DNA of 64,000 bases from Acidobacteriota bacterium (lineage in GTDB: Bacteria > Acidobacteriota > Vicinamibacteria > Vicinamibacterales > Vicinamibacteraceae): contig JADLFL010000008.1 of the NCBI GenBank assembly GCA_020845575.1, forward strand, positions 1 through 64,000, in the 5' to 3' direction. Below, piece after piece: positions 1-64,000 of the stretch (position 1 is the first letter of the stretch; every line of letters begins with the position of its first letter). Position numbers and translations under genes: made by a program. The notes below the pieces were generated by a model. That model ran no database searches, had not been told where the DNA came from, and was given only the letters and a program-made list of their open reading frames with translations.

Positions 1-1424
1 CGCACGCACGAGACCTCCAGTCACTCACCCGCCGTCACTTCTTCAAGCAGGCGGGGTTCGGCATCGGCGGGGCCGCGCTCGCGTCGCTGATGCAGGAGCG
101 CCTGCTGGCGCACGCCGCGCAACAGCTGGCGCCGACGATCGCGCCCAAGGCCAGGCAGGTCATCTTCCTCTTCATGGCCGGCGCGCCGTCGCAGCTCGAC
201 CTGTTCGACGACAAGCCCGCGCTGCGCAAGTACGACGGCCAGGAGATCCCGGCAGACATCGTGAAGGGCGAGCGGTTCGCCTTCATCAAGGGCGCGCCGC
301 GACTGCTGGGATCGCCGTACCAGTTCCGCCGGCACGGCCAGTCGGGGCACGAGATCTCCGACCTGCTGCCGCACACCGCCGCCATCGCCGACCGCATCAC
401 GATCGTCAAGTCGATGTCGACCACGCAGTTCAATCACGCGCCGGCCCAGATCTTCATGAACACGGGCCACCAGATCCTCGGCCGGCCGAGCATGGGCTCG
501 TGGCTGTCGTACGGTCTCGGCGCGGAGTCGAAGGACCTGCCGGCGTTCGTGGTGCTGCTCTCCGGCGAGAACAATCCCGACGGTGGCAAGTCCTGCTGGG
601 GCTCGGGATTCCTCCCGACGACACACCAGGGCGTCGAGTTCCGGAGTGGCGCGGATCCCGTGTTGTTCGTGTCGAATCCCGACGGCGTGGACGCGCCGCT
701 TCGACGAGCCTCGCTCGACGCGATCAAGGATCTCAACAGCCTGCAGCAGTCGGCCGTTGGCGATCCGGAGATCGACACGCGCATCGCCGCGTACGAGCTC
801 GCGTATCGCATGCAGACGAGCGTGCCCGAGTTGACGGACATCTCGAGCGAGCCGGCGTCGATTCACGAGTTGTACGGCACGCAGCCTGGCCAGACGTCGT
901 TTGCCAACAACTGCCTGCTCGCACGACGCCTCGTCGAACGCGGCGTGCGGTTCGTGCAGCTCTATCACCGCGGCTGGGACACGCACGGGTCCGGCTTCGG
1001 CGACGACGTGATCGAGAAGCTGCCGCGCCTGTGCCGTCAGACCGACAAGCCGGCCGCGGCGCTGGTACGCGATCTGGATCAGCGCGGCCTGCTCGAGTCG
1101 ACGCTCGTCGTGTGGGGCGGCGAGTTCGGGCGCACACCGATGAACGAGGCACGCAACGGATCGAAGTTCCTCGGCCGCGATCACCACCCACGCGCGTTCA
1201 CGATGTGGATGGCCGGCGGCGGCATCAAGCCGGGGATCACGTATGGCGAGACCGACGATCTCGGCTACAACATCACGAAGGATCCGGTGGAGGTCCACGA
1301 TCTCCACGCGACGATGCTGCACCTGCTCGGCGTCGACCACGAAAAGCTGATCTACCACTTCCAGGGACGCCCCTTCCGCCTCACCGACGTCAGCGGCAAG
1401 GTGATCACGGGCCTGCTCGCGTGA
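1..1424 (+). CDS. DUF1501 family Tat-exported protein, 5'-truncated by window edge
   Basis: The reading frame is open from base 3 to TGA 1422-1424, so the true start lies upstream of the window. The visible N-terminus reads [19 protein letters not shown], a twin-arginine signal. The ATG at 90 lies inside that signal and is not the start. The rest is typical DUF1501 (alkaline-phosphatase/sulfatase-like fold): [13 protein letters not shown] near the start, [17 protein letters not shown] and GRDHHP with a C-terminal LLGVDH. DUF1501 proteins are exported and often sit beside cytochrome-like DUF1549/DUF1553 proteins, whose genes could lie just outside. The substrate is unknown. It overlaps the next gene by four bases (GTGA), which suggests translational coupling. 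Confidence 0.9.
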
Positions 1425-3175
1425 GCCTGTCGCGCGGTCGATCGCCGAGCGCGGCCGTTGCGCCGGCGTGGGTGGCGCTCTGTCTGTGCGCGCTGCTCGT
1501 CTCGTCCTGCGGAAGACCGGCACCACGCACGGCGCCTGGCACGACGGCATCGCGTCAGCAGCAGGTGACCATTTCGGTGGTCGCCACCACCGACGTCCAC
1601 GGCCGGATCGGGAGCCTGCCCTGGCTGTCCGGTCACCTGAAGAATCTCCGCGACGTGCGACGCGCCCACGGTGGCGACGTCCTGCTCGTCGACGCGGGCG
1701 ACATGTGGCAGGGCACGCTCGAGTCGAACCTCGGCGAAGGCGCGGCGATGGTCCGCGCGTACAACGCGATCGGGTACCACGCGGCAGCCATCGGCAACCA
1801 CGAATTCGACTTCGGACCGGCCGGCGCGCAGACGGTCCCGCGCAAGCCGGGCGACAACCCGACAGGCAACATCGAGGTGCGCGCCAGGCAGGCGCGCTTC
1901 CCGCTCCTCGCCGCCAACATCGTCAGGCGCGATGGCCGGCCGTGGACACCGCCCAACGTCATGCCGTCGACGATGATCACGATGGCCGGCGTGCGCATCG
2001 GCCTCGTCGGCGTGACAACGGCGGGAACGCGACAGAGCACCGACCCACGCAATCTCGTCGACCTGGAGATCCTGCCGCTGCGCGATGCGATCGAACGCGA
2101 AGCCACGCAGCTCCGCCAGGCAGGCGCCACCGTCATCATCGTCCTCGCGCACGCCGGTGGCGGGTGTACGAGCTTTGCCGACGCCGAGGATCTGTCCGCG
2201 TGCCGAACGCAGGGCGAGATCTTCCAGGTCGCGCGCGCGCTCCCGCCTGGGCTGGTCGACATGATCGCCGCGGGCCATGCGCATGACGGCATCGCGCACC
2301 GCGTCAATGGCATTCCCGTCGTGGAAGCGTACGAACGCGGACGCGGGTTCAGTCGCGTGGACCTCGCGATCGGACCTGACGGCCGTGTGACGCACGCAAC
2401 GATTCATCAGCCGCGTCCGCTGTGCGACGGCGTCACGTGGGAGGACGTGCGTCCGTGGGATCCTGCCGCGTGCGCGCCGCCGGCGTACGAGGGGCGGCCC
2501 GTGATGTACGACGCGCGCATGGAGGCGGCGGTACGCAAGGACCTCAGGGCCGCGCAGCGCGCACGCGAGGAACCCCTCGGCGTGACCACCGAGCGCGCGT
2601 ACCTGCACTCGACGCGCGACGAGTCGCCGGCGAGCCATCTGGTCGTCGATCTGCTGAAGGCCTCGTACCCAGACGCCGACCTCGCGTTCTACAACGCCAC
2701 GGGGACGCGCGCGAGCCTGCCGCCAGGTCCGATCACATACGGCGCGCTGTACGCACTCCTCCCCTTCGACAGCGTGGTGGCCACGGCGCGGCTGCGGGCA
2801 GGCGCGATCGGCGAGGCCATCGTGCGCGCCGTGACGCGCGGACCGATCCCCATCATCTCGGGCGTGGAGGTGGACGTGACGTGCGTGGCCGGCGCGCCGC
2901 ACGCGGCGATCCTGCGCAACGGTCGACCCGTGCCTGACGACACGGTACTGACCATGGTGACCAGCGAGTTCATCGCGGCCGGGGGTGCGGGATATTTCCC
3001 CGACATGGAGCGGCAGTTCACGCTGCGGCTCGACACCCCGATGCGCCAGTCGATCGTCGCGGCGCTGCGAGCCATTGCCAAGGATCCCGACCCGGACGCC
3101 CTCACCCGCGTGGACCGCGACAGCAAACGCATCCGCGTTCCCGGCAACACCTATCCGGTGCGCTGTACGCCGTAG
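1421..3175 (+). CDS. 5'-nucleotidase/2',3'-cyclic phosphodiesterase-like lipoprotein (UshA family)
   Basis: The protein has 584 residues, starting at GTG 1421 within the GTGA overlap with the DUF1501 stop. The open frame extends further upstream, but this start gives a lipoprotein signal ending LLVSSC (Cys30). Metallophosphatase motifs follow in order: TTDVHG (about 56-61), GDMWQG (about 93), GNHEFDFG (about 125) and GHAHDG (about 285). A 5'-nucleotidase C-terminal domain covers roughly 380-570. The family hydrolyses nucleotides in the periplasm or on the outer membrane for phosphate and nucleoside salvage, using two metal ions. All metal-binding motifs look intact. The exact nucleotide substrate cannot be read from sequence. 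Confidence 0.9.
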
Positions 3176-3180
3176 TACGG

Positions 3181-3200
3181 CACCGGGCACCGGGCACCGG
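3181..3200. repeat. Heptanucleotide tandem repeat (CACCGGG)~3
   Basis: Three consecutive 7-bp units CACCGGG lie in the 88-bp gap between the convergent nucleotidase and FMN reductase genes. The same unit recurs in gaps near 26829 (reverse complement) and 32240. Confidence 0.85.
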
Positions 3201-3263
3201 ATTGAACGACGTCGACTCGGTGTACCAGCCGGACTCCATCCGACGGTTACGCGTTGTGGGTGG

Positions 3264-3827
3264 TCAGCCTCGCAGCTGGCGCAAGGCCGCGGTCCAGCGC
3301 GCGAGCTCTCTCAGCATCGCCTTGGCGGACGCGTCGAGGCGCTCGTCGGACACGAATCGGCCATCCGCGTCGAGGCGCGTCGTGAACATCGGAATGCACA
3401 CCGCTTCGGCGATCGGCACCATGCGGAGCGCGGTCATCGTGAGCTTCGTGTCCTGCTGGGCACGCAGGCCGCCGGAGATGCCGCCGTAGCTCACGAACGC
3501 CGCGGGCTTGTACGCCCATTCGGTCGACAGGTACGTGAACGCATTGAGCAGGCTCGGCGGCGTACTGAAGTTGTATTCCGGCGACACGAACACGAAGGCG
3601 TCGGCCCGATCGACGGTCTCGCTCCAGCGGATCGTGTGCGGATGCACGTACTTGCGCAGTCGAGGGTGCTCAGGCTCGTCGAACACCGGCAGGCCGACCT
3701 CGGCGAGATCCACCATCTCGATGTCGAACCCTTCGAAGGCGCGCGCCTGCTGCTCGAACCACGCGGCAACGGCCGGTCCCTTGCGAGTCGGCCGCGTACT
3801 GACGATGACGATCTGAAGAAGAGGCAT
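3264..3827 (-). CDS. NAD(P)H-dependent FMN reductase family protein
   Basis: A 187-residue flavodoxin-fold protein. It opens with a beta strand followed by the FMN phosphate loop STRPTRKG (10-17). It has the family SPEYN motif (about 83-87) and a SYGGISGG turn (about 113-120). There is no signal peptide, so it should be cytosolic. The family (SsuE/ArsH/azoreductase-like) reduces FMN, quinones or xenobiotics with NAD(P)H; the physiological acceptor is unknown. It ends 63 bases from the convergent nucleotidase gene. Only six bases separate its start from the stop of the upstream glycosidase-like gene on the same strand, so co-transcription is possible. Confidence 0.88.
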   Translation of the reverse strand: MPLLQIVIVSTRPTRKGPAVAAWFEQQARAFEGFDIEMVDLAEVGLPVFDEPEHPRLRKYVHPHTIRWSETVDRADAFVFVSPEYNFSTPPSLLNAFTYLSTEWAYKPAAFVSYGGISGGLRAQQDTKLTMTALRMVPIAEAVCIPMFTTRLDADGRFVSDERLDASAKAMLRELARWTAALRQLRG

Positions 3828-3833
3828 GGACGC

Positions 3834-6248
3834 TCAGTATGGCAGTTTGACGAGCCACGCTTCGTGCACCCGCGAGAACTGTCGCCAGTTCCTGTCGCTC
3901 TCGTCGATGTCGTCGAAGGTCAGCACGACCCGCCGGCTGCGCACGGCATCGGCCGGCACATCGAACTCCTTCGGGTCGCCGAGCGTCGTCGAGTCGTGTC
4001 GTGGCGTGACGGGCACGCCGTTGATGCGCAGCCGCACCGCGCCGTTGCCGTTCAGTCGCACCACGTAGCGCGCCAACGGATCGATCTGTTCGTAGACCAG
4101 CGCGATCGGCCAGCGCAGGCTCACCTGCCACGACAGGCGTTTGCGACTGCGCCCGCTGTCCTCCCACTGGACGTGCGGCATGGGACCGTCTTCGAGCTCC
4201 GGTGGATTGGCGCCGCTGATGCGTGCCTTGCGCACGCGCGGCGACCGCCCCACGTGACCGAGATCGTCGTAGAACCCGCCAGGTCCGGGCGACTCCCACC
4301 GCGCGAGGGTATCGAGTCGCGCGACGCGCGCCGGTTCGTCGGGCAAGGCGAGCGCCTTTGTCATCTCGTCCTCGAGCCACCACCTGTTGTTCAGCGGGAA
4401 GTCGAGGAAGTCCAGCACGGCCCCGCGTTCGGTGCCGCTCGCCTGGTAGTTCGGCGTGTCGAGCTGCATGCCGATCGACGTGAACAGCGCCTTGCCGAGC
4501 GCGAGCACACGCGTGCGCCACGCGTCGTACGGCGGCGCCGGCGTGTCGGCCTCGGACAGGATGGACCGCGCCTTCGCGACGGCCGCCATCGCGCCAGTCG
4601 TGCCCGCTTCCGCGAGTGCGGCATTGGCACCCTGCTCGATGGTCGTCTCGCGCAGGAGGCGATGCCGCAGCGCCGCGTCGTAGTACGCGCGCAGGAGCGC
4701 CTGTTGCCAGCGCCAGTTGCCGGCGAGCGCCGGCGCGTCTGTCTCGAGACGTTGCCATGACAGCAGCGTGCCATCGACGGCGCCGTTGGTCGCGAGCGGC
4801 CCTTCCCAGTTCTTCTCGAGTGCAAGCAGGCCATCTGCGGCGCGCTCGGCCACGGCGCTGCCGAAGAACAGCCGCGTGTAGCCGAGGACGATGTCGCGCG
4901 GCGTCTCTGCCGGCGACCACGCCTTCCGGCTCCAGATCGCCTTGTTCACATCGTCGTTCACGCCGTCGGAGTAGCTGATGAACCCGTCGGTGTGCGACGC
5001 GATGCGATCGTGAAGCGTCGCGTAGAACACGGGACGCGGATTGATCGGCTCGCGACCGAGCGTGAAGGCGAACGCCGGATCCCAGTCGGGCACGACGTAC
5101 TGCGCGCGAACGGCGTGCGTCACGTCGGGGTAGTCGCGCAGGCGATAGCGCGGGTGCAGGCGCGCGCGCGTGATGGCGATGGGCGGACTGCTCGGACCGG
5201 CCACGAGCCCGCCGAGCCACCAGCGCGGCGTGTCGTTGATCTGCGTGTAAATCCAGTCGATCTGCGCGGCGCTGAACCATTGCAGCGACAGCCAGACCTT
5301 CGCGTTCGGGTGGTACTTCCGCACGCGCGTGGCGACGTCCTCCAGATACGGCAGCACGAGTTCAGGCGCGTTGTGACCCGGGTCGCCGCCCGGAACGAAG
5401 ATCGCGTCGAGGCGCGGCATCTTCGCAAAGAGCGCGTCGAGCGTATCGAGGGCCTCGACTCGCTTGGGCGCGTCGGCGAGATCGAAGTCGGCAGGCGTCC
5501 AGATCCAGTAGTCGAGGCCGTACTTCTGGCAGACGCGGCTGATGGCGACGTTCATCGCTTCGCGCGACAGCGTGAAGTGCGGACTCATCCGCGTGTCCTG
5601 CAGCGGGATGTTCTCGATGCTGTTGGCACCAAAGAGCGCGAGCTCGCGGATGTAGCGGTCGTAGCGCGCCTCGTCCCACGCGTCGTAGGTGTTCGAATGT
5701 TGACGATACCCGAGCTGATGCCCGCGTATCGCATAAGCAGGAGACGACGAGATGTCGAGCGGGATGGGGAGTCCGGTCGTGCTCGACGAGCTGCCGCCGG
5801 GTGTCCATCGCAGCGTGCGCAGCAGTTGGCCGACGCCGAAGAGCGCACCACGCGCGTCGGCGCCGTTCACCCAGACCACACGCTTGTCGCCGGTCGACGT
5901 GGCGGTCAGGTGGAAGCCCTCGGGGCGCTTCGCGCCGGCGCCCGACCGCGGAACGGCCGGCGATCCGGCCCACGGCGTGCTGCCTGACTGGAGTCCCGCG
6001 GCGACGACGATCGCGGCACGACCGTCGGAAGGCCACGTCTCGACGATGGCGGGCCGCGCGCCGAGGCGTGCCTCCAGTTCTTCCTGGAGCACCTGCGCCG
6101 CCATCCGCTCGGCTGACGGTGCGTTCGGCCTGACGACGATCGTGCCGGGCACGAGCGGGATGAGGTCTGGCGACGCCGCCGCGGCCGTGAGGGGCGCGAA
6201 GAGGAACGCGGCGACGAGAGTGGCGAGGCACCGTCGGAGCTGTTGCAC
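3834..6248 (-). CDS. Large secreted glycoside hydrolase-like protein
   Basis: An 804-residue protein with a signal peptide (about 1-25, ending AAAAS). Residues 30-130 resemble the alpha/beta domain that precedes the barrel in GH20/GH67-type enzymes (LIPLVPGTIVVRP, then LQEELEARLG). A TIM-barrel-like core follows (IRGHQLGYRQHSNTYDAW, IWTPADFD, FVPGGDPGHNAPE, SYSDGVNDDVNK), then a C-terminal beta-rich region. I recognise the architecture but cannot assign a GH family; alpha-glucuronidase-like is one possibility. The start is GTG 6248, six bases after a TAGGAT box, which suggests a leaderless mRNA. It heads the minus-strand unit with the FMN reductase. Two acidic residues in GGDPGHNAPE could be catalytic, but that is a guess. 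Confidence 0.7.
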   Translation of the reverse strand: MQQLRRCLATLVAAFLFAPLTAAAASPDLIPLVPGTIVVRPNAPSAERMAAQVLQEELEARLGARPAIVETWPSDGRAAIVVAAGLQSGSTPWAGSPAVPRSGAGAKRPEGFHLTATSTGDKRVVWVNGADARGALFGVGQLLRTLRWTPGGSSSSTTGLPIPLDISSSPAYAIRGHQLGYRQHSNTYDAWDEARYDRYIRELALFGANSIENIPLQDTRMSPHFTLSREAMNVAISRVCQKYGLDYWIWTPADFDLADAPKRVEALDTLDALFAKMPRLDAIFVPGGDPGHNAPELVLPYLEDVATRVRKYHPNAKVWLSLQWFSAAQIDWIYTQINDTPRWWLGGLVAGPSSPPIAITRARLHPRYRLRDYPDVTHAVRAQYVVPDWDPAFAFTLGREPINPRPVFYATLHDRIASHTDGFISYSDGVNDDVNKAIWSRKAWSPAETPRDIVLGYTRLFFGSAVAERAADGLLALEKNWEGPLATNGAVDGTLLSWQRLETDAPALAGNWRWQQALLRAYYDAALRHRLLRETTIEQGANAALAEAGTTGAMAAVAKARSILSEADTPAPPYDAWRTRVLALGKALFTSIGMQLDTPNYQASGTERGAVLDFLDFPLNNRWWLEDEMTKALALPDEPARVARLDTLARWESPGPGGFYDDLGHVGRSPRVRKARISGANPPELEDGPMPHVQWEDSGRSRKRLSWQVSLRWPIALVYEQIDPLARYVVRLNGNGAVRLRINGVPVTPRHDSTTLGDPKEFDVPADAVRSRRVVLTFDDIDESDRNWRQFSRVHEAWLVKLPY

Positions 6249-6254
6249 GGGTGC

Positions 6255-6279
6255 ATCCTACATCTACCGATCTCGGTAG
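6255..6279 (-). promoter_or_regulatory. Probable promoter -10 and 16-bp palindromic operator
   Basis: TAGGAT (6255-6260) sits six bases before the GTG start of the glycosidase-like gene. The perfect palindrome CTACCGATCTCGGTAG (6264-6279; 7-bp arms) lies immediately upstream, where the spacer and -35 would be. The position suits a repressor or activator site. The binding factor is unknown. Confidence 0.5.
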
Positions 6280-6290
6280 TGCGCGACGTT

Positions 6291-6330
6291 CGGCTCCGCT
6301 CAGGTCGTCCTGAGCCTGCCCCAAGGGCGC
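6291..6330. repeat. Dispersed intergenic repeat, copy 1 (CTCCGCTCAGGTCG / GAGCCTGCC)
   Basis: This stretch shares the exact 14-mer CTCCGCTCAGGTCG followed by GAGCCTGCC with the reverse complement of 15565-15604. Internal inverted arms (CTCAGG/CCTGAG) can form a hairpin. It lies in the 235-bp gap between two minus-strand genes and looks like a REP-type element. Confidence 0.55.
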
Positions 6331-6483
6331 AGGGCAGACCCTGCCGTTCCCGTTCCTCCAGCAGCAGGGCGTACGGCCCGGCGATCCGCGATGGGGCGGA
6401 TGACGTCCCGGCGGGACGGCCCCGTGGCGCGCGGGGAACCTGCCGGCGCGAGCACTCTCAGAGGCCGCTCGTGGTGCGCGCGC

Positions 6484-7815
6484 TCATCGCGTGCCTGCGA
6501 TCAGGCGATCGAGCGCCGCGAAGATGCGGTCCTCGACAGACGTGTCGAACGGCCCCGGCTGCACGTAGTACAGGAGCGCGCCGCCGCCTTCATACCCGCC
6601 TTCCTGCAGGATGCGACGCGACGGCACGTAGCCGAAGACGTCGTTGGCGTAGCCGACGGGCCAGATGTTGGCGTCGGGGTGTTCGCGCCGCAGGCGGAGC
6701 GCGTAGTCCACCACCACTTCCCCACCGATCGCGACGAGCGTCACGTCCTTGCCGATGCGCCACACCTGCAATGGAATGCCGTGCGCGCGGGGCAGGCGTC
6801 CGTCGCGGGCCGAGATGCGATCCATCTCGCGCGCATGACGCGCCACGTAGGGATCGGCGAGCCCGAAGCGCGCCTTCCACTGCTCGGGCGTGAGCGCCGC
6901 TTCGAACGGCAATTCAGTCACGCCATAGGCGGCACGGGCGTCGCCGGTGACGGGCGTCAACGTCGACAGGGCTCCGCTCACCGCGCGCGCCAGTTCCTCG
7001 CCGTGCCGCTGCACGTCGTCGCGCGTGCCGCGCGGTTTCGGATTCGCATCGGCACCGCACCCGGACATGAAGAGCGCCGTCACACCCGGATTGGCTGCCT
7101 CGATGGCGGCCTGCGCAACGCCGGCATAGTCGCCGTGCCACTCGACGTTCTCGGCAGACAGCGTGGTGTTGTGACACGCGTAGCTGAAGAGCACCGCTCT
7201 GGCACGACCGCCGACGTCCACGCGCAGCACCGGTACGCGATGGTCGACGGGACCGTTCTCGCCGAACTGCACGCGGCGATTCGCGGCAAAGGCGGCGGTC
7301 GTCGCGCCGGTGTGCAGCGTGGCGGGCGCGAGCGCGGCGATCGCCTTGCCGATGACGCCGACGATCTGATCCTCGAGCGTCGCGGTGTAGGCCTCGATGT
7401 CGCGCACCTGCTGTGGCGTGACGTCGTAGGCCACCATGAGCTGCGCGTCGACCACGGGACCGCTGTGCGTGTGGCTTGCCGCGAGCAGCAGGCGTTCGCG
7501 CGCCAGGCGATGCGCCTTCGCGACGCGCGCGCTGATGCGAGCGGCCATGCCGTCGGTCACGCCGAGCAGGTCGAGCGTCACGACGACGAGGCGCCGGCCG
7601 CCGGCGTCTTCGAGTGCGAGCGCCTTGGCGTGCAGGGGCATCGCGGTGCCCTGCGACGGCCGCGTGCGCGCCGCGAATCCCGCCATCCAGAGCGATGACG
7701 TGGGCGTGATGTCGGCAACGGCCACGCCCGCGCGCCAGCGGGCCGCGGACACGCGAATCGAAGAGAGCGGCGCCAGTGCAGCGGCAGAAAGGAACGCGCG
7801 ACGATCGATGGTCAT
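6484..7815 (-). CDS. Neutral/alkaline ceramidase N-terminal-domain protein, exported
   Basis: A 443-residue protein. ATG 7815 is chosen because it gives an RR-containing export signal (TIDRRAFLSAAALAPLSS); an upstream in-frame ATG would add about 11 residues. Family motifs are AGVAVADITPT (about 25), SHTHSGPVVD (about 105), YACHNTTLS (about 195) and SGCGADANPKPRG (about 240). Neutral ceramidases hydrolyse the N-acyl bond of ceramide using zinc, but many bacterial members of this domain family are uncharacterised. This protein lacks the long C-terminal immunoglobulin-like part of true ceramidases, so activity on ceramide is not assured. Its neighbours are secreted glycosidases on the same strand. 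Confidence 0.82.
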   Translation of the reverse strand: MTIDRRAFLSAAALAPLSSIRVSAARWRAGVAVADITPTSSLWMAGFAARTRPSQGTAMPLHAKALALEDAGGRRLVVVTLDLLGVTDGMAARISARVAKAHRLARERLLLAASHTHSGPVVDAQLMVAYDVTPQQVRDIEAYTATLEDQIVGVIGKAIAALAPATLHTGATTAAFAANRRVQFGENGPVDHRVPVLRVDVGGRARAVLFSYACHNTTLSAENVEWHGDYAGVAQAAIEAANPGVTALFMSGCGADANPKPRGTRDDVQRHGEELARAVSGALSTLTPVTGDARAAYGVTELPFEAALTPEQWKARFGLADPYVARHAREMDRISARDGRLPRAHGIPLQVWRIGKDVTLVAIGGEVVVDYALRLRREHPDANIWPVGYANDVFGYVPSRRILQEGGYEGGGALLYYVQPGPFDTSVEDRIFAALDRLIAGTR

Positions 7816-7856
7816 GGCAACGAGCCGGATCTTATGCCATCGCATGCGCACCAGCG

Positions 7857-9338
7857 TCAGCGGCGGCGTGCGACGAATGCGGGGCCGGCGGCGGTGTGGA
7901 GCGTGAGGACGCCTGCGTCGCTCAGCTCGTACCGCGCCAGGTTGCGTAACGCCGTGAGGAACGCCGCTTCCTGCGCCATCAGCGGTGCCTCGCACCCGCG
8001 CAGCGACGCGATTGGCATCGTGATCGTGAGGCGATCGCCCGTGATCGCGTACGCTGCGCTGTACGTGTTGCACGACGTCGACCCTGCCACCCGTCCGTCG
8101 GCCCCGAACGTCATCGTCACGCGCGAGGCTTCGACGATCGGGCCGCCCTGGATCTGCTCCACGAACCATATGCCACCGCGCAGGCGCGCCAGCGGGTCGC
8201 CCTCGTCGCGCGACGGGGTCGTGAGGCGGCGGATGAGGATCGTCTCTTCCGCGTCGTACGGCGTGCCGTCGGTGCGGAACACTTCGTGGAACCACACCGA
8301 CGGCTCGCGATCCACATACGGGCGGCGCCACGAATCCCACGGCAGGTGCGTCTGGGCCTTGCCCTGTACGAGGCCCCAGTTGATCGCGCCAACGCCGTGC
8401 CGCTTCAGGATCGGCAGCGATCCCTGGAACGTGCTGCCGTTGCCGCGCGCCATGTACTCGGTGCAGATGATGGGCCGCTTGTAGGTCTGCAACTGCGTGA
8501 TGCGGGCTTCCAGCTGCGCTGGCGGGTCGTAGCTGTGGAAGCTGACGATGTCCGACAGCGCGAGCTGCAGGCGGTCGATGGCGGGCAGGTCGAGCATCTT
8601 CGACCAGTCGCCGCCGCGCCACAACCCGCTCGTGATGGGCTGCGTGGGCGACGCGGCGCGCGCCCACGCGAATACCTGCGGCAGGAGCGCGAGCACGAGC
8701 TCGCCCTTGTTCTTCGGCTCCAGGCTGCTGTAGGCAGGCTCGTTCATGTTGTCGACCTCGTTCCAGAGATCCCACGCGAGCACGCGCGCATCGTCCTTGA
8801 AGCGGCTGACAACGGCCTTCACGTATGTTTCGAGTCGCGGCCAGTGCGAGGGATCTTCGAGCGCGACCTTGCCGGGGCTCTGCAGCCAGCCCGAGTTGTG
8901 CACGCCAGGACGCGGCGGGCGCTGCGGACCGAGCGCGGGGAACGGATCCCATACGGAGTCGAACAGCACGAGCATCGGCCTGATGCGATGCTTCTGCGCG
9001 ATGGTCAGGAACGTGTCGACGCGGCGCAGGAAGCCTTCAGGATCCTGCTGATATGCGAGGTCGTGCAGGAACACGCGCATCGTGTTCATGCCGATCGCGG
9101 CGGCCCATCCGAGCTCGAGATCGATGCGCTTCGGGTCGAACGTGTCGGCCTGCCACATCTCGAGTTCGTTGATCGCCGTCGCCGGCACGTAGTTCGCCCC
9201 GACGAGGAACCCCTGCCGCGCATACCACTCGTTGGCACGTGCCTCGGTCCACCTCTCCGACGCCCACGCCGTAACCCCCAGTACGTGCACGGCCACCAGC
9301 AGCCCCGTCAGTCGCCCTGCAATCCCGATTGTCGACAT
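7857..9338 (-). CDS. Clan GH-A glycosidase with C-terminal META domain
   Basis: A 493-residue secreted protein with a signal peptide at about 1-26 (ending AWAS). The TIM barrel covers about 30-370. It has the acid/base motif DLWNEVDN (about 170), SFHSYDPP (about 265) and a likely nucleophile in ICTEYMARG (about 290). Proteins of this kind are annotated as cellulase- or xylanase-like. Residues about 395-493 (GRVAGSTSCNTYSAAYAI, IASLRGCEAPLMAQE, YELSDAGVLTL) match a META/HslJ domain, normally a separate small outer-membrane-associated protein. TACAGT lies seven bases before the ATG, so the mRNA may be leaderless. The substrate is unknown. Confidence 0.85.
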   Translation of the reverse strand: MSTIGIAGRLTGLLVAVHVLGVTAWASERWTEARANEWYARQGFLVGANYVPATAINELEMWQADTFDPKRIDLELGWAAAIGMNTMRVFLHDLAYQQDPEGFLRRVDTFLTIAQKHRIRPMLVLFDSVWDPFPALGPQRPPRPGVHNSGWLQSPGKVALEDPSHWPRLETYVKAVVSRFKDDARVLAWDLWNEVDNMNEPAYSSLEPKNKGELVLALLPQVFAWARAASPTQPITSGLWRGGDWSKMLDLPAIDRLQLALSDIVSFHSYDPPAQLEARITQLQTYKRPIICTEYMARGNGSTFQGSLPILKRHGVGAINWGLVQGKAQTHLPWDSWRRPYVDREPSVWFHEVFRTDGTPYDAEETILIRRLTTPSRDEGDPLARLRGGIWFVEQIQGGPIVEASRVTMTFGADGRVAGSTSCNTYSAAYAITGDRLTITMPIASLRGCEAPLMAQEAAFLTALRNLARYELSDAGVLTLHTAAGPAFVARRR

Positions 9339-9374
9339 GCAGGGGACTGTAACAGGGAATGCCGACCCGCCCGT

Positions 9375-10664
9375 CTACCAACCGCCGAAGAGGTCGTCCC
9401 AGCAGGCAGCGACTTCGGCGCGCTGCGCGTCCGGGATGGAAGGCGTGAACGGGAGGGCGTCGGCACAGGCCATGGCGTCGAGCCACGTGGCGACCGCCGA
9501 GACGTCGCGGGCGATCACCGACGCCGACACGCGCGACAGGTCATCGTCGGGACGATGATGGAAGAAACGGCCGCCATCACAGTTGACGCGATAGTGGAAC
9601 GCGCCGGGCAGCCCCGCGGCGATGAAGGGAAAGTGGTCCGCGTACGGCACGACGGCGGTCACCGTCTGGTAGTACATCCCTTCGCCCCTGAAGTACGGCC
9701 TGAACGACGTCTCGAAATCAGGGTGCGCGTTGACGTAGACCTGCAGCCAGCCGAGCGGCGAGCCATAGCTGTCCAGGTTGTACATGCAGCGCCCGCGGCT
9801 CGACACCTCGTCGCGGTGCGCGCGCACGTACGCGGCCGATCCCACCGACAACTGTTCTTCGGCGCCGAACGAGATGAGCCGCACGGTGCGACGTCGCGCT
9901 CGCGGTGCCAGCAGGCGCGCCAGTTCCATCACGCCGACCACGCCAGACCCGTTGTCGTCGGCGCCCGGCGATCCGGCCTGCGTGTCGTGGTGCGCGCTCG
10001 CGTACAGGATCTCGTCGGCCTTGTCGGTACCAGGCAGATCGATGACGACGTTCTGCGACGTCGCGGGGACCATGCCGCCCACGACGCGGCACCGCGCGGC
10101 CGTGGCGCCGTCAACCACCCACTGCCAGGCATCCTGATGCGCGACGTTGAGTGTCGGCACCGCACCGATCGCGGCCGTGTACGCCGGGAACATCCCGTCG
10201 GCCAGCGGCGTGGCGCCCGGGTACCGCGTATCGACCATCAACAGGAACGCCGGCTGCGCCGCCATCAGCCGCGCGTACGCGGCGCGCGACTCGATATGGC
10301 ACCCGAGGTGGATGACGGCCTTGCCGCGCACGTATGACAGGTCATCGCGCTGATAGTCGGTCGGCGTGAGCACGACGATGTCCGCCGTGCGCCACTGGCC
10401 ATCGGTACCGGGCGTGCTGCTGAACAGCGAGCACGGATACGCGCGCCATGTCTCGCCGATCCGGATCTCGAGCTGCTCTTCGGACACGGCGCGCGCCCGG
10501 ACGGGAAATGTCTCATCCCACGCGTCGGCGCCGATATCGGTGGCGGCGCGGCGCACGAGATCCGCAGCTGCAGCTTCGACAGGCGTGCCGGCCAGCCTGA
10601 CCCCGATGTCTTCAACGAGCACACGGAGGTCGGCGGCGATACGAGCAGGAGAAGCGGACAGCAT
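9375..10664 (-). CDS. M28 family zinc metallopeptidase (cytosolic form)
   Basis: A 429-residue protein. The frame stays open well upstream, but ATG 10664 (MLSASPARIAADLRVLVED) gives the usual N-terminus of this type. Zinc-site motifs are present: ASAHHDTQ (about 240), PGADDNGSGV (about 252), SFGAEEQ (about 285), the NLDSYG aspartate (about 312) and a late histidine in YADHFPF. A PA-like insertion lies before the peptidase domain. No signal peptide is visible, unlike the two secreted M28 enzymes near 55-58 kb. The family comprises aminopeptidases and related amidohydrolases. It lies between the TonB receptor and the glycosidase on the same strand. The stop codon is TAG. Confidence 0.87.
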   Translation of the reverse strand: MLSASPARIAADLRVLVEDIGVRLAGTPVEAAAADLVRRAATDIGADAWDETFPVRARAVSEEQLEIRIGETWRAYPCSLFSSTPGTDGQWRTADIVVLTPTDYQRDDLSYVRGKAVIHLGCHIESRAAYARLMAAQPAFLLMVDTRYPGATPLADGMFPAYTAAIGAVPTLNVAHQDAWQWVVDGATAARCRVVGGMVPATSQNVVIDLPGTDKADEILYASAHHDTQAGSPGADDNGSGVVGVMELARLLAPRARRRTVRLISFGAEEQLSVGSAAYVRAHRDEVSSRGRCMYNLDSYGSPLGWLQVYVNAHPDFETSFRPYFRGEGMYYQTVTAVVPYADHFPFIAAGLPGAFHYRVNCDGGRFFHHRPDDDLSRVSASVIARDVSAVATWLDAMACADALPFTPSIPDAQRAEVAACWDDLFGGW

Positions 10665-10698
10665 CAGACGGAAGTCAAGGGGAAGGAAGGACACGCAG

Positions 10699-10729
10699 GG
10701 AGGGCCGGGCTCGGAGAGCCCGGTCCTCC
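10699..10729. repeat. Palindromic intergenic element, copy 1 (core CGGGCTCGGAGAGCC)
   Basis: A 14-bp stem with one mismatch and a 3-nt loop, directly downstream of the TonB receptor gene on the minus strand. The 15-mer core is identical at 15512 and 26778. It could also act as a terminator for the receptor gene, although no T-run follows. Confidence 0.75.
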
Positions 10730-10741
10730 CTATCCCGTGCG

Positions 10742-13700
10742 TCAGAACGACACACGCACGCCGAGCTGCACCTGCCGCGGGTCGCCGGTGCTGGTGATCG
10801 TGCCGAAGGCGTTCGAGCTGAGATTGCCGTTCGGGGGGTTGAAGTTGCTGCGGTTGAGAAGGTTGAACGCCTCGGCGCGCACCTCGATGCGCGTGTTGGT
10901 GCCCACCGGCAGCGTGAAGCGCTTCTGGAGCGCGAAATCCACCGTCCACTGATTCGGCCCGCGGTACCTGTTGCGCGGGGCGTTGCCGAACGGGCTCCAC
11001 GTGTCGGGCACCGACAGTGCCGTCCGATCGAAGTAGCCCGTGATCGCGCTGCGATCGCCGTACGCGTCGCCGTTCAGGTTCGGACGATAGTTGGTGGCGC
11101 CACGGAAGTCCTGCGTGATGCCCGACACCTGCGCGAGCGCAGCCGGCGTGTACGTGAAGGTCACCGGATCGCCCGCCACCACGAAGCTCACGAGTGCCAT
11201 CTGCCACCCACCAAGCAACGCGTCGACAAACGCCGACGCGTTCCCGAGGTACTTGCGCTCACGTCCGACCGGGACGTCCCACACCACGCTGCTCGTCCAG
11301 TTGAACGGCTGGTTGTAGCCCGAGATGCCCCAGTCGCCATCGGGGTTGTTGAAGTCCTGGATGCCCGGCGAGTTGCCGTTGGCGTTCTCGAGCGAGCCCG
11401 CGCCGTTGTCGCGCGCGCGGGAGATGGTGACGGCGTTCACCAGGAACAGGCCACGGCGGCGCGTCTCGGTCTTGAACTGGAAGCCGTGGTAGTCGGAGCG
11501 GCCGCCGTTCCACGCGTACGTGATGTCACCGAAGCTCGTGATCGGACGACGCGCCTGCAGCGGCGTGTTCTCGCCCTGTGCGTTGGGCCGCGCCTGGTTG
11601 TAGTTGGCCAGTTGGAGCAGCCCGTCCGCCTTGTTGCCGACATACGCGACGTCGACGATGGTGCCGGCGAAGATCTCGCGCTGCGCGGAGATGAACCAGC
11701 TGTTCACGCGGCTCGCCCCGTAGTTGCGCGGCATGTAGGTGACGTTGGCCGCGGCCGGATTGAACTGGCTCGAGTCGTTCCAGCCGATGGGGAAACCGTC
11801 CTGGTACATGCGGTACGTGGCCGCATTGGGGTTGTTCTGCACGGCCACGGCGTTGATCACCTGCGGACCGTTGATGGGCAGGATGTTGGCGCCGCCGGCG
11901 CGCTGGAAGTGGACGTACGAGGTGCCGAACCCGCCCCGCACCACGGTGGTGGGCGTGACCGAGTACGCGAAGCCGAGACGCGGAGCGAAGTTGTTGCGGT
12001 CCGGCGCGATCGTCGTCCGATCCTCGAGCGAGCCGTCACGCGCCATCACCATCGAGAGCGTCGCCGGATCGAAGTTGGAGAGGACGTTGTTGGCCTCCCA
12101 GTGCGGCGTCGCGTACTCGTAGCGCAGCCCGACGTTCAGCGTGAGGTTGCTGTTCACGCGGATGTCGTCCTGGATGTAGGCAAACTGCATGTTCTGCCGG
12201 ATGTCGGCCACGAGGATGTTGCTGAGTCCGTACTGCGACTGGTAGCCGAACATGAAGTCAGACAGGTTGTAGATGTTGTTGGCAGCCACACCCGTCGGGC
12301 GCGTGAACTGGCCCGAGAAGATGTTGGTGCCGTAGAGCGGATTGACGTCCTGCACCTGGGTGTTGATGCGCTGGAACTCGTATCCGAGCTTGATCGACTG
12401 CCTGCCGCGTACCACCGAGTAGTTGATCTTCGGGTTCCACACCTTCGGGTACTGCCATTGCGGATTGGTCGCCTGTCGGCCGAGCGCCGTGAACCCGGTG
12501 ATGGTCAGCGTGGGCAGGCCGCCCACCACGCGCGGGTCGGTCGGCAAGCCGGTGATGCCGTACGCGTCGAGCGCGCTGGCCGTGCCGAGTCCCGGCGGGT
12601 TCTTGCCGCCTTCCGTGCTCGACCACCCGAAGCGCAGTTCCACCAACTGCGTGCCGCCAGGCATGTACGTGGCGCCGAGCGCCAGCGCGCGGTTGCTCAC
12701 GTACGTCGTGCCGTTGCCAGCGCCGCCGGACGGCAGCGGCAGACCGGACTCCTCGACGATGTCCGTGTCGCGCCAGCCGTAGCGGCCGAAGAGCGACAGC
12801 TTGTCGGTGAACTTCTGATCCAGCTTGATGTTGAACTTGTTGGTGCGGTTGGTCGCGAGGATCGTCGCGCGGTAGTTGTTGGCGGTGCCTGGTCCGGTGG
12901 GCGCGGGCAGATCCGAGAGAATCTTGCGCGCCGCCGCCGTCATCGGCAGGGGCGTACCCGCCGGATACACCTCGCCACTGCGCGGGTCGCGCACGGCCAC
13001 GCTCATGATGCCCTGCCGCTGCGTCATGTCGGGGATCGACGACTGCGCCACGGTGGCGCGGTCCTGCCGCAGCCCTTCGTAGTCGGTGAAGAAGAACGCG
13101 CGGTTGCGCAGCACCGGCCCACCGAACACGAAGCCGTACTGGTCGCGCGTCATCTTGGGCTCCATGCCCACGGCGGGCTTGAAGAAGCCCGTGGCGTTGA
13201 GCGCGGGATCGCGGCGGTACTCCCAGGCCGCACCGCTGAAGCGGTTCGTGCCGCTCTTGTACGCCACGTTGATGGTGCCGCCGCCGCTGCGCCCGTATTC
13301 CGCGCTCATGTTGTTGGTCACCACGCGCATCTCGACGATCGCGTCGGGCGGCGGCTGGATCACCTGGTTCGAATACCCCTGGTTGCTGGTGCCGTAGGCG
13401 TTGTTGTCGATGCCGTCCAGCAGGTAGTTGTTGTACGTGCTGCGCAGGCCGTTGATGGTGAACGACCCCTCGCGGCCGGTGCCTTGCGTGTTGTTGATCG
13501 TCGAGCGCCTGACGCCGGGCGACAGTTGCACCAGCGCCGAGTACTCACGGCCCGGGAGCGGCAGGGCGACGGCCTGCTCCGAGGTCACGACGGAACTGCG
13601 CTGGCTCGAATCCTTCTCGAGGCGCAGGCCCGTGGCCTGTACTTCGACAGATTCCGCGAGCCCGCCGACGCCGAGCGTGACGTCGACGCGCTGGCGATTG

Positions 13701-13996
13701 CCGATGGCCAGGGCGATGTCCTGCACCACGGACGTGGCGAAGCCCTCGAGCTCGGCCTTGATCTCGTAGCGGCCCACGCGCAGGGTGAAGAACTCGTACG
13801 CGCCGCTGTCGTTGGTGGTGGTGACCTGCGAGACGTTGGTGTCGACGTTGCGCAGCGTGACGGTCACGCCTGGCAGCACGCCGCCACTCCTGTCCTGCAC
13901 GGTGCCGGTGATCTAACCGGTTTCGAATTGGGCGTGCGCCGGCCACGCCCAACACAGCAGCAGGGCACAACACACGAAGAATCGTTGGATGGACAC
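10742..13996 (-). CDS. Oar-like TonB-dependent receptor, interrupted by one in-frame TAG
   Basis: The gene starts at GTG 13996 with AAGGAG six bases upstream and a signal peptide (SIQRFFVCCALLLCWAWPA, cleavage after AHA). After QFETG, codon 28 is TAG (13913-13915), and the frame continues directly as ITGTVQDRSGGVLPGVTVTL, the normal carboxypeptidase-regulatory-like domain. A single change from CAG would restore QFETGQITGTV. Downstream are a plug domain (about 130-250) and a 22-strand-type barrel ending VQLGVRVSF, with no other defect over about 1055 codons. Oar/SusC-type receptors import large substrates such as oligosaccharides or peptides across the outer membrane. GTG 13900 could give only a protein without a signal peptide. 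This is either a recent nonsense mutation, a base error, or readthrough. Confidence 0.85.
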
Positions 13997-14165
13997 GTGA
14001 ATCTCCTTCGGCGAACCGACTAAGGATGAGTGCGACAAACAGCCTCGCCGCGGGCCGTTCGCGTCCGATGCTCGCAAGCCGATGTCACGACCGTGCGACG
14101 GTGCGGTGATGGTCGCGCGACTATCGCGTCATGAGGCCGACGTGGGGCCGTTGTAAGCTGTGTCC

Positions 14166-15194
14166 ATGCGCGCTCCCTCCTCACCTCTTCTCTTCGCTCT
14201 GGCCCTCGCCTGTGCCGTCGGTGGACTGCATCTGAGTCGTGTCGACGCGACGACGAGCGCCGTACAGGCCACGGGGACGTACGTGATCGCCCACCGTGGT
14301 GCCTCCGCTTACGCGCCAGAGCATACAGCCGCCGCGTACAGCTTGGCTATCCAACAGGGCGCCGACTACGTCGAACCGGACATCGCCCTGACCAGGGACG
14401 GCGTCTTTGTCAGCTCGCACGACGGCAGTCTCGATCGCACATCCGACGTCAAGGAGCGCTTCCCCGACCGCTTCACGGAAGTGAAGACCGGCGATCGCGT
14501 GCAGCGGCGCTGGCTCGTGGAGGACTTCACGCTCGCCGAGATCAAGTCGCTCGACGCCGGTTCGTGGTTCGACCCGAAGTTCAAGGGCGAGAAGATGATG
14601 ACCCTCCAGGAGACGATCGATCTCGTGAAGGGCAAGGCGGGCCTGTTCCCGGAACTGAAGGTGCCTGGACGCCTGCGCGCGAAGGGCTTCGACCCCGAGC
14701 AGACGGTGGCCGACATCCTGCGCAAGAACGGGCTCGTGGGCGCGATGGTCAAGGGCCGCCCCGCCGTCCACATGCAGGTCTTCGAGGAGGACAGCGTGCG
14801 GCGGCTCGCGAAGCTCCTGCCCGAGGTACCACGCAGCTTCCTGCTCTCGGCCGCTCCAGGTACCGCGCGATGGCTCACGCCCGAGGGGCTCGCCGAGGTG
14901 AAGACGTTCGCCACGGGCATCGCACCGGCCTACCAGATCATCGACCGCGATCCCGACGTCGTGGTGCGGGCGCACGCCGCGGGGCTCACCGTCGTGCCGT
15001 ACACGTTCATCCTGCGGCCGGCGACGACACCCAGCTATCCCGACGCGCCGCCCGCCGTGCGCCAGCAACTCGAGGCGCAGCTCCAGTCGCTGCCGACCAC
15101 GCGCGAGGCCCTCACCGCGCAGATGCGCAAGTTCGTCGAGGTGTACAAGGTGGACGGGATGTTCACCGACTACCCCGACCTGTTCCCCCGCTGA
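14166..15194 (+). CDS. Secreted glycerophosphodiester phosphodiesterase
   Basis: A 342-residue protein with a signal peptide (LLFALALACAVGGL). GDPD motifs are AHRGASAYAPEHT (His about 43), YVEPDIALTRDG with the metal-binding E and D, SSHDGSLDRTSD with the catalytic His, and PELKVPG. The enzyme cleaves glycerophosphodiesters to glycerol-3-phosphate plus an alcohol, using Ca2+ or Mg2+ in the periplasm. ATG 14166 is preferred over GTG 14160; TAAGCT ends six bases before it, suggesting a leaderless start. It is divergent from the TonB receptor across a 169-bp gap. The DUF2218 gene follows five bases later. Confidence 0.9.
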   Translation: MRAPSSPLLFALALACAVGGLHLSRVDATTSAVQATGTYVIAHRGASAYAPEHTAAAYSLAIQQGADYVEPDIALTRDGVFVSSHDGSLDRTSDVKERFPDRFTEVKTGDRVQRRWLVEDFTLAEIKSLDAGSWFDPKFKGEKMMTLQETIDLVKGKAGLFPELKVPGRLRAKGFDPEQTVADILRKNGLVGAMVKGRPAVHMQVFEEDSVRRLAKLLPEVPRSFLLSAAPGTARWLTPEGLAEVKTFATGIAPAYQIIDRDPDVVVRAHAAGLTVVPYTFILRPATTPSYPDAPPAVRQQLEAQLQSLPTTREALTAQMRKFVEVYKVDGMFTDYPDLFPR

Positions 15195-15199
15195 ACGTC

Positions 15200-15496
15200 A
15201 TGGCCGCGACACGCACGACCCTCCCCACACGCACCGCGAGCCGGTACATCACGCGCCTCTGCGCGCACTGGCGCCACAAGTTCGCCGTGCAGGGCGACGA
15301 CACGCAGGCGCTCATCCCGTTCGGCATCGACAACGGCAACGCCACGTGCCGCCTCGTGGCCGGCGACACGGGCCTGGCCGTCACCGTCGACGCCCCGGAA
15401 TCCGATCTCGATCGCTGGGAGGGCGTCCTGCTCCGCCACCTCCAGCGATTCGCGCCGCGAGGCGAGGACCTGCGCCTGGAGTGGACCCGCGGCTGA
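15200..15496 (+). CDS. DUF2218 domain protein
   Basis: A small 98-residue cytosolic protein with the DUF2218 pattern: ASRYITRLCAHWRHKFAV, then IPFGIDNG, a short beta region and a C-terminal LLRHLQRFAPRGEDLRLEW. In other bacteria this family often lies beside iron-siderophore or metal genes; its biochemical role is unknown. ATG 15200 follows the phosphodiesterase stop by five bases, so the two are probably co-transcribed. Confidence 0.85.
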   Translation: MAATRTTLPTRTASRYITRLCAHWRHKFAVQGDDTQALIPFGIDNGNATCRLVAGDTGLAVTVDAPESDLDRWEGVLLRHLQRFAPRGEDLRLEWTRG

Positions 15497-15507
15497 CGTC
15501 GACAACA

Positions 15508-15531
15508 GGGTCGGGCTCGGAGAGCCGACCC
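15508..15531. repeat. Palindromic intergenic element, copy 2 (core CGGGCTCGGAGAGCC)
   Basis: A hairpin in the 176-bp gap after the DUF2218 gene, with a one-base bulge relative to copy 1. The sequence AAGGTAGGGCCGGC lies 15 bases further on and also flanks copy 3. Confidence 0.7.
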
Positions 15532-15564
15532 CACCACCGCGCGACGCCAAGGTAGGGCCGGCCC

Positions 15565-15604
15565 GCCGCCTTTCGGCAGGCTCGAGGCGACCTGAGCGGA
15601 GTCC
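15565..15604. repeat. Dispersed intergenic repeat, copy 2
   Basis: The reverse complement of this stretch contains CTCCGCTCAGGTCG and GAGCCTGCC, the same blocks in the same order as at 6291-6330. It sits beside palindromic element copy 2. Confidence 0.55.
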
Positions 15605-15672
15605 AAGGTCGGGCCCGGCCGCACACCGCCTCATCGATTGACGCGGGGGGGATGCTCCCCTAGCCTTGCTCG

Positions 15673-17577
15673 GTGCGACGACCTGCCGGATTCGCGTTCT
15701 CCCTGCATGCGTGGATGGCTGTCACTGGCGTGGTGGCGGCCACGGCGCTGACGTTCGCGCAGCCGGAGTCTCCCTCACTCAGGAACGGTACGAAGCGATT
15801 CGCCATGCGCGTCGTGACAGCGGGCCTCGCGGATCCGTGGGAAGTGGCCTGGGGGCCCGACGGGATGCTGTGGGTGACCGAACGTCCGGCGCTGCGCATC
15901 ACGCGCGTGGATCCAACGACGGGCGCGCACCACGTCGCGGCCACGCTCGACGGCACCGCCACGGCCGCCGGCTCCGGCGGCGTGCTGGGCATGGCGCTCC
16001 ATCCACAACTGCTCCGCCACACCGGACACGACGAGGTGTACGTCGCCGTCACGTACATCGACATGGCTCGGCCTGCCGACCTGCGATTCAGCGATCCGGC
16101 GAGCCCGTTCCGCCACCTGTATTCGAAGGTGGTGCGACTGCGCTACGACGCGGCCACGGCCACGCTCGTCGATCCGGTCACGATTCTCGACGGCCTGCCG
16201 GCCGGCAACGACCACTACGGCATGCGCCTCGCGTTCGGTCCCGATGGCACGCTCCATCTCACGACCGGCGACCAGGGCGGCAACCAGCTCGGGAACTACT
16301 GCCACCCGATCTACTCGCAGCAACTGCCGACGCAGGCCGAGGTCGACGCGCGCGACTGGTCCGCCTACGAAGGCAAGACGCTGCGCCTCACCACAGACGG
16401 CGGCATCCCCGCGGACAACCCCGTCATCGGCGGCGTGCGCAGTCACGTGTACACGTACGGCCACCGCAATCCGCAGGGCATCACGATGGGTGTCGACGGC
16501 ACGATGTACACCTCGGACCACGGACCCAAGTCCGACGATGAGGTGAACGTGCTGGTGCCGGGCGGCAACTACGGCTGGCCGCACGTGGCGGGCTATCGCG
16601 ACGACAGCGCGTACGAATACGCGCGCTGGGGCGACTCGACGACGCCGTGCGCCAGCCTGCGCTTCAGCGATCTCGCCATTCCGTCGTCGGTGCCGCGCGC
16701 GCCCGAGTCGGCGTTCACGCCGCCCATGGTGGCGCCGCTCGCAACGCTGTTCACGGTACCCACCGGCCACGACTTCGAGGACCCGGCGTGCGGCGGCGTG
16801 CACTATCTCTGCTGGCCGACGGTCGCTGCGGCGAGCGTCGAAGCGTACGCACACCACGACGGCATCCCGGGATGGGACCGCGTGCTCATCGTGTCGGCCC
16901 TGAAGCGCGGCTCGCTCTACGTCGTGCCGCTCGACGCGTCCGGCCAGCGCGCGGTCGGGCCCGTCACGCGCGAAGCCCGCACGCGGAATCGCTATCGGGA
17001 TACGGCGGTGCATCCAGACGGACGGACGATCTTCGTCGCGACGACGAGCGGCGGGCTCGTCGAGTCACTCACCGACCTTCAAGTTGCCAAGACCCGCGAC
17101 AACGACGGCTCCATTCTCGCGTTCACATACGAGGGCGAAGCCGCCGGCACGAGCGCACCGGCCGTTGCCACCACCACAACGGCACGTCCCCCATCGTCTG
17201 CACGTCGCGTCGAACCGCCCCCCGCGCCGCGCGCGGCGCCGCGCGGACCGTCGCCGCCGTTCAGTGCCGCGCAGGTGGTCGCCGGCAAGGCGGCGTACGA
17301 CACGTCGTGCGCGGTGTGTCACGGCGCATCGCTCTCGAACGGGACGTTCGGCACGCCGCTGGCCGGCGAGTATTTCAGGCGTCAGTGGAGCGGACGCCCC
17401 GTGGCGGATCTGTTCGAGAAGGCGCACGGCACGATGCCGCCCGCCGCCATCGGATCGCTGCCGGCGGAGACCTACGCCGCGATCCTGGCGTACGTGCTGG
17501 AGGTCAACGGCAGCACGCCTGGCGCGACGGACCTACCCGCAGACATCACACGCCTCCGCACCTGGCGCGTCCCGTGA
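15673..17577 (+). CDS. PQQ-dependent sugar dehydrogenase with C-terminal cytochrome c domain
   Basis: A 634-residue secreted protein. Residues about 45-480 form a six-bladed propeller of the soluble aldose/glucose dehydrogenase type (PWEVAWGPDGMLWVTER, YGMRLAFGPDGTLHLTTGD, YGHRNPQGITMG, GGNYGWPHVAGY). After a Pro/Ala-rich linker, residues about 535-620 form a class I cytochrome c with CAVCH and a downstream MPP methionine. Such fusions pass electrons from periplasmic sugar oxidation straight to a c-type haem. GTG 15673 is six bases after TAGCCT; it is followed by a hydrophobic signal ending TFAQ. PQQ biosynthesis genes are not in the window. Confidence 0.88.
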   Translation: MRRPAGFAFSLHAWMAVTGVVAATALTFAQPESPSLRNGTKRFAMRVVTAGLADPWEVAWGPDGMLWVTERPALRITRVDPTTGAHHVAATLDGTATAAGSGGVLGMALHPQLLRHTGHDEVYVAVTYIDMARPADLRFSDPASPFRHLYSKVVRLRYDAATATLVDPVTILDGLPAGNDHYGMRLAFGPDGTLHLTTGDQGGNQLGNYCHPIYSQQLPTQAEVDARDWSAYEGKTLRLTTDGGIPADNPVIGGVRSHVYTYGHRNPQGITMGVDGTMYTSDHGPKSDDEVNVLVPGGNYGWPHVAGYRDDSAYEYARWGDSTTPCASLRFSDLAIPSSVPRAPESAFTPPMVAPLATLFTVPTGHDFEDPACGGVHYLCWPTVAAASVEAYAHHDGIPGWDRVLIVSALKRGSLYVVPLDASGQRAVGPVTREARTRNRYRDTAVHPDGRTIFVATTSGGLVESLTDLQVAKTRDNDGSILAFTYEGEAAGTSAPAVATTTTARPPSSARRVEPPPAPRAAPRGPSPPFSAAQVVAGKAAYDTSCAVCHGASLSNGTFGTPLAGEYFRRQWSGRPVADLFEKAHGTMPPAAIGSLPAETYAAILAYVLEVNGSTPGATDLPADITRLRTWRVP

Positions 17578-17585
17578 ACTGCACG

Positions 17586-17945
17586 TCAGCGACGTAGAGC
17601 CTCCGCCCATGCAACCGGGTCGAAGCCGACGAGGACCACGTCGCCGGCATCGACGAGCGGGCGCTTGATCAACTTCCCGTCCGCCGCGAGCACCGCGTAT
17701 GCCTCGCCCTCGCTCATCGTCTTCAGCCGCTCCTTGAAGCCGCCGTTCCTGTAGCTCTCCCCCGACGTGTTGAAGAACCTCGCCAGCGGCAGGTGCGACG
17801 CGCGATGGAGGCGACAAAGCGTGGACGCCGACGGCGGCGCCGTCACGATGTCGACTGACGCGTAAGGAATCGCCTGCTGGTCAAGCCACTTCAGCGCGTT
17901 CCGGCAGGTGCTGCACTTCGGGTACTGGTAGACGGTGATGGCCAT
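17586..17945 (-). CDS. ArsC/Spx family thioredoxin-fold protein
   Basis: A 119-residue protein with YPKCSTCRNALKWL: the CxxC (Cys11, Cys14) is of the Spx/YffB type rather than the single cysteine of arsenate reductase. The C-terminal KLIKRPLVDAGDVVLVGF carries the conserved RP motif. It could be a thiol reductase or Spx-like regulator. A role in arsenate reduction is less likely, and no other ars genes are adjacent. It ends eight bases from the convergent PQQ dehydrogenase gene. Only 13 bases separate its start from the end of the amidohydrolase gene on the same strand. Confidence 0.87.
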   Translation of the reverse strand: MAITVYQYPKCSTCRNALKWLDQQAIPYASVDIVTAPPSASTLCRLHRASHLPLARFFNTSGESYRNGGFKERLKTMSEGEAYAVLAADGKLIKRPLVDAGDVVLVGFDPVAWAEALRR

Positions 17946-17958
17946 CGGTTCGACGGAC

Positions 17959-19281
17959 TCAGCGGCGCGTGGGCGCTGCCGCGGCGGTCTCGTGCTTCTG
18001 GACGACGCCGCCCTTCATGACGAAGTGCACGCGTGTCATCGCGGTGATGTCGGCGAGCGGATCGCCCGGCACGGCGACAAGGTCGGCGATCTTGCCGTTC
18101 TCGACGGTCCCGAGATCCGCTTCCATGCCGATCACCTACGCGGCGCTCGACGTGGCGGCCTTGATCGTCTCCATGGCCGGCATGCCGGCCTCCGTCATGT
18201 AGATGAACTCTTTCCCGTTGTCGCCGTGCGGCGCCACGCCCTGATCGGTGCCGAACGCGATCTTCACGCCCGCCTTGTACGCGCGCCCGAAGGTGTCCTG
18301 GATCTGCGGACCGATGGCGGCGGCCTTCGGCCTGACTACGGCCGGGAAGTAGCCGTCGATCCTGGCCTTCTCCGCCACGAAGCGGCCGGCGCTGATCGTC
18401 GGCACATACCAGGTGCCGCGCTCCTTCATGGCCGCGAAGATCTCGTCGGTCATGTAGGTGCCGTGCTCGATCGAGTGCACGCCGGCACGCACGGCGCGCA
18501 GCATGCCCTCGGTGCCGTGCGCGTGCGCGGCGACCGTCATGCCGTAGTCTCGCGCCGTCTGCACGACGGCCTTCAGTTCCTCTTCTGTGAAGAGCGGCGC
18601 CTGTCCGCTTCTGGCGAGGCTGAGTACGCCACCGGTGGCGGCGATCTTGATGAAGTCGGCGCCGTCCTTGTAGCGCTGCCTGACGGCGGCGCGCATCTCA
18701 TCGGGACCGTTGGCGAGCAGGACAGATGGAGCGAGACGTTCCTGGAGGTCGGCGATGAGACCGTTGGTGCCGTCGCCATGCCCACCCGTCGTCGTGACGC
18801 TGCCGGCGGCGAAGATGCGCGGGCCCACGATCCAGCCCTTGGCGATGGCATCGCGCATGGCGAGATTGAGCTTCTTGCCGGCGCCGCAGTCGCGGATCGT
18901 CGTGAAGCCGGCCATCAGCGTACGGCGCGCATACATCGTCGCGCGCAACGCGAGGTCCGCCGGTTCGAGATAGAACCCCTCCGCGTAGCCGGCCTGCCCT
19001 GACTGCTCCCCCGTCACATGGACGTGCATGTCCATGAGACCAGGCATCAGCGTGGCGGACCGCAGATCGATCACCGTGTCGCCGGGCCCCGGCGCGGTGT
19101 AGCCGTCGGCGATGCCAATGATGCGCTCACCGTCGACGATGACGGTGACCTGCGTGCGGGCGGAGTCGGCCCGTCCGTCGATGAGACGGCCGGCATGAAT
19201 CAGCGTCCTCGCCGACGCGACCGCCGGAAACGCGGCGAGCAGGATGGTGGACGCAAGTGTGAGCAACAGTGAGCGAAGCAT
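17959..19281 (-). CDS. Secreted metal-dependent amidohydrolase, interrupted by one in-frame TAG
   Basis: ATG 19281 is chosen because it gives a clean signal peptide ([18 protein letters not shown]) after GAGGTG; earlier in-frame ATGs extend beyond it. Metal motifs are MDMHVHV (HxH), the FIKIAATGG lysine region, [14 protein letters not shown] and AFGTDQG. Codon 382 is TAG (18136-18138). The same frame then continues for 58 codons as [20 protein letters not shown] to a TGA at 17959, exactly the expected C-terminal strands of this family. The truncated product lacks the part that closes the beta-sandwich domain. The family (imidazolonepropionase/prolidase-type) hydrolyses cyclic amides or dipeptides; the substrate is unknown. 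Confidence 0.85.
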
Positions 19282-19334
19282 GGACACCTCGATGCGAGGC
19301 ATCCTACAACGGCTCGCAGCTGAAAGGCTGAAGG

Positions 19335-19362
19335 CGTTCGGCATTCCGCATTCGGCATTTCA
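19335..19362. repeat. Degenerate heptanucleotide tandem repeat (CATTCGG-type)
   Basis: Four 7-bp units (CGTTCGG, CATTCCG, CATTCGG, CATTTCA) run into the stop codon of the DUF488 gene. The same unit forms a longer array at 32268-32309. Confidence 0.75.
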
Positions 19363-19920
19363 GATGGACGGCTGCGCCGGTGGATAGACGACCGTCCCGT
19401 CGGAACGCACGACGGCGCCGGGCGTGAGGGTCGCCGGCTCCACGCGCCCGGGCGCCATGATGTGAATCACTGTCTCGCCACGCGCGAGCAGGTAGTCGGC
19501 CACGATGCGGCGGTGGCACCGCCACCAGACGGCCTCGGAGCACATGATGGCGCAGCGCCGTTGGCGTCCATCGTCGATCAGGTGATCCAGGCCCTCGCGA
19601 AACTGCGACGAGAGGGCGTAGTCGGCGTACGAATGAAAGCTCTCGTGCGTCCAGAAGGCGTTGACCTCCGGTGGCACGTCACGGCTCCTGCCCCGGCGTC
19701 CACCGAGCGCCGTCAGGTGCTCGTACGAGATACCGGCACCGGCCAGCGCGTCCGGCAGCGTGTCCTTGTTGAACTGTGGATTGAATCGCGAACGCGGAAT
19801 CGTGCGCACGTCCACGAGTCGTTCGATGCGCGACTCACGCAACAGGGCGATGAACTCGTCGAGGGGTCGAGTCGAATGGCCGATCGTGAAGAACGGCGGG
19901 ACCGAGGCCTTCCTTGACAT
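19360..19920 (-). CDS. DUF488 family protein
   Basis: A 186-residue protein starting at ATG 19920 (MSRKASVPPFFTIGHSTRPL). Diagnostic blocks are TIGHST, LVDVRTIPRSRFNPQFN, ALGGRRG, CAIMCSEAVWWRCHRRIVAD and a C-terminal HI region. DUF488 proteins are small, probably nucleic-acid-associated proteins of unresolved function; some occur in mobile or DNA-modification contexts. No signal peptide. Its start abuts a VapC remnant on the opposite strand. The start was chosen from the family N-terminus; the open frame runs about 470 bp further upstream without homology. Confidence 0.85.
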   Translation of the reverse strand: MSRKASVPPFFTIGHSTRPLDEFIALLRESRIERLVDVRTIPRSRFNPQFNKDTLPDALAGAGISYEHLTALGGRRGRSRDVPPEVNAFWTHESFHSYADYALSSQFREGLDHLIDDGRQRRCAIMCSEAVWWRCHRRIVADYLLARGETVIHIMAPGRVEPATLTPGAVVRSDGTVVYPPAQPSI

Positions 19921-20052
19921 GTGACAAGCATCACGGCCTACGACGCGATGTACGTGGCGCTCGCCGAAGCCCTCGGCGCGCCGATCGTCACGTGCGATCA
20001 ATCTCTTTCCAAGACACCGGGCCACCGCGCGCGAATCGAACTCTTTCAATGA
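19921..20052 (+). pseudogene. VapC-type PIN-domain toxin, C-terminal fragment
   Basis: In-frame codons give TSITAYDAMYVALAEALGAP and IVTCDQSLSKTPGHRARIEL before TGA 20050-20052. This is the typical last third of a VapC toxin (YDAxYVALAE, TCDxxL). A stop codon lies just upstream in the same frame, so the N-terminal two thirds, with the first catalytic aspartates, are missing. No VapB antitoxin is visible. It is a dead remnant of a type II toxin. Confidence 0.8.
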
Positions 20053-20055
20053 CAC

Positions 20056-20178
20056 ATGGTCGACGAAATGGCGAGGTCGGCTCTCAGAGCCCAACCGACA
20101 GACTTTGTCAGCGCGCGAGCGCTCGCCGATCTGCTCGAGACACCCGCGAGCCTCCGTTCCACCATCAAGCGGCGTTGA
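20056..20178 (+). other. Small ORF before the hipA remnant, possibly a truncated regulator
   Basis: A 40-codon ORF (ATG 20056, TGA 20176-20178) ending five bases before the ATG of the hipA remnant. The stretch FVSARALADLLETPASLRST resembles a winged helix-turn-helix, as found in proteins encoded upstream of hipA-like or AbiEii-like toxins. It is too short to be a full regulator and is probably a remnant. Function not assigned. Confidence 0.35.
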
Positions 20179-20182
20179 CGAA

Positions 20183-20555
20183 ATGCTCGCAGCCATTGCC
20201 GTGTACGCCGCGTGAGATGGACTGACCGAGCCGCAGTGACTGGGTGTGCTCGAGGCCAAGTCGCGTCCGGGGCCGCGAGGTCGTCCAGTTCGAGTTCGAC
20301 AAGGCCATCCTCGACACGCCGGTCTTCGCACGGGTTCCTCTCGATCCCCGGCTCGGCTTCCACGAGGGGCGCCAGCACCCGGCGCAGGCACGCGACACGT
20401 TCGGCCTGTTCGCGGACGCGAGCCCCGATCGATGGGGACGCCTCCTCATGCAGCGGCGCCTCGAGCGCGATCAGCGGGCAGGGCGTGTCGAACCAGGCCG
20501 GCGTCTTTACGAATCGGACTACTTGCTCGGCGTCCATGACGCGCGTATCGCGGTG
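20183..20555 (+). pseudogene. HipA-like kinase N-terminal remnant (two TGA stops, one frameshift)
   Basis: From ATG 20183 the frame reads MLAAIAVYAA-stop-DGLTEPQ-stop-LGVLEAKS. It then shifts by one base and continues VRGREVVQFEFDK, FGLFADASPDRWGRLLMQRR and YESDYLLGVHDARIA. These are the usual N-terminal blocks of HipA-family serine/threonine kinases (WDGL, FEFD, SPDRWGRxLM). The two TGA codons (20213-20215, 20237-20239) sit where W and R are expected. Sequence after about 20555 no longer matches, so the kinase domain is gone. Clearly inactive. Confidence 0.82.
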
Positions 20556-20559
20556 CCGG

Positions 20560-20643
20560 CGCCACGAACTGCGCAAGCAGCTGCGCAGGCGTCAGGAGAA
20601 GACCGAGCACCCACGCCGCCACGCACGCCGATCGCATCGGCAT
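20560..20643 (-). pseudogene. 5' end of a secreted-protein gene cut off by the hipA remnant
   Basis: ATG 20643 opens a signal peptide (MPMRSACVAAWVLGLLL, then PAQLLAQ). TAGAAT lies eight bases upstream, the spacing seen before several intact genes here. After about 28 codons the frame enters sequence that makes sense only as the hipA remnant on the other strand. It looks like a promoter plus signal sequence whose mature part was replaced or deleted. Confidence 0.45.
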
Positions 20644-20725
20644 GCCGCGGGATTCTATCCGCGGAACCGGCCGGCCTTCCACGTGACGAGGCAATGGAGG
20701 CGGCGAGAATCGCACCCGTGCCCGA

Positions 20726-22162
20726 TCACAGCAGCCGGAAGACAGCGGCGGCGATCAGCGTGGGCAGGATCGCGCCCGCGAACAGCCAGAGCGGCGACAC
20801 CGCGCCTCCGAAGAAGCGTCCCAGCAGCGCCTGACCGGCCGGATTCGGGGCATTCGCGATCACGGTCAATCCACCACCGACGACGGCACCCTGGACGACG
20901 GCGAGCTTCAACTCGTGGCCGAGATTCGGCACGAGCGTGGCGAGATAGGTGATGAGGGCGTTGTCATTCACGGCCGTCAGTGCCGTCGCGCCGACAAAGA
21001 GCGGTGTCTCGCCCAGGCTGCCGAGCAGTGGCGCAATCCACCATCCCTGCAACCCGCCATGGATCACGAGACCTGCCAGGAAGAAACCGACCAGCAGCGG
21101 TGTCCGCAATTCGAGCTGGCTCTGATACGGCGACGTGGCCCGGGCAAACCCGAGGAAGAACAGGAACCCGCCGAGGAACATCGCCGGGTGGTGCGCGTTG
21201 ATCACGGTCCACGCGATGAACGCCAGATGCACCGTCACGACCCACGGCGGCACCGGCAGCAATCCCCTGGCGGGGTCATCGGGCGACTCGATGTCGGGCT
21301 CCGGCGGGAGGGTCGCGAGGCCACGCAACTCGCGACGGAACAGCAGGAAGTACGCCACGGTCGACACGACGACGGCCGTGAGGGCGCGCCAGCCGAAGTG
21401 GCTGACCATGAAGAGGATGTCCCATTCCCACGGCCGCGCGACCATGAGCACGGGCGGCGCGGCGAAGTGCGTGAGCGTGCCGCCGATGGACACGTTCACG
21501 AACAGCAGGCCGAGTGTGGCGTACTTCAGGCGTGCGGACGGTTGCAGATCGTAGAACTGGCGCGCCAGCAGCAACGCGCAAATCGTCATCGCGGCGGGCT
21601 CGGTGATGAACGACCCGAGCGGCGGCCCGACGATCAGGATGGCCAGCCACCAGGCCGCGGGCGTCGCGCCACCAGCCGCTGCCACGCGACGAAGCGCGGC
21701 CTCCGCGAACCCCACGACAGGACGCGTGGACGCCAGCGCCATGATGACGACCACGAACATCGGTTCGGTGTAGTTGACCGTGTCACTGATGTAGTGCGTC
21801 GAGACGTCCCACCCCGCGTACAGCGCAATGGCCATCATCAGCACGAGCGCCCACAGGCCGAAGACGACTTCCACTTCGCCGAGGAAATGCAGCAACCCGG
21901 CCACCACGCTGGGGAACGCGGGACGACCGTGCGCGCGGGCGGCCTCGTCGTGCCGGTGCTGCACGCGGTGCGCCAGTCGTGCGAACCGCGCGGCGGCGAA
22001 CGTGTGCAGGATGGCCAGCACGAAGATGCCCGTCGCCACCGCATTGAACGGCTCGATCGCCATCCGCGACAGCAGTTCACCGCCCAACGTCTGATCGGGC
22101 GAAGACGGATAGCTTGTGAGCGCGCGCGGGAACGCGGGCGCCTCGGTAGTCTCAGCCGTCAC
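20726..22162 (-). CDS. Putative Na+/H+ antiporter (Na_H_antiport_3-like membrane protein)
   Basis: A 478-residue polytopic protein with roughly 11-13 hydrophobic segments. Blocks typical of the putative Na+/H+ antiporter family PF07399 are EVEVVFGLWA, NYTEPMFVVVIMALASTRPV, GPPLGSFITEPAAM, NVSIGGTLTHFAAPPVLMV and LTAVNDNALITYL with VQGAVVGGGLTVIANAPNPAG. These carry the polar and acidic residues expected in ion-coupled exchangers. It acts in the inner membrane; ion specificity is not proven. The start is GTG 22162. The 356-bp region upstream contains two 17-bp palindromes that might regulate it. Confidence 0.8.
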   Translation of the reverse strand: MTAETTEAPAFPRALTSYPSSPDQTLGGELLSRMAIEPFNAVATGIFVLAILHTFAAARFARLAHRVQHRHDEAARAHGRPAFPSVVAGLLHFLGEVEVVFGLWALVLMMAIALYAGWDVSTHYISDTVNYTEPMFVVVIMALASTRPVVGFAEAALRRVAAAGGATPAAWWLAILIVGPPLGSFITEPAAMTICALLLARQFYDLQPSARLKYATLGLLFVNVSIGGTLTHFAAPPVLMVARPWEWDILFMVSHFGWRALTAVVVSTVAYFLLFRRELRGLATLPPEPDIESPDDPARGLLPVPPWVVTVHLAFIAWTVINAHHPAMFLGGFLFFLGFARATSPYQSQLELRTPLLVGFFLAGLVIHGGLQGWWIAPLLGSLGETPLFVGATALTAVNDNALITYLATLVPNLGHELKLAVVQGAVVGGGLTVIANAPNPAGQALLGRFFGGAVSPLWLFAGAILPTLIAAAVFRLL

Positions 22163-22342
22163 GACGACGCACTCCGGATCTGACGAGGTGCGGAACGAAC
22201 ATGTCGTCTCCGCACGATTCCCACTCTGTCATGAGAGACGTGGCAGACTGGTGCCGACTCCTCCCCGAGCGTTGGAGTGTATCGCCATCATCCCCGGGAA
22301 CATGCACTCTCCTCGCGCGAGAGAGCAGATGCGATGCGACGG

Positions 22343-22394
22343 GTTGCAGATTCTGCAACGTCAGGCACAAGGCTGCCGTTGCAAGGAGTGCAAC
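22343..22394. promoter_or_regulatory. Two 17-bp palindromes GTTGCA-N5-TGCAAC, 35 bp apart
   Basis: Site 1 is GTTGCAGATTCTGCAAC (22343-22359; 8-bp arms). Site 2 is GTTGCAAGGAGTGCAAC (22378-22394; 6-bp arms). Centre-to-centre spacing is 35 bp. Same length, same half-site and regular spacing suggest operators for a dimeric regulator, most likely acting on the antiporter gene 180-230 bp downstream on the minus strand. The regulator is unknown. Confidence 0.5.
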
Positions 22395-22461
22395 GGGGAG
22401 GTCCACCTTCGCGGCTGACGCCGCTACGGCGAGATAGCCTTCGCGTGAGGAGACTCGCTTT

Positions 22462-22509
22462 GGCCAGGCCCAGGAGAGCCCGCCTGGCCGAAGCTCGGCT
22501 GAGCCGAGC
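22462..22509 (-). terminator. Two hairpins downstream of tRNA-Asn, terminator candidate
   Basis: GCTCGGC-TGA-GCCGAGC (22493-22509) begins nine bases past the tRNA 3' end. GGCCAGGC/GCCTGGCC (22462-22469 with 22482-22489) follows. Both stems are perfect but no clear T-run follows, so a REP-like element is the alternative. Confidence 0.4.
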
Positions 22510-22518
22510 GAAGGCTGG

Positions 22519-22590
22519 CTCCTCAGGTAGGATTCGAACCTACAACCCTCCGGTTAACAGCCGGATGCTCTGCCATTGAGCTACTGAGGA
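22519..22590 (-). tRNA. tRNA-Asn (anticodon GTT)
   Basis: The minus strand reads TCCTCAGTAGCTCAATGGCA at the 5' end and closes with CTGAGGA plus G discriminator, a 7-bp acceptor stem. The anticodon loop is CTGTTAAC with anticodon GTT, and the T arm contains GGTTCGAATCC. All arms pair. CCA is not encoded. A TTGACC-N18-TACACT promoter lies upstream. Confidence 0.96.
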
Positions 22591-22651
22591 ACTCGGGGAG
22601 ACGCGCATTGTCGCGCGCGTGTTGCGCCGTACTGCCGCGCAACGACTCGTC

Positions 22652-22681
22652 AGTGTACTGTGGGCCTCCGCCCGAGGTCAA
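22652..22681 (-). promoter_or_regulatory. Promoter of tRNA-Asn
   Basis: On the minus strand, TTGACC (22676-22681), an 18-base spacer and TACACT (22652-22657) lie about 60 bases before the tRNA 5' end. This is a good match to a housekeeping sigma promoter. Confidence 0.65.
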
Positions 22682-22812
22682 CGGGAGAGCCGGACACCCG
22701 GACGCGGGGAGTGGATCGGTGCACCGCTCTCTCGGAACCTCGCTGGCCTGCCGCGCCTTAGCGCGTCAGCGCGCAGGCGGACCGGTCGACGGCCCGTCTG
22801 CGTCCTGTGCGC

Positions 22813-22842
22813 GGTTGCCGGTTGCCGGTTGCCCGTTGCCGG
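22813..22842. repeat. Heptanucleotide tandem repeat (GGTTGCC)4
   Basis: Three exact GGTTGCC units, one CGTTGCC and a trailing GG lie in the gap before the ArsR-family gene. It is the third sequence family of 7-bp repeats in this window. Confidence 0.85.
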
Positions 22843-22858
22843 AATAGGAAGGCATGCG

Positions 22859-22888
22859 TTGACATTTCCGCGGTGGCTTCCGTACTGT
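22859..22888 (+). promoter_or_regulatory. Promoter of the ArsR-family gene
   Basis: A consensus TTGACA (22859-22864), an 18-base spacer and TACTGT (22883-22888). Transcription should begin about 22895, one base before the GTG at 22896, so the message is probably leaderless. Confidence 0.65.
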
Positions 22889-22895
22889 GTGGAAC

Positions 22896-23189
22896 GTGAC
22901 CGCGCAAGCCCAGACCGACGTCTTCCGTGCGATTGCCGATCCGACGCGCCGGGCGCTGCTCGACCTGCTCCGGACCGGTGACCGCACCGTCAACGAACTC
23001 GCCGAGCCGTTCGACATGAGTCGCCCGGCCATCTCGCAACACCTGAGGCTCCTGCTCGAAGCCCGTCTCGTCGCCGTCCGCAAGGAAGGCCGCCAGCGCC
23101 GCTATCGGCTGAACAGCACTCCCATCACGCGCGTCGCGCGCTGGGCCGGCAAGTTCGACGATGGCGCGAAGGCGAAGAAGAAGCGCTGA
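22896..23189 (+). CDS. ArsR/SmtB-family winged-helix transcriptional regulator
   Basis: A 97-residue protein (VTAQAQTDVFRAIADPTRRA onward). It has the ArsR signature: DPTRRALLDLL, VNELAEPFDMSRPAISQHLR recognition helix, then LLEARLVAVRKEGRQRRYRL beta wing. The C-terminus is short and lysine-rich, with no cysteine metal site, so it is probably of the stand-alone type that pairs with SRPBCC genes rather than a metal sensor. The start at 22896 is preferred over GTG 22887 because the promoter places the transcript start just before it. Its TGA directly abuts the TCA of the next, convergent gene. Confidence 0.85.
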   Translation: MTAQAQTDVFRAIADPTRRALLDLLRTGDRTVNELAEPFDMSRPAISQHLRLLLEARLVAVRKEGRQRRYRLNSTPITRVARWAGKFDDGAKAKKKR

Positions 23190-24140
23190 TCACGCGAGCA
23201 GTGCCATCAGGCGCGTGCGATCGCGCACCATCGCCTCCAGCATCCGATCGCGTTGCTCCCCGGGCGTCCGTCCGCCCGGGTCGTACTCGACGTGTATCGA
23301 GATCGGACCGCTGAACCGCGCGGCGCGCAGGTGGGCGCCGAACGTCTTCCAGTCGACCATCCCCTCGCCAATCGGACAATCGACGACGCGCCATCGGCCG
23401 TCGCGTCCCTTGTCCCAGTAGAAGTCCTTCATCGCGAGCATGCGCAGGTGTGGCGCCGCACGCTGCAGCGCCACCCGCCAGCCAGCCACTCCCCCTTCGA
23501 CCGTCGCGTGACGGACGTCGAAATACAGGCCCGTGGCCGTGGGCGGCTGCCCGTCGATCATCTGCAGCGCATCCCACACCGGGGCGCCGATGTACCCGGA
23601 GTGATTGTGGTACGCGATGACCACGCCCGCCTGTGCGGCGAGTGCGACGAGTCCGTGGAACGCCCAGGTGGCCGCGGCGAGTTCCTTCGTCACGTCAGCG
23701 AACGCGTACCTGTAGTAGCCGGCCTTGAGTCGCGGTACGTCGACGGCGCGCGCCGTCTTGACGATCGGTGACGCCGTCGGGTCATCAGGCTGCGTCAGCG
23801 CTGTCGTCAGCATGCCCACCATGCTGCCGGCGTCGCGAATGGCCGCCACGGCGCGAGGCAGATCCTCCGCGACGCGCTCGGGGAGCACATGACCACCCGG
23901 ACGCACCGTGAGATCGACGCCATCGAAGCCCGCGCTGCGGACCGCCGCACCGAGATCGCGCCAGCCGAGATCGGGCAGGTGCTTGGAGAACAGGAGCACC
24001 GGCGATTGCGGCCCAGACACGGCAACGCCGCCGACGGCCGACGACTGCTCCTGAGCAGCATCGGCGCGCCGCGCCGCCATCGCGGCAGGTACGCCAACGG
24101 CGATGAGCGATCGAGCGAAGTGGCGACGTGAAACAGCCAT
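23190..24140 (-). CDS. Tat-exported sugar-phosphate isomerase/epimerase-like TIM-barrel protein
   Basis: A 316-residue protein with a twin-arginine signal (AVSRRHFARSLIAVGVPAAM). The xylose-isomerase-like barrel follows: LPDLGWRDLGAAVRSAGFDG, VDLTVRPGGHV, IAYHNHSGYIG, GLYFDVRHATVEG, KDFYW and ISIHVEYD. H, E and D positions for the metal site are recognisable. Exported members of this family are common in Acidobacteriota and Planctomycetes; their substrates are mostly unknown. The open frame extends upstream of ATG 24140, but the Tat signal fixes the start. It converges on the ArsR gene with no intervening base. Confidence 0.85.
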   Translation of the reverse strand: MAVSRRHFARSLIAVGVPAAMAARRADAAQEQSSAVGGVAVSGPQSPVLLFSKHLPDLGWRDLGAAVRSAGFDGVDLTVRPGGHVLPERVAEDLPRAVAAIRDAGSMVGMLTTALTQPDDPTASPIVKTARAVDVPRLKAGYYRYAFADVTKELAAATWAFHGLVALAAQAGVVIAYHNHSGYIGAPVWDALQMIDGQPPTATGLYFDVRHATVEGGVAGWRVALQRAAPHLRMLAMKDFYWDKGRDGRWRVVDCPIGEGMVDWKTFGAHLRAARFSGPISIHVEYDPGGRTPGEQRDRMLEAMVRDRTRLMALLA

Positions 24141-24163
24141 GGTGGAACGCGTACGCGATGCGT

Positions 24164-24775
24164 TCAGCGTGCGCGCAGCAGGCGCGGCGCCGACAGACGG
24201 AACTGCGCGATGAGCCCGGCCACCGCCAGGAGCAGCCAGACCACGAGCACCCAGTGCTCGCCAGGCGCGGGACGCAGCGGATACGCCTGCCATCCCGTGG
24301 CCGCGCTGCCGAGGCCCACGACCGACTCGCGATGCCACAGGCCGAGCGCCCCCATCACCAGCAGCCACGCGCCGCCGAACGCCGTGCCGACAACGATGAC
24401 GTAGCGCTGCATGGAGAGGGCGAGGAGTGCACCGGCGACCGTGCAGGCCACCACGAGCAGCGCCGGCGGTTCGGCGCCGAAGTACGCGGCCACGGCGTGC
24501 ACGGCCAGTGCCGCCAGCGTTGCGCCGAGGAGCGCGACCCCGATGAAGTACGCAAGCACGAGCGCGAACGCGCCGCCGATGCCGCCGCCCACCAGGATCA
24601 GGATGTCTCGCGTGGTGTCGGCAGGCCCGACCACCGAGCCAGCCACCAGCACGCCGAGCACGAACCCGTACAGACCGAGCACGATTCGGAACGTCCGCTG
24701 CCCGAGAAAACAGGACAACACGCCGCCCACGAGAAAGAGGACAGCGGCAGGGACATGCAGCGTCGCCGGCAGCAT
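24164..24775 (-). CDS. Multi-pass membrane protein, DUF4203-like
   Basis: A 203-residue protein with about seven hydrophobic segments and small-residue-rich helices (FLVGGVLSCFLGQRTFRIVL, LGLYGFVLGVLVAGSVV, ILILVGGGIGGAFALVL). The repeated G-rich pattern matches the TMEM198/DUF4203 type. Function unknown. ATG 24775 is six bases after a perfect TATAAT (24782-24787), so the message is likely leaderless. It ends 23 bases from the isomerase-like gene on the same strand and is divergent from the flippase-like gene. Confidence 0.7.
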   Translation of the reverse strand: MLPATLHVPAAVLFLVGGVLSCFLGQRTFRIVLGLYGFVLGVLVAGSVVGPADTTRDILILVGGGIGGAFALVLAYFIGVALLGATLAALAVHAVAAYFGAEPPALLVVACTVAGALLALSMQRYVIVVGTAFGGAWLLVMGALGLWHRESVVGLGSAATGWQAYPLRPAPGEHWVLVVWLLLAVAGLIAQFRLSAPRLLRAR

Positions 24776-24825
24776 CGCGGCATTATAGTGGAGCGGCACG
24801 CCCGTCCGTCTCCCTTTCCCATCCA

Positions 24826-25845
24826 ATGCCAGAGCCTGCTTCGCGCCAACCTGCTGCCTCGCGACTAGGCGGGGTCGTGGCTGCGCTGGCGGGTCTTGCG
24901 CTGTTTGCGTGGACGTTGCGCCGGACGGGCCTCGACACCATCGCCGACGGTTTCGGTCGTGTCGGGTTCGCGTTCCTGGGGATCCTCGTGCTGTCGGGCC
25001 TGCGGTTCGCGGCGCGTGCCTGGGCCTGGCTGCTGTGTACGGAACCGCCACACACCCTGCGGCTGCGCGACACGTTCCCGGCGCTCGTGAGCGGCGACGC
25101 GCTCGGCAACCTCACGCCGCTGGGTCTGTTTGTCAGCGAGCCGACCAAGGCCGCGTTCGTGCGCGATCGCGTGTCGCTGATGACCGCGCTCTCCGGCATC
25201 GCCGTCGAGAACCTCTTCTACATCGTGACGGTGGCCGCCATGATCGGCGGGGGCACGCTGGCGCTGCTCGCCGAGTTCGACGTCACGCCGGCGCTGCGTG
25301 CGATGAGCCTCGTCGCCCTCGCGGGCATGGTGGCGTTCCTGACGCTGGCCGCGGCACTCGTAAGCGGGCGCTTTCGTCCGCTCACCGTTGGCATGGCGTG
25401 GCTGGAGCGGCTGTCGCTCGTGCCCGTTGCGCTGCGGACGCGTGCCGACAAGCTGCGCATCTTCGAAGACCAGGTCTACACGTTCGCGCGACGGCATCCC
25501 TCGCGTCCGCTGCCGATCCTGCTGCTCGAATGCGGCTACCACGTGCTCGGCGTGGCGGAGACGTACCTCACCGTGGCGCTGCTGCTGCCCGCCGCAACAG
25601 GTCCCACGCTGCTCGGCGCGTTCCTGCTCGAGTCGATCAACAGGTTCGTGCAGGTGGCGTTCAAGTTCGTGCCGATGCGGCTCGGCGTGGACGAGGCGGG
25701 TTCCGGACTGCTGACGCAGGTGCTCTACGGCACGTCAGCGCTCGGCGTCACGCTCGCCGTGGTGCGCAAGGCGCGCATGCTGGTGTGGACCGGAGTGGGG
25801 GTGGTGTTCCTCGGCCTGCGCGGCCTCGATCGCGGTACGCGATAG
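24826..25845 (+). CDS. Lysylphosphatidylglycerol synthase TM-region / UPF0104-like membrane protein
   Basis: A 339-residue integral membrane protein with about eight segments. Family-typical blocks are ALVSGDALGNLTPLGLFVSEPTKAAFV and AFKFVPMRLGVDEAGSGLLTQ, matching the AglD2/HpnL/MprF-transmembrane family. Relatives flip or modify lipids or take part in hopanoid or glycolipid transport; which one applies here is not known. No catalytic aminoacyl-transfer domain is attached. The ATG start is 50 bp from the divergent membrane gene. The stop codon (TAG) directly abuts the convergent recR stop. Confidence 0.85.
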   Translation: MPEPASRQPAASRLGGVVAALAGLALFAWTLRRTGLDTIADGFGRVGFAFLGILVLSGLRFAARAWAWLLCTEPPHTLRLRDTFPALVSGDALGNLTPLGLFVSEPTKAAFVRDRVSLMTALSGIAVENLFYIVTVAAMIGGGTLALLAEFDVTPALRAMSLVALAGMVAFLTLAAALVSGRFRPLTVGMAWLERLSLVPVALRTRADKLRIFEDQVYTFARRHPSRPLPILLLECGYHVLGVAETYLTVALLLPAATGPTLLGAFLLESINRFVQVAFKFVPMRLGVDEAGSGLLTQVLYGTSALGVTLAVVRKARMLVWTGVGVVFLGLRGLDRGTR

Positions 25846-26448
25846 TCACATCTCGCGGCGGCCTTCGAGGGCGCGCGTCATCGTCACTTCGTCGGCGTAC
25901 TCGAGATCGCTGCCCATCGGGACGCCCATGCCGATGCGCGTCACGCGCACGCCGAGCGGCTTGAGCAGCTTCGACAGGTAGAGCGCCGTCGCTTCGCCTT
26001 CGACTGTCGGATTGGTGGCGAGGATCACCTCGTCGACGTCACCGGTCGCCACGCGGGCGAGCAGCGGCTTGATGCGCAACGCATCTGGGCCGATGCCCTG
26101 CAGCGGCGACAACGTGCCCATGAGCACGTGATAGCGTCCGCGGAAATCGCGCGTCTTCTCGATCGCCACCACGTTCACCGGCTCCTCGACCACGCAGATG
26201 ATCCGGCCGTCGCGATCGGGGCTCGCGCAGTAGACGCACGGATCCGTGTCCGTGATGTTGGCGCAGATGGAACAGTGCACGACGCGGCTCTTCACGTCAC
26301 GCAGCGCGTCGGCCAGGCGCTCGGCGTCTTCGCGGGGGGCCTTCAGCACGTGAAACGCCAGGCGCTGCGCCGTCTTGGCGCCGACGCCGGGCCACTTCTG
26401 CAGCTGCTCGATGAGCCGCGTCAGCGGCTCCGGGTAGGGCGTAGACAA
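25846..26448 (-). CDS. recR: Recombination mediator protein RecR
   Basis: A 200-residue protein with all RecR features: an N-terminal helix-hairpin-helix ([17 protein letters not shown]), zinc finger [16 protein letters not shown] (about 70-85), Toprim domain ([39 protein letters not shown]) and a C-terminal [13 protein letters not shown]. RecR acts with RecF and RecO to load RecA at gaps. The best start is TTG 26448, ten bases after ybaB, giving the normal N-terminus ([15 protein letters not shown]). It is last in the dnaX-ybaB-recR unit, a conserved order. Confidence 0.97.
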
Positions 26449-26458
26449 TGCCGGCGCG

Positions 26459-26752
26459 TCACATGCCGGGCAGCTTGAGGCCGCCCAGCATGCCGCTCAT
26501 GGTGCTGTTCATCTTCTCGTCGGCCTTGCGCTGCGCGTCCTGCACGGCCGCGAGGATCGCGTCCTGCAGCATCTCCACATCGCCCGCGCTGACGGCCTCG
26601 GGGTCGATCGTGATCGAGAGCAGGTGCTTGGCCCCATCGACCTTCACGGAGACCACGCCGCCGGCCGATGCCTCGATCACCGTCTCGGCCATCTGCCGCT
26701 GCATGCGCTCCTGCATCTGCTGCGCCTGCTGCATCATCTTCTGGATGTTCAT
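26459..26752 (-). CDS. ybaB: YbaB/EbfC family nucleoid-associated protein
   Basis: A 97-residue protein starting [20 protein letters not shown], the usual Met/Gln-rich coiled helix. It continues with [20 protein letters not shown] and a C-terminal helix ending [14 protein letters not shown] lies six bases before ATG 26752. The family binds DNA as a dimer and nearly always lies between dnaX and recR, as here. The gap to dnaX (101 bp) carries a palindromic element and a heptad repeat. Confidence 0.95.
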
Positions 26753-26774
26753 GTCTTGCTCCTCATCGGTAGAC

Positions 26775-26797
26775 GGCCGGGCTCGGAGAGCCGGCCC
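26775..26797. repeat. Palindromic intergenic element, copy 3 (core CGGGCTCGGAGAGCC)
   Basis: The core 15-mer (26778-26792) is identical to copies at 10706 and 15512. Flanks GGCCGG/CCGGCC extend the stem, and GGTAGGGCC flanks it on the minus strand as near copy 2. It lies between dnaX and ybaB. Confidence 0.75.
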
Positions 26798-26828
26798 TAC
26801 CTTCGGACGAGCCCGCCCCGACTGACTT

Positions 26829-26851
26829 CCGGTGCCCGGTGCCCGGTGCCC
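26829..26851. repeat. Heptanucleotide tandem repeat (GGTGCCC)3
   Basis: Three exact 7-bp units, the reverse complement of the CACCGGG unit at 3181 and 32240. It ends three bases from the dnaX stop codon. Confidence 0.85.
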
Positions 26852-26853
26852 GC

Positions 26854-28638
26854 CTATGTAATCTCTTCCGCGTCCCTGATTTCGGCGGAGAACACGTCGA
26901 GCATCGCCTGCACGGCTTCGCTCTTCAGGGCCTGCTCCTTCAGGCGGGCCTTGTCCTGCTCCGCGGGATCGACCTTCGCTTCCGCGGCCGACGCCACGAC
27001 GCGCACGTCCATCTTCAACGCGCGGCCGAAGACATGCTGCGCGGTCTCCTCGATCCAGCTCCGGCGTCCTTCGCATCGCTGCTGCTCGAACTTCCCACCG
27101 ACCGTTACAACGAGCACCGCGTCCTCGACCACGAACGTGGCACGCGACAGCGCCGTGCCGAAGAACGTCCTGTTGCTCTTGCGCAGGGCTTCGATGAACG
27201 CGTCGACGGTACCGTCGCCGCCGCTCGACGGAGCGGGCGATACTGACGTCGGTTCCGATGCGGCTGGAGGCGGTTCGTTGGTTGCGACCGGCGTCACGGC
27301 GGGCGGTTCGGCTCGTACAGCCGGCACCGGTGTGACGGCCGGAGCCGATGGGGCTACCGGCCGCGTCTCCTGCCGCGCGTCCACGGCCTGCGTGAGACGA
27401 CGCAGCGCGCTGCCAGAGCTCGCAGGCGTCGCCGGTGCCGCGCTTGCGGACCGCGATGGCGCGCTCGCCGGACGCGACACCGTGCCCGACGCCAACGGAC
27501 GTCCGCTGCCCAGCGCGTCGAGCACGTCTGCAATCGGTGTCAGGTGTCCAAGATGGATCCACCGCAGCAGCGCCATCTCGAGGTGGTACCGTGGCTGCGC
27601 CGCGTAACGCACGTCCTGCTCGGCACGCGCCAGCACGTCGAACGCGCGCAGCAGATCCTCGCGCGAGAATCGCGCCGACAACGCCTGCAGCCGTTCCGCA
27701 TCCGTGGCGAGCTCGGGATCCTGCAATCGCGTGGGATCGATGCCGACGATCATCAGGTCGCGCACGAGTCCCGTCAGCTCACGGACGACGAGCTTCAGGT
27801 CCTGTCCTGACTCGACCAGCCGCCCCACCGCGTCGAAGACATCCGACGCGCGCCCGTCGGCGACGATCTCCGCCATGTCCATCAGCACGTCGCGCCCGAT
27901 GAGGCCGAGCACCGACGCCACGTCGGCCGCCGTGATCCGGTCGCCCGCGAACGCGATCACCTGATCGAACGCGCTGAGCGCGTCGCGCATGCTGCCCTCG
28001 CCCGATCGGGCGAGCAGCAGCAGCGCGTCCGGATCGGCGTCAATGCCCTCGGCCTTCGCGATGTGCGTCAGCTGCTCGGCGACGCTGCGCGCGCCGATCG
28101 TGCGCAGCTCGAACTCCTGCGATCGCGATCGGATCGTCTCCGGGATCTTGTGCAGTTCCGTCGTCGCCATCATGAAGACGACGTGGGGAGGGGGTTCCTC
28201 GATCGACTTGAGCAATGCGTTGAACGAGCTGTTCGACAGCATGTGCACTTCGTCGATGATGAAGATCTTGTAGCGGTCGCGCGCGGGCGAGATGCCGAGA
28301 CCCTCGATGATGACCTCGCGCACGTTGTCGACGCCTGTGTGCGTGGCGGCGTCGAGCTCGATGACGTCGATGTCGCGCCCTTCCGCGATCTCGACGCACG
28401 CATCGCACGTGCCACACGGATCGGCGGTCGGGCCGGACTCGCAGTTGAGCGCGCGCGCGAGGATGCGCGCGGTGGTCGTCTTGCCGACGCCACGGGCACC
28501 CGAGAAGATGAAGGACTGCGCGATGCGACCACGCTGGATCGCGTTGCGCAGCGTCTGCGTCACGCCAATCTGCCCGATGACATCATCGAAGCGCTGGGGA
28601 CGCCACTTGCGGGCGAGCACCTGATACGGGCGTGACAC
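26854..28638 (-). CDS. dnaX: DNA polymerase III subunits tau/gamma
   Basis: A 594-residue protein from GTG 28638 (SRPYQVLARKWRPQRFDDVI); the frame is open upstream into the SRP RNA gene, so the family N-terminus decides the start. The AAA+ clamp-loader core has Walker A GARGVGKTTTA (about 45-55), a four-cysteine zinc module (C-ESGPTADPCGTCDAC), Walker B IIDEVHML and sensor SRSQEFELR. Domain III ends at about 365. A Pro/Ala/Val-rich linker (about 395-480) leads to the C-terminal polymerase-binding domain. The protein loads the beta clamp at the replication fork. Confidence 0.97.
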   Translation of the reverse strand: MSRPYQVLARKWRPQRFDDVIGQIGVTQTLRNAIQRGRIAQSFIFSGARGVGKTTTARILARALNCESGPTADPCGTCDACVEIAEGRDIDVIELDAATHTGVDNVREVIIEGLGISPARDRYKIFIIDEVHMLSNSSFNALLKSIEEPPPHVVFMMATTELHKIPETIRSRSQEFELRTIGARSVAEQLTHIAKAEGIDADPDALLLLARSGEGSMRDALSAFDQVIAFAGDRITAADVASVLGLIGRDVLMDMAEIVADGRASDVFDAVGRLVESGQDLKLVVRELTGLVRDLMIVGIDPTRLQDPELATDAERLQALSARFSREDLLRAFDVLARAEQDVRYAAQPRYHLEMALLRWIHLGHLTPIADVLDALGSGRPLASGTVSRPASAPSRSASAAPATPASSGSALRRLTQAVDARQETRPVAPSAPAVTPVPAVRAEPPAVTPVATNEPPPAASEPTSVSPAPSSGGDGTVDAFIEALRKSNRTFFGTALSRATFVVEDAVLVVTVGGKFEQQRCEGRRSWIEETAQHVFGRALKMDVRVVASAAEAKVDPAEQDKARLKEQALKSEAVQAMLDVFSAEIRDAEEIT

Positions 28639-28666
28639 TGATCTCGGCAGTCCGATGGTGAGTGAT

Positions 28667-28804
28667 GGCCGGGTCGATCCCACCGCGACCCGGAGTCCCC
28701 ATGCACACGGCAGGATCCCCTTAGCGCTGCTACCTTCCGGTCCTGACGCGGTTCGAGGTCTGGCGTTGCACAGGCTCCGGACCGCGGTGCGAGCGACCAC
28801 GGCC
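28667..28804 (-). ncRNA. ffs: Signal recognition particle RNA (4.5S type)
   Basis: The minus strand contains the invariant apical domain GTCAGGACCGGAAGGTAGCA followed by GCGCTAAGG. Long arms pair around it: CACCGCGGTCCGGAGCC with the complement of CACCGCGACCCGGAGTCC, extending to GGCCG at both ends. Boundaries are set by the stem, so the mature ends are approximate. It lies 28 bases before dnaX, a common arrangement. It binds Ffh and guides membrane-protein targeting. Confidence 0.93.
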
Positions 28805-28832
28805 GGCGATCGCCCGAGGCGACCGAACCCCC

Positions 28833-28861
28833 AGTGTAGTCCGCGGGCCGGGGACGAGCAA
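28833..28861 (-). promoter_or_regulatory. Promoter of the SRP RNA
   Basis: On the minus strand, TTGCTC (28856-28861), a 17-base spacer and TACACT (28833-28838). The predicted transcript start near 28826 is about 20 bases before the paired stem of the RNA. Confidence 0.6.
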
Positions 28862-28890
28862 GGCGACGTCTCGCACGCCGGGCGGGGCGC

Positions 28891-29769
28891 TCATCGCCGG
28901 GCGAGCCGTTCGTAGAGTTCGGGCCGACGGAAACGGAATGTGTACTCGAACGCCGCCCGCGCGTCGAGCTGCGCCTCGCGCGTCAGATCGGCAACGAGCA
29001 GGGCCGGACCATCCTCCTGCTCCTGGCTGGTGATCACCAGCCCGTCCGGCCCCACGATGAGCGCGCCGCCGCCGAAGCGCTGCGACACCCCGGCGAACCG
29101 CACGTCACCGCGGACGTTGGCTGCCACGCCGAATACGCCGTTCTCCACGCAGCGAGCCCGCACGACGGGGCTCGCCCAGGCGCACCATCCGGCGGGTGAA
29201 ACGGGCGCGGGATCGGCGGCAAAGGGGAACAGCACGATTTCTGCGCCCTCGATGGCGAGCAGCCGCACGGATTCGGGCAGGAACGCGTCGATGCAGACTG
29301 TGACGCCGATGCGTCCAAGCGGCGTCTCTACCACCGCGGGCGCGCCGCCGCCGTTGTAGAACGGCATCTCGAACAGCGGGACGTGCATCTTGCGCCACCA
29401 GCCCAGCACGCCGTCCGGCCCGGCGAGGACGTGCGTGTTGAACAGCACGGCGCCCGCATCCTCCAGGAGACCCGCGGCCACGAGGATGTGCGCGTCGCGC
29501 GCGATGGCTGTCAGGCGACCGACGGCCCGCCCATCGAGCGGCTCGGCCATGCGTCGCGCGCCGAGCAGCGCCTCGCGCAGCCACGTCGCGTGGTCGCCCG
29601 TCGGATGGTTGGGGATGAAGCCGGTGATGCTCAGCTCAGGACACAACAGGATGTCGGCGCCAGCGTCAGCCGCGTCCCGCGCCGCACCGGCAATCGCGTC
29701 GAGATTGCCCGACGTGTCGTCAGGAGAAGCCGGCAGCGCCGCCGTTGCCACACGCACCACGTCACGCAT
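28891..29769 (-). CDS. Carbon-nitrogen hydrolase (nitrilase superfamily)
   Basis: A 292-residue cytosolic protein. The catalytic triad is visible: Glu in LLCPELSITGF (about 45), Lys in WWRKMHVPLFE (about 125) and Cys in IGVTVCIDAFLPE (about 160). The ending RRPELYERLARR is typical of amidase/N-carbamoyl-hydrolase branches. The substrate is unknown; nearest classes are aliphatic amidase, omega-amidase and N-carbamoylputrescine amidase. ATG 29769 lies eight bases after TACACT. It is divergent from the metallophosphatase gene, 70 bp away. Confidence 0.87.
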   Translation of the reverse strand: MRDVVRVATAALPASPDDTSGNLDAIAGAARDAADAGADILLCPELSITGFIPNHPTGDHATWLREALLGARRMAEPLDGRAVGRLTAIARDAHILVAAGLLEDAGAVLFNTHVLAGPDGVLGWWRKMHVPLFEMPFYNGGGAPAVVETPLGRIGVTVCIDAFLPESVRLLAIEGAEIVLFPFAADPAPVSPAGWCAWASPVVRARCVENGVFGVAANVRGDVRFAGVSQRFGGGALIVGPDGLVITSQEQEDGPALLVADLTREAQLDARAAFEYTFRFRRPELYERLARR

Positions 29770-29839
29770 GACCGATGAGTGTAGCGCCGCCCGCACTCCC
29801 GGCATCGCGGCATCCCGGCATTCGAGTAGAGTTCCTCCC

Positions 29840-30730
29840 ATGCGACTCACCTCGGCGGCGACCCTCGTCATGGCGGGACTGACTGGTCTGGCGCTTGCCT
29901 GCGCACCTGCGTCCGCGCCAGCGCCTGCGCCTGCGTCAGTCGAGCCTTACGTGTTCCTGCAGCTCAGCGACCCGCAGTTCGGAATGTTCACGGCAGACAA
30001 GGACTTCGCGCAGGAAACCGTGAACTTCGAGCAGGCCGTCGCACACGTCAACCGCCTGCGGCCCGCGTTCGTGGTGATCACCGGCGATCTGGTGAACACG
30101 CCCGGCGACGCGGCGCAGATGCAGGAGTACGACCGCATTCGCAGGACGATCGATGCATCAATCCCCGTGTACGAGATGGCGGGCAATCACGACGTGGAGA
30201 ACGCGCCCACGCCGCAAGCCCTCGCGGCGTATCGGGCACGCTACGGGCAGGACCGCTACACGTTCCGCCACGAGAACCTGCTGGGGATCGTGCTGAACTC
30301 GTCGCTGATTCACACGCCGACGGCGGCGCCGCAGGAGGCGGCCGAACAGGAGGCCTGGCTGCGCACGCAACTCGACGCGGCACGCCGGGACGCGCCGCGC
30401 CACATCGTCGTCTTCCAGCACCACCCGTGGTTCCTGACGTCGGCGGGTGAGACCGACGACTACTTCAACATCCCGCTCGCGCGCCGCACGCCGCTGCTCG
30501 CGCTGCTGCGCGACGCCGGCGTGAAGACGCTCGTGTCCGGCCACTATCATCGCAACGCCGGCGCGATCGACGGGGGATTCGAGTCGATCGTCACCGGCGC
30601 CGTGGGGATGCCGCTCGGCGGGTCGCGGTCGGGCCTGCGCGCGTTCCGCGTGACGGAGTCGGCCATCACGCATCGCTTCCACGCGCTCGACGAGGTGCCA
30701 GACGCGATCGATCCGCGCGGAACGTTCTGA
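29840..30730 (+). CDS. Exported calcineurin-like metallophosphatase (CPPED1-like)
   Basis: A 296-residue protein. A signal ending LTGLALAC, possibly a lipobox, is followed by an Ala-Pro repeat linker. Metallophosphatase motifs are LSDPQFGMF, VITGDLVN, MAGNHDVE, VFQHHPWF and VSGHYHRNAG. LSDPQFG and the overall layout match the CPPED1/YfcE-like group that dephosphorylates proteins or small substrates with two metal ions. The frame is open far upstream, antisense to the nitrilase gene; ATG 29840 gives the signal peptide and lies seven bases after TAGAGT. Substrate unknown. Confidence 0.87.
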   Translation: MRLTSAATLVMAGLTGLALACAPASAPAPAPASVEPYVFLQLSDPQFGMFTADKDFAQETVNFEQAVAHVNRLRPAFVVITGDLVNTPGDAAQMQEYDRIRRTIDASIPVYEMAGNHDVENAPTPQALAAYRARYGQDRYTFRHENLLGIVLNSSLIHTPTAAPQEAAEQEAWLRTQLDAARRDAPRHIVVFQHHPWFLTSAGETDDYFNIPLARRTPLLALLRDAGVKTLVSGHYHRNAGAIDGGFESIVTGAVGMPLGGSRSGLRAFRVTESAITHRFHALDEVPDAIDPRGTF

Positions 30731-30739
30731 CGCGCGCGC

Positions 30740-32161
30740 CTACTTCTTTCGCTGCAGGTTCGCGCACCGCGGGTCGTCGGGCGGCGGCGGTGGCGCCTCT
30801 TCCTTCTTGCGTCCGAACCGTCCGAGCAGACGGCCTCCGGGAATGGCATCGGCCACCGACGGCTTGCCGCGCTGCTGCTGCGCGAGCTGCGCGCAGTACT
30901 CCTCGTCGGACAACTTCGGATCGGGCTTCGCGCCACCGCCACTGGTCATGGCACCCATGTCCATCACACCGTCCTTGGACACCATGTCCATGCGCACGGA
31001 CTTGTAGCTGACGCGCGCGAACCACTCCTGGTCCCACGTGACGGCCGGATCCGCGGGCCGCGCCGGGTGGATGAACGTGGCCTCGTCGCCATACGCGGTG
31101 AACATCAGCATCGAGCCGTTCTTGGTGAACTTCATCACTTCGGCCGGCACCGTGCAGTCGGTCGTGTCTGCCGGCAGCATGGCCTTGAGCTCGATCAACC
31201 GCTTCACTTCGGCGGGCGTGAGGTGCTCCATCTGCACGAACGTCGCGGGGCGCTGTGCCGACGACCACATCACGATATTGGCCGACTCATCGTCCATTTT
31301 CTCGGGCGCCATCACGCCGACCGAATACCCTGTCGCACGTCCGGGCGCGCCCCAGCGCAATGCGAGCGCACCAGACGGGAGCACCGACGTGGAGGTGTAC
31401 TTCACCGGCTGCATGAACGACTTGTTGTCCGGCAGCGTGAAGTCGATCTTCGTCGTGTACGTGCCTTCGATCGCGTGCTGTCCGGCGAGCGACGCGCCGA
31501 TCGGGAAGGTCGCGTCGAGGTTGCGATTCTTCTTGAGGCGGTCGCCGTTCGGCCAGTCGCCGTACGTCTTCGAGTTGCTCGTACGAGGCGTCCGCACCGC
31601 GTTGGCGCCGACGGCGCCCTGCAGGGCCTCGAGCTCGGGCTCGTTCTCGCCGCGCATCAACTTGTCGAACGTCAGGATCACCGGCTGGCCAGGGCCGGCC
31701 TTCTCGCCGCAGCCCCAGTAGAAAGTGATCTGCCCCTTCGGCTCCTTGTAGGTCCCGGGGGACGCGGTCTGCCCTTTGCCCGGCTGCGGCGTCTCCAGGT
31801 AGATCGGCTGGTTCACCTGCGCGCCAGACGGGAAGGTGTGGAAGGCCTGCGGCTCACCCGTGGGAGCGAGCGAGGTGCCCAGGCGCAGCTCGATCGTCTG
31901 GCTGGCCGATGGCAGGCCAGACATCGCCATCTTCATCATCGACCCCATCGACGGACGCCCACCGCCCGTCATGCCGCCCATCGCCAGCATGCCGGCGCCG
32001 GTGGTCACGCCCATCCAGTACCGCGACTCGGGCGGCGTCACCTTCTGCTGCGCCGACGCCGCCTTCGACCCGGCCTTCGGCGCCTGGGCCAGCCCTGCCA
32101 GGCTGACCGACACCGCAATGAGAGGGACGGCCGCCACGCCGACGACCAGAGAGCTCCGCAT
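30740..32161 (-). CDS. Secreted protein of unknown function
   Basis: A 473-residue protein with a signal peptide (RSSLVVGVAAVPLIAVSVSL, cleavage near AQA). AAAGGA lies before ATG 32161. No catalytic motif is recognised. Residues 45-80 are Gly/Met-rich (AGMLAMGGMTGGG, MGSMMKMAM). The middle has beta-rich segments (GQITFYWGCGEKAGPGQPVI, ATGYSVGVMAPEKMDDESAN, VQMEHLTPAEVKRLIELKAM). The C-terminus contains EEYCAQLAQQQ, a basic GRFGRKKEE and PPPPPDDPRC. Similar full-length secreted proteins occur in other bacteria without known function. It is convergent with the metallophosphatase gene. Confidence 0.75.
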   Translation of the reverse strand: MRSSLVVGVAAVPLIAVSVSLAGLAQAPKAGSKAASAQQKVTPPESRYWMGVTTGAGMLAMGGMTGGGRPSMGSMMKMAMSGLPSASQTIELRLGTSLAPTGEPQAFHTFPSGAQVNQPIYLETPQPGKGQTASPGTYKEPKGQITFYWGCGEKAGPGQPVILTFDKLMRGENEPELEALQGAVGANAVRTPRTSNSKTYGDWPNGDRLKKNRNLDATFPIGASLAGQHAIEGTYTTKIDFTLPDNKSFMQPVKYTSTSVLPSGALALRWGAPGRATGYSVGVMAPEKMDDESANIVMWSSAQRPATFVQMEHLTPAEVKRLIELKAMLPADTTDCTVPAEVMKFTKNGSMLMFTAYGDEATFIHPARPADPAVTWDQEWFARVSYKSVRMDMVSKDGVMDMGAMTSGGGAKPDPKLSDEEYCAQLAQQQRGKPSVADAIPGGRLLGRFGRKKEEAPPPPPDDPRCANLQRKK

Positions 32162-32921
32162 GTTCAGTCCTTTCGTTCGAGCCAGACTCGTCAGCAAGGT
32201 GGGCGACAGGAGGGGATTCGTGACAGGGCGGACAAGCCTGGGCACCGGGCACCGGGCACCGAAGCATCATTCGTCATTCGTCATTCAGCATTCGGCATTC
32301 GGCATTCCCGGTACTCCTCGTGACCGCGCCATACACTTGTTCGCTTCATGTCTGGCGCCAACAAGCCCATGACCAGACTGTACAGCACCCCGCCCCACGG
32401 CTGCGCGATGGCACCGCCGGTGAGATTGGACAGGCCGAGATCGCACGCGTTGGTGAGCGCTGCGCTCACGGCCACCGTCCACAACAGCAGGTAGGCGGCA
32501 AACCACACATCACCCACCGCGCCGGGTGGGCGGCTGCGACGACCAGGCCGGGCTCGACGAGTTCGAGAAACCCTGACGACGGGGTGCTCGAAGAAAGCAA
32601 GGCGGACAAGACGCACAGGCGGCCCGCTGTCGTCGAGCGCTTCGAGATCCAGCGCGCACCCACGGCGCCCGGGTTCGCGGAATCACGCGTGGGGAGCAGC
32701 GGGAATGCTGCCGTTCGACTCGGTGTCGACCGGCCTGAACGGAGATCGGCGTGCGCACTCCGGCGCTACTCCCCGGTGCGATTCGGCTCCTGAATCCGCA
32801 GTATGCTCCTTGCTCAGTCGCAGCGGTGGGATGCGCGCGCGTGGCCCGGTCGACGGCCTTCGTCCGCGAGGCCCGCCAGCCGTCACTCGACGATACGCGT
32901 TGCCTTTCTGGAGCATGGACA
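32162..32921. other. 760-bp gap: repeats and possible decayed sequence, no intact gene
   Basis: Holds the double heptad array (32240-32309). On the minus strand, 32320-32640 has a hydrophobic reading (VWFAAYLLLWTVAVSAAL) with no start codon or family match; it may be a membrane-gene remnant or chance. The rest shows no gene. The start of the DUF1800 gene (GTG 32922) bounds it. Confidence 0.5.
32240..32309. repeat. Double heptanucleotide array: (CACCGGG)3 then (CATTCNN)6
   Basis: GGGCACC-type units (32240-32261) are followed six bases later by six CATTC-headed 7-mers: CATTCGT twice, CATTCAG, CATTCGG twice, CATTCCC (32268-32309). Two repeat families thus adjoin in one gap upstream of the secreted unknown gene. 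Confidence 0.85.
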
Positions 32922-34385
32922 GTGGCCCGAGGGCGAGAACAGGACATCGAGCACCTGCTGCGGCGCGTCGCGTTCGGCGCCACCGAAGCCGACGTCGCCG
33001 CGTACGCGCGCCTCGGTCCCCTCGGCTTCGGCACCGCCCTCGCGCGACTCCTCGACTATGCCGACATCCCTGACGATGTCGACGACCGCATCGGACAGCC
33101 CGGGTATGTCGGCGTCACGGCGCGCGGCGTGTTCCAGCCTGCGGCCAGCATCGTCGATGCCAGACAGCGCTGGTTGTTCCGCATGGTGCACAGCCAGCGC
33201 CCGGTCGAAGAGAAGATGGCGCTCTTCTGGCACAACCACTTCGCCACCGCGTACTCCAAGATCGCGGGTGAAGTCGGAGCAGCCGAAGCCACCCGCCTGC
33301 TCGCCGCCAAGCCCTCCGAAGACGCGGCGGGCGTGACGGGCCAGTTGGAGCTGTTCCGTCGGCACGCGCTTGGCAATTTTCGTGATCTGCTGGTGGCCGT
33401 TGCACAGGACCCGGCGATGCTCTTCTGGCTCGACGGCCGGACCAACGTGCGGGCGCGGCCGCAGGAGAACTTCGCGCGGGAGTTGATGGAACTGTTCACG
33501 ATGGGCGTCGGGACGTTCGTCGAAGCCGACGTCTACGCCGGGGCGCGCGCATTCACTGGATGGAACCTCTCGCGGCCGGGCACCGATGCCACGCGGCGAT
33601 ACGCCTTCGCGTTCAACGCGGGGCAACACGATACGGCTGCCAAGGAGTTCAGCTTCGCCATCTATCCCGGCGGCGACCGCACGATTGCGGCGCGGAGCGG
33701 GTCGTCGGGAATCCAGGATGGCCTCGACCTCATCGATGCGGTCGCGCGCCATCCGGCGACCGGCCCGAGGCTGGCGCGCAAGCTGTACGCGTACTTCATC
33801 AACGACGTGGACGCGCCAGACGAGGCGCTGGTCAACGAAGTTGCCTCCGTCTACTACGCTACCGGTTTCGAGGTCGCGCCGATGGTACGCCGGCTCCTGC
33901 TGTCGCGGCAGTTCGCCGATCCGGCCAATCACTACCGGCGCTACTCGTGGCCGGCGGAGTTCGTCGTGCGCTCCCTCAAGGAGGTCGGCTGGAACGGCTT
34001 CTCGGTCGGGGCCGCGCTCACGCCGCTTGCCAACATGGGTCAGCAACTGCTCGATCCTCCGGACGTCAACGGGTGGGACCTTGGTCGCGGCTGGTTCTCC
34101 ACCGGCGCGATGCTCGCGCGGATGAACTTTGCCGCCACTCTGGCGAGCAACCAGAAGTTCAACCTCCGCGACGTGCTGCGCACCGACGCCGCCACGCCGT
34201 CGGGCCTGGTCTCGGGTGTCCTAGACCGACTGTCGTCTGACGAGATGGACGGCATGCGCGTGACCGCGCTCACCGACTATGTGACGTTTGGCGGTGCGTG
34301 GTCCGCCTCGGACGCACAGATTGCCAACAAGTCGGCCGGCCTCGTGCACCTGGTCCTCGGATCGGGCGAGTACCAGTTCATCTGA
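32922..34385 (+). CDS. DUF1800 family protein
   Basis: A 487-residue protein. GTG 32922 after TGGAG gives ARGREQDIEHLLRRVAFGAT, the usual DUF1800 N-terminus; the frame is open further up without homology. Other blocks are MALFWHNHFATAYSKI, QENFARELMELFTMG, ARAFTGWNLSRPG, RKLYAYFINDVDAPDE, LKEVGWNGFSV, DPPDVNGWDLGRGWFST and the terminal LVLGSGEYQFI. DUF1800 genes are almost always paired with a DUF1501 gene, as here (11 bases downstream). The pair is thought to be exported; its biochemical role is not established. Confidence 0.93.
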   Translation: MARGREQDIEHLLRRVAFGATEADVAAYARLGPLGFGTALARLLDYADIPDDVDDRIGQPGYVGVTARGVFQPAASIVDARQRWLFRMVHSQRPVEEKMALFWHNHFATAYSKIAGEVGAAEATRLLAAKPSEDAAGVTGQLELFRRHALGNFRDLLVAVAQDPAMLFWLDGRTNVRARPQENFARELMELFTMGVGTFVEADVYAGARAFTGWNLSRPGTDATRRYAFAFNAGQHDTAAKEFSFAIYPGGDRTIAARSGSSGIQDGLDLIDAVARHPATGPRLARKLYAYFINDVDAPDEALVNEVASVYYATGFEVAPMVRRLLLSRQFADPANHYRRYSWPAEFVVRSLKEVGWNGFSVGAALTPLANMGQQLLDPPDVNGWDLGRGWFSTGAMLARMNFAATLASNQKFNLRDVLRTDAATPSGLVSGVLDRLSSDEMDGMRVTALTDYVTFGGAWSASDAQIANKSAGLVHLVLGSGEYQFI

Positions 34386-34396
34386 GGACAGCAGCC

Positions 34397-35659
34397 ATGT
34401 CGATGACCAGACGTGAGTTCGTGCGCGGCGGAGTCGCGGCCTTCACGATCGGTTTTTCCGCACCGTCGTTTGTGTCCGACCTCGCCCTGGCGCAGGGTCA
34501 GCGGCGCCGCAACCTCGTCGTCCTGTACCTGAGTGGCGGCAACGATGCACTGAGCACGGTCATCCCCTACACCGATGCGCAATACTACGCGCGCCGGCCG
34601 ACGCTGGCCGTGCCTGCTGCCAACGTCCTGCAGATCGGATCGGACCGCGCGGGAAACGCCCTAGGTCTCCATCCGCGATTGTCGAACCTGCAGTCGATCT
34701 TCCGGGATGGCAGGCTGGCGGTGATGCAGCGCACCGGGTATCCCAACTCGAGCCGCTCGCACTTCCAGGGGACCGACATCTGGTCGACCGCCGACCCGAA
34801 ATCGCCACAGGGAACTGGGTGGCTTGGGCGCTATCTCGATAGCCTGCCGGCGCCGGTCGACCCGCTGGTGGGGTGGTCCACGGCCAGGGAGACTCCGCGC
34901 ACGCTGCTGTCGCGCACCGTCGGCGTGCCCTCGATTCCAGACGCGCAGCAGTATGCGTTTGCCAGCCCGAATGGCGGCGCAGACGCCGTGGCGGCGCGCG
35001 CCACCGCCATGCAGTTGTCGTCCCACCTGGCGGTCGATCCCCCGCACCTGTCATTCGTCAATGCCACCGCGCAGGCGGCCTTCGCCACGCTCGATCGCGT
35101 CGGCCAGGTCGCGACCTACAGCCCGAGCGTCACGTATCCCAACAACGGCCTCGCTCTGGCGTTGCGCATGGTGGCCGGCGCGATGGTGAAAGAGGTCGGC
35201 ACGCGCGTCTTCTGGGTGCAGACAGGGGGGTTCGACACACATTCAGGCCAGGACCCCAACGCCGCAAACGGGACGTACGCCAACCTGATGTCGACGCTCG
35301 ACGTGTCGCTTTCGGCGTTCTACAGAGACCTCCTGAACCAGGGCCTGCTCGGCGACACGCTCGTCCTGCAATTCTCCGAGTTCGGTCGCCGCATCGACGA
35401 GAACGGCAGCCGGGGCACCGACCACGGTGCGGCCGGCGTCATGTTGGCGCTCGGCGGCGGGATACGGGGCGGGATCTATGGAACGGCTCCGAGCCTGCGC
35501 GGCACGCCAGACAACATCACCCTCGAGAACGAGGGCCGCGACGTCCGTCACGAAACCGATTTCCGGTCGGTCTACGCCACGGTCATCGACCAATGGCTCG
35601 GCGCCGACTCGGTGGCCCTCCTGAACGGCGACTTCCGCGGCGGGCCGGCCATCCTTTGA
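34397..35659 (+). CDS. DUF1501 family Tat-exported protein
   Basis: A 420-residue protein with a twin-arginine signal (SMTRREFVRGGVAAFTIGF). Domain blocks are RNLVVLYLSGGNDALSTVIP, LGLHPRLSNLQSIF, SHFQGTDIWSTADP, FWVQTGGFDTHSGQ, LQFSEFGRRIDENGSRGTDH and VIDQWLGAD near the end. The fold is related to alkaline phosphatase/sulfatase. It differs strongly from the DUF1501 protein at 1-1424: it has SGGNDAL instead of AGAPSQLDL and belongs to the subgroup coupled to DUF1800. It starts 11 bases after the DUF1800 stop. Confidence 0.93.
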   Translation: MSMTRREFVRGGVAAFTIGFSAPSFVSDLALAQGQRRRNLVVLYLSGGNDALSTVIPYTDAQYYARRPTLAVPAANVLQIGSDRAGNALGLHPRLSNLQSIFRDGRLAVMQRTGYPNSSRSHFQGTDIWSTADPKSPQGTGWLGRYLDSLPAPVDPLVGWSTARETPRTLLSRTVGVPSIPDAQQYAFASPNGGADAVAARATAMQLSSHLAVDPPHLSFVNATAQAAFATLDRVGQVATYSPSVTYPNNGLALALRMVAGAMVKEVGTRVFWVQTGGFDTHSGQDPNAANGTYANLMSTLDVSLSAFYRDLLNQGLLGDTLVLQFSEFGRRIDENGSRGTDHGAAGVMLALGGGIRGGIYGTAPSLRGTPDNITLENEGRDVRHETDFRSVYATVIDQWLGADSVALLNGDFRGGPAIL

Positions 35660-35768
35660 GAACGCTCCACGCCGACGCCCCGCAACAGGCGCGCTCGAGG
35701 CACGCGGTGAGTCCCGCCCGCCGTCGCACGGCTTCGGGGTGCTGGCAGAATCCGGAGACGATGAACGC

Positions 35769-36455
35769 ATGACACGACGCCTACCTGACGCACCACTTTC
35801 GCGGGGCACCGACACGCTGGACCTGCCACGGGGGCGTGTGTCTCGCGTCTGGCCGGTGGGAGGTCACCTCCTGGCGGCGTGCGCCATCCTGCTTGCCGGC
35901 GGCACACACGCCTTCGGCCAGGGCCTGGAGGTCGGAGTCAAGGGCGGCGTCAATCTCGCCTCGATCACTTTCGACGAAGACGGCCCCTCGGTAGCGCCCC
36001 ACGTCGGCGCGGTTGGCGGCGGGTTCGTCGTGATCCCGCTCACGTCGGTCCTGTCGGCGCAGGTCGAAGGTCTCTATTCGGCCAAGGGCGTTCGGCTCAC
36101 CGAGGCCGGCATCGACTCGTCGCTGCGGGTCGAGTATCTTGAACTGCCCCTGCTGGCCAGGTTCACGCGCCGCGGCTCGACGCGCAATTACCATGTTGCG
36201 GCGGGGCCTGCGCTCGGTTGGCGGCTCCGCGCGCGCAGCCGTGTCGATTTCGGCTCGGTGGTCGAGGAGTTCGACCTGACTGATGACGTGGAACGGTTCG
36301 ACATCGGCATCGCAGTGGCGGCGGGCGTCGATTTCGCGCGGCTGACCGTCGACGCGCGCTACACCTTCGGCGTGCGCGACATCGACGCGGATCGGACCGA
36401 CACAGTGGTGATGAAGAATCGCGCGGCCTCAATCACCGTCGGGCTCAGGTTCTGA
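35769..36455 (+). CDS. Outer-membrane beta-barrel protein (PorT/OmpA-barrel-like)
   Basis: A 228-residue protein with GGAG before ATG 35769. A long basic N-region leads to the signal helix LLAACAILLAGGTHAFG. Then follow alternating amphipathic strands starting LEVGVKGGVNLASITF, with VEGLYSAKGVRL, VEYLELPLLARF, NYHVAAGPALGW and the C-terminal ASITVGLRF ending in Phe. This is the PorT-type 8-stranded barrel seen across Bacteroidota and Acidobacteriota. Its job is probably structural or porin-like. It lies between DUF1501 and the cupredoxin gene, with a 1-base gap to the latter. Confidence 0.85.
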   Translation: MTRRLPDAPLSRGTDTLDLPRGRVSRVWPVGGHLLAACAILLAGGTHAFGQGLEVGVKGGVNLASITFDEDGPSVAPHVGAVGGGFVVIPLTSVLSAQVEGLYSAKGVRLTEAGIDSSLRVEYLELPLLARFTRRGSTRNYHVAAGPALGWRLRARSRVDFGSVVEEFDLTDDVERFDIGIAVAAGVDFARLTVDARYTFGVRDIDADRTDTVVMKNRAASITVGLRF

Positions 36456-36456
36456 C

Positions 36457-36912
36457 ATGTCATCCTGGTCCATCCCGCGGAGCTTGCGCGTTCGATGGTG
36501 GCGTTCTGCTCGTGGTGCGCCCGCCGCCACTCGCGGCGTCGCGGTAGTCGTCGTGGCGGGTCTGTCGCAAGTCGTGGCGTGCGGTGGAGGCGAAAGCCCC
36601 AACCCGACGACGCCGTCGCCGCCGAGCGCAGCGCGCATCACGATCTCCGCCACGGGCACCGTTACACCGAACGAGATCGTGATCGCACCAGGCACGCGCC
36701 TGCTGTTTGTCAACGACCACGGGCAGCCGCACCACATGGCCTCGGACCCGCACCCGGACCACACCGATTGCCCGGAAATCAATCAGGTGGGGCACCTGGT
36801 GCCAGGCGCGAGCCGGGAGACGGGAAACATGGTCACGGTGCGGACGTGCGGCTTCCACGATCACATCAACCCGAACAACGGAGGGCTCCGCGGTCGCATC
36901 ATCATCAGGTAG
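36457..36912 (+). CDS. Cupredoxin-like lipoprotein
   Basis: A 151-residue protein. A signal with lipobox LSQVVAC (Cys about 42) leads to a Pro/Ser/Thr linker. The plastocyanin-like domain has candidate copper ligands: His in GQPHHMASDPH (about 90), Cys and His in VRTCGFHDH (about 130). The spacing C-x2-H-x-H is of the type I copper kind, although the usual Met ligand is not obvious. It could carry electrons at the outer membrane or bind copper. It follows the barrel gene by one base, so co-translation and a shared location are likely. Confidence 0.82.
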   Translation: MSSWSIPRSLRVRWWRSARGAPAATRGVAVVVVAGLSQVVACGGGESPNPTTPSPPSAARITISATGTVTPNEIVIAPGTRLLFVNDHGQPHHMASDPHPDHTDCPEINQVGHLVPGASRETGNMVTVRTCGFHDHINPNNGGLRGRIIIR

Positions 36913-37048
36913 CCAGTCCAAGGGCGGCGCCGCCATTGGTGGATCGCCGCGACGCACCAACGCCCATTGCTACGAGGCGTTCGCGATGCGCGTGGCCGGC
37001 CATGCCGACGATCCGGGCGACGCGCGTCGGGTTCCCGCAGGGGATACC

Positions 37049-38215
37049 ATGAGCGACGCAGTGACACGTCCACTCACTTCTCTCGCGCTGATGGTCCTCG
37101 CTTCGGGTGTGGCGAGCCCGGTGTCGGTCGCCACCCATACGGTTGGCCAGACGCCGGTCGCGCCGCTCCCGACGACGGTCAGCAGCAGCGGGTGGCCGAC
37201 CTCACACGTGCAGGGCGTGGCTGTCGATCGGACCCGCGGCTTCGTCTACTACTCGTTCACGACGCTGCTGGTGAAGACGGACTTCACCGGCCGCCTCGTC
37301 GGCACGCTGGGCGGCTTCACCGGACACCTCGGAGACCTCGACATCGACGAGCGCGACGGACGGATCTACGGCTCGCTCGAATACAAGGCGGCCGACGCGT
37401 TCTACATCGCGATCATCGATGGTCCTGGCGTCGATCGGGTTGGTCTCGACGCGCAGAAGTCGACGCTGCTGCGGACCGTTCATCTGGCCGAAGTGGTCAA
37501 GGACTACACGGCGGACATGAATGGCGACGGCCGCTTCGACGGCAACGTCGCCGAGACCGCAGACCATCGATACGGGTGCAGCGGCATCGACGGCGTGAGC
37601 TTCGGCCCGCGATTCGGGGAAACGTCCGGCCGGCCATATCTGACGGTGGCCTACGGCGTGTACGCGAACGTCGCGCGTCACGACAACGACCATCAGGTGC
37701 TGCTCCAGTACGACGCCTCGTCGTGGTGGGAGACCTACGCGCAGCCGCTGGATCAGGCGGCACTCCATCGACGCGGACCTGCCGCTCACGATGGCAAGTA
37801 CTTCGTCTACACCGGCAACACCACGTACGGCGTGCAGAACCTGGAATACGACGAGCACACGCAGCGGTGGCTGCTCGGCGTCTATCGCGGACGGAAGCCG
37901 GCGTTTCCGAACTACACGCTCTTTGCCGTGGACGCGGCCGCGCAGCCGACGCGTGGGCCGCTCACAGGCACGGGCGACGAGGGCCTGCGACTGCCGCTCG
38001 CCGCGGCCGGACTCCGCGACGAGGCGACGGGGATTCGCGGGTGGAACCAGAAGGCCGACGTCGGCCTGGTGTCGCTCGGCGACGGACGGTTCTACCTCGT
38101 CGTCGACAGCGTGCGAGACGGACAGCAGGGAGCCGAACTGAGGCTGTCGCGCTGGACGGGCGATCCCGACGCGCCCTTCGCACCCGCATCCGCCACGCAG
38201 AAGCAACGTCCCTAG
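37049..38215 (+). CDS. Secreted protein of unknown function, probably beta-propeller-like
   Basis: A 388-residue protein. ATG 37049 follows AGGGG and gives a signal peptide (LTSLALMVLASGVASPVSVA). Repeated strand patterns suggest propeller blades: VQGVAVDRTRGFVYYSF, LGDLDIDERDGRIYGSLEY, FVYTGNTTYGVQNLEYDE and VSLGDGRFYLVVDS. DMNGDGRFDGN looks like a calcium-binding loop. No enzyme family is recognised. It is last in the run starting with DUF1800 and may bind sugar or a metal-linked partner, but this is inference. Confidence 0.7.
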   Translation: MSDAVTRPLTSLALMVLASGVASPVSVATHTVGQTPVAPLPTTVSSSGWPTSHVQGVAVDRTRGFVYYSFTTLLVKTDFTGRLVGTLGGFTGHLGDLDIDERDGRIYGSLEYKAADAFYIAIIDGPGVDRVGLDAQKSTLLRTVHLAEVVKDYTADMNGDGRFDGNVAETADHRYGCSGIDGVSFGPRFGETSGRPYLTVAYGVYANVARHDNDHQVLLQYDASSWWETYAQPLDQAALHRRGPAAHDGKYFVYTGNTTYGVQNLEYDEHTQRWLLGVYRGRKPAFPNYTLFAVDAAAQPTRGPLTGTGDEGLRLPLAAAGLRDEATGIRGWNQKADVGLVSLGDGRFYLVVDSVRDGQQGAELRLSRWTGDPDAPFAPASATQKQRP

Positions 38216-38218
38216 GGT

Positions 38219-38263
38219 TTGCGCGAGATAGCCTGTCATGTATAATACATACATGAATCATGT
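38219..38263 (+). promoter_or_regulatory. Promoter with two adjoining 13-bp palindromes
   Basis: TTGCGC (38219-38224), a 16-base spacer and TATAAT (38241-38246). The perfect palindrome ATGTAT-A-ATACAT (38238-38250) covers the -10. A second one, ACATG-AAT-CATGT (38251-38263), covers the predicted transcript start and ATG 38253. A repressor of MarR/PadR type is a plausible binder; none is encoded next to it. Confidence 0.65.
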
Positions 38264-38993
38264 GGTCTCCGCTCGCAGCGAGGGCACTTCGCTGAGTCAC
38301 GAATCGATGACGATCGAGGTCTATTCCGACATCGTGTGCCCGTGGTGCTACATCGGTGAACGGCGGCTCGAACGCGCTCTTGCGTCGCTCCCGCCGGGCG
38401 AGCGGGTCGACGTCGTGTTCCGCCCGTATCAGCTGGATCCCGGCGCATCCGAGACGGCCGTGCCGCTGCTGGACCATCTCCAGAGGCGATTCGGCGCGCG
38501 CACGCAGGGCATGCTCGACGCGGTGACGCAGGCCGCCGAGAGCGAAGGCCTCACGCTGGCATGGGACCGCGCGCTCTCGGCCAACACGCGCACCGCACAT
38601 CGCCTGCTGCAGTGGGCGTTGCGCGAAGGCGGACCGGAGGTCCAGCGGAAGCTGGTCGATGCGCTTTTCGCACTGCACTTCACGAACGGCGGCAACGTTG
38701 CGGACAACGAGCAACTCGTCGCCGCCGCAGCCTCCGTCGGTCTCGACGCGGACGGTGCGCGAGCATATCTCGCCTCGGACGAGGGCGTGTCGGAACTGGA
38801 GGCCGAGTTGGACAAGGCGCGCGCGCTCGGCATCACGTCGGTGCCGACGTTCGTGATCGACGGTCGCTACGCCGTCCAGGGCGCGCAGCCGGCCTCGACG
38901 TTCGTCAGCGTCCTCGAGCAGGTGCGCTCGACGCGTGAGGCATCGACGGCGTCACCCGGCGACTCGTGCACCGACGGCGCGTGCGCCATCTGA
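38253..38993 (+). CDS. DsbA-family oxidoreductase, FrnE-like
   Basis: A 246-residue protein if ATG 38253 is used (leaderless: TATAAT six bases upstream), or 228 residues from ATG 38307, the start matching the family N-terminus (TIEVYSDIVCPWCYIGERRL). The active site is CPWC; a helical insertion carries RTAHRLLQWA; the cis-Pro loop is GITSVPTFVIDGRYAVQGAQ. FrnE-type proteins are cytosolic and linked to polyketide modification or stress tolerance. An unusual C-terminal tail DSCTDGACAI adds two cysteines. It probably forms an operon with the LLM oxidoreductase 18 bases downstream. Confidence 0.88.
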   Translation: MNHVVSARSEGTSLSHESMTIEVYSDIVCPWCYIGERRLERALASLPPGERVDVVFRPYQLDPGASETAVPLLDHLQRRFGARTQGMLDAVTQAAESEGLTLAWDRALSANTRTAHRLLQWALREGGPEVQRKLVDALFALHFTNGGNVADNEQLVAAAASVGLDADGARAYLASDEGVSELEAELDKARALGITSVPTFVIDGRYAVQGAQPASTFVSVLEQVRSTREASTASPGDSCTDGACAI

Positions 38994-39011
38994 CGCGCAA
39001 GGAGATCCGTC

Positions 39012-40055
39012 GTGTTCCCCCTGTCGGTACTCGAACTCGGACGCGTGCGTGAAGGCTCCACGCGCCGCGCGGCGCTGGACGAGGCGCGCGATCTGGGCCG
39101 TCATGTCGAGCAACTCGGCTACCGCCGCATCTGGGTCGCCGAGCACCACAACACGCCCGCGGTGACCACGGCGGCGACATCGCTCGTCATCGCGCACATC
39201 GCCGCGGGCACGAACACGATCCGCGTGGGTGCCGGCGGCATCATGCTGCCCAACCACGCCCCGTACGTAATCGCGGAGCAGTTCGGCACGCTCGCGACGC
39301 TGTTCCCCGGACGGATCGACCTTGGACTCGGTCGCGCACCCGGAACCGATCAGGTCACGCTGGGGGCCTTGCGGCGCGATCCGTCGAGCGCCGACACGTT
39401 CCCGCAGGACGTCCTCGAACTGCAGCGATTCCTGGCGCCGACGGTGCCGGGACAGCGGGTCGAAGCCGTACCCGGATCCGGAACGGAGGTGCCGCTCTTC
39501 ATCCTCGGATCGAGCCTGTTCGGTGCGCAGCTGGCAGCGCAGTTCGGACTGCCGTACGCATTCGCGTCGCACTTCGCGCCACAGTGGCTCGATCGGGCGA
39601 TCGCGCTCTACCGGGAGCAGTTCACGCCGTCGCCGCAGCTCGGCGCGCCGTACATGATCGTCGGCGTCAACGCGATCGCGGCAGCGACAGACGGGCAAGC
39701 ACGGCGACTGTGGACGTCGCAGCAGATGTCGTTCGCGGATCTGCTCCGCGGCACGCGTCGCGTCATGCAGCCGCCCATCGACGACATCGACACCTACTGG
39801 GCACCGCACGAAGTCGCCCACGCCTCGCAGATGCTCGCCTGCAGCGTGGTCGGCAGCGTCGACACGGTACGCGCCGGTCTCGAAGCCCTCGTGGAGCGGA
39901 CCGGGGCCGACGAACTGATCGTCGTGTCAGACGTGTTCGACGTCGCCGCACGCCTGCGCTCGTTCGAACTCATCGCCAACGCCGCCCGCGACGTCCGCCC
40001 ACGCACCACCCGTCAGCCCGATGGTGTCGGCAGCGGCCCGATCCAGTCGTCCTGA
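39012..40055 (+). CDS. LLM-class flavin-dependent oxidoreductase
   Basis: A 347-residue luciferase-like protein from GTG 39012 with AAGGAG eight bases upstream. Family blocks are [65 protein letters not shown] and [20 protein letters not shown]. It belongs to the MsnO8-like group, whose members use reduced flavin to oxidise small molecules; the substrate is unknown. Its pairing with the FrnE-like protein behind a palindromic promoter suggests an inducible redox or detoxification unit. Confidence 0.9.
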
Positions 40056-40069
40056 TTCGCCCCTTGGGG

Positions 40070-40422
40070 GTCAGGTAGGGCCCCAGAAAGACACGCACGC
40101 GCTCGTGTGGCGAGTTGCACGACGAATAGCCGCCAGCGACATGTTCGCTGCGTGCAGACAGTCGCGCGCCGGGCGCACAGACGTTCGCCGAGCGCGTCGG
40201 CTGCTACTCGAGATCGCGGAGAAACAGACCCAGTCGAAACGGACGGCGTGACAGCGCAGGGCCAACGCACTGCCGCCCATGATCGCGCCTTCGAGAAGCA
40301 TCTGCTCGACCACGACCAGTGCCATGCCGACTCGCCGGCGCAACGCGAGTCCCTCGCTGCCCTCGAGGTTGCGAATGCTGCTCCAGCGCACGCACGCTGG
40401 CCGGAGGGTCGATGTCGCTCAC
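40070..40422 (-). pseudogene. AbiEii-like nucleotidyltransferase toxin remnant
   Basis: GTG 40422 overlaps the stop of the antitoxin remnant (GTGA), as in intact AbiE pairs, and begins VSDIDPPASVRALEQHS. After a frameshift the reading continues ALVVVEQMLLEGAIMGGSAL and ALRCHAVRFDWVCFSA, resembling the GG(S/T)ALxLR...FxxDxD core of AbiEii/AbiGii toxins. The catalytic acidic residues and most of the C-terminal part are gone. It is a dead remnant. Confidence 0.6.
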
Positions 40423-40763
40423 GGCCGTAACCCCTTCCGCACCCGATGCCACTCGGCGGTGGTCAACAGCCCTGCTGCTCACGCTTGTTTCGCGGCGTCC
40501 AGCAAACGCTCGACCTCGACGCGTCCGCGACACTCGAGGATCGCATCGACGACCGGCTGCGTCTCCAGACCCTCGTAGACAGTCGTGCGCACGTCACCCC
40601 TGACGCGACTCAGCTCGATGAACGGTGGCAACGTCGGACGCGCACGGCGGCGGACAGCCACCTTGACCCGTCGAGGATTGACGTCGGCGAGCCCGAGCAG
40701 GGCCAGGACCGACTCGCCGAGACGTGCCCATTCGATGCGCCGCGCCCGGCGAACAACGAGCAT
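40419..40763 (-). pseudogene. AbiEi-like antitoxin remnant
   Basis: The reading PTLPPFIELSRVRGDVRTTV, then YEGLETQPVVDAILECRGRV and EVERLLDAAKQA, matches the C-terminal domain of AbiEi-type antitoxins (type IV toxin-antitoxin). A TGA at 40479-40481 interrupts it where R or a similar residue is expected; the frame then continues AAGLLTTAEWHRVRKGLRP to a TGA that overlaps the toxin start. The N-terminal winged helix is missing. Its 5' edge runs into a HIT-gene fragment on the other strand. Confidence 0.68.
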
Positions 40764-41035
40764 TGGGATTTCATCGGCGCGCTATCGACCTCTTCACTCT
40801 ATCTGTCGAAGACTCACACCTACCGTGGATACTCGCTGCTCGTCTTCGATGCCAGGCACGTCGAACGGCTGGATGAGCTGAGCGCGGATGAGTGGTCGGC
40901 GTTCGCGCCGGACCTGTCGATCGCGCACAATGCGATCAGCCGGGTGACGCGGCCTGTTCACATGAATATCGAGTTGCTCGGCAATGTGATTCGGCATCTG
41001 CACTGGCACATCGTGGCCCGCTATGCCGGGCTTGT
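40724..41035 (+). pseudogene. HIT-family protein fragment
   Basis: The frame reads CPFDAPRPANNEHWDFI, LSTSSLYLSKTHTYRGYSLL, VFDARHVERLDELSADEWS, HMNIELLGNVIRHLHWHIVA. This is a HIT-domain protein with the catalytic H-x-H-x-H present as HLHWH (histidine triad HxHxH partly altered). No start codon lies before the CP motif, and the conserved region after HIVARY is replaced by the end of the convergent methyltransferase gene. Both ends are missing, so it is probably inactive. Confidence 0.72.
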
Positions 41036-41036
41036 G

Positions 41037-41570
41037 TCACGCTCGTGCAGTTGGTGCAGGTCTTCCTTCAATGACCCGGACGTGGGACCCGCGCCGCCTG
41101 ACCAGCTCGTACAGCACCACTCCCGCCGCGGTCGCGACGTTCAGCGATCGCTTCTCTCCCAGCATCGGGATGCGGACGTATGCGCCGATCTGCGCGGCGA
41201 TGCCGGCGCTGACGCCTTCCTTCTCGTGGCCGAATACCAGGCAGACCGGCCACTGCGGTTCCCACTCGTACAAATCCATCGCATCGGCTGACGTCTCCAC
41301 AGCAACGACGTGATAGCCGCGCGCGGCTTCGGCGGCGAGCGCAGCGCTCGTGTCCTGGTGATAGTCCCAGGGCACGGTCAGCTCCGCGCCGAGCGCGGTC
41401 TTGGCGATCGCGTGCCGCTGCTTCGTCCCCTGATCGGGACGCGGCGTGATGCCGCAGAGCAGCAGCCGCTCGATCGCGCACGCGTCCGCCGTGCGGAAGA
41501 ACGCGCCGGTGTTGTAGAGGCTGCGGATGTTATCGAGCGCGACGACGACAGGAAGGGACGAGCGGTGCAC
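41037..41570 (-). CDS. SpoU/TrmH-family RNA 2'-O-methyltransferase
   Basis: A 177-residue protein consisting of the SPOUT domain alone: VVALDNIRSLYNTGAFFRTA (motif 1 with the N/R pair), CLVFGHEKEGVS (motif 2, GxExxG) and VRIPMLGEKRSLNVATAAGV (motif 3, SLNVxxAxG). The knot that binds S-adenosylmethionine looks intact. Members modify ribose in tRNA or rRNA; the target is not clear. GTG 41570 lies five bases after TACGAT. Its 3' end abuts the HIT fragment. Confidence 0.9.
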   Translation of the reverse strand: MHRSSLPVVVALDNIRSLYNTGAFFRTADACAIERLLLCGITPRPDQGTKQRHAIAKTALGAELTVPWDYHQDTSAALAAEAARGYHVVAVETSADAMDLYEWEPQWPVCLVFGHEKEGVSAGIAAQIGAYVRIPMLGEKRSLNVATAAGVVLYELVRRRGSHVRVIEGRPAPTARA

Positions 41571-41659
41571 GCCTCATCGTAGTGCACGCCCGCATGGTCG
41601 CAGGCGCGACCGGAAAGCGGATGACGCCACCGGGTTCACGCGGTATCGTTTACGGCCTC

Positions 41660-43435
41660 ATGTCCAGATCCTTCGTCGGCCGCCGGCTGATGTCACTCGC
41701 CCTCTGCGCCGGTGTCGTCCTCGTGCCGGTGTCCGCACGGACGCAACCCGATACGCGCTCGGCAGACGCACGGCTCCGTGCGCTCTACACCGAGGAGTGG
41801 AACTGGCGGCAGCGTGATCAGGGGCGGCGAGGCGACGAGCCTGGTGAGGCCGGGGCCAGCGACCGTCTGCCGCGTGTCGATGCCGCCTCCCAGGACGCCA
41901 GACTGGCCCATTGGACGCGCACGCTGGAGGCGCTGGACGGCATCCCGTTCGACGAGCTCTCACCCGAAGAGAAGGTGAACGCGCAGGTCCTGCGCGCCTC
42001 GACTCGCGCGCTCGTCAACGACGTGACGTTCCGCGTCCACGAAGCGCCGTTCAACGGCGACACCTTCTTCTGGACCTCGTTCACGCCACGCCAGGGGTTC
42101 GGCACCGCGGACGCGTATCGCGCCTATCTCGGACGCCTCCGCGACGTGCCACGCTACTTCGACGACCAGACCACCAACATGCGGGCCGGCCTCGCGCGCG
42201 GCTTCACCGTGCCGCGCGTGTCGGTGCTCGGACGCGACAAGACCATCGAGCCCTATGTGAAGGGCGACACGACCAATCCGCTGTACGCGCCGTTCACGCA
42301 GATGCCCGCCGTCATTCCGGCGGCCGACCAGGCGACGATGCGCGACGACGCCGCGGCGGTGATCCGGAACGTGGTCGCTCCGGCGTACGACCGGCTCCTC
42401 ACGTTCATGCGCACGGAATACCTGGCCAGGGCACGTACCACCATTGGCGCGAGCGAGATGCCCGAGGGCCACGCGTACTACAAGGCGATGATCGAGAAGT
42501 TCACCACGCTCGACCTGACGGCGAAGGAGATCCACGAGATTGGCCTGAAAGAGGTGGCCCGCATCAAGGCCGAGATGGAGGAGACCAAAGGACGGGCGAA
42601 CTTCACCGGGACACTGGCCGAGTTCTTCGAGTTCCTGCGCACCGATCCGCAGTTCTACGCGAAGACGCCGCGCGAGCTGCTGGCGTACGCGGCTTACGTG
42701 TCGAAGAAGGCCGACTGGAAACTCGCCGAGACCATCGGCTTTCTGCCTCGGCGGCGGCATGGCATCAGGCCGGTTCCCGACGCGATCGCGCCCATCTACA
42801 CCGGCGGGAGGGGCGGCCTCGACGCCTGCCTGATGAACACCTACAACCTGCCCGCACGGCCTCTCTACACACTCGCGGCACTGACGCTGCACGAGTGCAC
42901 GCCTGGGCACAGCTTTCAGGCCGCGCTCGCGCTCGAGGGTCCCGAGCGTCCGCCGTTCCGCCGCGGCACGTCGTTCTCGAGCTACGGCGAAGGCTGGGGG
43001 CTCTACACCGAGTGGCTCGGCACGGTCATGGGCATCTACGAGACGCCCTACGAGGACTTCGGCAGGTTGACGTACGAGATGTGGCGTGCCGCGCGGCTGG
43101 TCATCGATACCGGCATTCACCAGTTCGGATGGACGCGTGAGCAGGCGATGGATTACCTGCGCTCAAACGCCGCGCTCTCGGAGCACGAGATCACCACGGA
43201 GGTCGAGCGCTACATCGCCTGGCCCGGACAGGCGCTCGCCTACAAGCTCGGCGAGATCCAGATCCGCCGCCATCGCCGCGAAGCGGAGGAGAAGCTGGGC
43301 CCGAAGTTCGACCAGCGGCACTTCCACGACATGATCCTCGCGATCGGCTCAGTGCCGCTGCCCGTGCTGGAGGAGCGCGTCGCACAGTTCATCGCGGATG
43401 GCGGCGTGAATCCATCCACGACTTCCAGGCCCTAG
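41660..43435 (+). CDS. DUF885 family secreted protein (metallopeptidase-like)
   Basis: A 591-residue protein. ATG 41660 gives a signal peptide (FVGRRLMSLALCAGVVLVPV). Family blocks are NAQVLRASTRALVNDVTFR, FTVPRVSVLGRDKTIEPYV, MNTYNLPARPLYTLAALTLH, the HECTPGH zinc motif (HExxxGH), SYGEGWGLYTEWLG and YIAWPGQALAYKLGEIQI. DUF885 proteins resemble M32-type carboxypeptidases with the HEx4H/E arrangement and act outside the cytoplasm; substrates are unproven. The TAG stop forms the first repeat unit of the (TAGCTA)5 array. Confidence 0.9.
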   Translation: MSRSFVGRRLMSLALCAGVVLVPVSARTQPDTRSADARLRALYTEEWNWRQRDQGRRGDEPGEAGASDRLPRVDAASQDARLAHWTRTLEALDGIPFDELSPEEKVNAQVLRASTRALVNDVTFRVHEAPFNGDTFFWTSFTPRQGFGTADAYRAYLGRLRDVPRYFDDQTTNMRAGLARGFTVPRVSVLGRDKTIEPYVKGDTTNPLYAPFTQMPAVIPAADQATMRDDAAAVIRNVVAPAYDRLLTFMRTEYLARARTTIGASEMPEGHAYYKAMIEKFTTLDLTAKEIHEIGLKEVARIKAEMEETKGRANFTGTLAEFFEFLRTDPQFYAKTPRELLAYAAYVSKKADWKLAETIGFLPRRRHGIRPVPDAIAPIYTGGRGGLDACLMNTYNLPARPLYTLAALTLHECTPGHSFQAALALEGPERPPFRRGTSFSSYGEGWGLYTEWLGTVMGIYETPYEDFGRLTYEMWRAARLVIDTGIHQFGWTREQAMDYLRSNAALSEHEITTEVERYIAWPGQALAYKLGEIQIRRHRREAEEKLGPKFDQRHFHDMILAIGSVPLPVLEERVAQFIADGGVNPSTTSRP

Positions 43436-43462
43436 CTATAGCTATAGCTATAGCTATAGCTA
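43433..43462. repeat. Hexanucleotide tandem repeat (TAGCTA)5
   Basis: Five exact self-complementary TAGCTA units starting at the stop codon of the DUF885 gene. It is strikingly AT-rich for this genome and can fold into or pair as a long palindrome. It lies between convergent genes and may help termination or be a variable-length repeat. Confidence 0.95.
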
Positions 43463-43634
43463 GATCCGGAAGGCCCGCGCGGGTGAAGCTGTCGATCACA
43501 CGTTCATCGAATACCACGTCCCCCGTCCCGCGCCATGCCGCAGTCACGCGTGGCCAGCTTGGACCTCCATTTGTCCATCCGATTCCATCCGATCTCGGCG
43601 CGAGACGGTCGCCTGCGGCATCGGCTCACACGGT

Positions 43635-44579
43635 TCAGTCGCGCTTCCGCCTGGCGATGATGTCGTCGATGACGGCGACAGGGACGCCGATCTCGCGCTC
43701 CAGGCGCCCGCGGTCGCTCTGCAGCCACGCGTAGTAGTCGTCGTCGATCTCCGGCGTCCATTTCGCGCCGTAGGTCTGCGCGAGCGTGTACCGGCCCTCG
43801 CGGATGCGCTGGATGCGGAACGTGTCGGTCAAGCGAACGGACTCCGAGGCGCGGACGACACGCTCGACCAGGTGCGGGGGAATGAACAGGACGCCGCTCT
43901 CGGTGGCGAGCACGGCGTCACCAGGCAGGACCACGGCCTCGCCGATGCGGATCGGCGCGTTGATGGAGGCCAGCATCATCTCCCTGATGTAGGACGGGTG
44001 CCACGCCTTGACCCAGGCGTTGAAGCCCTCGATCTCGCGCATGCCCGCCAGGTCGCGCGCCGCCCCGAAGAACACCGGGCCGTTGCCCGAGTTCGTGTGG
44101 ATGGCTTGCGCCAGGTTGTCGCCGATGAGCGTGCCGTCCTTCACCTTGCCGAAGCCGTCGGCGACGTAGACGTCGCGCTTCGCCAGCATGTAGATCGGGT
44201 ACTGGTTCATGGCGCCCCGCAACCCCTGCTCGGTGGCGCTGACCTGCATGCGCTTCTCGAGGTCCGGGCTGGCCGGCAGGAAGGCGGCCGTCAGCGCGCG
44301 GCCAATCATCTTCCGATCGGGATGGATGATCTCCCAGCCGCCTTCGTACTTGTTGTGGTAGCCGGCAGACGTCACCGTGCCCCACGCCTCTTCGAGCGAG
44401 ACGTAGGCCAGGCGATCGAGCAGCGCGTCGGGCACGAGCGGACGCCCGTACATGTCGCGTGCGCCCTCCCACTCCTTCGTGTCGAACGCCACACGGTCGG
44501 GGGGTATCAGTTGCACCTGCGCACGCACGGGCCATGCCGTCAGGCCGAGCAGCACGGCGGCCCCGAGCCGTCTCCTCAC
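43635..44579 (-). CDS. Exported RraA-like / demethylmenaquinone methyltransferase-fold protein
   Basis: A 314-residue protein. GTG 44579 is preferred because it gives a compact signal peptide (RRRLGAAVLLGLTAWPVRA) eight bases after the upstream stop; an ATG at 44627 would overlap that gene by 40 bases. RraA-fold blocks are LLDRLAYVSLEEAWGTV, MIGRALTAAFLP, GTLIGDNLAQAIHTNSG, GMREIEGFNAWV, GEAVVLPGDAVLATESGVLF. The RraA/HMG-aldolase group includes class II pyruvate aldolases, which use a metal held by an acidic residue after GD. It probably acts with the upstream enolase-superfamily enzyme on a sugar acid. Confidence 0.8.
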   Translation of the reverse strand: MRRRLGAAVLLGLTAWPVRAQVQLIPPDRVAFDTKEWEGARDMYGRPLVPDALLDRLAYVSLEEAWGTVTSAGYHNKYEGGWEIIHPDRKMIGRALTAAFLPASPDLEKRMQVSATEQGLRGAMNQYPIYMLAKRDVYVADGFGKVKDGTLIGDNLAQAIHTNSGNGPVFFGAARDLAGMREIEGFNAWVKAWHPSYIREMMLASINAPIRIGEAVVLPGDAVLATESGVLFIPPHLVERVVRASESVRLTDTFRIQRIREGRYTLAQTYGAKWTPEIDDDYYAWLQSDRGRLEREIGVPVAVIDDIIARRKRD

Positions 44580-44587
44580 GAACCCGC

Positions 44588-46036
44588 TCAGCTCCACAGC
44601 CGATCCCACGACCGCACTTCGTTCCATTCCGGCGTCGGGTCGAAGAACCCCGTACCGGGCACGAGGCTCGCCTTGACGGCTTCGAGATCGAGCTCGAAGC
44701 CGAGGCCTGGTCCATCGGGTACGCGCGTGTAGCCCTTGTCGAAGACGCCGGAAGTGTCGCCCGCGACCATGTCGTACCACTTCTTCTCGCCGACCGAGTG
44801 GTGCTCCAGGACGCCGAAGTACTGGCTGGCCGCCGCGGCGTGCACCGACGCGTAGAAGCCGACTGGCGACCCCGCGTAGTGGTAGTTGGTCATCACGCCC
44901 TGCTCGGAGGCATAGTCGGTGTTGCGTTTGCTCTCGAGGATCCCGCCCGTCGATCCGAGGTCCGGATGCACGATGTCGACGGCGCGCTTGTCGATCAGCG
45001 GCTTGAACCCCTCGAGCGAGAAGATGTCCTCCCCCGTCTTGGTCGGCGTCGTCGTTGCGTCAGAGATCTCTTTCCAGTCGTCGACGTACATCCAGGGGAT
45101 CAGGTCCTCCATGTACGCGAGCGAGTACTTCTCCATGCGGCGCGCGAGCTTGATGGCCTCGTTCTTGTCGAAGTGTCCTGTGTGGTCGATGCCGAGCTGG
45201 ATCTCGTAGCCGACGTACTCCCGCATCACCGAGACGTACTCCTCCATGCGGTCGAGGCCCTTCTCGGTGATCTGGATGCGCGTGAACGGGTGATCGATCT
45301 GCCCGTAGTCGCCGCTGACGTTCGAGTACTGCGACCGGAGCGCGGGCTCGCCGACGACGGGCCCGTAGGCGCGCGTGTTGACGAGCAGGCCCTCGCCGTG
45401 GCGCAGCGCGAACTCGATCGGCAGGTCCATCTTGAGCGCGGTGTACCCGGCGTCGACGCGCGTGGCCTTCATGCGCTTGCCGAACTCGTGCGGGTCGGGG
45501 GACGCCGTCGTGTCGGCGTAGAGACGGATGCGGTCGCGGTACCGGCCGCCGAGCATCTGGTAGACGGGCACGCCGTAGGCGCGGCCTGCGAGATCCCAGA
45601 GGGCCGTCTCCACGCCCGACACGCCGCCGCCCTGACGGCCGTGATGGCCGAACTGCTTGATGATCTTGAAGATCTTCTCGACGTTGCAGGGGTTCTCGCC
45701 CAGGATGCGGCTCTTGAGCATCAGGGCGTATTGCTTCGGCCCCGCGTCGCGGACTTCGCCGTAACCGGACACGCCCTGGTTGGTGTCGATGCGGATGATC
45801 GGACACCGGAACGGGATGCCCGTGACCTCCGCGATGCGGAGGTCCGTGATCTTCAGCTCCGTCGGAGACGAGGCGCGATTGACCTGCTGGGTGAGGTACT
45901 CGATCTCCCGCTCCGTCTGCCAGGGGTCGCGTGGCGACGGAGTGCCGAGCGCGCCCAGTGTGAGGCCGCCCAGCGTGGCCGCGTTCAGGAACTGACGTCG
46001 TGACGGCTCGTGGCCGCCCTGCTTACCGGAGTCCAT
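44588..46036 (-). CDS. Tat-exported mandelate racemase/muconate lactonizing-family enzyme
   Basis: A 482-residue protein with a twin-arginine signal (EPSRRQFLNAATLGGLTLGA). Enolase-superfamily capping domain (about 60-180) with GYGEVRDAG and SGVETALWDLAGRAYG, then the barrel with YTALKMDLPIEF, LGIDHTGHFD, YMEDLIP, TKTGEDIF and DIVHPDLGSTGG. Metal ligands D, E and E are recognisable; a general-base Lys in KMD fits the racemase/dehydratase type. Members dehydrate or racemise sugar acids. It lies eight bases before the RraA-like gene, so both probably act in periplasmic sugar-acid breakdown. Confidence 0.9.
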   Translation of the reverse strand: MDSGKQGGHEPSRRQFLNAATLGGLTLGALGTPSPRDPWQTEREIEYLTQQVNRASSPTELKITDLRIAEVTGIPFRCPIIRIDTNQGVSGYGEVRDAGPKQYALMLKSRILGENPCNVEKIFKIIKQFGHHGRQGGGVSGVETALWDLAGRAYGVPVYQMLGGRYRDRIRLYADTTASPDPHEFGKRMKATRVDAGYTALKMDLPIEFALRHGEGLLVNTRAYGPVVGEPALRSQYSNVSGDYGQIDHPFTRIQITEKGLDRMEEYVSVMREYVGYEIQLGIDHTGHFDKNEAIKLARRMEKYSLAYMEDLIPWMYVDDWKEISDATTTPTKTGEDIFSLEGFKPLIDKRAVDIVHPDLGSTGGILESKRNTDYASEQGVMTNYHYAGSPVGFYASVHAAAASQYFGVLEHHSVGEKKWYDMVAGDTSGVFDKGYTRVPDGPGLGFELDLEAVKASLVPGTGFFDPTPEWNEVRSWDRLWS

Positions 46037-46217
46037 GGTGCGCTCGTGAATGCAGCCGCCGGCGGGATACCGAAGGTTCGTGGTTGTGGCGGGATGGTAT
46101 CGCCAATCACGTCAGACGTGAACACCCTTCCGCTCCACGCAGCGTTGAACGACCGTCACTGCCAGCTGTCCTCGTCTTCCGCGTCGACAGTGGGTCGAAC
46201 GATAGGGAACGCCGAAG

Positions 46218-47894
46218 CTACTTCCGCCTGGCCTCGACTTCGCGGCCGTTCTGCCGGAGCACGAGGTGCGTCACCTTGCCGTCGGGTCCCCAGACGAACG
46301 TGATCCGCGCCTCCATGACCTTCGGGAAGAACTCCGTTTCGGACAGCGGGAAGATCTCGATCGTGCTCTGGCCGGTGGCCTGCGTGAGCAGGCGGTCGCC
46401 GTCGCGTGTCACCGTCAGGATGAAGTTCGGTCCGAGTTGGTAACTGCCGACGTACCCGTCGTAGATGGAGGGATCGACGCGCACCGCTTCCGGCGCTGCC
46501 GTGGCATCGCCCGTCCGGGTCGACCGCTCCGGCACGTCGGTGCCGTCCGGATACATGAGCAACGCCGTCGCCCGACCGTCGGCGTTGGTCTCGAAGCCGA
46601 GGTGCGTCAGGCTGTTGTCGTAGAAGAACGCGGACGGTGAATAGGGGCGAGCCTCCGTTGGTGAACCGCCCCGCTGCGTGAACAGCTTGCCGCCGTCTGC
46701 CGACACCGTGATGCGTCCGCCCTTGCCTTCGTAGACGCCGACGTAGCGAGCCAGCACCGTCGGATCGACGCTGATTGCCGTGCGCTCGGGAAACGGTGTG
46801 CCAACGGCGATCGCGGCGAGCCGCCTCGCCAGATAGGCCGGCGGGGCCTTCGGGGCATCGCTGTTGGTCAGTACCGCGACGTAGACGCGCTCGGTTGGCA
46901 GGCTCAACGCGAAGGTCGAGAAGCCGTTGATGCCGCCGCCGTGCTCCACGGACTGGTGACCTCGCAGCTGGCGAACCTGCAGCCCATAGCCATAGCCGGT
47001 ACTGGAGCCGTCCTTCAGCGTGTACGGCGTGGCCATCCGCTGCAGCGACGCGGGCTTCAGCAGGATCCCCTTCAGCAGCGCCCCATCCCACTTCGCCAGG
47101 TCGTCGACCGTGGAGACGAGCGACCCTGCCGCGTGCGGCTGCGTCATGCTCAGGAACGGGGCGTTGCGGACGACGCCGTTCTCCTGCGAGTAGCCCTGTG
47201 CTCGCCGCTTGATGATCGGCTCGTTGCTGCCGAAGAACGTGCTGGTCATGCCGAGCGGCTCGAAGATCCGCCTGGTCAGGAAACGCTCGTAGGTCTCGCC
47301 AGACGCCTTCTCGATGACGGCGCCGAGGATGACGTACGCGGAGTTGTTGTAGGCATAGCGTTCCCCGGGCGCAAACTGCATCGGCTCCTTCTTGAACCCA
47401 TCGATGAGTTCCTGCAGCGGCAGATCGGCCCGGATTCTCGTCGGGAACCAGCCGGGTATGGCCGTGTAACTCTGGATCCCCGAGGTGTGCGTGAGCAGGT
47501 GTTCGACCGTGATCACGTGTCCCTGCGTCGGATACCCCGGCAGGTATTTCTCGATGGGATCGGTCAGGGCGACCCTGCCGTCCTCCACGAGCAGCATCAC
47601 CGCAGCAGCCGTGAACTGCTTGGTGATCGAACCGAGGCGGAACACCGTGTCGGGCTGCAATGGCACCCCGAGTTCCATGCTCGCCATGCCGATCGCCTTG
47701 CGATAGACGACCTCGCCATCCCTGACGACGATGGCGGCGGCGCCGGGTTGATCGGCGACGAACACCGAGGTCATGACCGCGTCCAGCTGTGATGCACCGG
47801 TCGGCTGAGCGAGGACGACCGGTGCGGCTGGAGTCGACAGCGTCAGGGTCACGAGCCAGCAGGCGCTGGCCAGGGCAGGCATGGGTCGGATCAT
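46218..47894 (-). CDS. Secreted serine hydrolase of the beta-lactamase/penicillin-binding fold
   Basis: A 558-residue protein with a signal peptide (ALASACWLVTLTLSTPAAPV). The class C-like domain (about 35-370) has SITK (catalytic Ser-x-x-Lys, about 95), YNNSAYV (Tyr-x-Asn, about 195) and HGGGINGF (KTG equivalent). The C-terminal part holds two similar beta-rich repeats (LARYVGVYEGKGGRITVSAD and YDGYVGSYQLGPNFILTVTR), as in DUF3471-type tails. Relatives are esterases, D-amino-acid peptidases or regulators; beta-lactam resistance is not implied. ATG 47894 is preceded by GGAG. Confidence 0.88.
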   Translation of the reverse strand: MIRPMPALASACWLVTLTLSTPAAPVVLAQPTGASQLDAVMTSVFVADQPGAAAIVVRDGEVVYRKAIGMASMELGVPLQPDTVFRLGSITKQFTAAAVMLLVEDGRVALTDPIEKYLPGYPTQGHVITVEHLLTHTSGIQSYTAIPGWFPTRIRADLPLQELIDGFKKEPMQFAPGERYAYNNSAYVILGAVIEKASGETYERFLTRRIFEPLGMTSTFFGSNEPIIKRRAQGYSQENGVVRNAPFLSMTQPHAAGSLVSTVDDLAKWDGALLKGILLKPASLQRMATPYTLKDGSSTGYGYGLQVRQLRGHQSVEHGGGINGFSTFALSLPTERVYVAVLTNSDAPKAPPAYLARRLAAIAVGTPFPERTAISVDPTVLARYVGVYEGKGGRITVSADGGKLFTQRGGSPTEARPYSPSAFFYDNSLTHLGFETNADGRATALLMYPDGTDVPERSTRTGDATAAPEAVRVDPSIYDGYVGSYQLGPNFILTVTRDGDRLLTQATGQSTIEIFPLSETEFFPKVMEARITFVWGPDGKVTHLVLRQNGREVEARRK

Positions 47895-48003
47895 GGTGGG
47901 CTCCAGTGTCGCGCCGGGGAGCTGGACCGGCGGGATCTCGCAGTACCTACGTCGAGGGCGGTCGTTCGGTTCTCTGGCGTGTCAGAGTGCCGAATCGGCG
48001 TCC

Positions 48004-49206
48004 GTGATATCTAGTCAGGAGGTGCGTAAGCTTCTCCTTCTGACACTCCTCATCACCGCCGCGGTCGGGTTCGCGACGACGCAACCCGCGGCGCAGCCGC
48101 CGCACATCGTGGAGATGGCCGGGTCGCGGCACATCCTGATGCGGTGGTCCGATGGCACCGTCTCGGGCATGGGCGACAACCGCGTCGGTCAGCTTGGGCA
48201 GCCGAGGACGGCGAGCCTCACGTTCGAGGCACCAGTGCGGATCGCGCTGCCGGGCAAGGCCATTCAGGTGATGGCGTCGAACCAGACGTCGTATGCCGTG
48301 CTCGAAGACGGCACGGTGTGGGCCTGGGGCTTCGGGCGCAACGGCGAGCTCGGCGTCAGGCTCACCGGCGCGGAGCATCGTCATGTACCGGGGAAAGTGA
48401 GCGGGTTGAGCGATGTCGTCGGCATCTCCGCGAAGGAGCACGAGGCGATGGCCGTGCTTGCCGATGGCAGCGTGCGCGCGTGGGGACAACCGCCGGCCGC
48501 GATCGCGGGTGGGCGTCGCGTCGACATCGGCATTCACGCGCCGTTCGTCGTGCAGGGACTCAGCGACATCGTCCGCATCGACAGTGGGTCGCGCCATGGC
48601 CTCGCGTTGACGCGCGATGGCCGTCTCATGGCGTGGGGCCAGAACACCCTCGGGCAGTTGGGGCTCGGACGTGTGTCGAAGCTCGAAACGCCCACGGAGA
48701 TCCCGTCGCTGACGAACGTGGTCTCCATGGCGCGCGTCGTCGGATCCGGTGTCGCCGTGACGGGCGATGGCCGCGTGTGGACGTGGGGGCACAACGGCCA
48801 GGCCGGTCTCGGCAACGGCGAACGCGCCGACACGATGGATCCCGGACAGCCCGACCCGAAACCGGTTGCCGGTATCACCGACGCCGTGGAGGTCAAGGTC
48901 GGCTCCGACATGGGACGCCAGATCATCGTGCGGCGTCGCAACGGCAGCCTCATCGCCTGGGGTAACACGGACTGGGGTCAGCTCGGGACGGGTGGCGTGG
49001 CGTTCCAGCCGCGGCCGACGCCGATCACGCTGGCCAACGTCGCCGGCTACTGGCCGTTCGGCATCCAGACGTTCGCGCGCACGAACGACGGCGCGATGTG
49101 GTTCTGGGGCGATGACTTCACCGGACTGGCGCTGACGGGCGTCAAGCGCAATCAACGCGCGCCCGTGCGCGTGCCGCTGGAGAAGTTCCGACCGGCGACG
49201 CAGTAG
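48004..49206 (+). CDS. Secreted RCC1-repeat protein
   Basis: About 400 residues with a hydrophobic signal (LLLLTLLITAAVGFA). At least six RCC1/BNR-type blades of about 50 residues are visible: DGTVSGMGDNRVGQLG, DGTVWAWGFGRNGELG, DGRLMAWGQNTLGQLGLG, DGRVWTWGHNGQAGLGNG, NGSLIAWGNTDWGQLGTGG and NDGAMWFWGDDFTG. They would form a seven-bladed propeller. Bacterial RCC1 proteins are mostly uncharacterised and probably bind partners. The start is uncertain: GTG 48004 or GTG 48022, which has AGGAG directly adjacent and thus too close. Confidence 0.85.
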   Translation: MISSQEVRKLLLLTLLITAAVGFATTQPAAQPPHIVEMAGSRHILMRWSDGTVSGMGDNRVGQLGQPRTASLTFEAPVRIALPGKAIQVMASNQTSYAVLEDGTVWAWGFGRNGELGVRLTGAEHRHVPGKVSGLSDVVGISAKEHEAMAVLADGSVRAWGQPPAAIAGGRRVDIGIHAPFVVQGLSDIVRIDSGSRHGLALTRDGRLMAWGQNTLGQLGLGRVSKLETPTEIPSLTNVVSMARVVGSGVAVTGDGRVWTWGHNGQAGLGNGERADTMDPGQPDPKPVAGITDAVEVKVGSDMGRQIIVRRRNGSLIAWGNTDWGQLGTGGVAFQPRPTPITLANVAGYWPFGIQTFARTNDGAMWFWGDDFTGLALTGVKRNQRAPVRVPLEKFRPATQ

Positions 49207-49376
49207 TCGCTGGCGCTCAGCGCACGGCTGCTGTCGTCTCGCGTGCCGCGTGCATCAGGTGGACGCAGCCGAGGCGAGATCCCGAGCATCATGGGCCATC
49301 GATTCTGTCTTTTCAGACGAGTCGTGGCGGCGCCGCTCGGTGCCCCGGCCAGCGTGGGCGCGTGTATACTCCGACC

Positions 49377-50000
49377 ATGTCGCCGCGGTCTGTATCGCCC
49401 GTGGAGTCCGCACACGCGGCGGTCGTCCCGGCGGACGCCATCATCGTGCTCGAGAACGTGACATGGGCCGACTACCAGCGGCTGCTCGAGATTCGCGGTG
49501 AGCGCGCCGTGCCTCGCCTCACCTACGTCAAGGGAGTCCTGGAACTCATGACCCCGTCGCGTCCGCACGAGTCGATCAAGTCGATGATCGGACGGCTTGT
49601 CGAGGCGTGGTGCTTCGAACACGACGTGGCGATCAGCCCGTACGGATCGTGGACGCACGAGAGCAAGGACGCCGAGCGTGGGATCGAGCCGGACGAGTGC
49701 TACGTCCTCGGTGATGTCGACGACCCGGACCGCTGCGATCTGGCCATCGAGGTGGTCTGGAGCACGGGCGGCGTGAGCAAGCTCGACGCCTACCGGCCGC
49801 TCGGCGTGCAGGAGGTGTGGTTCTGGCGGAACGGCAGGATCGAGGTCTACGGCCTCCGCGACACCGGGTACGTCCAACTGCCCGGAAGCGACGTCCTGCC
49901 AGGCATCGACCTCGATCAACTCGTCCGCTTCATCGACATCAAGCCGATGACGCGAGCCGTGCGTGAGTACCGTGCGATGCTGCGCGCATCGCGCGCCTGA
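49377..50000 (+). CDS. Uma2 family protein (DUF820, endonuclease-like fold)
   Basis: A 207-residue protein with the DUF820/Uma2 pattern: VTWADYQRLLEIRGERAVPR, YVKGVLELMTPSRPHE, GIEPDECYVLG, CDLAIEVVWSTGGVSKLDAY, GVQEVWFWRNGRIEVY. The PD-(D/E)xK-like residues E, D and E-x-V are present. The family is abundant in Cyanobacteria and some Acidobacteriota; nuclease activity is predicted from fold, not proven. ATG 49377 lies six bases after TATACT (49365-49370), so the message is probably leaderless. Confidence 0.88.
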   Translation: MSPRSVSPVESAHAAVVPADAIIVLENVTWADYQRLLEIRGERAVPRLTYVKGVLELMTPSRPHESIKSMIGRLVEAWCFEHDVAISPYGSWTHESKDAERGIEPDECYVLGDVDDPDRCDLAIEVVWSTGGVSKLDAYRPLGVQEVWFWRNGRIEVYGLRDTGYVQLPGSDVLPGIDLDQLVRFIDIKPMTRAVREYRAMLRASRA

Positions 50001-50074
50001 AGCGGCCTGGCCGCGTCTGGCTACATCGGTTTTCCGAACCAGTCGACACCTCGCCAACACCTTCGGCTCTCCGT

Positions 50075-51367
50075 TCAGCTTCTGCACGAGGCCACCGTCG
50101 TCTCGCGCGCCGCGCGCATCAGGTAGACGAGGTACGCGGCGCTGGTACCCACGCCTGCCATGAGCACCGTCGATGCCAGGCGGATCGACGCGACATCTTC
50201 GGCCGCAAGTCCCCACGCGAGCCACGGCACGCCGATCGTCCACAACACGAAGATGGGCCGCGCGAATCGCGCAGTGGGCAACTCGTTGGCCGCACGCACC
50301 GGCGGCTGCCCGTCGAGCGCGGCCATCGCGCGGTAGTACGCATACAGCGGCACCAGCCGGCCCTGGATGCCGACGACGATCTGCGCGATGAATCCCACGA
50401 GCCCTGCCACGCCGTAGATCCACGCGACGCGAGTCGGTTCAGGCCCGGACGCCAGGAGCGACAGCGTCACACCGAGCCCCACCGCGACGATCAGCCACAC
50501 GAACGCCACGTGCGTCTGCCACGTCGACCAGTCGCGCGACGGCAACGCCGGAGGCCTGGGCACCTTCTGGCGCACGACCGCGCGCATGTGACTGATGAAG
50601 CTCGCGAGGCCGGCAACAATCAGCAACGCGCCGACGGGCAGCCACGCCGGCCACGCCAGCCACGTGACGACCAGCGCACCGAGGCCGAGTTCGATCAGGA
50701 CGGCACTCATCGCCAGACGCGATCCTGTCGGCATCCTCGCGGGCAGGAACATCGGCACGAGTCGATACGCCAGACCGATCACCATCATCAGCGGCCAGCC
50801 GATCGCGGCCAGGTGCGCGTGCGCGAACGCCGCTGCACGAGGCGACAAGCCGAACCATCCGTAAGCGCGATCGAACCCGATCGCCATGCCCAATCCAGAC
50901 GCGGTCGAGAAGTTCAGGAATGCGAGTGCCACGTGCAGCAGGACGGGCCACGGCGCCGTCGCGCGGCGCATGACGAGCACCGAGCGGCTGCCGAGCCAGA
51001 CCACCGCCAGGACAGCGAGCAGGCCGCCCCACGCCATCGCCGCGTACTGCCCGATCCAGAAGTGCGTCACCATGCCGCTGGATCCGACGAGGAACGCGAC
51101 AAACAGCAGCCAGTCGGGCCACCGCACCGGCAAGGGCATCCCCAGCGCCAGCGGCGCGACGATGTAGAAGGCGCCGAGGATGGAACCGGTGATCCAGGCA
51201 AGCGTCACCAGGTGGACGATCGCCACCATGCGCGGGTGCAGGAAGTAGCCGCCGGGCAGCGCCGGATCGAGCACCAGCACGAGAAGCGCCAGCGCCAGGC
51301 CGGCGTGCGCCCAGGCGAAGTACGCCAAGGGCAACGCCGACGAGGGCGTGAGCGCCTGCCGGTTCAT
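50075..51367 (-). CDS. Polytopic membrane protein with conserved histidines (NnrS/oxidase-subunit-I-like)
   Basis: A 430-residue protein with about 12 transmembrane segments. Conserved histidines occur in HPRMVAIVHLVTLAWITGS, VTHFWIGQYAAM, LLHVALAFLNF and FAHAHLAAIGWPLMMVIGLA, a pattern like haem- or copper-binding membrane proteins of the NnrS or haem-copper oxidase subunit I type. Neither family can be assigned with certainty. It could be a haem-containing sensor, transporter or quinol/nitric-oxide-linked protein. It overlaps the upstream cupin gene by four bases (ATGA), indicating translational coupling. Confidence 0.7.
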   Translation of the reverse strand: MNRQALTPSSALPLAYFAWAHAGLALALLVLVLDPALPGGYFLHPRMVAIVHLVTLAWITGSILGAFYIVAPLALGMPLPVRWPDWLLFVAFLVGSSGMVTHFWIGQYAAMAWGGLLAVLAVVWLGSRSVLVMRRATAPWPVLLHVALAFLNFSTASGLGMAIGFDRAYGWFGLSPRAAAFAHAHLAAIGWPLMMVIGLAYRLVPMFLPARMPTGSRLAMSAVLIELGLGALVVTWLAWPAWLPVGALLIVAGLASFISHMRAVVRQKVPRPPALPSRDWSTWQTHVAFVWLIVAVGLGVTLSLLASGPEPTRVAWIYGVAGLVGFIAQIVVGIQGRLVPLYAYYRAMAALDGQPPVRAANELPTARFARPIFVLWTIGVPWLAWGLAAEDVASIRLASTVLMAGVGTSAAYLVYLMRAARETTVASCRS

Positions 51368-51699
51368 GCAGGCCGTTCCCGCAGCATCACGAGCAGCATG
51401 CGCGACGGCACCGTCGCGTCCACGGCGTGCGGCACGCCCGCCGGCATCCGCACGACCATTCCGGCCGTCGCCTCGACGGGCGCACCGCCGATCGTCAGCG
51501 TGAACGAACCGTCGAGTACGACGACGAGCGCGTCGAATGGCGCCGTGTGCTCGCTGAGCGCCTCACCGGCGTCGAAGGCGAACAGCGTGACGGTGCCGCC
51601 GCCATTCTTCGCGATCACGCGGCTGGCAATGCCGTGCGGCGTGAGCGTGACGAGATCGGCGAGGGCGAAGGCGGATGCGGGATCGATGAAGTTGGGCAT
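51364..51699 (-). CDS. Small cupin-domain protein
   Basis: A 111-residue single-domain cupin: GGGTVTLFAFDAGEALSEHT (motif 1, with only part of the usual GX5HXHX3,4E ligands), DALVVVLDGSFTLTIGG, GMVVRMPAGVPHAVDATVPS (motif 2 with the metal His). It may bind a metal or small ligand and act as a sensor or isomerase. Its stop overlaps the start of the membrane-protein gene, so the two probably work together, as in cupin-plus-NnrS-type pairs near nitrosative-stress genes. That role is inference. Confidence 0.82.
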   Translation of the reverse strand: MPNFIDPASAFALADLVTLTPHGIASRVIAKNGGGTVTLFAFDAGEALSEHTAPFDALVVVLDGSFTLTIGGAPVEATAGMVVRMPAGVPHAVDATVPSRMLLVMLRERPA

Positions 51700-51992
51700 G
51701 ACGATTCTGCCCTACTGTGCCGGCGTCCACGGCCGGCTGTCGTTGTGCTGGCGCAAGACCGCCGAGGTGCCGGCTGCGGTCACTGCTATCGAGACCGGTC
51801 CTGGGAGTATGGTAGAAGCGGTACTTCCGCACGCGGCTCCGCAAGTGTCCGCCGGGCGCTGGCGCGAAGCCATCGAGACGCACAGGAGGGGTTCGTTCGA
51901 TCGACACGGTGGTCCTCGATGACGCGCACGAGCCCGAACTCGCGCGCTTCCCTGGCAGGGCGACCGGAGCGACGCGCCAGCCCAGTTGACGA

Positions 51993-52289
51993 TCAGTTCA
52001 ATCCCGAGCGGTCGCAGCGCAGGCGCAGTGTGACGCCATAGTCGAGCGTCGGGAGCGGACCGCTGCTGCACGACGCCTTCAGGGACGTCAGATCATCAGG
52101 GTACGAGGCCTGCGCATACCACTTGTGCGTCAGCCCGTAGCCGAGTTCCTTGTCGGTGTCGCGCACGTAGTGGGTCCCCTCGTTCGGTGGCAGCCACGGC
52201 GCGTCCGGTGCCAGGTTGACGAGAACGTCGTGCCGGCGTTCTCCGTCGGGATAGACAGGTTGTGGCTGCCACGGCTCGGGATGGACGTC
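51993..52289 (-). pseudogene. Orphan C-terminal gene fragment, family unknown
   Basis: The minus frame from about 52289 to TGA 51993 reads like protein: VHPEPWQPQPVYPDGERRHD, VLVNLAPDAPWLPPNEGTHY, VRDTDKELGYGLTHKWYAQA, SYPDDLTSLKASCSSG. Low-GC-bias residues and balanced composition contrast with shadow ORFs. There is no ATG or GTG before two in-frame stops at 52359 and 52377. It looks like the tail of a deleted gene. I do not recognise the family. Confidence 0.45.
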
Positions 52290-52291
52290 GC

Positions 52292-53557
52292 TCAGGGCTT
52301 CGGGACGAGCTTGAGCAGCCTGCCGTTCTGTTCGTCGGTCAGAAGGTAGAGTGCGCCGTCAGGCCCCTGAGCCACGTCACGAATGCGGGCGTTCAGGTCC
52401 GCCAGCAAACGCTCTTCGCCGGTCACCCGTTCCCCTTCCACTGTGAGACGAACGAGAGCGCGGGACGCCAGGCCACCAATGAACAGGCTGTTGCGCCACG
52501 CAGGGAAGAGCGCGCCGGTGTAGAACGTCATGCCACCAGGTGCGATCACGGGATCCCAGTAGTAGACCGGCTGTTCCATGTTCGCCTGCTGCGTCAGGCT
52601 CTCGCCGATGGGCCGACCGTCGTACTCGATGCCGTACGTGATCGTGGGCCAGCCATAGTCCCTGCCCTTCCGCGCGATGTTGAGTTCGTCGCCGCCTCGC
52701 GGACCGTGCTCGATCGTCCACAACTCGCCCGTCGCCGGGTTGAGCGTCGCGCCTTGTACGTTGCGATGGCCGTACGACCAGATCTCCGGCCGAACGCCGT
52801 CCTTTCCGACCAAGGGGTTGTCCCCGGGAATCGAACCGTCGCGATTGATGCGCACGACCTTTCCGAGGAGGCTGTCCATCTGCTGCGCCTGCATCCGTCC
52901 CGGCAGGATCGAGCGATCGCCGAGTGTGACAAATAGCGTGTTGCCGCCGCGCTCGAACACCAGTCGACTGCCGAAATGGAGCCTCGAGCCGAGCGACGGG
53001 GCCTGCCGGAAGATGACCTGTACGTCCTCCAGGCGCGGCGCGCCGGCGCCCACCGTCAGGCGGCCACGCGCAACGGCGGTGTTGTTGGTGTCGTCGTCTC
53101 GACCTTCCGCATAGCTCCAGTAGACCAGCCCGTTGTTGGCAAACTCCGGATCGAGCGCCACACCCAGCAGCCCGCCCTGTCCTCGCGCATCCACGGCGGG
53201 TACGCCCGCCACCGGTTCCGACAGCGCACCAGTGGCCTCCACCACGCGCAGTCGTCCCGGCTTCTCTGTCACGAGAAACCGTCCATTCGGGAGGAAGGCG
53301 ATGCCCCAGGGATTCTCGAGGCCACTCGCGATGGTCACGGTATCGAATGCGACGCCGGACCGGCGTTCTGGCGCGCGCGTCTGCTCGTCGAACGCCCGCT
53401 CGAGATGCGGCGCATTCTGAGGCGCCGTCTGCACGGGCGCAGTCTGCGACGCCACCGAACCGGCGCCCACAGAGACGCCAACGGCGACCGCCAGTGCGAT
53501 CGACACCGACACGGCAGTCTTCGTCCTTGGGGTGAATGGTCGTTTGAATCTGTACAC
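52292..53557 (-). CDS. Secreted PQQ-dependent aldose sugar dehydrogenase-like protein
   Basis: A 421-residue protein. GTG 53557 with GAGGAG upstream starts [20 protein letters not shown]; the frame is open further up without homology. After the signal helix ([13 protein letters not shown]), the propeller carries [82 protein letters not shown] and [12 protein letters not shown]. This is the YliI/Asd type of soluble dehydrogenase that oxidises aldoses with PQQ and passes electrons to c-type cytochromes. Unlike the protein at 15.7 kb, it has no attached haem domain. Confidence 0.9.
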
Positions 53558-53900
53558 GACAGTCGTCTCCTCGAAACCGGTTCCGGCGCTCTGCTCGCGC
53601 CCTTTCAGGGTAGCCGTCCGCACGGCAACGGAATAGACCGTCGAATCCACATGGCGCTATGAGTGCCATTCAACAATCGACTGCCCGAAAGCCTTCCATG
53701 GACCACGACGTTCGGGGAAGCGGTCACCCGTTCCGCGGCGGGCATTCCACGGCGGGCACGAAGCGCTCCTTGCGAGCTGAACATGCTCGTGGTCGTCTCT
53801 TCAACGCAAGGTCCACGTGGCCCCGTCCTCGACGTGACGTTGTGGTAGCGTCGCTGCAGGCCCAGAACGGCGGTACCACTCGGCGCAGAGGAGATTCATC
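53558..53900. other. 343-bp intergenic region, nothing recognised
   Basis: Lies between the divergent PQQ dehydrogenase and alcohol dehydrogenase genes and should hold both promoters. Short ORFs lack family patterns. GAGGAG ribosome-binding sites face both genes, but no convincing -35/-10 pair stands out. Confidence 0.5.
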
Positions 53901-54938
53901 ATGCAAGCTGTCCGGTTCGTCGGTGTCGGTTTCCCAGCCAGACTCGAGGACGTGCCCACGCCCGCGCCGGGTCCTGGCCAGGTCCTGATCAAGATTGGCG
54001 GTGCTGGCGTCTGCCATTCGGACCTGCACGTCATGGAGGAGGAACTGGGGTTCACGCCTCCGTTCACGCTCGGTCATGAGAATGCCGGGTGGGTGGCAGG
54101 ACTTGGACAAGGCGTCACGGGGTTCAAGGAAGGCGACGCCGTGGCCGTGTACGGTCCATGGGGGTGCGGTCGCTGCCACGCGTGTCAGCTCTCGATGGAG
54201 AACTACTGCGAGAACTGGGCGCAGATGGGGACCTTCGGCGGCGGACTGGGTTCCGATGGCGGCATGGCCGAATACATGCTGGTGCCTTCGGCTCGCCTGC
54301 TGGTCGGGCTCGGAGACCTGAGTCCCGCCAGAGCCGCGCCGTTGAGTGACGCCGCACTCACGCCCTATCACGCGATCAAGCGAGCGCTGCCCGCACTCCA
54401 CGCCGGCACCACCGTCGTCGTCCTCGGCGTTGGTGGGCTCGGGCACATGGCGGTACAACTGCTGCGGGTGCTTGCGCCCGTGCGCATCGTGGCCGCAGAC
54501 GTGAACGACGGCCGCTTGCAGCAGGCCAAGGAACTCGGCGCAGACGACATCGTCAACAACAGCGATGTCGATGCCGCTGCGGAGCGGATTCTCCGGATCG
54601 TCGGTCCGCGTGGTGCCGGGCTCGTGCTCGATTGCGTCGGCGTGCAATCGACCATCGATCTGGGTGCCCGCGTTCTCGGGCGCAACAGCATCTGGACGAT
54701 TCTCGGCTTGGGCAGTGGGCATCACGACTTCCGTCACGGCAGCACGCCGTACGGCACGACGATGAGTATTCCCTACTGGGGATCCCGCATCGAACTGATG
54801 GAAGTGATTGCGATGGCGCGCGACGGACGGATCCACGCCGAAACCATCGAATTCCCGCTGACGCAGGCGGTCGAGGTGTATCGCACGCTGAAAGAGGGTG
54901 GCATTCGAGGGCGTGCGGTGCTCGTCCCGGGTGCGTGA
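53901..54938 (+). CDS. Zinc-dependent NAD(P) alcohol dehydrogenase
   Basis: A 345-residue medium-chain dehydrogenase with GAGGAG before ATG 53901. The catalytic zinc site is GAGVCHSDLHVMEEEL and GHENAGWVAGLG; structural zinc cysteines occur in WGCGRCHACQLSMENYC. The Rossmann motif GVGGLG (about 175-180) is followed by ADVNDGRLQQAKELGAD, where Asp favours NAD over NADP. These features match the alcohol/aryl-alcohol dehydrogenase branch resembling NAD-dependent ADHs of Actinobacteria. The substrate is unknown. The M28 gene follows 31 bases later, possibly with its own promoter. Confidence 0.92.
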   Translation: MQAVRFVGVGFPARLEDVPTPAPGPGQVLIKIGGAGVCHSDLHVMEEELGFTPPFTLGHENAGWVAGLGQGVTGFKEGDAVAVYGPWGCGRCHACQLSMENYCENWAQMGTFGGGLGSDGGMAEYMLVPSARLLVGLGDLSPARAAPLSDAALTPYHAIKRALPALHAGTTVVVLGVGGLGHMAVQLLRVLAPVRIVAADVNDGRLQQAKELGADDIVNNSDVDAAAERILRIVGPRGAGLVLDCVGVQSTIDLGARVLGRNSIWTILGLGSGHHDFRHGSTPYGTTMSIPYWGSRIELMEVIAMARDGRIHAETIEFPLTQAVEVYRTLKEGGIRGRAVLVPGA

Positions 54939-54969
54939 GCCCGGCCAGCGTTGCTGTAGCATGCGCCGC

Positions 54970-56628
54970 ATGCAGACTCGACGAGTGTTGGGCATCGCTT
55001 CGGCGCTGGTACTCACCCTGGTTTCCGGCGCCGCCCTGCGTGCCCAGCCGGCCTCGATCTCGGCCGAACGCGTCGATCAGGACGTGCTCTGGAAGATCCG
55101 GCGCGAAGCCCACGAGCACTCGCAGATCCTGAAGACGCTGCACGTGCTGACCGACGTGTACGGGCCACGGCTCACCGGCTCGCCCAACCTGCGCGCCGCG
55201 CAGGACTGGCTCCTCCGGCAGGCGACGACGTGGGGCCTGAAGAATGCGCACCTGGAGCCCTGGAGCTTCGGGCACCCGGGGTGGGCCAACGAGAGGACGG
55301 CCGTGTTCCTGACCTCGCCCGTGAAGGACTCGCTGGTGGTGGAGCCGTTGGCGTGGACGCCGGGGACGCCAGGGACGGTCACCGCATCGGCCCTCCTCAT
55401 CGAGGTACCGGCGAGCCCGACGCAGGCCGAGCTCGACGCCGCGCTCGATGCGCTCCGCGGCACGCTGAAGGGCCGTGCCGTGCTCGTCGGCCGTCCGGCA
55501 TCGCCCGGCGTCGCCTTCAACCCCGTGGCCAAGCGTCGGGATGACGCCGACGTCCGCGCGCAGCTGTCGGGCTCGGGCGGCGCGTTCGGTCCGCCACGTG
55601 CCGCTGCCACGCCGCGTCCCGGCGCGCTGACGTCCATCGAGACCGACAACCAGGTCAACGCGTTCCTCGTCGCCGAGGGCGCGGCGCTGCGGCTCAACGA
55701 CGCCGGCTTCGAGCACGGCCGCATCCGCGCGTTCAACAACCGGACGTTCGATGTGAGCCGCGCGGTGCCCACCATCGTCGTGCGCAACGAGGACTACGGC
55801 CGCATCGCCCGCCTGCTCGACGGCGGCCGTTCCGTCGAGCTCGAGGCCACGATCGTCAACACGGTCCACCCCGAGGGCAGCACGCAGTACACCGTGGTCG
55901 CCGAGATTCCCGGCACCGACAAGGCCCGGGAAGTGGTGCTGCTCGGTGGGCATCTCGACTCGTGGCACGCGGCGACGGGCGCCACAGACAACGCCATCGG
56001 ATCCGCGGTGATGCTGGAGGCGATCCGCATCCTGCAGGCTGTGGGCGCGAAGCCGCGCCGCACCATCCGCGTGGTGCTCTGGAGCGGTGAAGAGCAGGGC
56101 CTGCTCGGCTCGCAGGCGTACGTGGCCGAGCACTACGGTTCGTTCGAGAACCCGAAGCCGGAGTTCGAGCACTTCAACGGCTACTTCAACGTCGACATGG
56201 GCACGGGCAAGGCGCGGTCACTGACGGTGTTCGGCCCTCCCGAAACGGCCGCGATTCTCGACGCCGTGACGGTGCCCTTCCGCGCGAACGGTCTGCTCGG
56301 CGCCACCACCACGCGATCGCGCGCGCGCGGCGGCTCCGACCACACGTCGTTCAACGAAGCAGGCCTCCCGGGCATCAGCGTCGGCCAGGATCCCATCGAG
56401 TACCAGTCGCACACCTGGCACACCAATCTCGACACCTACGAACGCATCATCGAGAGCGACGCCATCCAGTCGGCCGAGGCCGTGGCGGCCGCCGTGTATC
56501 ATCTCGCCACTCGCGACGAGAAGCTGCCCCGGGTCACGCGCGAGACGATTCCAGCGAAGCCGGGACCGCCGGCTGGTCCCACCACCTCCGCGGCGCCGGC
56601 CACCTCCGGCACGACGTCGCGGCCGTAA
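54970..56628 (+). CDS. Secreted M28 family metallopeptidase
   Basis: A 552-residue protein. ATG 54970 is preferred over ATG 54961 because TAGCAT (54957-54962) lies seven bases upstream; a signal peptide follows (VLGIASALVLTLVSGAALRA). A PA-like insertion covers about 140-260. Zinc-site motifs are LGGHLDSWHAATGATDNAIG, WSGEEQGLLGS, YFNVDMGTG and the late GGSDHTSFNEAG histidine. The protein ends in a Pro/Thr/Ala-rich tail. The layout is that of carboxypeptidase Q-like/aminopeptidase enzymes of the periplasm. It is followed two bases later by another M28-like gene. Confidence 0.9.
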   Translation: MQTRRVLGIASALVLTLVSGAALRAQPASISAERVDQDVLWKIRREAHEHSQILKTLHVLTDVYGPRLTGSPNLRAAQDWLLRQATTWGLKNAHLEPWSFGHPGWANERTAVFLTSPVKDSLVVEPLAWTPGTPGTVTASALLIEVPASPTQAELDAALDALRGTLKGRAVLVGRPASPGVAFNPVAKRRDDADVRAQLSGSGGAFGPPRAAATPRPGALTSIETDNQVNAFLVAEGAALRLNDAGFEHGRIRAFNNRTFDVSRAVPTIVVRNEDYGRIARLLDGGRSVELEATIVNTVHPEGSTQYTVVAEIPGTDKAREVVLLGGHLDSWHAATGATDNAIGSAVMLEAIRILQAVGAKPRRTIRVVLWSGEEQGLLGSQAYVAEHYGSFENPKPEFEHFNGYFNVDMGTGKARSLTVFGPPETAAILDAVTVPFRANGLLGATTTRSRARGGSDHTSFNEAGLPGISVGQDPIEYQSHTWHTNLDTYERIIESDAIQSAEAVAAAVYHLATRDEKLPRVTRETIPAKPGPPAGPTTSAAPATSGTTSRP

Positions 56629-56630
56629 TC

Positions 56631-58784
56631 ATGCGCATCACGACACGTACCCTGACGAGACTCGCCTGTTCGACCATCACCGTAGCCATCGCCGGCTTCA
56701 CGCTCCTGGGTGGAAGCACCTCCGCTCAGGAGCGCGAGGACCGGACGCTGCTGCCGTGGGACCAGCTGCGGGCCATCATCAACGAAGCCTCGGGCGAGCG
56801 CGCCATGCACCACGTGCTGGAGCTGGTGCCCTACCCGCGCATCCGCTCGCGGGCCGAATACGAAGGACACTTCCGCGAGAACGAGGTCATCGCGCGCTTC
56901 GCCACCGAGTACGGGTTCGACGATGTGAAGGTCGAGTCGTTCCCGACCGCGCAGCGCTCGTGGCAAGGTTGGCAGGGCGAGCTGTGGATCACCGCACCCG
57001 AGACCCGGAAGCTGTACGACATCCACGACGTGGCCATCTCGCTCGCGCCCAACAGCGAGAACGGCGACGTCACAGCAGAGGTCGTCGACGTGGGAGTCGG
57101 CGAACGTCCAGAGGACTACGCCCACAAGGACGTGAAGGGCAAGGTGGTCCTGGGGTCGGCCACGGCCACCACGCTCCAGCGGCTCGCCGTGTTCGAGCGC
57201 GGCGCCGTGGGCGTCATCAGCTGGAACGCGCTGCGTCCGGAGTCCTACCCCGATGCCATCCTCTCGGCGAGCATCGGCGGCAACGCACCGCAGGGGCGGA
57301 CGCCCGGCTTCGGCTGGATCGTCTCGCCGCGCGTGGGACGCGAACTGGCCGACACGCTCGGCAAGGGACAGTCGCTCACGGTCCGATCGATCGTCCGCGC
57401 CGAGACGTTCCCGGGCGAGCTCGAGACCGTCCACGCCACTATCAAGGGCGACGGCAGCACGGACCAGGCGGTCGTCATCTCGGCGCACCTGCACGAGGGC
57501 TACATCAAGCAGGGCGCCAACGACGATGCGTCGGGATCCGGGCTGATCCTCGAGATGGGCCGGACGTATATCCGGCTGATCAAGGAGGGCAAGCTGCCTC
57601 GGCCGCGGCGCACCGTCCACTTCCTGTGGGTGCCGGAGATCAGCGGCACGAACGCGTGGCTCGACGCCCATCCGGAAGTGGCCAGAACGCTCATCGCCGA
57701 TCTGAACTTCGACATGGAAGGCCTCGGCCTCGCGCGGAGCGGGAGCCGCTGGGTGCTGCACCGCACGCCCGACACGTTCCCGACGTACCTGAACGACGTC
57801 GGCCAGAGTGTCATGGAGTGGGTCGCCGCCATCAACCAGGAACGCGTGCGCTTCCGCGACAACGGCTACCGCTTCACGCTGCCGATCCTCTCGCCCAACG
57901 GCAGCCAGGATCCCTTCTACATCAGCGTGGAGAAGCACTATGGGTCGAGCGACCACGTCGTCTACATGCAGCGGGGCGTGCCCGCGCTCATGTTCATCAC
58001 ATGGCCCGACATGTGGTACCACTCGTCGCAGGACACGCCAGACAAGCTCGACCCGACGCAGTTCCGTCGGGCCGCCGTCGTGGGGACCGCCTCGCTGTCG
58101 CTGCTCGCGTCGGCAGGCGACGCCACTGCGATCAAGGTCGCGGGTGAATCACTCGCGCGCGGCACCGAGCGCCTCGGCACCGCCGAACGCAAGGGGCTCG
58201 GGTATCTCGCCGACGCCACCGACGCGGCCTCGCTCCCCATTGCGTACGCGGAGGCGAAGAACGCCGTCGCGCATCAGCAGGGCGTGGAGCGCGCGGTCCT
58301 GGCGTCGGTGAAGGACCTCTTCGCCGATGCGACAGGAGGCACACGATCGCTGGCGACGCTCCTGCCGCTGGTGGATGGCCGTGCCGCGGCACTGCAGGCC
58401 GACATCACGGCGTATCACGCGCTGCGCGCGCAGCAACTCGGCGTGACGCCCGTCGAGCCCACACGCACGGCCGCCGAGGTCGAAGCGTCCCGCATCGTCG
58501 CGGCGCGCGTGCCGGGTGGCCGGATGCTGGGACGGCGCGGACGCAACCAGCCGCTGCTCGACAGCCTGCCGCCTGCCGACCGCGCGCTCGTGGCGTCGGT
58601 GGAGACGAAGCTGCCGCAGCACATGCGCGCGGAGCTCGACCTCCTGTTGCAGAAGGGCGACCGGACGGTCCTGCAGATCCGCGATTTCCTCGCGGGTGAG
58701 TTCGATCCGCTGCCGGCCGATGATCTCCTCGCCTACCTCCGTGCGATGGAGCGGATCGGCGGCGTCACGTTGACCGCGAAATAG
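56631..58784 (+). CDS. Secreted M28-like peptidase with long C-terminal extension
   Basis: A 717-residue protein with a signal peptide (TITVAIAGFTLLGG, then SAQ). A PA domain (about 110-250) precedes the peptidase domain: VISAHLHEGYIKQGANDDAS, VPEISGTNAWLDAH, NFDMEGLG and YGSSDHVVYMQRG with the late His. The first zinc His is in SAHLHEG rather than the usual HxD, so the metal site is altered, as in DUF4910-like relatives. About 200 residues after the core are helical and include VPGGRMLGRRGRN. Its tandem position with another M28 enzyme suggests shared regulation. The frame continues 21 codons past the TAG stop to a second TAG, probably by chance. Confidence 0.85.
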   Translation: MRITTRTLTRLACSTITVAIAGFTLLGGSTSAQEREDRTLLPWDQLRAIINEASGERAMHHVLELVPYPRIRSRAEYEGHFRENEVIARFATEYGFDDVKVESFPTAQRSWQGWQGELWITAPETRKLYDIHDVAISLAPNSENGDVTAEVVDVGVGERPEDYAHKDVKGKVVLGSATATTLQRLAVFERGAVGVISWNALRPESYPDAILSASIGGNAPQGRTPGFGWIVSPRVGRELADTLGKGQSLTVRSIVRAETFPGELETVHATIKGDGSTDQAVVISAHLHEGYIKQGANDDASGSGLILEMGRTYIRLIKEGKLPRPRRTVHFLWVPEISGTNAWLDAHPEVARTLIADLNFDMEGLGLARSGSRWVLHRTPDTFPTYLNDVGQSVMEWVAAINQERVRFRDNGYRFTLPILSPNGSQDPFYISVEKHYGSSDHVVYMQRGVPALMFITWPDMWYHSSQDTPDKLDPTQFRRAAVVGTASLSLLASAGDATAIKVAGESLARGTERLGTAERKGLGYLADATDAASLPIAYAEAKNAVAHQQGVERAVLASVKDLFADATGGTRSLATLLPLVDGRAAALQADITAYHALRAQQLGVTPVEPTRTAAEVEASRIVAARVPGGRMLGRRGRNQPLLDSLPPADRALVASVETKLPQHMRAELDLLLQKGDRTVLQIRDFLAGEFDPLPADDLLAYLRAMERIGGVTLTAK

Positions 58785-59053
58785 TCCCTCGGCACCCACG
58801 TCCTCGACGTCGGCAACACGTGCCTCATGGGCGTCGGTGCGATCAAGTAGGCGTCGAGGCTCGCCGATGCCGACGTCACTCCGCGCCCCGCGCCGCGGCA
58901 GTCCGTAGCTGTAGCGACAGACCGACCGCACCGATGGATGCGGTCGTCCGCTTCCTGTTGCAGGCGGCAGTTGCCCGAGGTTCCGCAGCACGACGCGGCG
59001 CCTCCCGCGGCGACGTGCACCCTCTCACGCGCGCTCCGTTCAGGGGATGGTGG

Positions 59054-61393
59054 TCATGGCGTGACGCCTCCCGGTGTGGATGGCTCGTCGCGCGTGGACT
59101 CCGAGCTCATGGCTTCCCGAAGCAGAAAGGCGCGCGCCAGCAGGTCGCGCAACTCGGGGTCACCAACGAGCAGCGAGTGCAGGCGTTCGGCGGGCACGCG
59201 CAGCACCTCGCCCGCGCGAATGACGATGACCGCCCACAGGATGCGCTGTCTGCGCTGCAGATCAGGCGCCACGAAGGAGCGTCGTGCGTGATGCACGCGA
59301 ACCACCCGCTGGGTGGTCGTACCGTCGTCGCCGATCGTCGCCACGGCCCCGGAGAGAACGACGTAGAGGGCGACCTCGGCATCGCCGGGCCGACACAGGA
59401 CATCACCGCGGTCGATGCGGCGCCGCTGCGCCACTTTCGCGATGCGCTCCAGTTGTGCGTCGGTCAACCGCGCCTGTTCGACGACGACGTTGGGCGTTTC
59501 CGCCATGTCCTCCGGCAGGTGCGTCAGCTCGTCCCGGGGATTCCAGGCGTCCACACGGGGGGGACGTGGCGGCGCTGTCTGCGCCGCTGGTGAGGCGACC
59601 GCAGACTCGCCGGAGGTCGCCAGCAACGCGGCGGCCAGCGACTGGGCGTCGTGGGCCCCGGTGTGACGCCGCCCGTTGACGAAGTAGCTGCGAGACGCAT
59701 CGACGCCGCTGGCACGAGCCGACGCGAGGTCCTCGTCGACCCTGCGCCGGTGCTGGCCTGAGCCCACCTCTCTCGCGAACCGGGGCACGTCAAGCCCCAG
59801 CGCCGTGGCGTGGTCGAGGAGATCGGCGGCGTCGAGCGGTCCTGCGTGCTGGAACAGCCGGTCGTGCATCTCCCAGAACCGGCCCTGTGCACCTGCGGCT
59901 TCGGACGCTTCGGCCGCCAGGTGCGCGTACTGCTCGGAGGGCGGGGCATGGCGAAAGACATAGCGCAGCCGGTCGCCGAATCGTTCGCTCAACTCGGCGA
60001 TGGCTCCCCAGCCCTGGAACGGTGCCCGGAAGTCACCAAAGCCAACCAGGGTGAGCGGCGCGTGCGCCGGTCCGCGGAGATGGTCACGTGCGACGTCGAC
60101 CGGCGGCTGCAGTGTCATCGATTCCGCCTGCACCTGTGGCACGCGGCGCGCCGCCAGCCACAGCAGCGAGAACCCCAGCACGCCCGCCAGCAGCGACGCC
60201 ACGAGAATCCCGACGCGCGCCTGGTCGGCGAGCGCCGGGTCGGGGATCGCGCGCCCGACGATCAGCAGCGAGATCGTGAACCCGATGCCGGTCAGAACGG
60301 CCCCACCTGCCAGTTGCAGTCTGGTCAGGCCCGGGGGAAGCTCGCCCAGCCTGAAGCCCACGGCCAGGGCGCAGCCCAGCAGGATGCCGACCGGCTTTCC
60401 CAGCACGAGCCCGGCGATGACCCCCAGCGTGACTGGGGACGCCGCGGCCGACGTCAGCGCGTCACCACCCAGCACGACGCCGGCATTCGCGACGGCGAAC
60501 AACGGGACGAAGACGTAGTCGATCCACGGCCGCCACAACGCCTGCAGTCGTTCGCCCACCGGCACCGATCGCTCGATCGACAAGCGCGCCGCGTGGGCAT
60601 GGCCGGGATGCGGGTGTTGCAGATACGTGTGGGTCAGCCGCCTGACCTCCGCGACCTCTTGCCGCCGGACCCGGTAGGCAGGCGTAATCAGCGCGATGGC
60701 CACGCCCAGCAGCGTGGCGTGGACGCCGCTCATGTACAACACGATCCACGATGCGACTGCAAGCACCAGATAGGGCGGCCCCCGCCACACGTTGACCCAC
60801 CGCAGGCCCAGCATGAGCACCACGCCCGCCGCGGCGAGCGCCAGGTATCCGAAGTGCAGGGTGTCGGTGTAGAAGATGGCGATCGCGGCCAGCGCGCCGA
60901 TATCGTCGACGACGGCGAGCGCCAGCAGAAAGACGCGCAACGGGATGGGGCAACCCCGCCCGAGGAGTGCGAGGACCCCGAGCAGGAAGGCCGTGTCGGT
61001 GGAGATCACCATGCCCCAGGCGGAGGCGGCCTCGGTGCCCCGGTTGATCAGCACATACACCAGCGCCGGCACGATCAGGCCCATGACGGCGGCCAGGATC
61101 GGCACCACCGCCCGTCGCCTGTCAGCCAATTCGCCCAGCACCAGTTCCCGCTTCACCTCCAGGCCGACGATGAAGAAGAAGAACGTCATCAGGCCGTCGT
61201 TGACCAGGTGGTGCAGACTCAGCGACAGCTCGGCACCGCCCAGGCGCACCGCGACCTCGGTGTGCCAGAACGTCGCGTAGGTGTCGCCCACGAGCGAATT
61301 CGCCCAGGCCAGGGCGGCCACGGTGCCCAGCAGCAGGAGAGCCGCAGCCATGAGCTCCGGACTCGCCAGCCTGCGCGTCATTCCTGAAACCAT
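59054..61393 (-). CDS. nhaA: NhaA Na+/H+ antiporter fused to a thioredoxin-like domain and a cNMP-binding-like domain
   Basis: A 779-residue protein from ATG 61393. Residues 1-395 are a full NhaA (FFFFIVGLEVKRELVLGEL, STDTAFLLGVLALLG, LAVVDDIGALAAIAIFYT with the DD pair, GFTISLLIVG). Residues about 425-600 form a DsbA-like domain (LTLVGFGDFRAPFQGWGAIA, AAEASEAAGAQGRFWEMHDR, SYFVNGRRHTGAHDAQSLAA), but the CxxC is replaced by APFQ and the cis-Pro region by DASRS. Residues about 650-775 resemble the CRP-like domain fused to some thioredoxin reductases (RIDRGDVLCRPGDAEVALYV, VVLSGAVATIGDDG, AGEVLRVPAERLHSLL). It exports Na+ in the inner membrane; the extra domains may sense state. Confidence 0.88.
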   Translation of the reverse strand: MVSGMTRRLASPELMAAALLLLGTVAALAWANSLVGDTYATFWHTEVAVRLGGAELSLSLHHLVNDGLMTFFFFIVGLEVKRELVLGELADRRRAVVPILAAVMGLIVPALVYVLINRGTEAASAWGMVISTDTAFLLGVLALLGRGCPIPLRVFLLALAVVDDIGALAAIAIFYTDTLHFGYLALAAAGVVLMLGLRWVNVWRGPPYLVLAVASWIVLYMSGVHATLLGVAIALITPAYRVRRQEVAEVRRLTHTYLQHPHPGHAHAARLSIERSVPVGERLQALWRPWIDYVFVPLFAVANAGVVLGGDALTSAAASPVTLGVIAGLVLGKPVGILLGCALAVGFRLGELPPGLTRLQLAGGAVLTGIGFTISLLIVGRAIPDPALADQARVGILVASLLAGVLGFSLLWLAARRVPQVQAESMTLQPPVDVARDHLRGPAHAPLTLVGFGDFRAPFQGWGAIAELSERFGDRLRYVFRHAPPSEQYAHLAAEASEAAGAQGRFWEMHDRLFQHAGPLDAADLLDHATALGLDVPRFAREVGSGQHRRRVDEDLASARASGVDASRSYFVNGRRHTGAHDAQSLAAALLATSGESAVASPAAQTAPPRPPRVDAWNPRDELTHLPEDMAETPNVVVEQARLTDAQLERIAKVAQRRRIDRGDVLCRPGDAEVALYVVLSGAVATIGDDGTTTQRVVRVHHARRSFVAPDLQRRQRILWAVIVIRAGEVLRVPAERLHSLLVGDPELRDLLARAFLLREAMSSESTRDEPSTPGGVTP

Positions 61394-61425
61394 GATGCCG
61401 TTTTCTGGCCCAAGTGAGGGTGGTG

Positions 61426-64000
61426 TCAGTGCCGCGCCCGTGTGATGGCCTTGTTCATCTCTCTGAGCCACAGGACCGAACTGGCGACCGTTGCGCAGAA
61501 CAACCAGTCCCAACCACTCAAGGCGGTCGTGCCGAACGCGCGTTGAAGGAACGGCAGGTACACGACGCAGCACTGAAGCGCCAGAGACACGCCAAGGGCG
61601 GCCCACAGCCAGCCGTTGGTCAAGAGGTGCACGAACGCGCTCTGTTGGTCGGATCGAGCGTTCACCACGTTGACCACCTGAAAGAGCATGAGCGTCGTGA
61701 ACGCCATCGTCTGGCCGTACCGCAGATCGCCGGCACCGTCGATGAGCCCCCCGGGCATCGAGGCATCGAGGACCGTCAGCGTGCCCACGGCCATGATGAT
61801 GCCGACAAAGACGATGCCGCGCCACATGCGTGCGGTGATCACCGGCTCGCCCGCTGGACGAGGGGGCTGGTGCATCAGCCCGTCATCGGGCGGATCGACG
61901 CCCAGTGCCAGCGCCGGCAGCCCGTCGGTCACCAGGTTGATCCAGAGGATCTGCGTCGCCAGGAGCGGGAGCACGACGGCGCCAGGCGTCGTTTCCAGCC
62001 CGATCTGTTTCGCCAGCAGTACCCCGAAGAACATCGTGAGGACTTCTCCGATGTTGGAGGACAGCAGGTAGCGCAGGAACTTGCGGATGTTGGCGAAGAT
62101 GGCCCGGCCCTCTTCGACCGCCGCGACGATCGTGGCGAAGTTGTCGTCGGCCAGCACGATGTCCGCCGCTTCCTTGGACACGTCGGTGCCGGTGATACCC
62201 ATCGCGATGCCGATGTCGGCTCTCTTCAACGCGGGTGCGTCGTTGACCCCGTCACCCGTCATCGCGACCACCGCACCCGTCCGGCGGAGCGCCTCGACGA
62301 TGCGCAGCTTGTGTTCCGGGTTCACGCGCGCATACACCGAGATGTTCGCGAGACGCGGTCCGACGTCGGTCGACAGCGCGTCGAGTTCAGCGCCGGTCAT
62401 GGCGCCATCGTCGTTGGCGATGCCGAGCGCTCTCGCAATGACGGCCGCCGTGCGGGGATGGTCCCCCGTAATCATCAGGGCGCGAATGCCAGCACTCTTC
62501 GCGCGCGCGACGGCCTGCTTCGCTTCGGCGCGTGGCGGGTCGATGATGCCGATGAGGCCGGCAAAGGCCAGGTTCTGCTCGAGCCGTTCATCCGGATGCC
62601 CCTCGTGTGCCGCCAGCGCGTCCGGGGGAAGCCAGCGACCCGCGACACCCAGCGTGCGCAGGGCTTGTCCGGCGAGTGCGTCGTTGGTCTCCGCGATCTG
62701 CTGCCGGCGTTCGTGCGACAGTGCTCGCGGCGTCTCGCCGACCACCTCATGCGAGCATCGCGCCAGCAGGACGTCCGGCGCGCCCTTGGTCAGCACGAGG
62801 CCGCGATGGGGTTGGTCGGTCTCGCGGTGCAGCGTGCTCATCAGCTTTCGCTCGGAGGAGAACGGCACCTCGCCGACGCGTGGCAGGCGCTCCTCGAGTC
62901 CTTCGAGGCCGGCCTTGCGCGCGGCGACGAGCAGCGCGCCTTCCGTGGGATCCCCCTGCACCGTCCATCGTCCCTCATGCTCCTGGAGCGTCGCGTTGTT
63001 GGCGCGATCGGCGACGGCGAGGGCGCGTTCGAGCTCGACGCGAAGTGGCCCGTCCACGGGTCCACCTCCGTCGCGGCGGACGTCACCGGACGGCTCGTAG
63101 CCAGAGCCGTCGAAGGTGACGCGCCCGCTGGCGGTCACCACGACCGTCACCGTCATCTCGTTCTTCGTGAGCGTGCCCGTCTTGTCGGACGCGATGACGC
63201 TGGCCGAGCCGAGCGTCTCGACCGCCGACAGGTGGCGCACGATGGCGTTGCGCCTGGCCATGCGCTGCACGCCCATCGACAGCACCGCCGTGACGACAGC
63301 GGGCAGGCCTTCGGGTACGGCGGCCACCGCCAACGCGACGCCGAGAATGAGCACATCGAACAGGCCCGCTGCGCTTCGCACATCTTCGACGATCACGATG
63401 GTCACGATCATGATCACCGCGATCGCAACCACCACTGCGCCAAGGAGCTTTCCGGTTCGGTCGAGCTCTCGCTGCAGCGGGGTGGGGTCATCGGGCGTGT
63501 GTGTCAGCAACCCCGCGATGCGCCCCATCTCCGTGTGCATGCCGGTGGCGGTCACGACGGCCGTGCCATGACCGTAGGTCGCGGCGGTGCCGCTGAACAC
63601 CATGTTGTCGCGGTCCCCGAGTGGTACCTCGTCGGCAATCGGCGCGGGATCCTTGGTGACCGGCAGGCTCTCGCCGGTCAGCGCGGCTTCGGCCGTCTGC
63701 AGCGCGGCTGACTCGATCAGACGCGCGTCGGCGGCGATCGTGTCTCCTTCCTCGATCAGCATGAGGTCGCCTGGCACGAGGTCGGCGGCCGGGATGCTCC
63801 GGCGCGCTCCGTCTCGGATGACGGTGGCATCCGCTGCCGACATCGCCCGAAGCGCGGCCACGGCCGCCTCGGCGCGCGACTCCTGGATGTAGCCCATCGT
63901 CGCGTTCAGCAGAACGACGGCGAAGATGGCGAGCGCCTCGTACGGGAGTGCCGCATCACGCTCGTAGGCCCACAGACCCGCCGAGATCGCGGTGGCCACA
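61426..64000 (-). CDS. P-type cation ATPase (type II, Ca2+/cation-like), truncated by window edge
   Basis: At least 857 residues; the N-terminus lies beyond base 64000. The A-domain has TGESLPVTK. The ion site in M4 is VALAVAAVPEGLPAVV. The P-domain has DKTGTLTKNEM and MTGDGVNDAPALKRADIGIA; the N-domain has KGAPDVLL. M5-M6 read NIGEVLTMFFG and TQILWINLVTDGLPALALG, as in SERCA/PMA1-like bacterial pumps. It moves Ca2+ or another cation out of the cytosol using ATP. It is 32 bases upstream of the nhaA fusion on the same strand, so a joint ion-homeostasis operon is likely. Confidence 0.93.
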   Translation of the reverse strand, partial: VATAISAGLWAYERDAALPYEALAIFAVVLLNATMGYIQESRAEAAVAALRAMSAADATVIRDGARRSIPAADLVPGDLMLIEEGDTIAADARLIESAALQTAEAALTGESLPVTKDPAPIADEVPLGDRDNMVFSGTAATYGHGTAVVTATGMHTEMGRIAGLLTHTPDDPTPLQRELDRTGKLLGAVVVAIAVIMIVTIVIVEDVRSAAGLFDVLILGVALAVAAVPEGLPAVVTAVLSMGVQRMARRNAIVRHLSAVETLGSASVIASDKTGTLTKNEMTVTVVVTASGRVTFDGSGYEPSGDVRRDGGGPVDGPLRVELERALAVADRANNATLQEHEGRWTVQGDPTEGALLVAARKAGLEGLEERLPRVGEVPFSSERKLMSTLHRETDQPHRGLVLTKGAPDVLLARCSHEVVGETPRALSHERRQQIAETNDALAGQALRTLGVAGRWLPPDALAAHEGHPDERLEQNLAFAGLIGIIDPPRAEAKQAVARAKSAGIRALMITGDHPRTAAVIARALGIANDDGAMTGAELDALSTDVGPRLANISVYARVNPEHKLRIVEALRRTGAVVAMTGDGVNDAPALKRADIGIAMGITGTDVSKEAADIVLADDNFATIVAAVEEGRAIFANIRKFLRYLLSSNIGEVLTMFFGVLLAKQIGLETTPGAVVLPLLATQILWINLVTDGLPALALGVDPPDDGLMHQPPRPAGEPVITARMWRGIVFVGIIMAVGTLTVLDASMPGGLIDGAGDLRYGQTMAFTTLMLFQVVNVVNARSDQQSAFVHLLTNGWLWAALGVSLALQCCVVYLPFLQRAFGTTALSGWDWLFCATVASSVLWLREMNKAITRARH

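Follow-up and report, generated by a model that had tools for sequence, protein, structure and literature searches.

The window, a stretch of 64,000 nucleotides, carries a gene for what is rather likely an NhaA-type antiporter with a cytosolic regulatory tail, acquired from a Geodermatophilaceae family of NhaA-DsbA-CNB-Grx proteins and formerly redox-linked but now non-redox. NhaA is the textbook Na+/H+ antiporter of bacteria and is normally regulated by pH. In the window protein it is followed by a DsbA-fold domain devoid of cysteines and by a cNMP-binding-like (CNB) domain (Table 1). No description of such NhaA-DsbA-CNB architecture was found in the literature, and nothing on point was found on NhaA-thioredoxin fusions, NhaA in Geodermatophilus or CNB-thioredoxin-reductase fusions.

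The gene is an uninterrupted open reading frame on the minus strand, running from ATG at 61393 to the stop at 59054 and coding for 779 aa. NhaA, DSBA and cNMP_binding all exceed their curated Pfam cut-offs, in agreement with a previous sequence-only reading that proposed a three-part fusion of NhaA, DsbA-like and CRP-like domains. In AlphaFold models the DsbA fold and the CNB beta-roll are both complete, whether the tail is modelled alone (mean pLDDT 81.5) or within the whole protein (mean pLDDT 82.3, pTM 0.62). Metagenomes are a frequent source of such genome assemblies, and separate genes might be fused by an error of assembly or annotation. This is hardly credible here, because a 75% identical full-length homologue exists in an independent MAG (Chthoniobacterales, locus L094), 17 Geodermatophilaceae genomes, nearly all of named strains, have the same domain order, and dN/dS between the window gene and L094 is about 0.16 for both NhaA and DSBA. 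Both flanks of the fusion are native genes as well. Sequencing error is thereby dismissed as the origin of the fusion.

Table 1. Positions of the fusion gene, its domains and motifs, and its neighbours in the window
Feature	Position	Strand	Basis
NhaA - DsbA-like - CNB-like fusion gene, 779 aa	59054..61393	-	Open reading frame; full-length homologues
NhaA Na+/H+ antiporter domain, residues 11-411	60161..61363	-	Pfam, TIGR00773, residue mapping, invariant columns
DsbA-fold domain without catalytic cysteines, residues 431-592	59618..60103	-	Pfam DSBA; model compared with BdbD 3eu3
Former active site APFQ (457-460); CPFC in relatives	60014..60025	-	Alignment with relatives
Former cis-Pro loop SRS (567-569); TPT in relatives	59687..59695	-	Alignment with relatives
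CNB (cNMP-binding-like) domain, residues 640-757, Pfam core 658-742	59123..59476	-	Pfam; fold match 5h5o
Degenerate phosphate-binding cassette RRSFVAPDLQRRQRILWAV (704-722); RFLGELDLFSGQPVSLTA in Geodermatophilus	59228..59284	-	Alignment
P-type (Ca2+/cation) ATPase gene, adjacent, upstream, continuing to contig position 64257	61426..64000	-	Native neighbour, outside the fusion family
Peptidase gene, which we take to be of M28 type, adjacent, native, convergent, ~270 bp past the fusion stop	56631..58784	+	62% identical homologues in the same order

The N-terminal core matches NhaA over residues 11-411 (Pfam E 1.6e-124), scoring 416 bits with PF06965 (cut-off 23.5) and 311 bits with TIGR00773 (cut-off 254). 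Mapping onto the E. coli sequence indicates that T132, D133, D163, D164, H225, E78, R81 and E82 are retained and that K333 corresponds to E. coli K300; the ion-binding and unwound-helix positions T132, D133, D163, D164 and K300 are thus all kept. Most mapped residues are invariant or nearly so in 55 relatives. Since the ion-binding residues are kept, the transport core looks functional and would exchange Na+ and H+.

The middle domain matches DSBA (PF01323) over residues 486-590 with E 3e-6, above the cut-off. Its model superimposes on BdbD 3eu3 with Z 20.9 and 2.0 A over 169 residues (VIA-align); Z ranges from 19.7 to 21.2 for 3gyk, BdbD 3eu3 and 6eez, and Foldseek agrees with these fold matches. 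Of the hallmarks of DsbA oxidoreductases the domain has the fold, a thioredoxin fold with a helical insertion, but neither the CxxC motif, replaced by APFQ, nor the cis-Pro loop (T/V-P), replaced by SRS; the sequence-only reading had noticed both losses. The three cysteines of the protein (148, 341 and 667) all lie outside the domain, which is thus incapable of CxxC disulfide chemistry, as was also claimed. The same fold occurs in the Spx adaptor YjbH (6gho, Z 15.4), where it is known for partner binding. YjbH is a soluble protease adaptor unfused to any transporter, whereas the DsbA part of the window protein sits on NhaA.

Relatives were searched for in GTDB genomes with the full protein, in a scan based on six short peptide patterns, which may overlook divergent members. 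Among the best 20 matches, 18 loci share the three domains and their order: L094, 14 loci of Geodermatophilus and three of Blastococcus genomes. Of the remaining two, one lies in a Quadrisphaera MAG (L108) on a contig that ends just past the DsbA domain, and one encodes a two-domain protein (L112). Lower-ranked matches are NhaA-DsbA proteins with two domains, from Rhodococcus, Mycolicibacterium and Streptomyces among others. Within the Geodermatophilus order, 20 copies spanning the whole tail are distributed over 19 of 249 sampled genomes. No relatives were found in viruses, and on plasmids NhaA-DsbA was found but not the full architecture.

The Geodermatophilus and Blastococcus proteins are 46-58% identical to the window protein over the whole length. 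They differ from it in keeping CPFC, cis-Pro and, after the CNB domain, a glutaredoxin-like (Grx) fourth domain of ~80-90 residues. The two-domain (Thioredoxin_4/DSBA) antiporters, which occur in Actinobacteria and on some plasmids and are annotated simply as NhaA, share NhaA and a C-terminal DsbA domain at ~40-57% identity; they also differ by keeping CxxC and cis-Pro, and they end past DsbA. Both features are present in all these actinobacterial copies and in all two-domain proteins checked. Among the relatives checked, only the window protein and L094 have lost both, so that the cysteine-less state is represented by two proteins.

Over its entire length, the CNB-Grx tail of the Geodermatophilus fusions can be aligned to the first ~210 residues of proteins 555-690 aa in length (E to 1e-35). 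Pyr_redox_2 is present in all three of these that were scanned, and a weak, correctly placed Glutaredoxin match in two. This substantiates the likeness to thioredoxin reductases that had been suspected for the C-terminal part. One such cNMP-Grx-Pyr_redox flavoprotein (L068) belongs to a genome from the same genus as the window. These thioredoxin-reductase-like proteins are FAD/NAD reductases with no transporter, whereas the window protein retains the CNB part only. Because the tail corresponds to their N-terminal half, the fusion joined NhaA-DsbA to the leading half of a flavoprotein of the disulfide-reductase type. A degenerate fourth domain persists in L094, while the window protein stops after the CNB helix; tblastn with the L094 fourth domain as query gave no significant trace of a frameshifted remnant beyond the window stop. 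With its fourth domain absent, the window protein is a derived, truncated relative of the NhaA-DsbA-CNB-Grx family.

To place the window protein in this family, phylogenetic trees of NhaA+DsbA and of the tail were compared. In both of them the window protein and L094 are sisters (support 100/100) and group with L193, an actinobacterial copy of the Geodermatophilus type in which CPFC is intact (100/99 and 100/98). Core and tail trees alike nest the pair in the Geodermatophilaceae clade with full support, as expected of common descent. No other such fusions were found among 162 genomes from the order of the window or 213 from that of L094. Given the nested position, the absence elsewhere in their own orders and the native genes that flank the window copy, the window and L094 genes were probably acquired horizontally, out of Actinobacteria, and lost their redox residues afterwards. 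As CxxC is intact in relatives throughout the conserved four-module family, which had escaped the sequence-only reading, the cysteine loss is evidently a derived state of the transferred copy. The genome containing L193 (G618) has two fusion copies, apparently one per type. Their identities to the L098 tail are 64% and 52%, and of all relatives with CPFC the 64% copy is the nearest to the window protein.

Both trees set the Geodermatophilus-type fusions apart from those of the Blastococcus type. The history of the CNB-Grx tail needs two changes in each, and one change is allowed in 0-4% of bootstrap trees. This favours independent capture of the tail on two occasions; a single gain plus one loss also fits.

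Further, we examined the genes around the fusion. The adjoining P-type ATPase gene, which the sequence-only reading had pointed out, is 70-76% identical to genes in the window's order and does not adjoin NhaA in the three relatives checked. Being native to the host order, it is uninformative on function. It was rejected as a functional partner, having no close orthologue (<=44%) in the genome of L094 or the checked Geodermatophilaceae genomes. A conserved operon partner was likewise rejected, as the neighbours of L094 and of the checked actinobacterial loci differ from those in the window. L094 is accompanied by SnoaL-like genes, aldo/keto reductases and a weak DAC-domain protein; the gene upstream of the L094 fusion (L094:2416-3642) matches a DisA/DAC nucleotide-binding domain weakly at its C-terminus (25.6 bits, cut-off 27). 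In several Streptomyces loci (L137, L143, L144, L146, L156, L164, L166 and L169), an open reading frame of ~810-1050 aa with weak similarity to P-type ATPases precedes NhaA-DsbA, its lineage being distinct from that of the window ATPase. Outside the window on the same contig (C8; L174:11417-13325 and 15186-16001), IS-type transposase-like genes and a relaxase-like frame were recognised by eye. They are located some 5-10 kb upstream of the ATPase gene and are consistent with a mobile region near an acquired gene.

We wondered if the tail is still under selection. Between the window gene and L094, which share 82% identity in each of the NhaA and DsbA parts, Nei-Gojobori dN/dS is 0.165 for NhaA, 0.153 for DSBA and 0.47 for cNMP, values that are coarse, since they are averaged over sites and the two genes are well diverged. 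Lineage-specific replacements (window:L094, outgroup L193) number 22:22 in NhaA, 10:8 in DSBA and 19:5 in cNMP (p 0.007), meaning that the CNB part evolves about four times faster in the window than in L094. Because its dN/dS is close to that of NhaA and its rates are equal in both lineages, the cysteine-less DsbA part is as constrained as NhaA and not decaying. The window CNB domain, on the other hand, is under relaxed constraint.

These values bear on the view that the tail is a vestige, that is, that the antiporter needs no tail to function and all of the tail decays after transfer to a host without the right redox partner. Loss of the fourth domain, CxxC, cis-Pro and CNB cassette, as well as the relaxed CNB domain, would be expected from such decay. 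However, the DsbA part is not behaving as a vestige, and even the CNB value stays under 1 and within the range spanned by the compared actinobacterial pairs (0.17-0.48). We thus consider a vestigial tail unlikely. The constraint on the DsbA part is the strongest evidence for a non-redox role of its fold, although the domain could be kept for folding or stability only.

Relaxation of the CNB part argues against cyclic-nucleotide gating. The cNMP-like identity of this part passes examination by profile and by fold, the checks on which the sequence-only reading had staked it: cNMP_binding (PF00027) is matched over residues 658-742 with E 2e-7, above the cut-off, T. thermophilus CAP 4ev0 with E 9e-7, and the model superimposes on 5h5o, from a cyclic-GMP signalling pathway, with Z 14.9 and 2.2 A over 123 residues (VIA-align), Foldseek agreeing here too. 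The window cassette FVAPDLQRRQRILW aligns to FIGELGLFEEGQERSA of CRP and to FLGELDLFSGQPVSLT of Geodermatophilus. Conservation of the phosphate-binding cassette, recommended for checking by the sequence-only reading, is not seen in the window, where FVAPDL stands in place of F-G-E-L and the aligned Arg is absent. Relatives have gaps in the cassette as well: Geodermatophilus retains GEL without Arg, and Blastococcus is without Glu. The modelled cassette loop is devoid of helix and of lower confidence.

The sperm Na+/H+ exchanger SLC9C1 carries a CNB domain through which cAMP modulates it (PMC6052114), and the CNB domain of the window protein, sound by profile and fold, might similarly bind a cyclic or other nucleotide and gate NhaA. 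SLC9C1 differs in belonging to the eukaryotic SLC9 family and in having a voltage sensor, a working cAMP site and no DsbA fold; moreover, a change of one cassette Arg removes its cAMP effect (PMC6052114). Family 2B encapsulins have CNB domains with divergent sites, for which a lack of cyclic-nucleotide binding is reported (PMC12407261). The CNB fold is there inserted in a shell protein, and the NCBIfam profile encap_f2b is among the matches of the tail, far under its cut-off. Since the cassette is absent and no piece of the protein evolves faster than the CNB part, cyclic-nucleotide gating of the window protein is unlikely, and a nucleotide-gated antiporter of any kind deserves very little credence. 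The proposal of an antiporter with two regulatory modules thus holds for NhaA carrying a DsbA-fold and a CNB-fold module, both non-enzymatic, but its nucleotide gating does not.

Behind the CNB beta-roll a long C-terminal helix is modelled, and helices of this type form dimers in CRP-like proteins. Together with a fold retained without catalytic residues, it is in keeping with a purely structural tail that stabilises or dimerises the antiporter and has no sensing role. Such a tail overlaps with a regulatory one, and present evidence fits both alike; on the whole we find the purely structural role somewhat unlikely.

In the regulatory reading, which we prefer, the tail would extend from the cytosolic C-terminus, as judged from the topology of E. 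coli NhaA, and modulate the core. The ancestral actinobacterial DsbA domain with its CPFC and cis-Pro was probably redox-sensitive and linked to the flavoprotein disulfide reductase module. In the window lineage, cysteines and cis-Pro have been lost while strong purifying selection has kept the DsbA fold, which suggests that the domain probably serves as a non-redox element for docking, dimerisation or gating. The CNB part has lost its cyclic-nucleotide site, with constraint relaxed. YjbH and family 2B encapsulins are precedents for non-catalytic use of DsbA and CNB folds. Tentatively, and with some doubt, we suggest that four-module proteins are gated by cytosolic redox through DsbA and the reductase-derived module, and that the window lineage switched to a cysteine-less gate driven by a partner or by conformation.

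If true, this would represent an undescribed class of Na+/H+ antiporters with a redox-derived regulatory tail. Hosts of the Geodermatophilus type are actinobacteria of desert soil, tolerant to desiccation and radiation. Conservation of NhaA together with a redox domain and a reductase module in these organisms suggests that redox state is directly linked to the homeostasis of sodium or pH. The window gene and L094 are natural cysteine-less variants that make redox and non-redox roles of the tail comparable.

Association of DsbA domains with transporters appears to be recurrent, because the domain is found C-terminal on NhaA, N-terminal on NhaA and N-terminal on a formate/nitrite transporter. 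The reverse order on NhaA occurs in the window's own order (L039:904-2781, G088), in a protein of 625 aa whose DsbA domain has CTHC and TPTF; a Dps-like gene, recognised by eye, is located just upstream. The formate/nitrite transporter is encoded on a plasmid of Natrinema zhouii (L002:5013-6536), and its DsbA domain (CPSC) is 47% identical to the DsbA part of the window protein. Similar matches occur on further haloarchaeal plasmids.
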